From contig NC_091134.1 of the NCBI RefSeq assembly GCF_041381155.1, positions 1,360,001 through 1,424,000 on the forward strand: a stretch of DNA of 64,000 nt. The letters run 5' to 3'. The notes under the pieces were generated by a model. It was not told the origin of the DNA, did not search any database, and saw nothing but the letters and a program-made list of their open reading frames with translations. Position 1 is the stretch's first letter; each line of letters begins with the position of its first letter. This DNA comes from Argopecten irradians (taxonomy: Eukaryota > Mollusca > Bivalvia > Pectinida > Pectinidae). Shown piece after piece: positions 1 to 64,000 of this stretch. The position numbers were made by a program, and so were the translations under genes.

Positions 1-3000
1 AGTAGTTAGGTCTGTAACAATAGAAAGAGGAGAATATTATCAGACATCACATCGTAGACCGTGGTTAGGTCTGTAACAATAGAAAGAGGATAATATTATC
101 AGACATCACATCGTAGACCGTGGTTAGGTCTGTAACAATAGAAAGGGGATATTATTGTCAGACATCACATCGTAGACCGTGGTTAGGTCTGTAACAATGT
201 AAAGGGGATATTATTGTCAGACATCACATCGTAGACCGTGGTTAGGTCTGTAACAATAGAAAGAGGAGAATATTATCAGACATCACATCGTAGACAGTGG
301 TTAGGTCTGTAACAATAGAAAGAGGAGAATATTATCAGACATCACATCGTAGACCGTGGTTAGGTCTGTAACAATGTAAAGAGGATAATATTGTCAGACA
401 TCACATCCTCGACAGTAGTTAGGTCTGTAACAATAGAAAGAGGATAATATTGTCAGACATCACATCGTAGACCGTGGTTAGGTCTGTAACAAAGTAAAGA
501 GGATAATATTGTCAGACATCACATCCTCGACAGTAGTTAGGTCTGTAACAATAGAAAGAGGAGAATATTATCAGACATCACATCGTAGACCGTGGTTAGG
601 TCTGTAACAATAGAAAGAGGATAATATTGTCAGACATCACATCGTAGACCGTGGTTAGGTCTGTAACAATAGAAAGAGGATATTATTGTCAGACATCACA
701 TCGTAGACCGTGGTTAGGTCTGTAACAATGTAAAGGGGATATTATTGTCAGACATCACATCGTAGACCGTGGTTAGGTCTGTAACAATAGAAAGAGGAGA
801 ATATTATCAGACATCACATCGTAGACAGTAGTTAGGTCTGTTACAACATCGTAGACAGTGGTTAGGTCTGTAACAATAGAAAGGGGATATTATTGTCAGA
901 CATCACATCGTAGACCGTGGTTAGGTCTGTAACAATGTAAAGAGGATATTATTGTCAGACATCACATCGTAGACAGTGGTTAGGTCTGCAATAATGTAAA
1001 GAGGAGAATATTGTCAGACATCACATCGTAGACCGTGGTTAGGTCTGTAACAATGTAAAGAGGAGAATATTATCAGACATCACATCGTAGACCGTGGTTA
1101 GGTCTGTAACAATGTAAAGAGGATAATATTGTCAGACATCACATCGTAGACAGTGGTTAGGTCTGTAACAATAGAAAGAGGATAATATTGTCAGACATCA
1201 CATCGTAGACCGTGGTTAGGTCTGTAACAATGTAAAGAGGATAATATTGTCAGACATCACATCGTAGACCGTGGTTAGGTCTGTAACAATGTAAAGAGGA
1301 TAATATTGTCAGACATCACATCGTAGACCGTGGTTAGGTCCGTAACAATGGAAAGAGGATAATATTGTCAGACATCACATCGTAGACAGTGGTTAGGTCC
1401 GTAACAATGTAAAGAGGATAATATTATCAGACATCACATCGTAGACCGTGGTTAGGTCCGTAACAATGTAAAGGGATAATATTGTCAGACATCACATCGT
1501 AGACAGTGGTTAGGTCCGTAACAATGTAAAGAGGATAATATTGTCAGACATCACATCGTAGACCGTGGTTAGGTCCGTAACAATGGAAAGAGGATAATAT
1601 TGTCAGACATCACATCGTAGACCGTGGTTAGGTCTGTAACAATGTAAAGAGGATAATATTATCAGACATCACATCGTAGACCGTGGTTAGGTCTGTAACA
1701 ATGTAAAGAGGATAATATTGTCAGACATCACATCGTTGACAGTGGTTAGGTCCGTAACAATAGAAAGAGGAGAATATTATCAGACATCACATCGTAGACC
1801 GTGGTTAGGTCTGTAACAATGTAAAGAGGATAATATTATCAGACATCACATCGTAGACCGTGGTTAGGTCTGTAACAATGTAAAGAGGATAATATTGTCA
1901 GACATCACATCGTAGACAGTGGTTAGGTCTGTAACAATGTAAAGAGGATAATATTGTCAGACATCACATCGTAGACAGTGGTTAGGTCTGTAACAATGTA
2001 AAGAGGATAATATTGTCAGACATCACATCGTAGACAGTGGTTAGGTCCGTAACAATGTAAAGAGGATAATATTGTCAGACATCACATCGTAGACAGTGGT
2101 TAGGTCTGTAACAATGTAAAGGGGATATTATTGTCAGACATCACATCGTAGACCGTGGTTAGGTCCGTAACAATGGAAAGAGGATAATATTGTCAGACAT
2201 CACATCGTAGACCGTGGTTAGGTCTGTAACAAAGTAAAGAGGATAACATTGTCAGACATCACATCGTTGACAGTGGTTAGGTCCGTAACAATAGAAAGAG
2301 GAGAATATTATCAGACATCACATCGTAGACAGTGGTTAGGTCTGTAACAATGTAAAGAGGATAATATTATCAGACATCACATCGTAGACCGTGGTTAGGT
2401 CTGTAACAATGTAAAGAGGATATTGTTGTCAGACATCACATCGTAGACAGTGGTTAGGTCTGTAACAATGTAAAGGGGATATTATTGTCAGACATCACAT
2501 CGTAGACAGTGGTTAGGTCTGTAACAATAGAAAGGGGATATTATTGTCAGACATCACATCGTAGACCGTGGTTAGGTCTGTAACAATGTAAAGAGGATAT
2601 TATTGTCAGACATCACATCGTAGACAGTGGTTAGGTCTGCAACAATGTAAAGAGGAGAATATTATCAGACATCACATCGTAGACAGTGGTTAGGTCTGTA
2701 ACAATAGAAAGAGGAGAATATTATCAGACATCACATCGTAGACCGTGGTTAGGTCTGTAACAAAGTAAAGAGGATAATATTGTCAGACATCACATCCTCG
2801 ACAGTAGTTAGGTCTGTAACAATAGAAAGAGGAGAATATTATCAGACATCACATCGTAGACCGTGGTTAGGTCTGTAACAATAGAAAGAGGATAATATTA
2901 TCAGACATCACATCGTAGACCGTGGTTAGGTCTGTAACAATAGAAAGGGGATATTATTGTCAGACATCACATCGTAGACCGTGGTTAGGTCTGTAACAAT

Positions 3001-4826
3001 GTAAAGGGGATATTATTGTCAGACATCACATCGTAGACCGTGGTTAGGTCTGTAACAATAGAAAGAGGAGAATATTATCAGACATCACATCGTAGACAGT
3101 AGTTAGGTCTGTTACAACATCGTAGACAGTGGTTAGGTCTGTAACAATAGAAAGGGGATATTATTGTCAGACATCACATCGTAGACCGTGGTTAGGTCTG
3201 TAACAATGTAAAGAGGATTTTATTGTCAGACATCACATCGTAGACAGTGGTTAGGTCTGCAACAATGTAAAGAGGAGAATATTATCAGACATCACATCGT
3301 AGACAGTGGTTAGGTCTGTAACAATAGAAAGAGGAGAATATTATCAGACATCACATCGTAGACCGTGGTTAGGTTTGTAACAAAGTAAAGAGGATAATAT
3401 TGTCAGACATCACATCCTCGACAGTAGTTAGGTCTGTAACAATAGAAAGAGGAGAATATTATCAGACATCACATCGTAGACCGTGGTTAGGTCTGTAACA
3501 ATGTAAAGGGGATATTATTGTCAGACATCACATCGTAGACAGTGGTTGGGTCTGTAACAATGTAAAGAGGATAATATTGTCAGACATCACATCGTAGACA
3601 GTGGTTAGGTCTGTAACAAAGTAAAGAGGATAATATTGTCAGAGATCACATCGTAGACCGTGGTTAGGTCTGTAACAATGTAAAGGGGATATTATTGTCA
3701 GACATCACATCATAGACAGTGGTTAGGTCTGTAACAATGTAAAGAGGATAATATTGTCAGACATCACATCGTAGACCGTGGTTAGGTCTGTAACAATGTA
3801 AAGAGGATATTATTGTCAGACATCACATCGTAGACCGTGGTTAGGTCTGTAACAATGTAAAGAGGATATTATTGTCAGACATCACATCGTAGACAGTGGT
3901 TAGGTCCGTAACAATGGAAAGATGATAATATTGTCAGACATCACATAGTAGACCGTGGTTAGGTCTGTAACAATGTAAAGGGGATATTATTGTCAGACAT
4001 CACATAGTAGACAGTGGTTAGGTCCGTAACAAAGTAAAGGGGATATTATTGTCAGACATCACATCGTAGACAGTGGTTAGGTCCGTAAAAATGGAAAGAT
4101 GATAATATTGTCAGACATCACATCGTAGACCGTGGTTAGGTCTTCTGTAACAATGTAAAGAGGATAATATTATCAGACATCACATCGTAGACCGTGGTTA
4201 GGTCTGTAACAAAGTAAAGAGGATATTATTGTCAGACATCACATCGTAGACAGTGGTTAGGTCCGTAAAAATGGAAAGATGATAATATTGTCAGACATCA
4301 CATCGTAGACCGTGGTTAGGTCTGTAACAATGTAAAGAGGATAATATTATCAGACATCACATCGTAGACCGTGGTTAGGTCTGTAACAAAGTAAAGAGGA
4401 TATTATTGTCAGACATCACATCCTCGACAGTAGTTAGGTCTGTAACAATGTAAAGAGGATAATATTGTCAGACATCACATCGTAGACCGTGGTTAGGTCT
4501 GTAACAATGTAAAGAGGATAATATTATCAGACATCACATCGTAGACCGTGGTTAGGTCTGTCACAATGGAAAGAGGATATTATTGTCAGACATCACATCG
4601 TAGACAGTGGTTAGGTCTGTAACAATAGAAAGAGGATATTATTGTCAGACATCACATCGTAGACAGTGGTTAGGTCCGTAACAATGTAAAGAGGATAATA
4701 TTGTCAGACATCACATCCTCGACAGTAGTTAGGTCTGTAACAATGTAAAGAGGATATTATTGTCAGACATCACATCGTAGACAGTGGTTAGGTCCGTAAC
4801 AATGAAAAGATGATGATATTGTCAGG
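1..4826. repeat. 59-bp tandem array (minisatellite)
   Basis: About 80 head-to-tail copies of a 59-bp unit containing GTGGTTAGGTCTGTAACAAT and CAGACATCACATCGTAGAC; the array already runs at base 1, so its true start is outside the window. Copies differ at a few recurring sites (CCGTGG/CAGTGG, ATAGAAAG/TGTAAAG/AGTAAAG, CATCGTAG/CATCCTCG), and variants recur in blocks. Two half-length units (near 840 and 3,111) mark internal duplications. In the minus-strand direction the array follows exon 3 of the cysteine-rich gene at 4,977-9,025, so it should lie in that gene's last intron. No open frame of note. Confidence 0.97.
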
Positions 4827-4976
4827 CTTATTATCTTAAACCTGTTGGTATTAGACTGGACTGTACACTTTTACAGGCACTTGTCATCATATATATAAAG
4901 GCATCGTCAGAACAGTAGTAATTTTATTATACCATATATAGCAAATTTCTTCAGAATAGTAAGACACTTCACTTAC

Positions 4977-7900
4977 CTACATTGTAAAGCTGTATTGTGA
5001 ACACATGTCCTCATTCCGGCCACGTCACAAGGGTTGACATAGCAACGATACTGTCGTCTACCATCGGGACAGCCATCTATGTAGTCATCATAAAATAGTT
5101 ATCAACATGCGAAATTACAGATAGCTCAACTGTTTTCGCTTCATTAAGATACAATCTTTTTTTCTATTTCTCGTTATTTCTCGAAAACATATGACAGTGT
5201 GAACTGAATTAACTTCACATAAAATATTTATTTTCATTAGTTGATTGTTAAAAAAATATACTTACCGATATAGCTTCCAATTGCCAACGATATTGAAACT
5301 GAAGTGAAAAGATTTACATAAAAATACTCTCCGAGATATATATTTATATGACTGAATTATAGATTTTAAGTTAGAAATATAATTTCCATTGCTTGTGTAC
5401 AAAATGTATAATTTTGATTGGTCCGATCTTTATTTCCTTAGAAGTTGAATCATAAGAGAAGACAAAATTGTTTGGTTTATTGCATTGACCTCCTATTAAA
5501 AGCCATGGTCATTTAAAGATGCTCCACCGCCGACAGAGCATAAATGATATTCATCATTTAAGCAATAATTGGTGTTTAATCGTGTATACATATGTCTATT
5601 TAACACAAAAAATAACGTAAAATAATTTATTTCGCCTTTGGTGCATGCGCAATCATTATTTCATTCCATATAAGATACAGTGCCACGGATAGTTTCGGGA
5701 TGCAATTATTTTTTTCATATTTTTAGCTTGAAGTAAAATTAAAAGCTCAAGCTTTTCAATGGTAGTAATGGTGTAAATTAGTAACTTTTGTAACTGAAGA
5801 ACAATTCTTAATCGTCTGCTCCTGTTTTTGATAGTGAAAAAATATCATTTTATGAGCGGTGAAGCATTTTTAAGGACGGCGGTCCGGTAGGTGTGATATC
5901 TTGCGTGTGTGAAGTGCGAGGTGTGTGTTCTGGGAGACTGCGGTACATTCGCGTTGTATCTTCTTGTATAGTGGAACTCTTTCCCTTTGTATAGAGCTTA
6001 TAAATTTATAACTGAAGCATGCCGCTGAATGAAGACACCAAGCAATACACCCCATCGGACCACATTTTACAGACAACGTGTGAACGAGTCGTCTCATTTC
6101 CTGTATCCTGAGCACTAAGCAGAAGCAGAAACTACCACTTTAATATTCTATGGTGTGTCGCTGTCAGGGGACAAAACTCAAGCGAATGCCAAATGTGAGA
6201 GACGTTAGGAAGAAGAGAACGATAATATTCTATATGTAGTCGCCTTTCACGAATCATGCAATAGGGACGACAGACATAATTCTTACGTCCTTCTTGCTCT
6301 ACTTGACATAGATGACTAAAACTGAACGAAACTTTACAGATAGAAATAAAACAATGTTATGAGACCGTTCATATGTTCCATCAGTAAAGCATTAGAGAAA
6401 CAATAGATAGAGGAGGGAAGCAATGTTTAACTTGGTACATTCCCTATAAGCCATCCAGGTAGGACGTGTGAATTGTAGCTGTTGTCCGTATTGCATGCTT
6501 TCATAAAATTGACTAAATGAAGGATTTTTATATTTTCTATTTATCTTAACTGGTTTTTTTTAACTGAACGGTTCCTTAAATACTGCTCACATTTGGCCTT
6601 CGGTTGAGCGCTCGCCCTGTGAGGATGACTCTGGATTCTATCACCTGGCCGAGACACACTATAGTCTATAAAAGTGGTAACTTCTTCTTCTGCTTGCCGC
6701 TCAACAAAAAGAAGTGGAACGATTGTTTTGTCAATTGACTTTAGACTATGGCGTGTTTCGGCCACGGGATATAACCCATAGACTGCTCCATAAGGGCGTG
6801 CGCTCAACTTCAATTTTGATATAAATAATGAGGTGTCAACAGAGACGTTAGGTAGAAAAAGTAATTTAGGTTAGAAAACGTTAGACTGCCGTAGTGTGTG
6901 AAACAGTCTTCAAAACTTATTGCGGACAATAAGAAACAAAAAGATCTTCCGCTGAATGTTTCACGTTTCGGATAGTCAATTATATTTCTATTTGTTTGAG
7001 CTTAGTTTTTGTGCCGACCTCAATTGAACTAAGTGTTAAAGGCTTTAAGCACTATATGGTGCGACATGGAACATGTATACATATTTGTCTTGGCTGACTT
7101 CATATACTTGAAATATAACTTTGTGTTATTTGTTTAATTGCATAAGGCATCGCGCACTTCATACACGCTACATACCACATACATAGGAGGCCCTCTTACA
7201 TCACCCTGGCTTTTAATAGGACGTTAATTAAATAATAAAAAAAACCAAATGATGTAACTTGATATATGTCATTTGATAGTCATACCATTGATATAATTGT
7301 TGTGCATTGTGCCTCTTACACTGTTTTACATTATCCATTGCAAGTCTATGAAATAAATCTTCCTGCATTTTGGTATTGCGAACTTACACTAGAATTGATC
7401 ACAAGTGTAATTTAAAATGAATGCATTTGAGTCTACCAGGTAAATCAACTATTTGTTATCATTCCGCCTAATTCTAACAAACATATTAATGATGGTTAAA
7501 GATGCTCCACCGCCGACAGAGCATAAATGATATCCATTATTTGAACAATAATTGGTGTTTAATCGTGTAACTATATGTCTAATTAACACAAAACATGATA
7601 TAAAATAATTTACTTCTCCTTTGGTGCATGCGCAATCAGTACTTTATTCCATATAGGATATAGAGTCACGGATTTTTTTTCGGGATGCATCTAATTATTT
7701 TTTCATATTCTTAACTTGAAGTAAAATTAGAAGCTCAAACTTTTCAATGGTGGTAATGGTTTAAATTAAGTAACTTTTGTAACTGAAGAAAAATACTAAA
7801 ACCCCTGTTCCTGTTTTTGATAGTGGAAAAATAATATTTGTCAGCGGTGGAGCATCTTTAACAAACCTACATAGAACAGAAAGAACATCACCTATGGTTA

Positions 7901-9025
7901 AATATAATTTTCATCTCAAATTTGAATTTATGACGTATGGTAAAAAGGATTTCACCAGCCCCGCCATATGCAAGACAAAGTTACATGAACCGGGAAACAT
8001 TAAAACTGTTATATTTTATGACTGTTATTGATAGAACATTAATTTTATAATACACATTTGTATAGTATTCTATACACACGTCTTTTTACAGGATTTGAAT
8101 TGTTCTGATATCGAATTATCGATTAATGATATATTTATTGATTATTTATTTAATCATTAAAATCGAAACTCAAAAGGGTGGAAATAGATGATAATCCATG
8201 ATTCATATGTTAAGTACCATCTTGTTTACTTAGACTATAGTTAGATTCAATATTACTCTTAGGCGTTTTATATGCGTTTTTTAACTAATTCATCCGTTGT
8301 CAATATAATGACCGGTGTGGGTGTGTTGCTTGGTGTTTTTATCGGCATGATTTAGTGATATAGCACTATAAAAAGGCAACAGTTTCACTATACAAGAAGA
8401 CACAACACGAATATACCACAGTCTCCCATAACACACACCACCCACTACATACACGCAGGATACCACAGACACACCATCGTCTACAAAAGTGGTAGTCTCT
8501 GCTCCTGCTTAGCGCTCAGTATACAGGGAGTGGGACGACTGGTTCGCCCGTTGTCAATATAATGTCACCGGTTGGAATGTGCTTGTTCGGTGTATTTGAC
8601 AACATTTTTCAGTTATATAATACTATTGAAAGGATAATGAACTCACTATTACAACAATAATAAAAAAAACCAGAAATATACCGCTGACAATCACAACATA
8701 GACATTCATACATGCTACACAATGCTTAAATTATTTTAGCTCTAAATAGGCTGTTAACCAATTATGTCTGAGGCTATGGTGACCAGTATAAGAATCCTGT
8801 AATTTTACGGTAAGTAAGCTCCGCTATAAACTGACAATATGTAATTTTATTTTCACTTTCAAGTACTTACTGTACAACGCAGTACATTTTTGTAGTTATA
8901 ATTGAAGAATAAAATATATGAGAAACCCTAGATTTAAGAAAATATATATTTGGAAAACTATTCCTGCTAGTCGGATGTTTTTACTTACCTAGCACCACGC
9001 AGCATTGTAGTACAAAACCTTTCAT
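4977..9025 (-). CDS. Small secreted cysteine-rich protein, copy 1 (partial: exons 1-3)
   Basis: Three minus-strand exons join in frame. Exon 1 is 8,989-9,025 (MKGFVLQCCVVL then one base; donor GTAAGT). Exon 2 is 5,266-5,298 (33 nt, completes a hydrophobic signal peptide ending about SLAIGSYI). Exon 3 is 4,977-5,076 (100 nt, DGCPDGRRQYRC, then YVNPC, and two more cysteines; donor GTAAGT). Intron phases are 1, 1 and 2. Five cysteines are visible, spaced x8, x4, x7, x7, exactly as in the paralogue at 10,944-14,544. The last exon (the ANYC-x-GC part) is not found between 4,827 and 4,970, so it must lie beyond the 59-bp array. The large intron between exons 1 and 2 holds two TTAA-type MITEs and several SINE-like copies. 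It is presumably an extracellular, disulfide-rich protein; its function is unknown. It resembles cysteine-rich modules of molluscan secreted proteins that I know only from memory. Confidence 0.72.
5468..6290 (-). mobile_element. SINE-like element (family S), interrupted by a MITE
   Basis: Left piece 5,468-5,512 matches the reverse of the common 3' tail (CTATTAAAAGCCATGGTCAT). The right piece from 5,874 continues AGGACGG and the element body to about 6,290. The TTAA-flanked MITE at 5,517-5,869 splits it. It is the same family as the copy at 19,835-20,365. Confidence 0.75.
5517..5869. mobile_element. MITE, TTAA target (copy 1)
   Basis: A 353-bp non-coding element with inverted ends AGATGCTCCACCGCCGAC and GAGCGGTGAAGCATTT, flanked on both sides by TTAA (5,513-5,516 and 5,870-5,873). 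It sits inside a SINE-like element whose two halves resume across it, which fixes the insertion point. TTAA targets are typical of piggyBac-type transposases; the parent transposon is not seen here. Confidence 0.85.
6575..6840. repeat. Two SINE-like fragments in inverted orientation
   Basis: 6,590-6,730 reads the family-S body in the plus sense (TTTGGCCTTCGGTTGAGCGC, CTGGCCGAGACACAC). 6,735-6,840 reads the same region backwards (GTGTTTCGGCCACGG, GCGCTCAACTTC). Together they form a head-to-head foldback. Confidence 0.6.
7140..7245 (+). mobile_element. SINE-like 3' end (family S)
   Basis: Contains CATACACGCTACATACCACA and ends with CACCCTGGCTTTTAATAGGA, then CGTTAATTAAATAATAAAA. This is the plus-sense 3' tail shared by the family. 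Confidence 0.65.
7500..7857. mobile_element. MITE, TTAA target (copy 2)
   Basis: Same family and orientation as 5,517-5,869, 358 bp. The ends AGATGCTCCACCGCCGAC and GTCAGCGGTGGAGCATCT are near-perfect inverted repeats, with TTAA at 7,496-7,499 and 7,858-7,861. Confidence 0.88.
8285..8775 (+). mobile_element. Two consecutive SINE-like copies (family S)
   Basis: CCGTTGTCAATATAATG occurs at about 8,295 and again at about 8,550. Each is followed by the body sequence with CACTATAAAAAGGC or CTATTGAAAGGA. The second runs to a decayed tail (TAGGCTGTTAACCA) near 8,760. It lies in the first intron of cysteine-rich copy 1. Confidence 0.6.
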
Positions 9026-10943
9026 GATTAAACAGAGAGGAGAGGAGTTGTTGCTGGCGTCGGATGTTGTAGATATACTGACCTCTTAACACGTGATTGA
9101 TAAAAATATTCCCTACTTAAACTTCTCATATTAAACCGGAAACGTAAATAGGCACAGAGACTCAAGTAGATGTTACTTATCTGTTCTCCTTATACGTATA
9201 TATTACATTTATACACATGGTAGTGGTGTTTATCGAAATATGATGGTGGTCTGGCCAAATTAAAAAGAATTTTCTCTTTATTTGATATTTATACATCTTC
9301 ATATAGACTTCATTCTATCCTACATGTATAAAACGTGTTGAGTTATCAGAAATAGTTTTCTTTCAATTGTAACTTCCAAATCAAGCTCCAGAATGAAAAG
9401 TACCGACGAACTTACGATATTGGTCTCTTTCTCGCGATTTGATGGTAAGTTAATATGTATTGTGTGATGCCTGTAAGAAATCCATATGTTAACCAAATTT
9501 TTCATTCTGTTCTGCTTGATTTTTTAATTCTGTTTTACATCTATCATCACAATGACGTGGCGGTACCATAATTTCATTGAGGAGGAAAACCGTTATACCC
9601 AGAGGACAACCATCGACCTACGACCTGTACCTATAACAACAACCTCAAGTAGGCATTATACCCCGGAAATAAAGATCGGGGGTTGGTGATGAAATTCAAG
9701 ACTTTATGTTGATGAATGACGTAGACAGAGGTCGGCACTGTCTCCAGTATACTCATGTCTTTACATGTGTATCATAAGCATGTCACTTGTTATATACATA
9801 GGAGTGGTTTGTTCACATGTTAGAACTGACATAGTAAAGACATTCACATAAGATACAGCGTCATGAATTTGATGTGAAGCACCATTTCGGTGTATTGACA
9901 GAAACACTACGTATTCACAGTAACTATTAATTTGGCTGTGGTAGTAATAACAAGTTAAAGTTATATTTTCCATAACCGGGCAAAATTTTTATTACATATT
10001 TATTCTTCATTAATCTATTGAAAACAATAAGGTTAAATTATTTAAGCTATGAAAATCATTCAAATGGCTTCATATGGCGTATAAACGTAAGTTATAACAC
10101 AGAAATTATGTACTATAAAATTGTTGTCTTTTATGCCATGTGTTTGTTTAAATTGAAACATACCTGCAGAAATCAATTTACAATTACCAATAACTGTAAA
10201 CATTTTAAATGAAATTGTAGACCACAATTTAGCTTCATGGTCTGACCGTATGTACTCATTTTACTTCACTATAGAAGCAAATATAATGATTTTAGCAGTA
10301 CTGCCAATAATCATTTTCAGCTCTTATTTGTATGTGTAAAATTAAAACCAATACATTGAAAGTACTGTAATTCTCAAAATGTTGGTAACTTTTGATGGTG
10401 AACCACATATCAAAAACTCATCTCGATCCGTGAGTATGAAAAATATGGCACATATAACTTTAACTAAACTAATATTCAAAGATTTAAACATAAGCGTTTG
10501 GTAATACAGTAAAATGCTCCGTCATAAAAGATTAAACAAACGATAAATCATATTAAAATACACTTACACAAAATGTAATCCCTGCAAATGCCTTAAGGTG
10601 AAAGGTATTAGATTCTAAGAAGCAAGCGGGCTTTTCTTTAACACGTAAGCTTCTTCAAACTAGAATCGGGTTGTGGCTTCTGAGCATTTAATATAGTATA
10701 GATCAAAGTTGATTTCAAAACAGATAAATAACAAATACATAACAAAGATGCTTTCCATTTGCATTTTTATTACATGTATAAGAATTCCCATGACACCATC
10801 TCCTAGAATACAATATTAACTTCTTTCAGCTTTTGATATAAGTTCTTTTGCATACCGCACCTATTATGGTGGTCTCGATCAAGGAAGCCTATAATATTTT
10901 AAATGACATGGTCAAAGCTAGATAGAAAAACATAATATATAGA
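9026..10943. other. Intergenic stretch between the two cysteine-rich genes
   Basis: AT-rich, with no convincing exon. 9,580-9,690 resembles the reverse of the tRNA-headed SINE at 42,706 (GGAGGAAAACC, ACCCAGAGG, CATCGACCTAC) but is strongly diverged. Upstream of the copy-1 start (minus sense) lies a pyrimidine-rich leader and a possible TATA-like GTATATC near 9,070. I see nothing else. Confidence 0.5.
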
Positions 10944-13900
10944 TTAAGTCAATTTTTTGAAAGACAATAACGATTTGATTCTAGTATACAGGTCACTGAA
11001 TGGCCAGAGATTATGTGCTTTGAAGACAACTGCAGGCTTTGGTTGGTCTTTTTGTATTTCTTGTATTTCCGGACCTTCCTTACAGATGACCTTGACCCCG
11101 GTTACATCATAATAGTCCACCTGTTCACATCCATGACAGTAGTTAGCACTGAAGGCAAAAGAAAATAATTTCATAGTTAAAGTAATTAGTGTGGATGATG
11201 CTCTTGTGATGCTCTTCATCATTTTTGTCAGAAAAATATTTGTATACTTTCATTAATTTGGCCTCCTTTTAAGAAACTCAAAATCATTTATTTGAAATAA
11301 TTCAAAATAACGATACAAATATTGATAACAAAATCAATCTTTTTGAACTTTTGAAAAGCAAATAAAAATAACAGATTGATACAACAAATAAAAATTGCTT
11401 TTAATGCATTTTATTTCGAGTTTCGAGTTTAATCTATAGAAAGTTCGAGTTCATAACGAAACTAGGAATTCTTTCAAATTGAACCGTTAAAACGTCAATG
11501 AGGCTACCAAAATTGTAGTCACGTTTATATCATTTTGATGTAACTATAACCTTGTTCGAGGACTGGTAGTGTGTCAAGCAATTTGATATCTCTCTTCTTT
11601 CACAAAATACACAATATGCAATTTAAGGCTTAAGGTTTCCATATCTTCATATTTACATGGAATGATTTCTCTAATTAATACGTACAAGAATACATGTCTA
11701 TTAAAGTATACTCAATCCACACTTACCTAATTCATCTATCACTTAGGCCCAAGGGACAAACTTGCTTATAGCACGAACACATATTGAATCAATTAATATC
11801 ACTATTTCCCTTTGTTTTTAACAAAGTTCCGGGAATCAAGACTATCTGTATGCAACAAATATATGGGGAGAATATGTTGGGAGATTGTGGTATGTAGTAT
11901 CTCATTATGATATATATTTGTTCAGTGATCTATTACTTGAAACACGCTACCGAACACGGCGAATCCTGAATGACTGGAAATCATTCAATAATTTACTTAC
12001 TTGTACATGTTTCATAAACTCTAATTTAAAACCTAGACTCACCGACATTCAAGTGATGGATTACTATGACAGGTTTTCCATTTAGGCAAATCACATGGAC
12101 TTATAAAACAGCGAACAGGTCTTCGTCCTCCGGGACATACCGCTTTACAGAACAAACAGAAACAAATCACTGTGCTATATTCTTACATATGGGATTTAAA
12201 CAAATCAATACTTGATCTTGAAATCATCTAAACTCACACTTAGTTTATAGTTTTGTTTTCTGGAAAAAGCGACCGAAAGACAGATACTTCATATGGAGAT
12301 AAAGCGCATATCATTTATATTATTGATGAAAAATGATTCATTACACACTGTATTTTTCGAAAACGATATACAGAAACTTGCTTTATACTTACACACAGGT
12401 TCTCCAACGACGAACGGAATGGAAACTACCAAAAAAAGTAAAATAAATTTACAATAAAATACAGTCAAAATAATGAAACAAATGATTTATTGCAAGTTGA
12501 CTTTAATACATGTAGATGTACTGGAAAAGTAAGGCCAATGATTTCTTTGATTGTAGTGCTTGCCCCTAGACGAAAAAAATATATTAAATTAAGAATAATC
12601 GTCGTTTAACATGATAAAGAAACTTAAATAAGGAAAAATGTTCTTTCTATTCTAAGGATAGTGACATATGGGACCACTCCTCGACCGACCACTGTGGGCT
12701 ACATTTCAGGAAGATACCATTGGGAAAACGATTAAACCACGGGATAGGTACTAAAACGTCAACCAGCAGACACGTTATTGTAACATTGGAGGTCAAAGGA
12801 GGAATTAAGAGAGTTTTAAGATACAGGGGTCATTTAGAAAGACTAGCTTGATAATAGGAATGATTAAAACCTAAATTTAAACCTGGAAAAACAGCATGTT
12901 TTGTGTAATATTTATTTGATTTTGGTATAGCTATATCGTCTTGATGTACCGCGTTTTATAACCTTTTGTCAAGTGTTATCAACACAGAAACACGCTTCCG
13001 TCAAGAGAACGAACTGGACATTCTATTGGGAAAGTTATACAAATAACCCAAATAAGTGTTGTTGTTTTTCTCAAATACGTAGTAATTAATTGTTTACGTT
13101 TATACTCTCATCAGGAGGTTAGAACCCAAAGTCTTCAACCTTGGGAAGAATTCCGAAAGACCTTATCAATATGTTAACCTTATGTTGTTTGATTTATTAA
13201 GTTTAACGTCTGATTAACAACTAGGATAGGCCTCATATTATGTGCAGTGTATCGCTGTGTGTGTCTGTCTGTATGGTATGGGAGCCTGTGGTATAATCGT
13301 GCGATGTTTCCTTGTAATAGTAGAGGAACTATCTGCCTTTTTGTTGTGCTATCTCACCGAAGCATGAGGTCAAAGATATCGAACAAGCAACCCCACCGGT
13401 TAGAAAGAATAGAAATTATAAGACCCATTTCCTCTCACTTTACGATATTCCCGCAGTACAGGTCTAATCGTGGCTACAACTTGGGATCCTCTTTAACGTG
13501 TTTCGAACATCATGCACTCTATACACAGACTTATACTGTGTAATGAGGGACGTTTATAAACGTCACTGCGGGTTTTACACTGAAGTCATGGTAATACATG
13601 GATTGCACGTTACAATTCTATAGAAGGTACTACCAGCGATTTTTGTTTGAATTTTATTTTACAAAAGCATACAAATTGTATTTTTTTTAAAAACTTAGAA
13701 TGCAAATTGTATGACAAAAAGGAGCATATAGGAAGGCCTTTGAATCATCAAAAATTATATTATATACCTTTGGCAACACTGAATTGGAATGGTTTTTGGG
13801 GCAAGAAATGGGAGAATTGTTGGAATTTTTTTTTATCTTAAAGCAGTCTTCCCTGTTCTCAGATTACATTATATAAATAGGTACATTAGTATCATGTATA

Positions 13901-14544
13901 TTAACAGGATATAATCTAAATTATGCGTGTGTGAAGTCGAAACCAGTCAAATACACACTCGTAGTATCTGCTATAGACACTAGTAAACATAATGGCATGG
14001 TTTGTTGGTGACAGAAATATGTTCTGAAGAACCTTGTAGACTTTATTCCTGAACTGTACGTTTGTTGCGCATTATTGCCAACATGTACAAGCTAGAAATT
14101 TAATTACTCAACAGTAATATTTAAAGATTTGCCATGATGCTAGTCCGCTAAACCTGCCTATATTATTAGGCTTTTTGTCTAATAATATAGGCAGGTTTAG
14201 CGGACTACCATGATGCATACACATGTTTGATCAATTTCCTTCTGCTTAAAAGTATGATTTAAAAAAATGAGTTATAGGCTTGCAAAATATCAGTTGTTTA
14301 AAGGCTACATTAGATGGAAAATAGTGAAAATAAATAATGTTTTAAAATTATGTATTTTCTACAGATTATAGCTAACCTTAGGTATTACTACATACACCGA
14401 CTTTAAATAATCGATTTAACAAAGACACATACTTTAGTATACAAGTCAGATATAGGTTTGTCATAAAACTAAAGACGAAACATTTATGGTTTTAAAAAGC
14501 TACTCACCGTATACAATAGCACAGAATAACACGAGGTCCTTCAT
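10944..14544 (-). CDS. Small secreted cysteine-rich protein, copy 2 (complete, 124 aa)
   Basis: Four minus-strand exons: 14,508-14,544 (ATG; MKDLVLFCAIVY), 12,393-12,425, 12,043-12,142 and 10,944-11,148. All junctions are GT-AG (donors GTGAGT, GTAAGT, GTGAGT; acceptors TTTGGTAG, GTAAAG, TGCCTTCAG) and the frame stays open to a TAA. The product has a signal peptide (about residues 1-20), then VCPGGRRPVRC, FISPC, and further cysteines up to ANYCHGC and VKVIC. That makes eight cysteines in about 55 residues of the mature chain, probably four disulfides, followed by a basic, lysine-rich tail without cysteine. Exon sizes 37/33/100 and phases 1, 1, 2 equal those of the neighbouring copy, so the two are tandem duplicates in the same orientation, about 1.9 kb apart. 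An AATAAA lies at 10,766-10,771, about 170 bases past the stop. The role is unknown; an inhibitor, defence or shell-matrix peptide are all possible. Confidence 0.82.
13170..13400 (-). mobile_element. SINE-like fragment (family S)
   Basis: Starts TTTGATTTATTAAGTTTAAC and continues through GCCTGTGGTATAATCG and CACCGAAGCATGA, matching the reverse sense of the 19,835 copy, without its far end. It is intronic in cysteine-rich copy 2. Confidence 0.6.
14132..14216. mobile_element. 67-bp palindromic mini-element with 9-bp target duplication
   Basis: Two 29-bp arms (14,141-14,169 and 14,179-14,207) are perfect reverse complements around a 9-base loop, GCTTTTTGT. The palindrome is flanked by the direct repeat CCATGATGC (14,132-14,140 and 14,208-14,216). 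A 9-bp duplication is characteristic of Mutator-like (MULE) transposition. The element has no room for a gene, so it would be mobilised in trans. It lies in intron 1 of cysteine-rich copy 2. Confidence 0.85.
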
Positions 14545-15328
14545 GTTGTCCAGACGACCAGACATCAGACTAGGCAGAAAAAATCAGACGTGGCTAAATT
14601 TGAGTTTCCTAGATGAGGAAAACAGACGCAGCCAATCTTGTGATTCCCTGCATGTGTTCGTGATTGAAACTCGTTTGAGGCATGCGCAGATTAATTACTT
14701 TCAAACGTGATAGAGACATTTGTGTCAGACACACGCGAATTAGTTCTATAATTGGACTGAACGGGAAGTGGAGGAAGGTCAATCCAAGTGGGAGCTTTTT
14801 GGTCCTCTATATTTCTGTTTGACTTGTCTATAGTGTGTCTTTGTTTGCTATATTCATTATTGTATGACATATTGACGGTATTTAAGGTCAGTGTGTAAAT
14901 TGTGTATCAATGATAATAGATATATCTATTATACATTTTCATCTTAATGTGTGGTTCACTTCATCCCGATGTGTAGTATAGGGGAGGTTTGTCATAAAAA
15001 ACATCACCACTGAATAAGTCCTATCTTGTGGTGAAGTAAACTGAATCACGATAAAGATTGAGCGAAGCTTTGCGTGCAGATCAGATGAGGAAACAATGAT
15101 TGACGTTCAGACGATTGGAAAATATTGAACGCTGTACTAATGTTACGTAGACCCGTCAGAAAGTCTGAAATAAGAAAATGCAGATATGTTTATTTAATAA
15201 TGCATGTATTTAACATTTGGAATGTGGAATGTCTGGGGAAAACAATGACCGGATCGTGTTGTTGGCTGTATAAAGTAACAATAATCCTATCATGGGATAC
15301 ACAGCCCAAACATACCACAGCCTCCCCG
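14545..15328. other. Intergenic, no gene seen
   Basis: Upstream flank of cysteine-rich copy 2, up to the minisatellite. No splice-compatible coding segment and no clear TATA box. An open frame beginning near 15,125 only gains length by running into the 25-bp repeat. Confidence 0.5.
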
Positions 15329-17007
15329 ACCTCTCACAACGTAGCCTACACCGACCTCACACAAGGTAGCCTACACAGACCTCACACAAGGCAGCCTACA
15401 CCGACCTCACACAAGGTAGCCTACACAGACCTCACCAAGGCAGCCTACACCGACCTCACACAAGGTAGCCTACACCGACCTCACACAAGGCAGCCTACAC
15501 CGACCTCACACAAGGCAGCCTACACCGACCTCACACAAGGTAGCCTACACCGACCTCACACAAGGCAGCCTACACCGACCTCACACAAAACAGCCTACAC
15601 CGACCTCACACAAGGTAGCCTACACCGACCTCACACAAGGCAGCCTACACCGACCTCACACAAGACAGCCTACACCGACCTCACACAAAGCCTACACGAC
15701 CTCAACAAGTAGCCTACACCGACCTCACACAAGGTCAGCCTACACAAGCCTCACACAAGCAGCCTACACCGACCTCACACAAGGCAGCCTACACGGGCCT
15801 CACATCAAAGGTAGCCTACACCGACCTCACACAAGGCAGCCTACACGGACCTCACACAAGGTAGCCTACACCGACCTCACACAAGGCAGCCTACACCGAC
15901 CTCACACAAGGCAGCCTACACCGACCTCACACAAGGTAGCCTACACCGACCTCACACAAGGTAGCCTACACCGACCTCACACAAGGCAGCCTACACCGAC
16001 CTCACACAAGGCAGCCTACACCGACCTCACACAAGGCAGCCTACACCGACCTCACACAAGGCAGCCTACACCGACCTCACACAAGGCAGCCTACACCGAC
16101 CTCACACAAGGCAGCCTCCCGACCTCACACAGGCAGGACCTCACAAGGCAGCCTTCACCGACCTCACACAAGGCAGCCTACACCGACCTCACCGACCTCA
16201 ACAAGGCAGCCTACACCGACCTCACACAAGGCAGCCTACACGGACCTCACACAAGGCAGCCTCCCGACCTCACAAAGGCAGCCTCACCGACCTCAACAAG
16301 GCAGCCTACACGACCTCACACAAAGCCTACACCGCCTACAGCCTTCACCGACCTCACTCAGGCAGCCTCCACCGACCTCACACAACAGGACCTCACACAA
16401 GCAGCCTACACGACACCTCACACACAAGACTCACACAAGGCAGCCTACACCGACCTCACACATAAGCAGGCAGCCTACACCGACCTCACACAAGAGCTAC
16501 ACCGACCACAAAGGTACCAGACCTTACACAAGGCGCCTCACACTCACAGGCAACCTACACCGACCTCACACATGGCAGCCTACACCGACCTCACCCAAGG
16601 CAGCCTCCCCGACCTCACACAAGGTAGCCTACAACGGCCTCACACAAGGCAGCCTACACCGACCTTACACAAGGCAGCCTCCCCGACCTCACACAAGGCA
16701 GCCTACACCGACCTCACACAAGGTAGCCTACACCGACCTCACACAAGGCAGCCTACACCGACCTCACACAAGGCAGCCTCACCGACCTCACACAAGGCAG
16801 CCTACACCGACCTCACACAAGGCAGCCTACACCGACCTTACACAAGGCAGTCTACACCACTCACACAAGGCAGCCTACACCGACCTCACACAAGGCAGAC
16901 CCCGACCTCATACAAGGTAGCCTACACCGACCTCACACAAGCAGCTACACCGGCCTCACACAAGGCAGCCTACACCGACCTTACACAATGCAGCCTACAC
17001 CGACCTA
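15329..17007. repeat. 25-bp tandem array
   Basis: Roughly 65 copies of CTCACACAAGGCAGCCTACA plus CCGAC (25 bp), with substitutions and small indels that are densest at 16,120-16,560. Because 25 is not a multiple of three, each frame cycles through a 25-residue repeat. The long open frames here (15,125-15,712; 16,572-17,030) are therefore repeat artefacts. Confidence 0.97.
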
Positions 17008-17179
17008 TATTAACAGTTAGGGTCATTTAACAGCGATCTCCACGATGGTCATTTGCAGTCTAAAAATAATCGAACAGCATGTTTTGTTAATGATATAATA
17101 TCAGAGAATAACACCAAGGCATTTATCATATGATCTTTTTTTAAACAAAATTTAAAAAAGCGCAATGCATTGCAGTGTG

Positions 17180-17470
17180 GATATATGTAGTGTTTAAGAG
17201 GCTGTGGTATATTCTTGCTGTGTCTTCTTATAATAGTCGAACCTTTATCCATTTTTATAATGACATTTCAGTGAATCATGCCGACGAAGATACGGAACAA
17301 CACATCCTACCCATCACAGAACAATCTAATAAACTAGTCGTCCCACTTCCTTCCTGCGGAGCGCTAACCAGAAGCAGAAACTACCACCTAAGACTTTGGT
17401 GTATTTCGGCCAGAGGACAGAACGCATAGCCTTCTTCTCAAGGGCGAACGCCCACCTCCAGACCAAGGGC
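17180..17470 (-). mobile_element. SINE-like element (family S), partial
   Basis: Contains GAGGCTGTGGTATATTCTTG, TGAATCATGCCGACGAAGA, GAGCGCTAACCAGAAGCAGA and TTTCGGCCAGAGGACAGA, in the order of the 19,835 copy. Both ends are missing. Confidence 0.65.
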
Positions 17471-18076
17471 ATTTAATTCCGCGCAAAAATTAATAACAGA
17501 GTATGATGAATCCCAAGTACATATCCTCTTCGAGTTGGGTATAGAATACTCGCAAGTAAGACTATTTTAGTTCTTAGATTGTGAAGGTGCTCAGTTGTGG
17601 AAAGTTGTTAATTTGTATTTGTTAAAACTTATCTCATAGCTACGGAACAATTAATGTTACTTATTACAAGAATACCTCGCGAAAAAAATCGAAACACGCA
17701 AAAATTAAAACAAAGAAAAAAACACCGATCGTCAGTTAGCGTGTAATACATTTATCTAAAACTAGGACAGATACTGTCTTATCAGATCCGGTTCACAAAG
17801 TCTATTACAACAAAGAGGAAAACCACACAATCATACTCAGATAACAGAAAGTATAATACTAATAATATTTGTCTCTAGGTGGCGCTGAACAGACTGGTAA
17901 ACACACGAAGCATGAGGATGTATGTATTTGTTTAGATTCATTGTTTTATTGTAACATTTAGCACTAAGAGTGATGAGACGAATGCTTTTGGGGTTTTAAT
18001 TTTTTAAACGGACAAGTTAGACGTCTGGTGTTTTGGTATGATTAACAGTTATCAATATATCCTAATTGTCCTCCGC
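17471..18076. other. Gap without a gene
   Basis: AT-rich sequence between a SINE fragment and the 19-bp array. I see no exon, tRNA or repeat. Confidence 0.5.
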
Positions 18077-19560
18077 AGGTGTCTTACTGGCGATCAGGTG
18101 TCTAACTGGCGATCAGGTGTCTAACTGACGATCAGGTGTCTAACTGGCGATCAGGTGTCTAACTGGCGATCAGGTGTCTAACTGGCGATCAGGTGTCTAA
18201 CTGGCGATCAGGTGTTTAACTGGCGATCAGGTGTTTAACTGGCGATTCAGGTGTTTAACTGGCGATCAGGTGTGCGATTAACTCGCAATCAGGTATTAAC
18301 TGGCGATCGATCAGGGTGTCTCACTAGCGATCTGGTGTTTAACTGGCGATCCTGTGTTTAACTGGCGATCAGGTGTTTAACTTGCGATCGGGTGTCTAAC
18401 TAGCGATCAGGTGTTTAACTGGCGATCAGATGTCTAACTGACGATCAGGTGTCTAACTGGCGATCAGGTGTTTAACTGGCGATCAGGTGTCTAACTGGCG
18501 ATCAGGTGTCTAACTGGCGACCATGTGTTCAACTGGCGATCAGGTGTTTAAACTATATTTCAGGTGTCTAACTAGCGATCAGGTGTCTAACTGACGATCA
18601 GGTGTCTAACTGGCGACCATGTGTTCAACCTGGCGATTCGGTGTTTAACTGGCGATCAGGTGTTTAACTTGCGATCGGTTGTCTAACTGCGATCAGGTAT
18701 TTAATTGGCGATCAGGTGTTTAACTAGCTATCAGTTGTCTAACTAGCGATCTGGTGTTTAACTGACGATCAGGTGTTAACTTGCGTTCAGGTGCTTAACT
18801 GGCGATCAGGTGTTTAACTAGCGATCAGGTGTCTAACTTGGTAATCAGGTGTTTAACTAGCGTTCAGGTGTTTAACTAGCGATCAGGTGTTTAACTTGCG
18901 TTCAGGTGTTAACTAGCGTTCAGGTGTTTAACTGGCGATCAGGTGTTTAACTAGCGATCAGGTGTCTAACTTGCAATCAGGTGTTTAACTAGGGTTCAGG
19001 TGTTTAACTAGCAATCAGGTGTTAACTTGCGTTCAGGTGTTAACTAGCGTTCAGGTGTTTAACTAGCGATCAGGTGTCTAACAGGCGATCAGGTGTTTAA
19101 CTGGCAATCAGGTGTTCAACTGGCGATCAAATGTTTAACTGGTGATCAGGTGTTTAACTTGCGATCCGGTGTTTAACTAGCGTTCAGGTTTTAACTGGCG
19201 ATCAGGTGTTTAACTAGCGATCAGGTGTTCAACTGGCGATCAGGTGTCTAACTGGCGATCAGGTGTTTAACTGGCAATCAGGTGTTCAACTGGCGATCAG
19301 GTGTCTAACTGGCAATCAGGTGTTTAACTGGCGATCAGGTGTTAACTGGCAATCAGTGTTTAACTGGCGATCAGGTGTTTAACTAGCGATCAGGTGTTCA
19401 ACTGGCGATCCGGTGTCTAACTGGCAATCAGGTGTTCAACTGGCGATCAAATGTTTAACTGGTGATCAGGTGTTTAACTGGCAATCAGGTGTTCAACTGG
19501 CGATCAGTAAATGAACATGTGATCAAGTTAAAGGCAGGTGTCTAACTGGTGATCAGTGTT
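18077..19560. repeat. 19-bp tandem array
   Basis: About 75 copies of GTGTTTAACTGGCGATCAG, with common variants (CTAACT, AGCGATC, GCGTTCAG). The centre is more diverged than the left edge, and single-base length changes are frequent. Non-coding. Confidence 0.96.
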
Positions 19561-19834
19561 CAAGTGTTAAAGTGATATAACGCGAGTTTAAGATACTTTT
19601 GCATTGTTATATGTGTATGTGTTTCTCTTTGTTGACAGCAATTCAGGTTGTAAAGATAAGACACCCTCATTCAAGTGTTATTTGATATGGCTGTTTGAAT
19701 TCCTTTATTGAATTACTAAAACATCATCATAAACAATCGCCAGCGGTCAAACACTTTAATGTAGTAGGGAAATAGTCTGTTGATGTTAAGCGTTTTGGTG
19801 CTTCCTGGTATGTCAATATATATCACTGTAACCT

Positions 19835-20365
19835 TTTGTTTGTTTGTTTGTTTGATTTATTAACGTCCTATTAACAGCTATGGTCATGTAAGGACGGCCT
19901 CCCATGTATGCGATGTGTTGCGTGTATGTTGTGGGAGGTGCGTTTTTGGGGGACTGCGGTATATTCATGTTGTGTCTTCTTGTATAGTGGAACTATTGCC
20001 CTTTTTATAGTGCTATAACACTGAAGCATGCCGCCAAAGACACCAAGCAACACACCCCACCCGGTCACATTATACTGACAACGGGCGAACCAGTCGTCCC
20101 ACTCCCGTTATGCTGAGCGCTAAGCAGGAGCAGAAACTACCACTTTTATAGACTTTGGTGTGTCTCGGCCAGGGGACAAATCCCAGAGCCTTTCTCACAG
20201 GGGCGAGCTCTCAACCAAAGGCCAAAAGTGAGGTGATGTCAAGGGAGACATTAGGAAGAATTAAAGTAATTTAGGAAGAAAGAAAAGATAAGATCCTAAA
20301 TTTAGTCGCTTTTTACGATCATGCAATAGGGGCAGCAGGTACAATTCATTGTAACCATCCGATTA
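19835..20365 (-). mobile_element. SINE-like element (family S), most complete copy
   Basis: In the minus sense it runs from a 5' part with CCCCTATTGCATGATCG, through GGTTGAGAGCTCGCC, CCTGGCCGAGACACACC, GACGACTGGTTCGCCCG and CACTATAAAAAGGGC, to a 3' tail TGTTAATAGGACGTTAAT and a (CAAA)n end. It is about 530 bp with no coding frame. The tail matches that of the tRNA-headed SINE at 42,706. Many partial copies occur across the window. Confidence 0.75.
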
Positions 20366-20819
20366 TCTATGAAACCTTATCCGGCTGGACCTAGGTTCGT
20401 ATTGCAGATGTCGTTCGTAAGGGGAAGGACGCTTTGTCTTCCGGAATCATAGGTTCGACATCATCAATGTATAGATAGATGAAATAGACATGTTGAATCC
20501 TTCCTAGTGTATTACATGCAATATATGGCCACCGAGAAATTATAGTGCTCCTTTAATATCGGAGTTCCTTTACTCAAAGGACCTGCATACTTTTGAGAAT
20601 TTGATATCGTTTTACGAAATTTTATGAAAAATTTATATGAAATTTTACAGGTTCTCTGTCAAAGTACTTAAATTGGTTCATGTTATGTATATTGGTAGCT
20701 GTAAAGGTTCTTTCCACAGTTATAATCATATGTGCCGTTATACTGTAAACCAACTATCTTTATTGATTATGTTGTTTGCTAATATGAATCGCACGCGACA
20801 GAATTTTGCTTTACAGTAT

Positions 20820-22869
20820 ATGCTTTATATAGGTACTCATTTTAGTCTGTTGTATTTCAGAATATCCTTTCAATATGCTCAGCTCATCTCAGTGGTGTCC
20901 ATCTTCCTACTGTCCACCATATCCTGTCAACAGACCACAAGAGTCAATACTCTTCTCGGACAAATAGAAGGTATAGTAAAAATCGTCAGAAATGAAACAG
21001 TGTACCAGTTTAGGAAAATCCCGTACGCCAAACCTCCCACTGGCGACCTTAGATTCGCCAAACCTGTGCCGCATGGCTCATGGTCCGGGGTACTAAATGG
21101 GACCAGATTTGGGCCGTCGTGTATGCAACCGCCTTATGAGAACTATATATATGACAAATTCAAACCAGATCTAGCCTTGTCGGAGGATTGCTTAACTTTA
21201 AATATATATGTGCCCAGGAATATTTCCTTGGACGCTAGTCGATCTGTGATGGTATGGATACATGGAGGGAGTTTCTATGTCGGCCAGGGATCCATGTATG
21301 ATGGGTCCTACCTCGCCCTCACCGGGGATGTGGTTGTTGTAACGATCAACTACAGGCTGGGAGCTTTCGGGTTCCTTGCATCTCCTGAACATGGTATCCA
21401 CGGAAACTACGGTCTGTGGGATCAACGACTTGCTTTACAATGGGTCAAGTCAAATATCGCATCATTTAGTGGAAATCCTAGCTCTGTCACATTATTTGGG
21501 CAATCTGCGGGCGGGTTTTCTGTTTCGCTGCATGCAATCCTTCCAGAAAGCAAAGGGTTGTTTCATCGCGTCATATCTGAGAGTGGAAGTTCAGAGGGTC
21601 CATTTACGATATGGCATGCTGCCATTCCTACATCTGATGCACTCATTGGACTCGGTGACTGTAATAGCAGTGAATCTTATCTAGTCTGTATGAGAAATAG
21701 GTCGGCAACAGATATAGTTGAAGGTCATCAATATCTTGTTTCACAACTACTTTTCAATACTCGCTTCGAGCTGCCATCTGGTCCTGTGGTTGACAAAGAC
21801 TTTCTCCCTTCGGACCCTCATAACATACTAATGAACAAAAGTTCTGATAATTATCGTTTCTTTCAGTCTCTTGATTTTATAACTGGGAATGTGGATTCAG
21901 AAGGCTCAATATCTATTGGCATATTATCCTATTTCGATGGAGGGTTTACTACTGGTTTTAATCGCATGAATTTGGTTACATTGTGTGACTATTTCTTACC
22001 CGACTTTACAAAGTTTATCTTTCGTGAGAAGAATAGACCAGCCCTGTCCAAGATTTTGTGTTCTTTCTATGCAGCTTCGAATTCGTCTCATCAGGAGCAA
22101 AACGCTATGCATGCATATGCAGACGCCACTTTGATAGCTCCAGCGGTGAAAACTCTTTTGGAGCATTCGAATGATAATAATTTAACAAATTCATTTCAGT
22201 ATTTATTTCATCGTCGTGATATTGATCCGATACCCCAAAATTTGTATAGTATCTGGACAAATGGATCTACCCATGGCGCAGAAATGGCTTACCTGTTTGG
22301 TCTTGAGGATTATCCAGCGATGTATAACATATCGGTTACACCTGCTGATGTGGATTTGTCGAGAACCATGATGAAATATTGGACAAATTTTGCTAAAACA
22401 GGGTAAGGTTTCATCTTTGTATTTTATAATGCATTTATTACTTCAGCATCATGCAATAACTAACATGCTAGTAACTGAGGATTGCTAAGAATTGTGCAAT
22501 CTTATCAACAGAGATCATCTTCCTCGCGTAATTTATAGAAGCAAAATCCACTTAATGTAAAACCAGAGATACCTGAGTATACCCTATGAAATAACATACA
22601 ATGCATGCCAGATCAAATTATATTTTGTTACATACAGTATATTGCAGTAGCTTTAGATCTAATTATAAAGTTTTGTTTATATCAGTGATCCGAACTCTGA
22701 TGGTGTGCCGAGATGGGAAACGTATAACGTCACCAGAACGAACTACATCAACCTTGATCTAAACATCACACAGGGACAACAGCTGTACAGTTCTAGAGTC
22801 AACCTTTGGCTAAACATTCTTCCCAGGTTACTTCAGGAACACGCCCCCGGGATTATTGTTGGAAAGTGA
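20820..22869 (+). CDS. Carboxylesterase / cholinesterase-family hydrolase (two exons)
   Basis: Exon 20,820-22,402 (donor GTAAGG) joins 22,686-22,869 (acceptor ATATCAG) in frame, giving 588 residues. This alpha/beta-hydrolase is probably secreted or membrane-tethered, and should cleave carboxylic esters. Numbered from this start: hydrophobic signal about 25-37 (SVVSIFLLSTISC), EDCLTLNIYVPR near 123-134, oxyanion HGGS near 148, nucleophile Ser229 in GQSAGG, acid Glu361 (SEGS) and His485 (STHGAEMAYLFG), so the triad is intact. Several N-glycosylation sequons are present. The C-terminal exon has the family's DPNSDGVPRWETY. There is no C-terminal tetramerisation helix or GPI-type tail, so it is not a typical acetylcholinesterase. 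The start is uncertain: the frame stays open back to 20,637, and TTGTATTTCAG at 20,850-20,860 could be an acceptor joining an unseen first exon. AATAAA lies at 22,878. Confidence 0.9.
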
Positions 22870-23216
22870 TTCAGATTAATAAAAAAACAAATGTCTTCAA
22901 ATAATGCAAAAAGGAATCTTTTATTTTAAGAAATATCCTCAAAGTCATGTTTTACGCAAGCACCTTAGGGTTCATGTCTGATCCGCCTCTTCGTCAGTTC
23001 TGTGTGTTCGTGATTCAATAAAAAAGTAGATTTTACTTCGATAAGTAGCATCACATAGATTTGGATCAGCCTGGTGGCATCATCTAGATTTGGCCATGAC
23101 TACAGGTATCCTCCGATATTGCCTACGCTGAAAGCATCACTTGAATTGACCTAGACATTTAATATGGTATGGGTTCTACCTAGACAAGTAGTATCACATT
23201 CATTTGGTGAATGTAT
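22870..23216. other. 3' flank of the esterase gene
   Basis: Contains AATAAA at 22,878-22,883 and another AATAAA near 23,018, either of which could end the esterase transcript. No further gene is seen before the 28-bp array. Confidence 0.5.
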
Positions 23217-24085
23217 TGGCTGGATTCGGCATGGCTGGTGACATTTGCTGGATTGGATAAGGCTGGTGACATTTGCTGGATTGGATAAGGCTGGTGGCAT
23301 TGGCTGGATTGGATAAGGCTGGTGGCATTGGCTGGATTGGATAAGACTGGTGGCATTGGCTGGATTGGATAAGGCTGGTGGCATTGGCTGGATTGGATAA
23401 GGCTGGTGACATTGGCTGGATTGGATAAGACTGGTGGCATTGGCTGGATTGGATAAGGCTGGTGGCATTGGCTGGATTGGATAAGACTGGTGGCATTGGC
23501 TGGATTGGATAAGGCTGGTGGCATTGGCTGGATTGGATAAGACTGGTGGCATTGGCTGGATTGGATAAGGCTGGTGACATTGGCTGGATTGGATAAGGCT
23601 GGTGACATTGGCTGGATTGGATAAGGCTGGTGGCATTGGCTGGATTGGATAAGGCTGGTGACATTGGCTGGATTGGATAAGGCTGGTGACATGGCTGGAT
23701 TGGATAAGGCTGGTGACATTTGCTGGATTGGATAAGGCTGGTGGCATTGGCTGGATTGGATAAGGCTGGTGGCATTGGCTGGATTGGATAAGGCTGGGAC
23801 ATTGGCTGGATTGGATAAGGCTGGTGCATTGGCTGGATTGGATAAGCTGGTGCATGGCTGGATTGGATAAGGCTGGTGACATTGGCTGATTGGATGTAAG
23901 GCTGGATTGGATAAGACTGGTGGCATTGCAGGCTGGGATGGGCCAGGCTGGTGACAGACGGGATTGAATTGGTAATGCGGGCTGGATTGGCGCAGGCTAG
24001 TGGCATGGGGAGGATTGTGCCTGCCTGGTGGCATTGCGGCGTGGGTTTGGACTGGATTGCGGCGTGGGTAGGACTAGACTGGATT
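23217..24085. repeat. 28-bp tandem array
   Basis: About 25 regular copies of GCTGGATTGGATAAGGCTGG plus TGGCATTG, degenerate after about 23,890. All three minus-strand frames stay open through it with the same shuffled peptide, because stops are absent from the unit and 28 is not a multiple of three. These are not genes. Confidence 0.96.
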
Positions 24086-24545
24086 AGAATTAGACTATTG
24101 ACATTAGCCGAACCTTTGCTACAATTGTTATCACGATCGTTTTGACAAGTTAAGTCACTCTTTAAACTTTTAAACTACAGTACAAGCATCCCTTTATTTG
24201 ATTTGTACTAGTAACGTATTGCTTATATGCATATGATACATGCAGCTTTGGCACACAATTAAGGTATTTTATATAATTAACTAGATAAGCAGCATGACAG
24301 AGATTTCCATGTACACAGTATTTATTTCCATTTTATCGGATGTACCTTTAACAGCCTGATCCATTGAAGTATACAGATGTATGTCAGGTGTAAGCAGATT
24401 CAAGCCAGATAATGTAAGCGGTGGTCGTATTAAAAAATGACCCAATTATGTCATCAACTATATTTAAAAATTGCCCTAAAAAGTTTCCTTTTGTTGTATT
24501 CTTGATGTTTCATGGTTTTATGAGGCTTAGAATTTGGCCAAATCT
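24086..24545. other. Gap without a gene
   Basis: AT-rich; no exon, RNA gene or clear repeat seen. Confidence 0.45.
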
Positions 24546-24549
24546 GCTG

Positions 24550-24790
24550 GATAAGAGTACCTAGGGAAAGAATACTGATCTTCAGTCAGTAACTGGCAAA
24601 CTACTTCATGTGGCCTGGTCAAAATGTTCAAACATACTACCATAAGTCCACCATCTCTTGGCTTTCATTTCAAATCCCATCCAAGTAGGACAGTTACCAA
24701 GTACTGACCATTGGTCAGCGGTTGTTGTCCACCTTCTATACCCACCGTGCCCTTAAATGGCTATAGCTAGTTACAGTATCTACATGATGT
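24550..24790. mobile_element. Diverged tRNA-SINE fragments, inverted pair
   Basis: 24,552-24,620 resembles the reverse of the 42,706 SINE middle (GTACCTAGGGAAAGAA, CAGTAACTGGCAAACT). 24,661-24,760 resembles it forward (CAAATCCCATCCAAGTAGGA, CAGTTACCAAGTACTGACCA). Both lack a recognisable tRNA head. Confidence 0.5.
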
Positions 24791-25009
24791 CAGACAAAGG
24801 GAAAAGACCATTCACTTCCCATAGATCATTAATTTTTTACAACATCCATTAAGAATGAAACGTTTAGGAAAAGTAATTATTTCAATTTCATTTGAAATCT
24901 AATTCTTACGATTGCATCTGCCATTGCGCAGCGTGCGTTCGTTGTCAGCTATTCTCTTTAATCATGTTCTAAAGAACCAAGTGACCCAGAGGTTTGAAAT
25001 TGATTATGT

Positions 25010-25450
25010 AACGTTAGCATGCGGAGATGTTACCAAATTTGTTCAAATGAATGACATTGACCTTCATTCAATATCACAGGGGTTGATTAGGCTAAAATAT
25101 GTAAACAACTTCTTGACAATAACTAAGAGACCAACAGACCTGTTATTGGCCAATTAGAATACTGGCATGAAGGGCTACCAAGTTTGTTCGAATTCATTTT
25201 AATAATCAAGGGCTACCAAGTTTGTTTAAATGAATGACCTTGACCTTCATTCAAGGTCACGGGGTCAGTTGCAAGTAGGCTAAAATCTTTCAATGACTTA
25301 TTCTCAACAATCAATTCAAGAGTCCAAGAGACCAAGAGTTATTAGGCCTGTGACATGCTGAGATGAAGGGCTGCAATGTTTGTTTAAATGAATGACCTTG
25401 ACCTTCATTAAGTGCACAGGAGTTAAATAGGCTAATATCAACGAAATCAA
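25010..25450. repeat. Degenerate tandem repeat, about 150-bp unit
   Basis: A motif of the form GTTTGTTTAAATGAATGACC TTGACCTTCATT recurs near 25,040, 25,220 and 25,380, with a shorter copy near 25,180. Each is followed by CACAGG and TAGGCTAA. Diverged and non-coding. Confidence 0.65.
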
Positions 25451-25590
25451 GAGGCCAGGACACCTTATACATTGCATTAGGCCAAATAAAAAATATTCTT
25501 GTTTCTGGTAACACCCTTTAAAAATGAAGGGTAGGTTAGGTATGCATTTAAAAAAAAAATTTCCTCTTCATCCCAGTCTTGCAGTGAAAA

Positions 25591-25780
25591 ACTGAAGTAG
25601 ACTTCATTTAACCTTATATAAACCATGGATTTGATTCCCTGGAGACTATTTGTGTCTTAGATTCAGAGAATTTGTACCAAAATCATGGATTTTGTAAAAA
25701 ACCAAAGAAATTTAGGTTATTTGTTTGCTTGAGGAAAAAACTGATAAAAAGTTTTTGAGTAGGTACTGATTTAGTAGGGT
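25591..25780. repeat. Dispersed repeat D, copy 1
   Basis: Shares ordered blocks with 52,181-52,378 in the same orientation: AACCTTATATA, CCATGGAT-TGATTCCC, AAATTTAGGTT, GTTTGCTTGAGGA and AAACTGATAAAAAGTTTTTG, then AGTAGG-ACTGATTT. No terminal repeats were identified; the family is unknown. Confidence 0.65.
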
Positions 25781-26139
25781 CGGTCGGGTTGCCGGTAACA
25801 GAAATATTCTTTTGTTTGGCCTTACCTGGGTCATACATAGAGCTTATGTCTGAAGTATGCACCATGATTACCAGTTAGCAGAGGAGCGTGAGGTGGCCCT
25901 TTGTTTTTTTCCCTTTCGTTAACATTGAATTATACTGAAGATGAATATTCATGCTACACGTATTGAAAATGCCTCATTGTTTACAAACCTGTGTTTAATC
26001 AATATGGCTATTTATTTCTACCAGTTACTCTATTGAACAAATTTTAATAGCAAGAGTTACTTATTACATCTTATGATGAAGTTTGATGTAATACAACACC
26101 AAATACATATAAACTTGACTTTGTTATATAAAAATATAT

Positions 26140-29100
26140 TTATTCAGTTGTATTCAGACATTGAGTATTAAAATCAACAATATTATACCATTTCAAATGA
26201 TTATCTAGAAAATATTTTAAATGATGCAGGTGACACAAACCTCTGTGAAGTTTCCTACAAAACATCAGTTCGTTTGTTCTATCCTTTCCATTATATAGAA
26301 CACGAAAGAATCCCTGTGCTGGATTGGTATTTACACGTTTTGTATAAAGTTCAAACACAAACCTTGAGGCATATGGAGGCCACTTCCCGTCTGAATGAAA
26401 TCCAAATATAGAAAGTAATGGTGTTAATGATATATCATGCCCTGAATATAAGAAAAATTTTGGAGAGATTTTTAGAAGAACAGTATTCTTCATTCGAATA
26501 AATATTTCAGATAATAATGGATGTAATGATAAATGAGCAAATTTTAAATATGGTTCATTTTGTGTTTTGAATTTCACGCCGTCTAAATCAACAGTTTCCC
26601 ACACTTTGTCAATTAACTTTTTGTTGATACATGCAGCATTTCTTCTGTTGCATGGTAATTCCACCTGGTGACAAACTTGAGTCATCACAATATCCAAGAC
26701 AGCGGCCAACCAGGGCACTTGGTGCGGCTTAATATCGTAAATATCAGCTAATTGTCGCACCAATAGCCTGTGTCCAGTATCATTACGATTGTGACTTCCT
26801 GCCATACCGTTGGATTGGAGTTTAAAAATCTGAGCTAATGGACATCTACATGTAAGTCCTGTAATCTCGGGTGAACAAAATAATAAATCTGGGGAAAGAT
26901 GTACTTGAATTTTCTGTAAATCAAAATCGGGAAGAAAACCATATAAAAAGGCAATAGCACTTTGGAATGTTCTTGAGTATTCTGTACTTCTAATGTGTAT
27001 ATCTTCATATGAAAAACTGTCCTTGAATAGTTTTGTGAAATACTTTTCTTGGAGAAATTCTCCAATGTTCAAGTGTTGATGTGCCCCAATAGGTGTAAGT
27101 TGAGCTCCATCACAGATATTTTTATTCGGGTATAACTCCCAATTTCTGAAATCACTTTGTGGATGAAAATTGGTTTCTGTTTTCTGTAAATTATTCAGAT
27201 AGCTAGTGAGCTTTTGGTTCTTCTCCAAGAATCCCGAGTCAAACTTGCATGATAACTTTGAGTTTGGGTGATTGATGATACTATGTATTGGTGAACGGTC
27301 GCCATGACGAATAATAATGTGAACAGATCTTAACTGGAACTCTTCTCCAACATTTCCTGTAAAAACAAAGAAAAAAAACCCAAGTCACTTAATAATTCTT
27401 TTGATAACATATTCACTTGTAAAATCATTCACTTGTGTATAATTATTGTTAGAGTTATTTCCCTTTACAGCTTTTCACATGAATTTCAGGAAAAATTGTT
27501 GTGTTTCTGGTAATATTGTTTTCATATCTCTGAGAATGGTGAACTGTTGTTTGAATGATGGTTCATGATTGTTTCTGATGATTACCATATTGGACAACCA
27601 ACAAACTTGTCTTTAATATTTATTTATTTCCCATATATAAAACTCATTGTTTTGTGTATGATATGTGTTAAAAATGTTAGAGTTACTTCCCTTACAACTA
27701 ACATATCTTATAAATCTTAGAATCATTACCAATATATTCTCTGAATAATTTTTAACATGTTCTAATTGAAATGTTATACAGGTACATGTACCCGCACTAC
27801 ATCAAAAATTAATTATGATATGCCTCCAAAATATATTAAATGCAGTAATGGAAGCCATAACAGTACTCATTTATTTAGACCTGTTCCATAGTAAGATATA
27901 AATGCCCCCTTCATATGAAATCAGCAAGGGACAGAATAAGTCAGATTGACATGGAAATGAAAATAAACGCTTTATATCATTACATTTCCCATCCACACAG
28001 TGACAGGGCGTAAGAGTTTCGAGTCCCCAGGCTTAATTCTCTATCATTTTACCTTCCTCACTCCTCCACAAGTCCTCAGAAGGAGGGTTACAGTACTCCT
28101 TTACTCTCCCCTCCACAGCTATAAAATTCCTCTGTGACCTAGGCAGTGTTTTCCCTGCTGTAGGCCTGTCAGTAAACTGTGTTCCTCTGTCCCTGGGGTC
28201 AGGCCGATAGTGTACTCCAGTAACATCTTCAAGCGTGGATGGAGGGATTATTCCTCTGTCGGTTTGAAACAGGTGAGGTGTCAGACGAGTCTTAGGGGTC
28301 TGTGGTAGGTCATTCAGGTAGACATCTGAAAACAAAGGAACATTCTTCACATGATATTGGTGTGTATATAATGCACAATTCATAAGGCAAATAAACTTAT
28401 TGGAGATTTATCTACATCCATGGTGTACGTGTGTAATAATCAATCTAAGTAAAATCATCTGTTTATGGCTTTTGTCAGGCTATATACAGATATATTCACT
28501 CTTGGAGTGGAGGCGCAACGTCCTTTGATGTCGAAATTGTTGACATTCTCGATATTCTAATATTTTACAAAAAACACAGATATATTATTGTATTCAGATT
28601 GATGTAATAATTAACTTCATCAATTTCTATGTATTGTTGATATTATACACATATACATGTAAGCACTGGTACTACAAATTAAAATGTGGATCACTTTAGT
28701 TTTTAGCCACACATCTAAAACATTTAGAAGAAGTAACTAATAATAATTGTTATAATTTAAGTGTACCTGGTAGCATACACAGGTACATTTGTACGTCATG
28801 TATGCATGTATCTGTGAAACAAAAGACATACACTTCATCAATTTCTGCACATGATGATGATAAAGGTATGTAGGCCTATATGCTTTCCCAACTGGCGAGA
28901 ATGTCTAGGTCTTTTTGCGGAGCGATGGCATCACAAGTGGATGTAACTGCTAAATAGTACATTATCTTATCGTCTGTGAAAAGCCTGACAGAGGAGGAGA
29001 TACCGTCAGCAATATCATTTATATAGAATAAAAATAAGCTGGGTCCTAGAACTGACCCTTGAGGTACACCAGAATTAACAGGTACAGTGTCAGATGATTC

Positions 29101-30701
29101 ATTTCACCATCTAGTACATGTACAACAGTTTGTGATCTGCCAATAAGGAAGTTTTTGATCCATGTATTGGTCTTAACTTGGATACCATACTGATATAGCT
29201 TATGGACCAGGAGATGGTGACTTACCTTATCAAAGGCTTTACTGAAATTCATGATCAGTACATCAGTTTGTTTAACAAAATCTACATTTTTGGAAACATC
29301 ATCAACAAATTCTAAAAGTTGGGATTCACATGAGCGTTTTTGGCGGAAGCCATGCTGTAGAGGATAGAGTATGATATGTACAGGTTGGGCACAACCCTGC
29401 ACATGGGTAATAGTTACCCATTTGAGTAACAGTTACCTGTTTGTAGTAATTTAATTACCCAAATGAGTAATTCTGTGAAAAGAAAACACATAATGTTGTT
29501 TTAAAAATCATTATCAAAAAAGGGCGTCATAATTTTTAGAATGTCCTACAACTGATCTAAGACTCTATGTTTCTGTGGGTGAAATATCAAATTCTGTTGT
29601 CTAACTTTGTTGTAAGATGACAATTTAGGTGCTCTCAATTGACTACAGTGTATATAGCCATCAGGGAGATTCAGTGCAAATGCCATGGTTGAATGAATGT
29701 TACCTGTGTTCTATTTTTAGCACCATAGTAAGCAATGGAGGTGGTTTAGTTTGTGACTTTTACCAAAATTGAGACAGTGAAGTTTGTCACATTTTGATTG
29801 ATAATGTACTAAGTTATGTTAGTAATGGTGTCATGTCAAATTTATTATGCCCTTTTTTGATAAAAAAAAAGTTTAAAACAGCTTCATGCATTTTTCTTGC
29901 ACAAAATTCTTCATTTAGGTAACTTATTGATTACTCAAACAGGTAACTGTTGTAGCGGGATTGGACTGGGGTTGATCATCGGTGACCAGGTAGCTCAGTC
30001 GGTAGAGCACTCGGCTAGTATTCTGAGGGTCCCGGGTTCGAATCCCGGTCTGGCCGCTGCATTTTCTCCTCTCCTATTACAGAATTGGCGCCCAACTAGA
30101 TAACCCACGGTGGTGGTGTTTGGAAGGGTCTCGTGTGTCTTCGAGGGCGAAGACTTCGAGAAAGGAGGGAGGAGTGTAGCGGGATTGGACTGGGGTTGAT
30201 CATCGGTGACCAGGTAGCTCAGTCGGTAGAGCACTCGGCTAGTATTCTGAGGGTCCCGGGTTCGAATCCCGGTCTGGCCGCTACATTTTCTCCTCTCCTG
30301 TTACACTGTTACTCAAATGGCCCATGGGTAACTGTTACTCATGTGCAGGGTTGTGCCCAACCTGATGTATGTCGTAAAGTTGTTATCATCTGTATATATG
30401 TGCATATACGGGGTACAATACATGCGTAGTTCATTTATGATTACTCGAGAATGTCCTTTACACTACGTACGGATAACGTAGCCTACAGTAGTCTATGGTG
30501 TATGCGAAAAGGTAACAGGTAGGTCTGACTTATGCTAGTTATGGCTCAACCAGTGGTGCATGACATCAACATACAACTGGCTAATCTAACGTTGCTTTTA
30601 TCTTCCTTTTCGAGACACTTACTAAAATACCAATAAAGAAGGATAAATCCAGTTCCTCCAAAACAAATGGTCAACGTCTGTTTTCGCAAACATCGCATCA
30701 T
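26140..30701 (-). CDS. PXYLP1: 2-phosphoxylose phosphatase 1 (histidine acid phosphatase family), three exons
   Basis: Minus-strand exons 30,623-30,701, 28,053-28,325 and 26,140-27,356 join in frame (phases 1 and 1; donors GTAAGT and GTAAAA; acceptors TTTTCAG and TTTACAG) into 522 residues. In vertebrates the enzyme removes the 2-phosphate from xylose in the glycosaminoglycan linker in the Golgi, allowing proteoglycan chains to extend. Residues 1-26 (MMRCLRKQ..GFILLYWYF) form a type II signal anchor. RHGDRSP at 134-140 carries the catalytic His135, and SGHD at 422-425 holds the second histidine-aspartate pair. SRTFQSAIAFLYGFLPDFD matches the human protein almost word for word. The length is slightly above the human 480 because of a longer stem. 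AATAAA (26,139-26,144) overlaps the stop codon. Intron 1 is packed with nested mobile elements. The symbol is by family recognition; orthology was not tested by tree. Confidence 0.9.
28878..29380 (-). pseudogene. LINE reverse-transcriptase fragment (jockey/CR1-like)
   Basis: Minus-strand reading gives LYPLQHGFRQKRSCESQLLE, FSKAFDKVSHHLLVHKL and, after a frame change near 29,080, GVPQGSVLGPSLFLFYINDI and LFTDDK. These are RT motifs of a non-LTR element; the catalytic pair sits in TDDK where FADD is usual. It is truncated at both ends, and its 5' side is cut at 29,380 by the DNA transposon at 29,381-30,364. It lies in intron 1 of PXYLP1, in the same orientation. Confidence 0.8.
29984..30056 (+). 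other. tRNA-like module in left LTR
   Basis: About 73 nt fold as a tRNA cloverleaf. The acceptor strands GACCAGG/TCTGGCC largely pair, and the D stem is GCTC/GAGC around AGTCGGTA (box A TAGCTCAGTCGGTAGAGC). The anticodon stem CTCGG/CTGAG closes an eight-base loop (one more than normal), and the T arm CCGGG-TTCGAAT-CCCGG contains box B. The oversized loop and the LTR setting argue against a working host tRNA; an internal RNA polymerase III promoter is plausible. Confidence 0.75.
30208..30280 (+). other. tRNA-like module in right LTR
   Basis: The same 73-nt cloverleaf exactly 224 bp downstream, at the equivalent place in the second LTR. It duplicates the left module through the LTR structure and is not an independent tRNA gene. 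Confidence 0.75.
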
Positions 30702-30865
30702 TTTGCCAGAGCCATCCTAATGACAATGCAACAATAATGCCGCTTACATCAACCAAAATATCTGCGGCCGCTTAGAACGTAACAAAATTTAAAATCTCCA
30801 AGTGTTGAAAGTTGAAAATAGAATAAAATTCAAAGACATCTTATATACGGTAGCAATCAGGATTA

Positions 30866-31475
30866 TTTTTACCACGTGTACATCAGATCAAGTGCATTTT
30901 CTACACATTGCGCACTATGTCAATTGATAACTCCATTTCGTCCCAGTATACATATACATTTAGCTTTGTGATGCTCTTTGGGCGAGATGACTATATACAC
31001 GAAAATATTTCGTCCCCAGTCAAGATCATTTCCATAGATCACAAGGGGCCAACTCAATGAAAATGGATGTGGTCATACACTTTCTTTTATTGTACTTGGT
31101 GGATGGACTGATGAAAATATATAACAGTCATTTTATTTTTATTTTTCAGAAAAAAAATATATTTAAATATCAGGATGTAGTTACATACTGTACTGTTTTC
31201 AAGGACGTATATAGACCAATCTACATTGTATATGACTTATAAATCCTTGCTGTTTTGGAGACTAGTAAATATCCCGATTTTTAAAATAATTTTTCAAATC
31301 TCGTATTTTCTGAAAAAAAATCACATGACTGTTATATATATTCATTAGTCCATCCACCAAATACAAAATTGTATGACAACATCCATTTTCATTGAGTTGG
31401 TCCCCTGTGCCAAAAGATCCTCTCATCAAACGTAGTGATAATAAGGATCTGTATTTTAATCAGATTGCTGAAAGG
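30866..31475. mobile_element. DNA-transposon-like repeat A, interrupted by a MITE
   Basis: Shares ACCACGTGTAC, CGTCCCAGTATACATATAC, TTCGTCCCCAGTCAAGAT, AGATCCTCT-ATC-AACGTAGTGATAA and the end AATCAGATTG with the element at 37,034-37,382. The copy is split at about 31,041-31,410 by another palindromic element. Confidence 0.65.
31041..31410. mobile_element. MITE with long inverted ends inserted in repeat A
   Basis: Left GGGGCCAACTCAATGAAAAT and right ATTTTCATTGAGTTGGTCCC are near-perfect inverted repeats. Similarity continues inward for over 80 bp (TGGTGGATGGACT / AGTCCATCCACCA; ATATATAACAGTCAT). The interior is AT-rich and non-coding. The exact end and target duplication are unclear, because the flanking CACA/TGTG is itself symmetric. 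Confidence 0.78.
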
Positions 31476-31559
31476 CCATTTTTTTGTGTATTTCTACTGA
31501 CAACAATATACAGCATTTGAATTTGTCTGGATATCTTAATAATAATGATATTCCAAAAC

Positions 31560-34508
31560 TATATTAGGAAGAGTCTTATTGTTTAGAAGGAGAAATTACC
31601 TATGAAGAGGCAGGAAAAACTCTAAAGCTAATGAAAAACAATAAAAGCCCCGGGTCGGATGGATTTACTACAGAGTTTTTTAAAATGTTTTTTGGGGAAA
31701 ATTGGGAGAGTTTATAGTAAGATCTATTAATTTTGGTTACAATATAGGACAACTTTCAATAACACAGAGACAGGGTATAATAACATGTATTCCTAAACCA
31801 GATAAACCTAGGCATTTCATTAAAAACTGGAGACCCATCTCGTTATTAAATATTTCTTACAAAATTGCATCAGGAACTATAGCTAATAGGATAAAAACCG
31901 TTCTTCATAAATTAATAAATGATGACCAAACTGGATTTCTATCGGGTCGCTATATAGGGGTTAATACTAGACTTATATATGACATTATCCACTATACAGA
32001 GGAAAACAATATACCCGGCATGCTCCTGATGATTGACTTTGAAAAGGCATTTGACTCAGTGTCCTGGCTATTTATTGAAAAGGTTCTGCATTTCTTTGGT
32101 TTTGGTAATAGTATTGTAAACTGGTTCAAAACTTTCCATAATAATGTTCATTCAGCTATAAATAAGGGGAGGGGGGATATTTCATCTTTTTTCGATATCA
32201 GGAGGGGCTACCGGCAGGGGGACCCTATTGCACCATATCTGTTTATTCTTTGTGCAGAAGTCTTGGCTATAAAAATAAGAAGTAATAGAAATATAATAGG
32301 TATCAATATTGAAAACTGCCCCATTTTATTATCGCAATATGCGGATGACACATCACTGATACTTGATGGTTCTGAGCAGTCACTTAGGGAATCGGTAATT
32401 TTGCAGATATTTCAGGTTTGAAAATGAACATTGATAAAACTCAGGTCATTTGGATCGGTAGCAAAAAGTATAGTGAAGATAGTTATTTACCAGAGCTTAA
32501 TTTACAATGGGGTAAGACAAATTTACGTTGTTGGGAATCGAATTTAGTGTAAATCTTCACGAAATACCAAAATTGAACGTTGACAAAAAAACTTACAAAA
32601 CTAAAATCTTTAATTAAAATTTGGAATAGAAGATCATTAACACCTATTGGAAAGATTAACATTATCAAATCATTGCTCGTTTCTCAATTTAATCACCTTT
32701 TCATCTCATTGCCTAATCCAGATACTAAATTCATAAACAAACTTAATTCAATTCTATTTGATTACCTGTGGGCTTGAAAGCCAGATGAAATAAAGAGGGA
32801 GATACTTACTCAAAATTATGTTGATGGTGGTTTGAAGATGATCAATCTTGTTGCTTTCATAAACTCACTTAAACTTACATTGATCAGAAGAATTTATCAG
32901 AGTAATGAGAAATGGCAGATCTTCTTGCACATTGTAGCTCGGAATATATTAAGATATGTATAAAATATGTATAAATCTAAAAATGAATTCTGGATTGATG
33001 TATTCAAATCTTGGTACTTATTAAATTCAAAATACCTTGAGAATGTTCTGGAGAAAAACATTTTGAAAGCTCCTATTTGGTATAATAGTGAAATCAAGGT
33101 AGGAGGGAAATCTGTCTATTATAAACATTATTACCAGAAAAGCATTTTTTGTTATAAATGACATAATAAAGGAGAGTGACAAATTATTGTTTTACACATT
33201 TGAGGAATGTATTAGAATATATCGAGTAAACACAAATTTTCTACAGTATCAAGGTCTTGTCGCATCGGTCAAAACTTTTATTGCATCATGCAATTTACAC
33301 ATACAGGACATTTTTATCCCTACATACATCTCAATTTACAGATTTTTCTTAGGGATAATAAGGGTTAAAAATTTTCTACAATATTTTTGTTAAATCTGAT
33401 ATGATACCATCCGGCACCAGAAAGTGGAATGCTACATTTGACAACATAGGCAAAGTGACCTGGTGTAAAATACATCAATTGCCCTTTTGTATAACAACTA
33501 ATTCAAAGCTTCAGTGGTTCCAATATAGAGTAAATCATCATATTCTTACAACTAACTCATTTTTATCCCAAATTGGATTAGTTGTCTCCCCTCTATGTAC
33601 ATTTTGTAACTATGAACCAGAATCAATAACTCATATTTTATGGGAGTGTGAAGAAGTGCAAAAATTATTATGTAGTCTTGATACACTATTGGAAGCCCTT
33701 TTAATCCCCTTTTCAGTGGCCTTCTTCATCGTAATATTCTTCCCAGTAACAGATTAGATAATGAAATAATCATAATCATCAAACAGTATATTTACAGAAC
33801 AAGATGTTTACACAATTCATTGAATATAAATGCTCTTGTAAACATAATAAAAATCAAGTATATAATTCAAAAATATATTGCCTATGGTAAGGACGAAAAT
33901 AATAAGAGTAAATTTGATAAAGAATGGAAAAAAATGGGATTCACTTATTAATTTGTGATACATGTATTTTAAAAATGTGCATTTTATAGTTATATTTTTT
34001 TCTTTTACCACATATTTTTTCTTTGCTACCAGCTTTATTTATTCATAATTCAATTTCTTTATAAAGCCCTCCACAAAAGCCGAAGTATAGATATCTGTTC
34101 TTCATTTTCCATTTTTTGTTTCTCGTCGCTACCATCTTGTCTTCAACTATCTTTCCCTTCTTATAACCTCTCTGCCTTTTTTCTATTTTATTTTCTTAAA
34201 TTGGAACATGGGTGTGTGCTCTTTTTCTATACTTTCCACTCCGTATGGAATAAAACTACTGTTTTGCAGTGACTGCGTCAATTGTATAACTTATAGAATT
34301 TGTGTGTATATAAATCTGGTATAAATAGTGGTGACGCATGCATGAGTTTGTAAAAATGGGTATATGGTCCTACTTGTTATTGTAATACCTATTGTGTGAA
34401 TCAGATGGGTAAGTGAATTTCTTGTACATGTAAGAGTGAGAGTAAACAAGTTGATAGTTATGATATTTGTAAATTGCAATGATGAAAAACCTGAATAAAA
34501 AGAAAATT
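31560..34508 (+). pseudogene. 5'-truncated LINE, L1/Tx1-like reverse transcriptase
   Basis: Reads LEGEITYEEAGKTLKLMKNN then KSPGSDGFTTEFFK (31,580-31,700), and, in a shifted frame at 31,702-32,421, NWRPISLLNISYKI, QTGFLSGRYIGVNTRLIYDI, DFEKAFDSVSW, RRGYRQGDPIAPYLFILCAE and catalytic SQYADDTSLI. Later parts follow in other frames: INVIKS-like GKINIIKSLLVSQFNHLFIS (32,650-32,720), a Cys/His end CTFCNYEPESITHILWEC (33,595-33,655), and the ORF end near 33,951. A non-coding 3' region runs to CTGAATAAAAAGAAAATTA at about 34,490-34,508. At least three frame changes and an internal stop near 32,550 make it dead. The 5' half, including the endonuclease, is absent. Confidence 0.85.
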
Positions 34509-35009
34509 ATATTTTTTTTGTATTAGAAATAGTATATGGATTACTCTTATCTATAAAAATGATATATTCATTATGTAAATTGCATATCTTTAAAAATACA
34601 AGGAAACTAGCTCATTCAATGAAAAAAAAACCCCAAAAAACCCAAGGATTGCTAAATTCATTTCTTTATTCCTCCAAATTGGAGTGTTACATAAATTGAA
34701 CAATAATAATGAACAAGATAAAGAAAAAATTAAATTCGAAAGGTTAATATACAAGAAAAATGAATAGAAAATGGCAAATACATAGATCTATATATACAAT
34801 GTATGTATAAGCATTTGTTCACATTCACAAAAAAGAAAATTGACTCAAGGTTTGAAAAGAGACTGCTATGTTAAATATTTTACGATTGCATATAATAAAA
34901 TAGACAGTTACATATAATATCAGATTAAAACAAAAACATCGTATTGAAATGTGAAACTGAGGCCTTGTCAGCTAAAAAAAAAAAAACAACAACAAACCAA
35001 CAACAAAAC
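34509..35009. other. AT-rich gap
   Basis: Long A and T runs with an A/C-rich simple tract at 34,976-35,010. No gene seen. Confidence 0.5.
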
Positions 35010-35330
35010 AACAGCCTTCACGTATAAAAGAGTTATATTGTCATCACCAAGAGATAGAGCAATGTCGTCTGATGGACAACCTAGTATGGTAGTAATTTGA
35101 ACATCTCTTTTAGCTTGGTCTAAAGTTACATATACATGAACTGGGTAAGCATTTACTACGTTGGTATAGAAACTATCTCTGAGTGAGATTACTTCAGAAC
35201 TGTTGCAGTCTAAAAGACAGTGGGCGATAGCGTCTTAGGCAAATAAGCTGCAACTAGCAAAATGTAGTTCGCAGTCAGGTGGAATAATCCATAGCTTAGA
35301 GACTCGTTTACAATTTTCAGCTAAATTTGG
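35010..35330 (-). pseudogene. Possible LINE ORF2 C-terminal fragment
   Basis: The minus-strand reading gives KLWIIPPDCELHFASCS and, after one stop, DAIAHCLLDCNSSEVISLRD and LGCPSDDIALSLGDDNITLL. A His/Cys cluster near the end of a long frame is typical of LINE ORF2 tails, but no catalytic motif is present. The call rests on overall look. Confidence 0.4.
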
Positions 35331-35545
35331 AGATGCTTGTGACAAAGAATTAGACTCAGAAGCTGTTCCCATTGTTTATTTTCTTTTGCAAATAAACCAT
35401 GTTTTACAATATGCTTCCATATTAATTTATTTGGTATATAGGTAGAAGTATGACTGTAGTTCGTATTTATGGAATAAATACCATATATCGGGTATATACC
35501 CTCTTTTGGACTTGTAAATACTGAAATACATATGATATAAACGTA

Positions 35546-35859
35546 TTTGTCGGGACCATGTCAGAATAATTTCATGCAAATTTCAGCCAAATTGCACCGG
35601 TAGAACACAAGAAGTTCAAAACCTGTTTTAAAGATTGCTGCTGTGGCGGCCATCTTGGATTCAGGATCGACACAAAAAATAACAACTCTTTGTCGGGACC
35701 ATGTCAGGATCATTTCATTCAAGTTCCAGCCAAATCCGGTAGAAATCGAAAAGAAGTTCAAAATGTGAAAAGTTTACGCACCGCGCACGGCGGACGACGA
35801 CGGACGAAACATGATGACAATAGGTCATCCTGACCCTTCGGGTTTGATGACCTAAAAAA
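35546..35859 (+). mobile_element. LINE-type 3' end with terminal hairpin (RTE-like tail)
   Basis: Two imperfect 143-bp repeats each begin TTTGTCGGGACCATGTCAG. GCGCACGGCGGACGACGACG follows, and the end is AGGTCATCCTGACCC-TTCG-GGTTTGATGACCT then an A run, a strong stem-loop. From memory, 'ACGGACGACGGACG ... aggtcac(hairpin)gtgacct-A' tails are common in bivalve RTE-like elements. No coding part remains. Confidence 0.6.
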
Positions 35860-37033
35860 GCGTAATTTGCATTGTGCAACATACGTTGAGATCAATGACA
35901 GACTTAACATACCCAAAACGATATCAGATCTAGTACGAATTTGGAAGTTTTGCATATGTTTCACGTAAAGATGGTGGGTAGTCTCTAAGCGACATGAATC
36001 GTTTGAGCGCAACAGGAACCAGAACTCACTGCCAAATAGCGCTCTTGAAAGAACTATAGATTTGTAGAGTTTCAGTCTTGTTCTTCTGGATTAATTTCCC
36101 AGACTAAGTAAATCAAATAGTTAGATAAGCGTGTCACATTTTTCAAAGATGAATTTATGACAAAAAACAATATTTGTTACAGGAGTGACATGCTCAAACT
36201 TAATTAGTAAGAAAACGTTGCTAGGATAACTTATCAAACACAATTGTTCAATTAATAATACCCAAACTATGTGTCGTGTTTAAAACTGTCTCGTGCCACA
36301 CCGGTACAACCAGTATTAGAAGGTGACACGTTTATTGCAGTCACAGACTTATGAGATGAGTTAACGGTGAGTTATAAACATTCTCAGTGTTTGCTTTGAC
36401 TGTGACCAGGGTATGTATTGTCCAATGTAAATGACACAAAAAGTCATTTCATCAGACGAAGACGAATGGGAAACTCGCATAGTCCTAAGTCTTCCGTGTT
36501 CTACTGGGAACGAGCTCTATCGTAATGCTAGACCAATAATTCCCGAAATGAGATTTACAGTTTGTATGTAGACATTAAATGAACAGCAATTGATGAGTCA
36601 CAGGTGCTGTACACTGTAAGCTGACAAAAGAGCACAACGAGAGAAAAAAAAACTGTCTGTCATTGTAGATAAGCTAAGATCAAAACATACACGTTACATA
36701 CATCGACATGGCGAGAGGAATGACCTTGTTTGGAATCTACTAACCGTAATGTACGAATCGTCATACTACAGTCGTGCTATTCGCGGGGCTGTAAATCACG
36801 TGGCTAATTTCAAGAGCCCCAATCCTAGAACTAACAGCATGTTAGCGCTGAATGTGTCAACGCGGTGTCAGAACAGGAGGTACGCGCTGCCGGGATTCGC
36901 GAGAGTATGATAACTAACCAGGAGCCACCTCCATATCAGAATGCAAAAATTTATACGTTCAAACAAACACGTAAATGGCTTATTAGTTATTATGGCATTG
37001 TTGTGGATAGTACTTTTAAAACGTCGAGTCAAA
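35860..37033. other. Gap without a recognisable gene
   Basis: Mixed-composition sequence, including a GC-richer patch near 36,470-36,900. Short open frames only; no splice-supported exon and no known repeat recognised. Confidence 0.45.
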
Positions 37034-37382
37034 CTCAATCTGATTAAAACACAGATCCTTATAACCACTCCGTTCAATAGAGGATCTCACAATATCCCAA
37101 AAGGGGTCACGTCCAGATGACCTTTATACCACGTGTACTTCCTAGCAAATGCAGTTTCTACACCTTACAACATCAATTGAAAATGTCTTTTCGCCCCAGT
37201 ATACATATACAAGATGGCTACATACACGAAAATAATTTGGACTGCTTTTTCAAACTATTTCGTCCCCAGTCAAGATTCTGGCAGTGCCAATTTGATTGGC
37301 CATTTCAAAAGGTCATCTTGACGTGACCTCTAATGGGATGTTCTCAGATCCTCTTATCCAACGTAGTGATAATCAGATTGAG
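37034..37382. mobile_element. DNA-transposon-like repeat B with about 90-bp TIRs
   Basis: The left end CTCAATCTGATTA and right end TAATCAGATTGAG are inverted repeats. The similarity continues inward (AGAGGATCTCACAATATCCC against the reverse of GGGATGTTCTCAGATCCTCT; GGTCACGTCCAGATGACC). TCAAA flanks both ends (37,029-37,033; 37,383-37,387). Non-coding. Same family as repeat A at 30,866. Confidence 0.75.
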
Positions 37383-37387
37383 TCAAA

Positions 37388-38819
37388 CTTTGAACGTAGT
37401 AAAATATTACTGTAAAAAGACCAACTCTACTTTTTTAAAGTACAAATTAGCCTAGAACACAAGACCAACTCTTCTCTATTGAAGTACACACGTGTGACAT
37501 GAAACCCAGTTGATTGGGTTCGAAGAGTACTAATCAATACTGGAAAGTGTACCACAAATTAGCTATTAGTTTAATTAGCAATATGGTGTATTGGCGATGC
37601 GACTCAGTAAACCAGTCCTCAGAGTTAGAGAAACACGTCTTGTCCTACCTACATACCAACACTCACACTCAATCTTTCGTGAATTCTAACGATTTTTATG
37701 CAGCTACATCTAAATTGAAATTACCCCAAGACATCATAGGGCATGTTTGAGTGTCAACATGTCGTGCCGAATCAACCAGGAATCTTCCTAAAACCCACAT
37801 GTCACTGCAACCCAGTAATTTTCTGGAAACTAATAAAGTTTTACGCATTTCTTGATGCTTTTTATATGTTTTTCGCATGAGTTCTTGCATTTCCAAAAAC
37901 AAATGTGAAATGTTCTGCCAGGATTTGCATGACTCCTATATTCCTCAGCATTATAAATTATACGTAAAACAGACTTTGGTAAATTTCGCTGTGCCAGATC
38001 TCAGCAATCACGCAAAATAGCAGCAGAATGATAAAATCAATTTCAATTGAAATGTATCCTCTGTAAATTCAAGATAAAACCAACTGGTCAGAAAGCCTAC
38101 TTGATTGTCTAACGGTCGTGTACTAAGGCAATATAGTGTATAAATATAGTATACGTCCATCCCACAAACCAGACATTCTGTTTTACCATTGTTCAATACA
38201 ATTCGGTTCTATTACGATTTACGGAATGGCTCTTGGCCTAAATGCCAGATTTCGCCCAACAGCATTAATTATCATTGTCTTGCCTAAATTGTCTTCAAAT
38301 AATGTCAAAGGCCAACATTTTGTTTTTGCGTGTAACAAAAGTAAAGAAAAGCCAATCTCCAGGATACTAAGCAAGTTCCCTCTTTTACAGCGTATTGATC
38401 AGATTTTTATACACTGGTACTTATCAAGAACGCACTGTAAGACTTTGGACCCGGATCTATAATTCCCATCATCAGCGCTCCGTTGAATTCAATCCTATTC
38501 GGCATGATCCGACGCGCTATCCCAATGGAACCCGTGAACTTGTAACTGGTAAATGATGCCTCATCCCTAGATGATTACTGGTGTGATCAGAACATCGATG
38601 CCAAGTGATAATTTTCAAGATGGGAATAGCCTTATCACGACTTAATACAGAAGTAATAACTCTAATTAGAGAATAATAACTTAACCAAGAAAGTGATACC
38701 CACACGTCATAAATGGCCCGCTGATTTGCAAGGAGTATTTGCTAGCTGATATCTTTGGGAATTGCCTCTACACGTCTTAAAAAAGTTTCTACAGACGTAA
38801 TAGGGAAATCGTTTAGTTT
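37388..38819. other. Gap without a recognisable gene
   Basis: Short overlapping open frames on both strands (for example 37,514-37,750 and 38,136-38,462) resemble no family I know and have no splice or start context. Nothing further can be supported. Confidence 0.45.
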
Positions 38820-38940
38820 AGATTTTATTTAACCTTCACCAGTTAAGGTTAAGTAAGGACGACCTCTCTTGCATGCGACATGTAGGCATGTGGTTGGTGC
38901 AGTATTGGAAGCTGTCGTTTGATCTGTGCTACATATGATA
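38820..38940 (-). mobile_element. SINE-like 3' end (family S)
   Basis: Reverse tail TTTATTTAACCTTCACCAG, then TTAAGTAAGGACGACCTCT and GCATGCGACATGTAGG, matching the minus-sense start of the family. Short and diverged. Confidence 0.5.
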
Positions 38941-39970
38941 TCAAATGAAAAACTTGATGTTCTCTCCCAGGGTAAAGTGGTCTCGTGCACCCAGAGACTC
39001 TGGACAAAGGTTTTCTTGTCTATCTTATTATTGCATGCAACTGTTAAAGTCTATTGCAAATTTCCCTCTATGACGCGGAAACTCGTTTGATGCAGCGTTG
39101 TTGTTCTAAGCTATACGCTTTGCATTTTTTATTGACACATTCATTCTTTTTATAAATCCATTTGTATTCGTTCACCAGAGGGAAATTATACAGTTTTAAT
39201 GTAAGTTGTTTTATTTTGTATCTATATATTGTTCGTCAATATCTATCAGACATTGAAAACGAAGGGGACAGTGCGCTATACAACATCCTGTAAAACTTCA
39301 ATTACGTTTATTATATAACTCGTGTTGTCTAGAGGCCTCTAACTTAAATTTACTGACACGTTACCATGATTAATGTGATTGAAACGTCGAAAACACCATT
39401 AACTTGTCTAAGGTATTTCTATCCTTCGAGATCTCAGAGATAGATAACGTCATTTATACCCAAAGGCATGTTCTAACATTTATGGGACCAAAATGATGCA
39501 TTATTTCATGACAATCGATTTGTTGTTTACATGTTTTCCTCCCCATTGATAAGTTTTTTAGTGTTATGATTTGTTGTTTATTTATTTTTCCGCTGGTTTC
39601 TTTCTCCGATGGTTATTCAGAATTATATAATTACTCTCGACCAACATAATTTGCCCACAGCTTTTCCTATGCTAGTTTTCAACAATGACTGTAGAGATTT
39701 GGTTTATTTTGTTTTATATCCGTTAACATAAATGGCTATTTCAGGTGTCATGGTAAGGATGGGGAGGAAATCGAGAAACCGGAGAATCCGGAAAAAAGTA
39801 ATCAACCATCGGTCAGATTATGACAACTGCTCAACATGTGTTTTGGATGATCAAACCAGTGGTGTTTATACTGAATACATGAATTATAATTACTACCGCG
39901 AGTTGACATACAATAAAGACCACCTTTATTATTTGTTCATTACACACTTACACCTCCTATGTACTGTGAC
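38941..39970. other. Gap without a recognisable gene
   Basis: AT-rich; no exon, RNA gene or repeat could be supported. Confidence 0.4.
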
Positions 39971-40187
39971 ACTGCTTTCGAACCTGTGATCCTGCTTTCG
40001 AACCTGTGACCCTGCTTTCGAACCTGTGACCCTGCTTTCGAACCTGTGATCCTGCTTTAGAACCTGTGACCCTGCTTTCGAACCTGTGATCCTGCTTTCG
40101 AACCTGAGATCCTGCTTTAGAACCTGTGACCCTGCTTTCGAACCTGAGACCCTGCTTTCGAACCTGTGAGCCCGCTTTCGAACCCGA
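39971..40187. repeat. 20-bp tandem array
   Basis: About 11 copies of CCTGCTTTCGAACCTGTGAC with few variants (TTAGAACC, GTGAT, GAGAC). This short, homogeneous array suggests recent expansion. Confidence 0.93.
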
Positions 40188-41993
40188 TTTCCTTATCTAT
40201 AAAGCTATCGCTATAGACGTAAATTTAATTAACCAAATCAAACCGTTCACTGATTCCAATTGCAGAAAACATGAAATAGATGTTGTCAATATCTCATCAC
40301 GCATCATAGGATGAACAAGGCATTCACCTTATATAGTAAACGTTATACAAGAACGGAAACAACTCGTCTTTTTTACACTATGGCTAGTCTTCGAAGGATG
40401 ATCTAGTAAGAAAAACTCGAAAAAACCCACTAGTGAATGATCTATACATGAGTCCGTTACACCAAGCTAGGATGGTCTGGAATGTTCAATGGCTTTACCA
40501 TGTCAGCTCATTATCGCTGTTTCTTTCCTTTGATCCAGACGATAATGGATGCTCTAAAACGTTAGTCATAAATACAAACAAGGTTCAGTATTCTGTATTA
40601 TCATTTAAGATAAAAGGAATATATATGCGTGATCGGATATTACTTTTCAACCCCAAATCATACAAATTTTAGACAGGAAAAGAAGTGAGTAGTGGACCCT
40701 TATCAGTACAGTGTGAGTGGGATATCTGTAACTCTTCAATACTACTTCCTGTTATCACAAGGACAACCATACACACGCAATACGAATACAAATGTCATTT
40801 AGGGATGTCTTTAAGTTATCTAACCAACCATTGTTGTCGGAACCGATGTTAGGTAATCTATTGTTTGAACACTAACCCTAACCCTAACCCTAGTGTCATA
40901 ACTGGAGAATATCTAATGGGATTTATCAAATCTGGCATTTCATTATTTGTTTTTCAATGTCATTGCATTCCTTATTTCATGTATTGTGATATTTGATGGT
41001 CTAATGTAGATAAGGATACGACAACGTGATATTATATAAATTACAACTTTGACATGGACCATATATATCTGATGTCTGATGATATATTTATTTTTTGTGG
41101 ACAAAAACTATTCGATTAAAAGGATATTGTTTGTTTGAACTAAATCAATTTAGGTTGATTTTATAGCATCATTCTTAATGAAGTGAATTATGTAATTGAA
41201 GATTTATTTAGTTTTTAACTTTGTACTTTACACATGTACATGAGAACAAGGAAGATTTGACATAAAATATTAGAAGCATACTATGATTCGGGAGAAATGG
41301 TCGTTTTGATTTCAAAAGAAATTGAATTGATATAATTTGAAGTTAAAGGTATTAAGGGTGCAAAGATTAAATCAAAATACGGTAGGTGTTGTTGAATGAC
41401 ATCATATCGCCTTCCAAACGATCAAAACGATCCACGACCTTTAATAATCAGGCGGCAATCGTTCAGAGATCAATTCTGTGTCAAAATACATTGTACTTTT
41501 ACGAAAAGTTCTTAAAATGGCGAATTAAACATAAAACTGAAAATTATTGTTTTTTTCTACAATCGAAGGCAACAGTAAAGGAAATGTCTAAAACGATATT
41601 ATCAACACCGCAAAGAAAAAGTAGAATTTTAGATAGATGCACATGGGAATTGCCCACCTGGTTTTCGATTTAGGTTACATAGTTTAACGTTCTTACATGT
41701 AAATTATACACTAAAATGAAAATACGTTTAAAATGATCTTATTTTGGAAGAGATCCTCCCAAACGAAGTTAAAATTACTTCAAGTAGTTGATAATTACAA
41801 ATTCACACCTAAAAGGAAAGAATACCATCGTTTGGTACACTAATAAACACACGGTTGATTATATTGCGATACTTGAAAATTTTTAAGAACAAAAATACAT
41901 GTATCATTGCAAAGACACATTTCTATTGTGGTTTAAGAATGGTTTACCTGATATACACGGGTAAAGTAGATGATTAAACATTGATATACTTAC
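40188..41993. other. Gap without a recognisable gene
   Basis: Small open frames (40,433-40,672; 41,386-41,673) match nothing I know. A three-copy telomere-like motif lies at 40,874-40,892. Confidence 0.4.
40874..40892. repeat. Short interstitial telomeric motif
   Basis: Three copies of CTAACC/CCCTAA in a row. They match the (TTAGGG)n telomere repeat of molluscs but are too few to mark an old telomere. Confidence 0.6.
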
Positions 41994-42117
41994 ATATGCC
42001 AACCAGTAGTAGGAACCAAACACCCAGACAAGCTAGGGTGTGTCTTCCAAGCCAGCCCAAGGCCAGGTACATGGTCTTTATTCGGTAGCGAACTTTGAAC
42101 ATTCTCCATACTGCCAT
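41994..42117 (-). CDS. Candidate first exon of a membrane or secreted protein (weak)
   Basis: The minus strand has an ATG at 42,117 and an open frame of 41 codons plus one base, ending at a consensus donor (T|GTAAGT, 41,988-41,993). The peptide is basic (MFKVRYRIK) then hydrophobic (LACLGVWFLLLVGI), as in a signal peptide or a type II Golgi anchor. No partner exon could be found at lower coordinates, so this may be chance. Confidence 0.28.
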
Positions 42118-42705
42118 TATCGAACTGGAGACAAACGCCACTACTTCCTTTAATTTTCCCTTCAATGGATGTAATTCGATAATGACGTCATTATGCCAGA
42201 GGTTGCCTCACTGTAATTTGATGAAAACAATACATCATCACCAGTTTGATTATCATCATTAAAATGCATTAGGTAACCGATAGTCCGACCTTGTCTCGCT
42301 GTCACTGCCAGGGAACAGTTACTGCTGCAATGTTCAAACTGGGACAATGCAATAGATGTGATAGGATCAGCGTAGGGCATGTGCATTCTCAGATACCATA
42401 GTAACAGCGTCCTCACGTGACTACTACAATACCAAAATAATTGTCACAATCGCCGTTCTGTAGAGAAATACTATCGTCCTTAATGTTTCTCACATCCTTA
42501 TGGTTTTCCGGGTTCATTTGATTAACAGATAGATATTTAAGGAAAAAAAGCTGTCACACGGCCACACATGGATATCATAATTGTCACACACATGGGAAAT
42601 GCGACGTGTAATGCTTCACTGGTGCTCTATCTGAAAGTGGTATTCCCTCAAACAGACTCAAAGACCCATGTATAATTGTGTTTTAGGCAATAACGCCATA
42701 TCGTA

Positions 42706-42925
42706 GGGGGCCGTAGTGGCCGAGTGGTTAAGATGTCTCGACATATAACCACAAGCCCTCCACCTCTGGGATGCGGGTTCGAATCCCATGTGGGGCAGTT
42801 ACCAGGTACTGACCGCTGGTCGGTGGTTTTTCTCTGGGTACTCCGACTTTCCTCCACCAACAAACCTAGCACATCCTTACATGACCCTGGCTGTTAATAG
42901 GACGTTAAACTAATAAAACCATAAT
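42706..42925 (+). mobile_element. Full-length tRNA-derived SINE
   Basis: The head has box A (GTGGCCGAGTGGTTAAG) and box B (GGGTTCGAATCCC) with a long variable region, like class II tRNAs (Leu/Ser type). A middle with CAGTTACCAGGTACTGACC and GGTCGGTGGTTTT follows. The tail is CATGACCCTGGCTGTTAATA then GGACGTTAAACTAATAAAACC. A 13-bp duplication, ACGCCATATCGTA, flanks it (42,693-42,705 and 42,926-42,938). It probably uses a LINE's machinery through its tail and looks recently inserted. The shared central and tail parts may place it with the MetaSINE-type families of molluscs, unverified. Confidence 0.9.
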
Positions 42926-42938
42926 ACGCCATATCGTA

Positions 42939-44226
42939 CGTCATTCAATTTCGAATTAAGTCATCGTGATGAGAATAAATTGTGAGCCTTGACATAATGT
43001 TGTAATTGTACGAATGGAACCACAGTAGACACATTTATGGCCATGCAATTACGCGATAAAATGATTTCAAACATATACTCGTCATTTTGATCATGTGTTG
43101 CTGAGAAAATAAGAACAATAACTTACCTGCATTATATTTAACTACACATAATATTTCCTGTTGTTGTAAAGGCTAGACAACCGTTTTCACAAATCCCCAT
43201 TTTTTTATATGTCTATTACATGCTCCGTATATTAAGCGTAATGTCACGTTCAGTCCGCCAACAGAATTATTGAGTCTAGACCTTCAATAGCACCTGGCAT
43301 TGTTGACGCTCTGTTGTGATTGTCCAATCACTCACGATAGTTGTAACTCCTTGGGTACCATTAACATGTATTGGCGAACGTAAGTTAAATCGCATTACAC
43401 CACTTTCATCCATTTTTGCCCCAATTAAGTAAATAATCCATAAATTGCAATCATCAACTTTTTTATAACTATATTCATGTTGCGTTACATAGCGTATACG
43501 TTGGTAGCTATTTGGATCTGAACGCGGAGGCCATCCTCATGGATACCGATAAAGGTTACCCAGTCTGGTAATACTGACATTCCGATAATCCTATACTCAC
43601 ACTGGTGCCATTTCAGACTAGGAAATAGAACAACTGTTAACAAAATCTCCTTTGGGAATACGCTCCAGTAAATAATTGCTTTTGGTTACTTGTTTAATTC
43701 GGTATGAAAAATTAAGTCCGCACGTTGGGAGAGACAATGTTCTTTAATGGTTTAAGGGTTTGAAAACCCAGAAATGCGAAGTACATGTAGCATATACATT
43801 GTGAATCGATTTAGTTCCTCAAACCAATTATGTCAATTCAAACTAACTCATCAGTATTTTCTGTCTTAATTTAAAAGCAGATACCAGTTTATGTATTCTC
43901 CTTTTCTATACAAATATATATGTTGTTTACACTCGCTATTGGTTAATAGTCTTCGTGTTTGGGTTATGGTTTTGTAATTTCACTAGGCTTGTTCACTATA
44001 CGCAAATACTAGCCGAGTTTGTTTACCATGACTGCATGGTAATATTGAACCTTGACCTTGCGTATGAAAGTGCTCAATGCAAGTTATAGAGACTACTTTT
44101 TTAAAAGAAACACACGGTTTTCTTTATATTTTAACGCACATTACATATATAGTGTTGTTTTTCATAGAATTTTGGAAAAAGGTAAACAATATATTTATTA
44201 TATTCATATATAATACAAACATCTTT
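42939..44226. other. Gap without a recognisable gene
   Basis: AT-rich. A donor-like GTAAGT in the minus sense near 43,130 has no coding exon before it. Nothing else is supported. Confidence 0.4.
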
Positions 44227-44230
44227 TTAA

Positions 44231-44586
44231 AGATGCTCCACCGCTGACAAATGGTAATTTTTTACTATCAAAAACAGGAGCAGACGATTTAGTATTTTTC
44301 TTCAGTTACAAAAGTTACTTACTTTACACCATTATCACCATTGAAAAGTTTGAGCTTCTCATTTTACTTCAAGTTAGAAATATGAAAAATGATTAATTGC
44401 ATCCCGAAAAAATTCCGTGGCACTATATCTGATATGGAATGAAGTAACGATTGCTCATGCACCAAAGGCGAAATAAATTATTTTATGTTATTTTTTGTGT
44501 TAATTAGGTATATATATACATGATTAAACACCAATTATTGTTCAAATGATGAATATCATTTATGCTCTGTCGGCGATGGAGCATCT
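44231..44586. mobile_element. MITE, TTAA target (copy 3, opposite orientation)
   Basis: AGATGCTCCACCGCTGACAA to GTCGGCGATGGAGCATCT, 356 bp, flanked by TTAA at 44,227-44,230 and 44,587-44,590. The interior is the reverse of copies 1 and 2. Confidence 0.87.
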
Positions 44587-44590
44587 TTAA

Positions 44591-45436
44591 ACTAACAATG
44601 ATATTATAGAAACGGGGAAAAATATCCCAACGTGCAGTGCATTCATTTTTGTTCAAAATGATGGATGTCAAATGTAACAATTACTTGTCTTTGTCATTCG
44701 ATCAAGTCTTTGGGGCGGGCGGGCTTGATGCCCTCTGACTGAGGTCAGTTATAAAATACCTCTTGTCCTTGTTCTTTGAGACTTTAATAATGTGCATTAA
44801 AACATGAATCGCTAGTAATCCACGTGTTGATAGTTGCACGTCATAATAAATACATTATATCCATCGTACACAAGTGAAGTTGTTCCCTGTATATCGACGA
44901 ATCTACCATAGATTATATAATCACATAGCTCCCAGGGATGTATTATTGTCAAGTCAGACGACAATCTATAACACATTGTGCTACTTGAACACCGGTGTTT
45001 TGACAACTTCGGCAACCTCCAGTGTGTAAGCTTGCGTCAGCTTCGCCTTGCTGCACAATAACAATCACAGAGTTAACACATGTGGCTGATTACAAAAACT
45101 TTATGTAATAACGCTATATATTAACTTCTACTTAAAATAAATACATATTTAAATATAGGATAGGATTAAGTAAAATTAATTCTGAAATATATTTTGTTTG
45201 TCATGTTTATTTAAACTGAAATGTTGAACTCTTTTGTCGTCGCGGATGAATAATTCTACCTTATGTGAAGGTCCATCATAGGCTGTTCAATTGTATAAGC
45301 TCCTCCCACTTTTGACCGAATTTAATTGAATAATTACGTCACTTTCAAATGACAATTTTATTGAATAAAATATGAATAAAAAGTCGTGTGAGTGTAAATA
45401 TAGGGATTGGATTTCGCTTTTATGTAAGTCAATCTT
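44591..45436. other. Gap without a recognisable gene
   Basis: No exon, RNA gene or repeat seen. Confidence 0.4.
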
Positions 45437-45525
45437 GTATGGAGCAATTCCTCTAAGAATATATTCAGTATGGGGCGCTGGGCTACGCCATAGAACATAT
45501 TCTTAGAGGAATAACTCCATAATAT
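45437..45525. repeat. Imperfect palindrome, about 37-bp arms
   Basis: GTATGGAGCAATTCCTCTAA then GAATATATTC pairs with the reverse of GAACATATTCTTAGAGGAAT then AACTCCATA, around a loop GGGGCGCTGGGC. No clear flanking duplication. Confidence 0.7.
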
Positions 45526-48004
45526 AACTGTCACGCGGTTTATGACAAGAGTTTTTTCTGACATTTGTGGTATTATTTATTTGTTTTAATCTACTCGAAT
45601 ATACTTAATATTCTAAGCTTTGAAATAAAATACAAAGCTGCATTTGAGATAATTTAGCCGTTTCTTTATAGTGATATATTGATTTAACATATTTACCTGT
45701 GTTTCTTTTAGCTTATCCTTCTTAAGGGTTCCTTCTTAGCACTTCTCAATACCGGTAGCCCTTGCGTCAGTTAATTAGCGACTATTGTATATCAAGTTTA
45801 TACTAAGTGCTGTTTACATGTTTGACAAACTATACAAGACTGGATATACGTTTCTACATCCAGAAACATAGAAGGCCAATAGTATCGGAGTTTAAGTGCA
45901 CCATGTGTACGATTGATATCCACGTGTACACCTCCAGCATGGCTATCGTGAAATGCCTGCATGATGTTTTGTCTGTATTATTTTTGTTTAGATTAAGTGC
46001 TGTTTACTTGTTTGTTCCTGTATGTTTTGTATATTATCATTTTGTATTACTTGTATATTCACTTTTAAGCCTAGGTTTGGAAGTGTAGAGTTGGATATTT
46101 CTCCGCTCCGCACCCGACTGTAATGAATCAGTATATAGAAAAAATCATCTTTGAATTATCCTTTTTTAACAGACTACATTAGAGCTATTTCCCAAATACA
46201 CTAGCTATAGCGCTGTGAAATAAGCATGAACTTATAAGCATAAAAACGAAATCCAATCCCTGCATGGTGCACGCAATCTTTTGTTGACTCGTATCTTTAA
46301 TTTTTCAACCAATTCCTGCTCTCATTCCCCCAAAGTATAGAAAACACAAACCGCCTCACTAACCAATAAAAAACCCTTTCTAATAATGTCAAAAACTTAA
46401 ACTTTAGGAATTAGAAAATATCGATCAGCTTGTCCTTTGGCCTATCAAATATCAATGCAATAGTTCGCTTTCGTGCAAGTCGTCGTATTTCTGGCAGTCT
46501 TGTATCTTTAACAACTCCCATGGAAATCATAAAACAATATCATATGATATAGGTATGTCCGATTATGTCGACCTACAAAACCAATCCGAGCACCTCTCCC
46601 ACATCTGCTAACCTAAGCCAGTTATGGTTTGTTACAATAAGGTCAGTATTGCTATCTCCATTGTTAAAGACTAAATAATTGAGTAAGGTCTCTTAGTCTC
46701 TATACAGTGTTACATGAACGACGGATGGTGAGCAGGACCGCTGTATCAAGTAGGTAACGAGGTCGGGCTAAAGACAGGATATATCACATCTGATTGAAGT
46801 CACTTATTGCTAAAAGTGAAGTTAATGGTAAATCCTGAGACTATGTAGCCAATATATATGTGTTGCAATTTCCATCCATGACTTTCAATGCATAAAATAT
46901 ACGTGAAATATTTCCGCCAGAAGATCGAAGTCGACTTTGGGTACATCGTAGTGGATACTCAGTAAGCTTTTCTGCTAATAAAACCTGTACTTATTAATAT
47001 AATTATGTACGAGAATGTGCCCCGAGATATCGATCTGACAAATATTCAAATAGATTAGATATTTTAAACCATTGGTAGCAGTCATAATTCAAATAAGATT
47101 TTAATAAGATTAACAAAAACACAAGCTAAACGAACTGCCAGTAAATTACCTGCGACATTACTGACAATTTCTGTTTCGAAAAAAATGCATTTAAGGATCT
47201 TCCCTGGCGAGTTTTTCGTCTTGAACCAGGGATCACCACAGGTGAAAATTTTATGATGGAGGAGAGTTCGTAATGATTTTTTTCACTCAAAATATTCACG
47301 CGCGAGTTTTTTCCTAAAAGATATTTAAAAACACACAATTAAATGATATCAAAGTGATTTTTTCCTTTGCAACCAAAACTATTTAATAAAAGTTGAATTT
47401 ATTTCTTATATCATTAGTTATTATGACAAAACTTTAACAATCGCTAATAGTGGAGCAGCTAAGCATAAAAATCGTTCAAAGTTTGAAGAAAGCATGGGAC
47501 TTTGCACATGGCTTCTTCATGACATAAGGTTTCAGGAAACAAATGGACTCCAAAAATGATTTTCAAAATGGCTTCAAAAACAGTCCAAGTCTCGTTTTAA
47601 CTTAAGTCAAATAGTTGTTCTTCTGATACAATTTGTACTTCTATGATAAATTGAATTTTGTACACAAGAAGTTTTCAGAAATTACCTATTTATTGGCCAT
47701 TTTGAAAATGTGTGCTTTTTACATTTTATAGAAAGTCGTTTATCTCTTTTTCTACTTTAAAATTTTCACTTATGTCACTTATTCTACGACAGTTTTAGTT
47801 ATAAAAAGCGGATTTTTGCTGTATATATGTTCACTGTTATAAAAATATTCAGCATTTATATGTGAAATCATAACTACGTTTAAGCGTAGTTAAAGTAACT
47901 TGAATTTTAAAAATGAGGAAATGCTGAAAAATAACAAATAATGTAATGGGACAAAACACAAGCAAAATGACTCCCAATTTTTATGCCGGGTTACACATAC
48001 CTTA
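45526..48004. other. AT-rich gap without a recognisable gene
   Basis: Short open frames only (for example 45,807-46,088). I see no splice-supported exon, RNA gene or repeat element. Confidence 0.4.
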
Positions 48005-48545
48005 AATACATCAGATGACGCCAATGCTGGGCGGTTCCCTCATCAGGTGGATCCTCCTTCCTTAGACGTTTCGGCGCGTTCCACGACTTCCTCCAGAGGT
48101 GTGCCGGCTGGGTTGATCAGGCCCAACCAGGGACCGGTCGGCTATCGCATCCGCTTGGTGTTATTGCGGGTAGTTGTCTTATTTCTGCCTGTTCATCACC
48201 ACGGGCAGCGATGTCTGTCTTTCTGCCATTCGTCACCTTGTGGCTAGTACTGTTGCTGGTGACCAATCCACTTCTCCTCCCTCTTCCTCCATATCCAACT
48301 GGAAGCAACTTCTAACTGCCTGCTAACTGCTGCTATCAGGTTCCTCCGGTCTGCTCCGGTTACCCCTAACAGGCGTAGGGCTCTCTATAATGATTGACCA
48401 GGGAAACCCCTACATCCGACCTCTATCATGTCTTCCATCCTCGATGTTGGAATTCTTCCACCAGCTGCTGGTATTTCTGCTGCTTTCGTTCTTTGGTCTC
48501 CTCCATCGTGTCTTCTCATGGTACTGTGCTACCTTTTTGCTCTTT
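48005..48545 (-). pseudogene. C-terminal remnant of a reverse-transcriptase element
   Basis: GC-rich against AT-rich surroundings. Minus-strand pieces read EDTMEETKERKQQKYQQL, VEEFQHRGWKT, IEVGCRGFPGQSL, RALRLLGVTGADRRN and SRQLEVASSWIWRK. They match, from memory, the '(E)LTVPWED..ERKKLKY..L..GW..PVEVGCRGF' domain that follows reverse transcriptase in many animal retroelements. The element's exact class (LINE or other) is unresolved; only this end is left, with a handful of breaks. The lower side (48,010-48,120) continues with DEGTAQHWRHLMYL, a usual ending of these proteins. Confidence 0.6.
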
Positions 48546-49076
48546 TAAGTTGCAAAATTTTATTTTAGATGAAGTTAATCATCAGAACGTTGCGCTTGAA
48601 GCTTAAATTTATCAAAAATATTGCAAAATGGTGTTGTAGGTATTGTGATCTTGAAAATGTAGGGGGTAGGGACAATGTATGTTGCTATTCTAATCTAAAT
48701 TAATTGGGAGACAAGGTATAATTATTATGTTTTTAAAGAAAATACTGGTTTTCTCAATTCAGTTCTTCACATATTTAACAGACAACTGATAACTTGGAAG
48801 ACAGCTTGTCAAAGCAAGGAACTATAAAATCACCAATAGGCTATCTTTGATTCACAAAATCATAATCAAGCACACAACCATACGATTTCCCTTCCTTGTC
48901 AACCATCGTATGATGAACTCTTTTCAAAAATGTATATAGGAAAAAAGTTATTCATAGGAAATTATGTCTACTCAGCAGAGAAAATCCGTGTATCAAACAC
49001 CGACAAAGAACATGGTGTATTTCTAATGTGGACAAATTACTACACTAAAACAGTTTGTTTGCCTATTCCAAATTTG
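48546..49076. other. Gap without a recognisable gene
   Basis: AT-rich, nothing supported. Confidence 0.4.
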
Positions 49077-49239
49077 CATATTACAGAGTTATCTGCACTT
49101 GCGGGTAGATATTGATTGTGACGTCATGTGTTTGCGAGCGTAACGTCATACTTTTCGGAGAAAACGACGTGAATTGCGCTCACAAAACAATGACGTAACA
49201 ATCGATACCTACCCGCAAGGGAGCTAACTCTGTAATATG
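49077..49239. mobile_element. Foldback/MITE-like inverted repeat
   Basis: CATATTACAGAGTTATCTGC and the following CTTGCGGGTAGATATTGATT are the near reverse complement of 49,195-49,239 (AATCGATACCTACCCGCAAG, GGAGCTAACTCTGTAATATG). Arms are about 64 bp and include TGACGTCA. No coding frame; target duplication unclear. Confidence 0.75.
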
Positions 49240-50700
49240 TAGAGACGGAATTACTCCCAATACCCTGACAGTATAAAAACCAAATCAAACAGATACATCC
49301 CATTAGGTCAATACACATCTCAGGCACTTCAATGCTGAATACTAAACAAGACGTGAGGACCATTATTTGCAATGTACCGAACTCCATTAGCATCCTTGCA
49401 TTATTACACTGGCTGGGTACTCGGTTCGTTTTATCGTGTACGTCAGTCATAACTATCAGATTTAAGTTAGTATTGGAATACTTGTCAGGTGATACTTAAG
49501 TTGACAATACATTGTTTTTTTGGATTGGTTAGTACCTGATTCTGCTGTTGAAATCCACAAGAACAAAGTCTGGTTAGGATATGCCACAGTTCGATGATGA
49601 TATTATTTAAATGTGATTCAGCAATTGAGATCCACTTATTAAGAAATATATAAGTAACTTTCGTATACGGATCCTAACATCAATATATTAATGTATTTAA
49701 AGCTGACAATGCATTGTTTGGTTGATTACATAAGACTCCTGCCATTTCTTTTTGCGAAGAATTTTAGCAATATCTTCACTATGAAAAATTACATCTCTTC
49801 GAACGCCGTAATACAGTATTCAGGCTAAAGTGGGACTAATTCCGGGTGTCATATACGAAATGAAGGTTTTAGCAGAGATGGCAAATGCATTGTAAAATCC
49901 ACAGACAGATCCGTCAAAATCCGAATCTAGAAATATTGGCATTTAGCGTATATCAGAATAGCTCCGGGCTGCCAAAATATTCGTCTACATCCATATATAA
50001 TATCGGCGTCTTCCAGGACATAATTCAATTTCAAAGCCGCCAAACATTACCAAAGTAGGAAATGACATTATCCGTACCGTTTTGTATCAATTATAACCGA
50101 CAGAAGTTTCCAGCTGTGTTGACGCCAAACTTATCGATGTCCTACTCTATGTTCCAAAACAGATTCTGTTTCGCACCGAAGCTAATATAAATGGAATCCT
50201 TCCAAGGTCTCTCTGTCAGTTATTAACGATTAAGTATCTTTTTACAGCTAATGAGTATGCTGACTGCAAGCCTCCCGCATCGAAAACTACGTCAATTTTA
50301 CACTAACGTAGCTAAGAGTAATGGGGAAATAGGCAAGATCGACTTCCATCTTGGTTAATTTTCTGTCGTATACGGATCGTTATCTTTCAATTACAGTAAA
50401 CATTTAATTTAACATCAGCTAATTGGTGGGATTGCAATGAATCAGCTTTTATGTACAAAACGTGGATTTTTTTGCTGATACTTTTTTCTGTGCAGAAGAA
50501 GAAGCTTTCACATCGACTATATTGTTTAGATTACGCATTAATAACTGTACATATACCTTGAACCGTTGAATCATCTCATCATTCATTGACTAATGAGTAC
50601 TGGATACGACAAAACAAAAAAACCATAAAGCAGAGGAATCGAATGAGATGTACAATAGAGTCATTAAGTCTATTGACTGGTAGTTAGGTATAACTTCCTA
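49240..50700. other. Gap without a recognisable gene
   Basis: No exon, RNA gene or repeat supported. Confidence 0.4.
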
Positions 50701-50800
50701 TCTAAAACAGCTCAGGTCATTTACGGACGGTCTCCCCTGTGTGTGATGTGGTCCGTGTGCAGATTGTATGTAGGATTAGACAAGCTGTGGTATTTCTTCG
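50701..50800 (-). mobile_element. SINE-like fragment (family S)
   Basis: CAGCTCAGGTCATTTACGGA then CGGTCTCCCCTGTGTGTGAT and CAAGCTGTGGTATTTCTTCG match the reverse-sense 3' end of the family. Confidence 0.5.
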
Positions 50801-52055
50801 GTACAAACCAGGAGGGTAGAGTACAAGTAGTGTTGTTTTATCAAACTTAAGTGTTTTCATGGAAGCTAGTGGAAACTGTGCGTTTCCATTAGTGTCTAAA
50901 TTGAAGTGATTTACTATCAGGATATATAACGCATAGCAATAGCCCTGTTCAGACTATATAGGTTCTATAGATCAGTAGATATATTATTCTGGGCACATCG
51001 ACCTTCCCCCAATTCAAAAACAAATCGCAAGCATTTAAGAGGGAGCTACATAAGTCAGTGGTAGAAGTCAACTGGTCAATCAGTTGTTGATACCATAAAC
51101 AATGAGCCACGTAGCACACATTTATAGTGTCCACAAAATTCATTTTAATAATAAAAACACATGCTGTAACTCATGTTATAATTGGTTTACTAAGTGATAC
51201 GTAGTGTTGGACACGACATGTTGTCCCCTATTGTGTGATAAACTGGTCCTCATAGTCCGTTTATTTCTAATCTATTTTGAGAAATAATATCCGAATGCAA
51301 CAGGGATACGCTTTTCGATTACAGCTTAACAAGACGTTAATAGGACTTTTGCTTCGTGTGCCTCCATCATCCACATTTGTAAGATATATATCAGTTAGAC
51401 AAATGTGCCATAAACGTGTTTACCTAAAATGAAATGTTTTGCCAAGACACTGCAATATTTCTGTAGACCATGTCGCGTTTTGAAATGATTCATGAAGCCA
51501 TTGGAATAATGTCAATCTGTGAAGAGGTTTATAGAATACATACCAGTAAATTAATATGTACTCTGACAGATTTTCTTTCAGACTATTAAATCATTCGAAT
51601 ACATATAAAGCAGAATAAATCATATATACACTTTTGTTTTCCATTTACAATCAGATTGAAATGACACAGAAAACATGTTTGAACTGCAGCCTATTTGTGT
51701 TTTCATAATGGCAAACGCCCACTATGAATAATTTATCGCGTCACAAGTGGTTGTTAGTTTTCTATATAAGGTAATTAGGCATGCAAGTGTTAATTGGTCG
51801 GTTAAATCAATAAAGTAATTTTCAAAAAGTGTTACTACAACAACAATAATCATCGAAACATTATGCAAAAATTAACGTGTTTCTTGAAGGATTAAGATTT
51901 TTGCGATTGAACGAATTTAGACATAATATAATATTCAGCACAATTATGACCTGCAGGTAAAACATTTGCGCAATATCACAATTGGCGACTAGCATTGTTT
52001 CTTTTCTCTATATATTAACTTACTTTCTTCTGTGTAACGACATCTTCATGTCTTC
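50801..52055. other. Gap without a recognisable gene
   Basis: AT-rich; nothing supported. Confidence 0.4.
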
Positions 52056-52175
52056 TTAACATTGAGTTAAGCGGTCGCCTCTGCAAGAAAAGACTATGAA
52101 TTCGGTCTCCTGGCCGAAAACACAGCATAGTTTATAAAATGGTAGTTTCTGTATGACCTGTTGTCGACATAATGT
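52056..52175 (+). mobile_element. SINE-like fragment (family S)
   Basis: Contains GTTAAGCGGTCGCCTCTGCA, CTCCTGGCCGAAAACACAGC and GTTGTCGACATAATGTGGCC, in family-S order, without either end. Confidence 0.5.
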
Positions 52176-52180
52176 GGCCG

Positions 52181-52378
52181 AAATAGACTTTATTCAACCT
52201 TATATATATATATTTACCATGGATGTGATTCCCAGGGGATTATACAGATAAGTGTCTTAAATTTACAGAATTTGTGCAAAAATTCCTGTTTGTGCAAAAC
52301 CAAACAAAATTTAGGTTGTTTCTTGTTTGCTTGAGGACAAAACTGATAAAAAGTTTTTGAGTAGGCACTGATTTTTAC
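52181..52378. repeat. Dispersed repeat D, copy 2
   Basis: Same blocks and orientation as 25,591-25,780, including GTTTGCTTGAGGACAAAACT and GATAAAAAGTTTTTGAGTAG, so the two copies are clearly homologous. Family unknown. Confidence 0.65.
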
Positions 52379-53190
52379 ATATCAATTGTCTATTGAATAC
52401 AAAATAATGAATTTCTCTTCTCAGACCCAACCAGTAGAACAATAGTCGTGATTGTGTGCATATTCTACTGTACATCCAGATTTCTGAATGTCTGGAGCTG
52501 TTGATGAATACTTTATGATGGTGTTGTTTTGTTTTATGTGGAAATAATGTGTTTCGTGAGATGCAAACAATTAAATTTTACCTAAATCACGACTACTGTT
52601 CTGCCACAACTACTGGTTGGGTCCCAGTAAGTATATTAATAGTCTTTTTGAAGTGATAAATAAGTATTTGACAAGGCGTACTGTTATAGAACTCGAAGAT
52701 ACTTCTACCAGTGGTCCAAGAGGACCTGAAGAATAATAGACTGAGGAAAGTGGTGTGTGACCACACTACTTGTCCTGGTCAGACTTGACCCACAAGGAAA
52801 CAGGATTGTAAAGAGAGTGTAGAGGAGGGCAAGAGCCTGTATTACACATACACACACATCCCCAGTTTCGGTTTTAAAAATACTATTGTATATTATATAC
52901 ATATGCTAACGCAATCACACGTATAACTTTTAACCATTTATGTAAATATTACCATATATCTATATAAGCCAAATATGGCTTTCCAATGATGTTGGACTGA
53001 TGAGATACTGATGAGATCTCTGGTGTAACAAGTGTTGTAGAATAATTAGTGCCGTATTTTTCTATCATTATTATGTACAAGAAAATATACTTTAACTCTT
53101 CCAAAAAACATCAACGCTGAATACAGTTGAAATAAAAAAAAAATCCCTTTGTAAACATTTTTTTGAAACGGGCCGTTTTGACTGGGTCCG
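52379..53190. other. Gap without a recognisable gene
   Basis: Nothing supported. Confidence 0.4.
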
Positions 53191-53194
53191 TTTT

Positions 53195-53335
53195 ATTAAT
53201 CTGTTCGTTGTCTTGAATGTGATGCGTGCTTCAGTGAGATAAAACTATAAAAAAAGGTTTAAATATTACAACACAATTATACCGCAGCCTCCAAAACCAT
53301 AGACACAACCAACCAACTATGTGCACAATTTATGG
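53195..53335 (+). mobile_element. SINE-like fragment (family S), decayed
   Basis: GTTCGTTGTCTTGAATGTGA, ACTATAAAAAAAGGTT and ACCGCAGCCTCCAAAACCAT follow the family body in the plus sense. Confidence 0.45.
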
Positions 53336-55129
53336 GCAGGTTTCAAAACAATACAGCATTTTTTTTTGTGGAATTACCCAAGCGATTGAACTTTTGGCGT
53401 ACCGAACCAACCAATACTGAAGCAGCACCGCTCTTCACACAACGACAGTAAGCAAACACAATAAAAGTACATGTACCTTATCCAAAACGATAAATCATTC
53501 TTTGAAATGTGACCAGCGTGCACAAGGAATGACAGCAACAAGTTTGTAGATCAATAGTGTCTTAACGATACCTGCATGGGGGTGTTCAACCCGCCCGTCC
53601 TTCTCAAAACGTAGAGTGCAAGCACTTATAAACACAATAACACAAAAACGTTTGTTATTATGTGGAAGCATGCAACGATGATTAATATAATATCACTTAT
53701 GGTACTATTCCTCAGTTGCTGTATCAAACTAAAAGATAATATCGTGAGAAAGTTTAAGACATAATTCACTTATAAAATGCCTGAATACGCCAAAAATATC
53801 AGATCCAAAAGAAGGCCGATTTAAATTTGTTTACAAACAACATTTTTTTTTGTATAAAATCACTAATAATTTATGTAACCATCGAGGCCTATGTCCAATC
53901 AGTCAGAAGATTTCATTCATCGGATGACTCGGATGCGTCAGTTTCTGTCAAATGCTTCCTAAAATTCCTAAGTTGTATTAGAAATTGGTTTAGATAGTGT
54001 TATCGGCGTTGTGTTGGACATATATTGGTTCTATGTTCATGATTGTCATTATCTTGACCACCATGTCGTTGTTGATTATAGGTCAAGGGCTAATTCATTT
54101 ATCGTCATAATCAAATACGAGTTAGGACTAATCATTTGAGATCTAAGTAACAAAATATCAATGTATCAGTCTTGTGACGTCGAGGGCAATTGGATTATTG
54201 CATGAAGCAGGATAAATAAAACAAGGCATGTTGTATATCGCAAACAACTATTTTACTGTAGCTATGCATTGCAGGGAGCCAAAGGTAGAAACACATATTC
54301 GGTGTTATTATACAATTCTTCCTATGTTCAATAGACATCCTTATTCCTGTCTCTAGTTTTAGCACTGTTACTTTATGACAAGCACACACACCATCGTGAA
54401 GCGATACTTATGAAGCGCAAAAGGAATTTCAACAATTAAATATGAAAACGTTTCAACAATCTGAATACTACTGTGTTCTGCTATTATGTTTACTTCCATA
54501 TTCTGGCCTGTTTTAAGTATGTGTCCTGTCTCCAATCCTATCAACAGCTTATCACTTGTTTAAGGAATCTATTTTTCCCTGTTGACAGCATTTCGTAAAG
54601 AGTTTATTGGACACTGATCTTCGTCTAACAGACACTTACTTCCGTAACTCAGTAAGGCACAAATTCCGGCGAATCTATCTTTATGGTGTTATACAGTTAT
54701 GTCCCCAAAACAGTCCTTAAAACGAGATGTGTCATCATCAACCCAATTTAGGAAAATGTAAAAGGTTAAAGTCAAACGGACAATGCCAGTGAAAAGGTTG
54801 AGATTAATGTTTATGAGCCATGTTTAGCCTTTACCAGCTCGTGGTATGAAAACCTTACAAAAACATATTCAACCTTAGTATATTTGCGTTAGTTTTTGTA
54901 TAAGGAACGACATTTGATAGTTGGGACTGAGTTAGTCTTATTAAACCACATTCCTGCAGTTTGGAATGACAATGGTTTTGTTTCTCGTTCATAGCAGATC
55001 TTCAGAGTCTCGTTAATTTGTGAATATATGAGTTGATATGATAACAGAAAAAAAGTGTTTATTAAAATCAATATACAAAAAGTTTCGTGGAGCTAAGTTG
55101 AACGGATTTTGCAGTATCAGTTCGGGTAA
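53336..55129. other. Gap without a recognisable gene
   Basis: Nothing supported. Confidence 0.4.
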
Positions 55130-55495
55130 CGATATTGTTTGATTACATTTACGTCCTCTTAACAGTCAGGGCCATGTAAGGATGGCCTCCCATGTGTGCG
55201 ATGTGTAGCGGAAATGAAGTGCGCGGTACGTCCTTTGGGAGACCGTATTGTATAGTGGAACTCCTGCCCTTTGTACAGTGGCAAACCAGTCGTCCTACAT
55301 TCCGTATGCTGAGCGCTTATAGACTATGGTTTGTCTCGGCCAGGGGAGAGAATCCAGAGCCTTCCTAACAGGGGCGAACGCACATAGGAAGGCCAAAAGT
55401 GAGGTGGTGTCAAGGGAGACGTTAGGAAGAACAAAGTTAGTTAGGAAGAAGAGAAAAGATAAGATCCTAAATTAAGTCGCTTTTACGATCAAGAA
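55130..55495 (-). mobile_element. SINE-like element (family S) with an internal deletion
   Basis: Reads TTACGTCCTCTTAACAGTCA, GGGCCATGTAAGGATGGCCT, GTTTGTCTCGGCCAGGGGAG, GGCCAAAAGTGAGGTGGTGT and AGATAAGATCCTAAATTAAG. It lacks the middle between the 5' and 3' parts seen in the 19,835 copy. Confidence 0.7.
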
Positions 55496-56169
55496 AAAAT
55501 TACAACTGGAAAATTTCTAACGCCCTACCTGCAAGATCATGGTAACAGAATCATATCAAAACTATTAAAAAGTATCAAATAGCAAATAGTATAACTAAGG
55601 CACTAGCATAATATATACATTTTTTCCCATACAGCTAACTAAACCACGTCGCTATCCATACAGGTTCCCTCAGATTACCCAATCACTTTTAGTGATACTG
55701 ATCACATGATTGGACTTCTCAGTAAAACACAATGAACACAAAATTGAATGGAAAGCAAATTAAAAATATGTGAGGACATTTAAAAAAAAAAAATTTTTAT
55801 TGCCTCAATCACATTTATAACATACATATTTACTACGTGGGAACAAGTTAGTAATAATGTACAATGTAATAATCACTTGTTCTTTTCTCACTCTACCGAC
55901 GTTTTCATCTCTGAACCAATGTGTTCACGATGAAAGGTTTAGAAGTCATACCTAGATGGAACCACTAGACACATGTTAAAATTGAATTCCGATATTTGAC
56001 CTTCTGAACTATGGCCTGATGACATTGCACTGCCCTAAGGTAAAAGCGATTCACGATTCAAGTTGAGAGTTATATTTCTTTACTTCTAAAATGTCTTCTT
56101 AGTATTACCACAAAGTCATTTACTTTCAGACCAACATTAAAGTTGTCTTCTCGCATAATGAAACTATTG

Positions 56170-56605
56170 TATCTTTTTAGTGCTATATCACTGAAGCATT
56201 GGGCTGAGGACAACAAATATCATACCCGATCCTGTCACATAAAACGGGCGAACCAGTCGTCCCACTCCCTGTATGCTGAGCGCTAAGCAGGAGCAGAAAC
56301 GACAATTTTTATAGATTATGGTGTGTCCCGACTAGGGATATATACCAGGACCTACCTCACAAATTGTGCAAAATTGTTCAAAAAGTTCAAAAATTGCAAG
56401 TTGAAAAAACACAAATATACCGTAGTTTGAAAAAAAAACCTCGTATACATTTCAGATAAGCAACAAACCACATACGTACACGGTATAATAGTTCACAGTG
56501 GTTTGCCAGTTGTCAGTATAATATGACCTGTTGGGATGTTTGTTGCCTTTAGTGGCAAACACAACACGAATATTTTGCCTCCCAAACATAGAATTTCACA
56601 CACAT
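56170..56605. mobile_element. SINE-like fragments (family S) in opposite orientations
   Basis: 56,175-56,360 is minus sense (AACGGGCGAACCAGTCGTCC, GAGCGCTAAGCAGGAGCAGA). 56,495-56,605 is plus sense (GTTGTCAGTATAATATGACC, CACAACACGAATATT). Both are partial. Confidence 0.6.
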
Positions 56606-58974
56606 TGCATAAATGGAACTAAACAAAACCAAAACACGACTAGTAAGTGTCATAGTACTCTAACCCAGCTGATGTTGTAGTTTGTGCACTGACTCTACCA
56701 GCAAACGATTAACGAAGGAGAGGCTTTGGTCTGTGTCCCGAAGGATAACCCGTTTTAGATTAATTGGTACCAGGAAAGATGGCAAGATCGGTGTACTCCA
56801 GGACAGCAAAATAGATTAACAAGTATGCGTCAATGGAGCTGTGTGAAGTCCTCAGGGTGTTTGTGTTTTGTACTAGTTTTATAACGGGGCTTCTAACAGG
56901 GATAGCGTGATGCTGTTACATAATAAATATCAGTTTTGAGATATTACGCTGGCGGTTTGGTAAATCGACGAGAAGCCGCAGATTTAATCTGTTCTATTTT
57001 CCTATTTGTCATTAATTGATTGAAATGGTTGAAATCGTACCTTCCATCATCTCATAAATGTGATATTCAGTTCGAACACATGTCCGTATTGCAACATAAC
57101 ACACACAGAAATTATTTTTTGGAAATGCCCTTAACATTGCATTTGGACACATCCTCGATGATTCAAGGTGCAAAAATATTAACAGGTGATACAGATAATG
57201 TAACTAATACATATTTATTCTGCAACTTTTCCATATACTGACGGATAACTACTACCGGATAAACTTGTGCTTTATCCGTCAATACGATCACGTGAATTTG
57301 TTCTACATATGACAGAACATTTTCTACCTTGACCCCGAACTCTGACCTTCCGGTGAATGAAACGTCATTCTGTCCTGTCACATTCACAGTAATGACGTCA
57401 TTTTACAATATCTAAAATCTCCTATGACGGTGTCGTATTTTTCTTGGCTCTTGGCGAAGGTATGTATTGTGAAGTAATTCTTTGATGGGTATTTATTGTT
57501 TTTTGAGTATTTTCATATTGTTTATTGCGATATTTCATACTGAATCGAATTACTGGTACTGTTTGCAATTGCGATTATATATTTCCCACGGTAGACAAAA
57601 AGGAGTACACTTTCATTCGGTTTAGTGAATGATTTTTTCCCCCTGCTTCAAAGAAGCGTCTTGCTTCGAGCGAAACCAAATAAATAACTGGCAATTTTGA
57701 ATGCCATAATGGTTGCAGGATAAACAGAATACACGGTTTGTATCTTACAACACAAGTCTTATTTTTGTGCTCGACATCCCAGCTTTCCTAAGTCTTGCAT
57801 AAAAATAAACCTTTTTTTGTAAGATATTAACCATGTAATCTATATATATGAGACATATGAAATATTTGAGAACGCTAAGTGACCTCTCACAATATGCAGC
57901 GCTTATAATCCCTATACCCCTTCATGGACCTCATATCGATATGAATACTTTTCAACGAAATGTGTCTTAAGAGGACATGTTCCCGGGCTATACAAACACT
58001 TCTAAGTAGATAATGTGAAGAATATTACTTGTTTACTGCTATTAAAGCTATATTATAAAGATAACCCGCAAAAAGGCAGCGATGGTACTAATGAGTTTCA
58101 TTACAAAATAATCTAGGCAAATGATGCAATTCGATTTAAATGTGTCACTCGACCATACATACTCTACTAGATAGAAATCACAGTATATATTTAGTTCAAC
58201 TAGTCCAAAAGATAAGTTAATATTGTATCATGGTTTGGCTTTCGTTCTCTGCCCGTCGACAGATAGCGTTTCCTTTGAAACGCCTTGAGTTCTGAATATA
58301 TTCATATCGGGGAAGTATAAAGACGTCTGTATAGCCTCTACGAAATCATCTAATAAAATTAATTCAGAAACGGGGATACTTTTGAATAATTGTAGCATAA
58401 AGTGCAAATGTCAATATTGAAATCACTTTTAGTCATATATATATACTTGGTTCCAGATTATGGAGAACATTATTGAGAAAAGAGAACAAATTTTGGATAA
58501 ATGGATAATTTACATTTTCTATGAATTGTTTTTGTCATAATTATTTCAATACTCGGATTATTAATAAGACATTGAATTAAATTGACACGGTGCAAACCAA
58601 TCAAAATAACTGCAGGCATCAAAAAATGCTTCAAGCCTATGTCGATTTCCCTGAATAAATCCATTTGACCTTGGTTTAACAGAAAATACTTCACCTCACG
58701 ACATGTTGAGGTGTAATATCTGCATAGCCAATGAGAATCTGGAGATAACGCAATTAGTAAACACAATAGCTAATGTAATTGTAAACAATAAATGTGAGTA
58801 TTAGGTTACACATGGTGAAAACTTCAACACCAGAGCAATGAACAATGTCTTGTGGAGTGGTGTCGCTCTGTGTTACAGAGGATGTTATCAAATTATACGA
58901 TCTGATAAACGAGTGGTATTAAACTAATCCCTCTTAATAGTCGTTGCCCTAGACTACAGATTTACAACACACGT
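56606..58974. other. Gap without a convincing gene
   Basis: A 36-nt open stretch with ATG at about 57,424 ends in a donor-like AAG|GTATGT near 57,460. It reads MTVSYFSWLLAK, but no downstream exon was found. Nothing else is supported. Confidence 0.4.
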
Positions 58975-58978
58975 TTAA

Positions 58979-59676
58979 AGATGCTCCACCGCCGACAAAG
59001 CATTAATGATATTCATCAGTTGAACAATAATTGGTGTTTGTTCATGTATATATATGTCTAATTAACACAAAAAATAATATAAAATAATTTATTTCGCCTT
59101 TGGTGCATGCGCAATCAATACTTCCTTCCATAAAGGATATAGTGACACAGAATTTTATCGGGATGCAATTAATTATTTTTCATATTTTTAACTTGAAGTA
59201 AAATGAGAAGCTCAAACTTTTCAATGGTGGTAGTCGGGCAAGGATGGCTAAAGTCGGTAAAAATGGTGTTAATGTATCCAGTATAATTTCTTATGAAATG
59301 GAAAAATAAAATCTCTCGCCAAAATCTGTTTGCATACGAAGAAATTAATTTAAAGTATAGGAATCTTAAAACGTCCTCCCGGCTGACTATGTCCGTGGTT
59401 AAATTTACACGCAGCCTCGCTTTCAATGCTTTCAACTTTCCTTTACTTTAATGGTCAGAACTGGGAAACGTAAGCAGAACTTGGCCATCGTATTAATATG
59501 TGAGAACTTTTGGAAGGCCAATGAACGCATTTAGACTGGTTTTCTTTGCCCGACTATTCACTTTAATGGTGGTAATGGTGTAAAGTAAGTAACTTTTGTA
59601 AATGAAGAAAAATGCAAAATCGTTTGCTCCTATTTTTGATAGTGAAAACTTACCATTTGTCAGCAGTGGAACATCT
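58979..59676. mobile_element. MITE, TTAA target (copy 4), carrying an insertion
   Basis: AGATGCTCCACCGCCGACAA to CAGCAGTGGAACATCT, same orientation as copies 1 and 2, with TTAA at 58,975-58,978 and 59,677-59,680. It is about 340 bp longer than the others because of the insertion at 59,233-59,564. Confidence 0.85.
59233..59564. mobile_element. Short element nested in MITE copy 4
   Basis: The inserted segment has GTCGGGCAA near its left end and TTGCCCGAC near its right end as short inverted repeats. AATGGTGGTA is present on both sides (59,223-59,232; 59,565-59,574), while uninterrupted copies have it once. That is a 9-10-bp target duplication. Non-coding. Confidence 0.65.
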
Positions 59677-59680
59677 TTAA

Positions 59681-60464
59681 CAATTTGTCATATTAAAAGA
59701 GAATGAACTTATCGTATCTAGATAGTAGCATATTTTCCGTCAACAGGGTTTGTATTTGCACCAGTTTGAATTTTAACGTATCTATAACGACATACAGAGA
59801 ACATTAGGGAGAGACTGTTATATTTAAAACATTGTATACGGGAAGTTTTTTTATCTCTTTGGAATGTAATCAAGACCGATAGCTCATTCAAATGCAAGGA
59901 TACCTTTACCCTATCCAGATTGATCCACAAACACATATCCAGGGGAAATGATTATATCATCAAAACATTCTTTTTAGTGTCTACCCTCCTACTTCCACAT
60001 GTTACTAAGTTTCAATGACATGTCGGACTTACATGTTTGTATATCATGTAAAGGATTCATACCAGTAATGAGAAAGCTGCTTCATTGAGTAAGACCATCA
60101 GACCATGGTTTTGACGATTTAGTTAAAGAGTTCTCCCCATCGATAGTACACAGAAAGCTGGCAATTGTTTAATGTAACTCGTCGAACGAAGATGTTTAAC
60201 TACTAGATCATAATTATGTTTAAAATTAAACAATATACATTTAAGACGACAATTGTTATGCTTATATCTTATTTATATTTAAGTGTTATCATGGCTTCAT
60301 AAAATCATTGCTACCCAAATTGACATAGTGCATGATTGATGTACATGTGCATTTTTGATATATTTCGTTATTTTAAAGAAAAGGCTACATCAGACTTCAA
60401 GCGCTCGTGCTTGTAAGTGAAGATTTGGGTCCCCCTCCATAGTCTCTATATTGTGATAGTTTTG
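59681..60464. other. Gap without a recognisable gene
   Basis: Nothing supported. Confidence 0.4.
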
Positions 60465-60645
60465 ATCCTGCTTAACGTTCATTATAAAGGGACTGGAACG
60501 ACTGGTTTGTCCGTTGTCAGTATAATGTGACCGTGAGTTTCATTATCACAAGGAGACACATACCGCAACCTCACAATACATCATCTATTTTCGTCCTAAG
60601 GTGATCCTGGCTGATAATAGGATGTTTAACCAAACCAAAACAAAC
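60465..60645 (+). mobile_element. SINE-like element (family S), 3' half
   Basis: ACTGGTTTGTCCGTTGTCAG, TATAATGTGACCG, CATACCGCAACCTCACAATA and the tail GATCCTGGCTGATAATAGGA then TGTTTAACCAAACC. Confidence 0.65.
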
Positions 60646-62425
60646 CCACTATTTCATAGTCACGACATATTTCTATCTGCTCCACCGATATCTTTTAAAC
60701 ATGATGGATTATAAATATTGTTATTTGAGCGTAAATTATATCTTTCATAGATTAGATTATTTATGCATTAATGCAATCATCAAAGTAACTCTATAGTAAT
60801 CATGTACAGAAAATGTAATTATAGAAATAATATTTAATCTCTAGCTACACCGTTGTATATAGTAGCCACGCCATGGACACTTGCCCATTTATTGCTATCT
60901 ATTTCAGCTTGAGTATGGATATGCCTATTTTCATTTCATAATTTTGCAGAATTTTTTACGGATAAAGGGAAGCAACCTATATATACAGTAGTTATTTTCA
61001 TACCCAAAAATAGCCCAATAAGTAAAAGTTTTTTTAAAGTTATATTACAGTAATTCCCATACTTACGAATCAAGAGGAGTTTCTATTATGTTATTCACGA
61101 CCAAAGTTACCAACATTCTGAGAATGACAATACTTACAATGCATATATAAAGTTAAAATAATGGCTCAAAATAAATTTTGGTAGTTCTATATCATGAAAT
61201 AAATGTCTTTACATCTACAGTACAGTAGAGTGACTACACACAGTCAAACCAAGAATCCAAGCTATTGTTTACTTTTTTCCCCATTTTACAGCGATATTAG
61301 TAATGGTTAGTGGCTTCTTCTTCAAATACGTTTTCATCTTAACATACATTTGGCATTACAACAAAAGCTATTACAATGCATACCTGGTATAGTCTGTATT
61401 GTTGTTAATCATTCATGAACATTCATGAATAATTCATAACAAAAATAATGTAAAAACACTTTGAACTGTAACAATTTTTGCCTCATTGATTACATTTTCA
61501 TGGAGTATACCTGTGAAGTAATCCTTCTCGTTACTTTTAAGAGCGTCATCATTATTATCTTTCACATTTGGATTCCATTTCTCTCTGACCGAAGCATTTT
61601 TCGGCCGCCATCTTGTTGCTAATGACGTAAGCCGTAAAACGATAACTCTTGTCAAAACCAAACACGAGATTCTACTAACCTTATAGATGATAAATTGGAC
61701 ATCATGTGACGTCGTTTTTACCAATAGGAATACAATATTATTCCTCCATGAGGAGGAGGATTATCCCGATAATAACTTTTTGCTCCCGTACAGTCAACTA
61801 AAGATAATGCTTTCGAGATAGGATTACTTCGAATTCTATTTCTTAAAATATAAGTCATTTCAACAAGAACTACAATATATCTATTATCGTGGTCACGTTC
61901 AGTAGTTTAGTACAAATACTATAAATAATATGCATGTTGGCAAGGGATATACTTAATTGAATGACAGCCAGGCGAGAGCAATTATTTTCAATTTTACATC
62001 GTTAGAAATATTTTTGAAATCGTATAATTAAGATAAATGTCACACACGCACACGCTACCATGGCAGTAACACAGCATTTAAAGTGAAAAAAAACCTCGAG
62101 ATTGATTGATGACGAGATTTGCAGCTGTCGTAAATGTTTACGCAGAGTTTGTATATGGGTTTCATTTAGATCTGGATTGGCTTTGTTTTGGCAAAAGTTA
62201 CAGATTTGTAAACACAACTGTAAAACAAGTCGTCGCTGTTTGAAGGACTTTTTACATTGTGTAATACCGGTATTGTAAGTAGTTTTACTATTAACGCCAA
62301 TCAGAGTCAAGTAGCATGACTTAAGAAGACGTTAATATGGAATAAAACATTAAATAAAGAAATAAGTTGAAAAAATATCTATTCATTCATATGTGCCCTG
62401 TTTCCTTCCTTATGTGTCAATTTTG
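60646..62425. other. Gap; promoter-like patch near 61,600-61,650 only
   Basis: In the minus sense, TTACGTCATTAGCAACAAGA then TGGCGGCCG combines a CRE-like site with an AAGATGGCGGC (YY1-type) start-site motif. The ATG frame stops after 18 codons and no following exon was recognised. Otherwise nothing is supported. Confidence 0.35.
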
Positions 62426-62890
62426 GTACTTTATGCTCCTACGTAGCGCTCAGCATAGATGGAGTTTGACAACTGGTTTGTCCGTTGTTAGTATAATGTG
62501 ACCGATTGGGGTGTGCTGCTTGGTGTCTTCTGTTTGTAGGACGATGATCTAACCAACAGGCAATCATTGATAAATATATTTGGGAATATCATACAGCCAT
62601 TCATCTTGTATGCTATTAAATACTTAGTTATTTCCTGCGTCGAAAATAAAAATGTGAAACTTCTGTCCAAATTCACACAAATTCTGCAGAAAAAAATAGA
62701 ATTTATTCTTGTATATAATTTGGTTTGGTTTGGTTGTTAGTTTTAACGCCCCATTAATACTCAGGGTCATTTAAGCACGGCCTGTCGGTATTTGTGTGTG
62801 AATATATATGTATTGGGATGCTTGGGTAGAGTCGTGTTGTGTTTCCTTGTAATAGTGAATTATTGTCCCTTTTATAGTACTATCACAAAA
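62426..62890. mobile_element. SINE-like fragments (family S), two orientations
   Basis: 62,430-62,540 is plus sense (TAGCGCTCAGCATAGATGGA, GTTGTTAGTATAATGTGACC). 62,725-62,885 is minus sense (TTAACGCCCCATTAATACTC, AGGGTCATTTAAGCACGGCC, TTTTATAGTACTATCAC). Confidence 0.6.
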
Positions 62891-63543
62891 CAAATACACT
62901 CCACTCGTTGACGAATTTCAGTTTAGAAAACAAACCAGGAATGGGAGGACTTTGGTGACATTGACCTAACTCACATTTATTTGCTTGTTTTCACATTAAG
63001 TACAATTAGAACAAAACATAAATTTCATTTGTTGTTTGACCGCTGGTATTACAATAAACTCTAAAATGTAACGTTTAGAATAGCATTCAGTTTGACCCGA
63101 CCCTTCGGTATCTATGCTGACCACTGATACCTCTCCGTAGTATCTGCTTTTGTTTCCAATTGGAACGCTACTTTTAGCAGGAAACAAAGGTAGATTGTAA
63201 TTAATGTAATTCATAAACCACATACGGACAGATCGTATGATTTATGGCGTAGTAATCTGGCCAGTCAACAGATGTTTCTCTCGATTGTAACCAGGGAGGA
63301 AACCGAACCCTGGCTCAGAACATCAAACGGCACGAACCTGTAACCAAAGCTACAACGTCACACCTGTCAACCTGATGTAAAATAAAGCGTCTTGCAAAGG
63401 TTTTTGATAAAAATAACCAGTGTATTTAGGACAAGGTGTCACCGTATCTTGGGGCCGATACTGGGAAGATGGAGCATGAATATATTTAGTGGAATATAAC
63501 CATAAAAGATGGAAAGGAGTTGTTATTTTGTGTAAGCAGCAGG
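62891..63543. other. Gap without a recognisable gene
   Basis: Possible 5' flank of the candidate exon at 63,544. No clear TATA box or repeat. Confidence 0.4.
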
Positions 63544-63595
63544 ATGAGATACGTGGCTTTGATGGTTGTCTTCTACATCATAAATGGGCAACAAC
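63544..63595 (+). CDS. Candidate first exon encoding a signal peptide (gene continues past the window)
   Basis: ATG at 63,544 opens 17 codons plus one base and ends at a donor-like GTAGGT (63,596-63,601). The peptide MRYVALMVVFYIINGQQ has a basic residue, a hydrophobic core and a small-residue cleavage site (NG-QQ), as in secreted proteins. The 52-nt length and phase-1 end resemble the exon-1 design of the cysteine-rich genes. Downstream exons would lie outside the window, so the product is unknown. Confidence 0.4.
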
Positions 63596-63744
63596 GTAGG
63601 TTATCTATATATCATTACTGTTTTCTAATTAATTTTATCATATAATCCGCCTGATACCCAGTGATTTCGCCCGTGTAATAATTTTTTGCAATTGGACTAG
63701 TGTAATATGACCTGGAGCGATTTTCATTGGCTGGGAATTCATTG

Positions 63745-63795
63745 TGACGTCAAACAGAACAAATAAATGACGTCTGGAAAAATGACGTGACGTCA
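63745..63795. promoter_or_regulatory. Cluster of four CRE-like sites
   Basis: TGACGTCA (63,745), TGACGTCT (63,768) and overlapping TGACGTGACGTCA (63,783-63,795) lie within about 50 bp, after the candidate exon. They could bind CREB/ATF factors or be part of an unrecognised repeat. Confidence 0.4.
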
Positions 63796-64000
63796 GGATG
63801 ACGAGGACGGCGGGACAAAATTTTCAGCCTCTGATTGATTTTCGGAATACATTTAAAGTTAACTTCTTTGTTATGTAGGTATTTGTAGATATGTGATAAA
63901 AAGTATCTTAAATTTGTCTTCATTTCATATGAGATTTTATATACTCGTCTCGAAGATTTAATTTTTGCTCGCCAAGGCTCGCAAAAAATAAAAACTTCTT

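Follow-up and report, generated by a model that had tools for sequence, protein, structure and literature searches.

A young non-autonomous LTR retrotransposon family, probably of the Helenus kind, with tRNA-like LTR modules in Argopecten irradians

The element and its insertion site

The window, a stretch of 64,000 nucleotides of Argopecten irradians DNA, contains a 355-bp element with two long terminal repeats (LTRs), each of which carries a tRNA-like cloverleaf (Table 1). Elsewhere in the window there is a large satellite array (5-4825) whose unit is 59 bp long and which also shows higher-order periods, and there are minisatellites at 15318-17006, 18076-19507, 23215-23905 and 39964-40184 (25-, 19-, 28- and 20-bp units, respectively). 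Frames of the carboxylesterase family (20628-22406, +) and the histidine-phosphatase family (26140-27384, -) were also noted, as were two reverse-transcriptase fragments (Pfam RVT_1) at 31684-32421 (+) and, just below the family cut-off, at 29046-29432 (-), both of which are likely remains of LINEs.

Table 1. Positions of the element and its parts in the window
Feature	Position	Strand	Basis
Probable Helenus-type TRIM, complete copy, 355 bp	29951..30305	+	direct repeats, genome copies, duplications
5' LTR, TGTAG...TTACA	29951..30081	+	direct-repeat search
3' LTR, 2/131 positions unlike 5' LTR	30175..30305	+	direct-repeat search
Target-site duplication, left, CTGT	29947..29950	.	flank reading and empty site
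Target-site duplication, right, CTGT	30306..30309	.	flank reading and empty site
Primer-binding site, 11 nt complementary to host tRNA-Lys(CTT)	30086..30096	+	comparison with host genes
Polypurine tract AGAAAGGAGGGAGGAG	30159..30174	+	sequence; last base abuts 3' LTR
Internal region, 93 bp, without coding gene	30082..30174	+	no ORF of at least 120 aa
tRNA-Lys-like cloverleaf, 5' LTR	29984..30056	+	Rfam RF00005 48.4 bits; ARAGORN; 57/73 identical to host tRNA-Lys(TTT)
tRNA-Lys-like cloverleaf, 3' LTR	30208..30280	+	Rfam RF00005 48.4 bits; ARAGORN
Box A TAGCTCAGTCGG	29991..30002 (5' LTR), 30215-30226 (3' LTR)	+	position and sequence
Box B GGTTCGAATCC	30035..30045 (5' LTR), 30259-30269 (3' LTR)	+	position and sequence
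TTTT, likely weak Pol III terminator (predicted)	30062..30065 (5' LTR), 30286-30289 (3' LTR)	+	sequence

An earlier note on this DNA had described paired 131-bp LTRs with TG..CA ends, a tRNA-Lys-type primer site, a purine tract and a 4-bp target duplication, all of which were borne out. The two LTRs, of 131 nt each, are 98% identical, with mismatches at LTR positions 109 and 126. The primer site TGGCGCCCAAC begins 4 nt past the 5' LTR, and its complementarity to the 3' end of host tRNA-Lys(CTT), with CCA added, is unbroken over 11 nt, whereas the complementary run with host tRNA-Lys(TTT) is 9 nt long. The purine tract reaches the boundary of the 3' LTR, and among the open reading frames listed for the window none of at least 120 aa lies in the element. 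The 5' LTR ends in a pyrimidine-rich segment (30066-30081, CTCCTCTCC...) that is complementary to 30159-30180, where the purine tract passes into the 3' LTR.

The insertion lies within an older inverted repeat (arms at about 29370-29536 and 29838-30376), one arm of which it splits. Joined with a single CTGT, the two flanks align to the other arm across the insertion point with a score of 94, compared with scores of at most 19 for 300 shuffles. Because the other arm is aligned through the insertion point, it directly demonstrates the empty site as well as the 4-bp duplication. The host repeat is MITE-like, with ends near CAGGTTGGGC and GCCCAACCTG and with GTAACNGTTAC motifs in addition, and the element sits in its right arm.

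Copies of the element in the genome

The genome search covered 845,758,899 bases in 1,508 contigs; four exons at C11:32722225-32724520 of this genome are 73-90% identical to the scallop myosin regulatory light chain (the sequence of PDB 1b7t_Y), as would be likely for a mollusc. With the full element, at least 49 matches of 93-100% identity were obtained (40 of 2,217 first-look candidates scored), and 20 loci (L001-L020) were cut out, of which 15 are dispersed and five are members of two tandem arrays. Perfect 4-bp duplications flank 12 of the 15 dispersed copies, and in the remaining three copies three of the four bases match. The LTR pairs of these 15 copies show 0-2 differences each (11 in total, with six pairs identical), and the family looks recently active, with the qualification that the 20 loci were picked by likeness to the window copy, which biases their apparent youth upward. 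Two older copies (L128 and L130) keep the primer site, the purine tract and, as far as it was read, the tRNA-like module, and the layout is therefore older than the young copies.

We also searched the genome with three 37-mers, allowing up to three mismatches, which matched 508 junctions of the internal region with the 3' LTR, 576 junctions of the 5' LTR with the primer site and 1,368 LTR segments. Since the reversed-pattern control of each gave 0 matches, these counts place the family beyond chance. At two LTRs per internal region, 1,016-1,152 LTRs are accounted for, leaving an excess of about 220-350 solo LTRs or fragments if the patterns are equally sensitive. Sixteen LTRs on contigs C1 and C2, taken from 100 listed of the 1,368 and lacking a listed neighbor about 223 bp away, were read individually. 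Three are solo LTRs, two with perfect duplications (TAAG and CAGT) and one with a three-of-four match (CTAG/CTAT). The other 13 comprise six 3' LTRs that follow a purine tract, six 5' LTRs that precede a primer-site-like sequence and one truncated LTR of unclear type. Both the dispersed copies and the solo LTRs by which the earlier note had proposed to check its reading are thus present, and the order of LTR, primer site and purine tract is kept rather than the unit occurring mainly as tandem repeats or SINEs.

The array on contig C10 consists of six LTRs with spacings of 223, 223, 223, 223 and 225 bp between flanks reading CATG and CACG, and that on C8 has six LTR starts about 223 bp apart within one perfect 4-bp duplication (ATTA/ATTA). 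That one duplication encloses an entire array suggests a single integration, with expansion either before or after it. Such six-LTR arrays would be expected if the element were the unit of a tandem repeat or satellite that contains a tRNA pseudogene, but 15 of 20 loci are dispersed copies with duplications and each array lies between a single pair of duplicated or near-duplicated flanks, which rules out satellite identity and leaves that explanation with practically no probability.

The tRNA-like module and the relation to Helenus

The earlier note had also described a 73-nt segment with box A, box B and a near-complete cloverleaf in each LTR, and the tRNA models agree with this description. 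Both modules lie well above the RF00005 gathering score of 29, and ARAGORN, which also detects both, gives them a four-letter anticodon (agta), i.e. an 8-nt anticodon loop. Drawn as a canonical cloverleaf, the module has 20 standard pairs of 21, the exception being an A.C in the acceptor stem. The boxes were judged against the standard consensus, which is also quoted in PMC10886601. Folded alone, the 73-nt module is no more stable than its shuffles (z = -0.24), and a structure other than the cloverleaf has the minimum energy.

At the sequence level, the module and host tRNA-Lys(TTT) are 78% identical, and 55 module positions agree with tRNA-Lys(CTT); an unbroken stretch of identity with tRNA-Lys, TAGCTCAGTCGGTAGAGCA, spans box A. 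The comparison with host tRNA-Lys scores 38, and 500 shuffles reach at most 13. Lysine tRNAs were the only ones compared, such that another isotype could be the parent. To judge from these similarities, each LTR appears to carry what resembles a former lysine tRNA gene, whose A and B boxes suggest a role as a Pol III promoter. A plasmid search returned one match of 42% coverage, in a Peribacillus plasmid, which we take to be an ordinary tRNA match.

We considered selection on box A and dropped it, as box A is not conserved above the rest of the LTR in the 16 further LTRs: 6 of 180 letters are changed in box A, compared with 7 of 105 for the acceptor stretch and 8 of 282 for the LTR tail. Box B lies inside the 37-mer that was used to pick these LTRs, and its conservation is therefore not readable from them. 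In U3, 43 of 452 letters are changed, and this apparent variability arises mainly because the window copy has two private differences that account for 26 of the 43. The anticodon loop is variable, with LTR position 70 differing in 10 of the 16.

A run of four T follows the cloverleaf at a distance of 5 nt in both LTRs of the window copy. It is present in all 40 LTR readings from L001-L020 (from 37 different LTRs, since members of an array have LTRs in common) and in 14 of the 16 further LTRs, the other two having TT and TTT, where the first two T belong to the 37-mer by which these LTRs were selected. On the 3' sides of eight host tRNA-Lys genes, by comparison, the first dozen bases contain a run of 5-7 T in seven cases, the eighth gene (L102) having TTTT. 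Four-T tracts act as weak terminators in yeast, with frequent read-through, and gain strength from an RNA hairpin at most 7 nt upstream (PMC9278858).

We consider it very probable (roughly 93%) that the element belongs to a young, non-autonomous family of LTR retrotransposons of the Helenus kind, i.e. a TRIM with a tRNA-like LTR module. Helenus elements are TRIMs with tRNA-like sequences in their LTRs that occur in fungi, plants and six animal phyla; 51 families come from five bivalve orders, with bivalve primer sites for tRNA-Lys and other tRNAs, and Kojima aligned molluscan Helenus to tRNA-Lys-TTT (Kojima 2024; PMC10886601). Of the traits given there, the following are found here: a tRNA-like sequence with A and B boxes in both LTRs, a primer site just inside the 5' LTR, a polypurine tract before the 3' LTR, a non-coding sequence within the range of 311-1263 bp and the 4-bp duplications typical of animal families. 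It was by these published features that the family was placed in Helenus. A zebrafish Helenus family likewise forms tandem arrays, and oyster Helenus-2C, with 1,124 LTRs and 402 internal portions, is similar in family size to the family described here (PMC10886601). The four-T terminator is one feature of the window element for which we found no counterpart in the consulted parts of the Helenus paper, where 'TTTT' does not appear and the passage on Pol III terminators concerns Cassandra (PMC10886601). Helenus was already known from bivalves (PMC10886601), and therefore no new phylum can be claimed for it.

Other known systems fit less well. Retrozymes carry a hammerhead ribozyme in the LTR, and neither a ribozyme family nor 5S rRNA is among the window's Rfam matches at gathering thresholds, which are the two tRNA matches alone. 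5S rRNA is what distinguishes Cassandra, a TRIM of plant hosts that otherwise resembles the window element in having a small-RNA gene with Pol III promoter and terminator in its LTR and in forming arrays of alternating LTRs and internal regions (PMC10886601, PMC7215508). The earlier note had proposed an animal, tRNA-based parallel to Cassandra; such a TRIM is indeed present, but the proposal is not new, as Helenus was published in 2024 (PMC10886601). The bivalve biv-TRIM also occurs in solo and tandem forms, but its repeats are 202-218 bp long and its internal domain 77-80 bp (131 bp and 93 bp here), and the consulted parts of its description identify no canonical primer site and mention no tRNA module (PMC6934838).

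The tRNA-like Pol III promoter within each LTR might instead indicate a tRNA-derived SINE that merely resembles an LTR element. Such a SINE consists of one unit and lacks LTRs, a primer site and a purine tract, whereas the window element has two LTRs, both of these sites and 4-bp duplications; solo LTRs have duplications as well, and no A-rich or LINE-like tail was seen. SINEs are moved by LINE proteins. Anatomy and duplications together rule out SINE identity for the family, and we regard this reading as extremely improbable. Capture of a SINE by an LTR, which the earlier note had named as an alternative, is Kojima's own hypothesis for the origin of Helenus (PMC10886601), and no SINE body or tail was seen beside the cloverleaf in the LTR.

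Candidate routes of transcription and mobilization

With the element taken as a Helenus-type TRIM, its layout suggests a route by which it might be transcribed. Pol III would bind the A and B boxes of the 5' LTR cloverleaf and begin transcription near the first base of the cloverleaf, pass the weak four-T terminator of the 5' LTR in a fraction of rounds and halt at the identical signal in the 3' LTR. As the terminators of both LTRs are identical, this scheme requires leakiness, and reading past the first copy while stopping at the second would fit a weak four-T signal. The product, an RNA of some 300 nt, would bear the cloverleaf and T-run (about 80 nt) at both ends, i.e. as the R region. A predicted element RNA of 308 nt folds with z = -3.41, and none of 100 shuffles folds equally well. 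Reverse transcription would be primed by tRNA-Lys(CTT) at the primer site, and proteins of an autonomous LTR retrotransposon would copy and integrate the RNA; by Kojima's argument, in which mobilization of animal Helenus by Gypsy is inferred from primer-site similarity, these would be Ty3/Gypsy proteins (PMC10886601). We offer, as a tentative proposal that falls short of an even chance, that the whole cloverleaf is the R region and each LTR a complete Pol III unit with a leaky terminator. The promoter, start, terminator and strand-transfer repeat would then all have come from a tRNA gene at one stroke, possibly by direct capture of a tRNA-Lys gene and its terminator rather than via a SINE.

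Alternatively, a Helenus-type TRIM might have a genomic RNA made by Pol II, with the cloverleaf either a passenger or serving another role, such as RNA stability, processing or packaging. Other LTR retrotransposons use Pol II, and the poor folding of the module alone as a cloverleaf and the variation of its anticodon loop would be in keeping with this alternative. Nevertheless, neither box A nor box B is disrupted, the cloverleaf is followed by a T-run like that of a tRNA gene, and the 33 nt upstream of the cloverleaf would leave scant room for a Pol II promoter; we therefore think transcription by Pol II unlikely, while giving it a real chance.

An autonomous partner was sought among integrase places, of which 150 were scored from 1,954 first-look candidates and 70 were read. 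Forty of the 70 represent one place per apparent score cluster (from 120 without a locus) and cover only the DNA downstream of the integrase. No partner was found in these 70 of 150 places, the primer-site end lying outside the 40 that were read on the 3' side only. In a BLASTN comparison with the 70 loci (L021-L090), the element had no match of more than 19 bp, the best one (E = 0.063) lying at the purine tract/LTR start of L077. A genome search with an exclusion pattern built around the primer site gave 0 matches.

The 3' end of the internal region (30140-30174) reads FEGEDFEKGG in one frame, and the same region reads FEDEDFEKGG and FEDEDFEKEG in the older copies L128 (1-201) and L130 (1-201). 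This frame is possibly a trace of the end of a Gypsy polyprotein, and it may equally be a product of chance or part of a hairpin (TCTTCG...CGAAGA). A motif search of 30 integrase loci turned up no end of this kind, and none was seen in the other locus ends that were read. The motif TTYGARGAYGARGAYTTY occurs at 30 places in the genome (0 and 1 for the controls); the three that were read are two older Helenus copies and one unrelated sequence, and three others adjoin LTR-segment matches, by position alone.

The element adds an animal Helenus family with clean insertion evidence and the appearance of recent activity, and is otherwise an ordinary member of that published group. Its terminator, lying inside the repeat, should leak if the proposed route is correct, which makes Pol III transcription of an LTR element testable. 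Because copies exceed the Rfam threshold for tRNA, they have to be filtered out when tRNA genes are counted in such genomes.

A first look with the tRNA model over the whole genome gave 56,696 candidates, of which 63 were scored, and suggests very many tRNA-like repeats. Lysine tRNA genes, with isotypes read in only a few members, also form long regular tandem arrays, those for tRNA-Lys(TTT) on C608, C614, C672 and C10 with members mostly about 1.6 kb apart and those for tRNA-Lys(CTT) on C15, C16 and C762 with members mostly about 2.3-2.8 kb apart.
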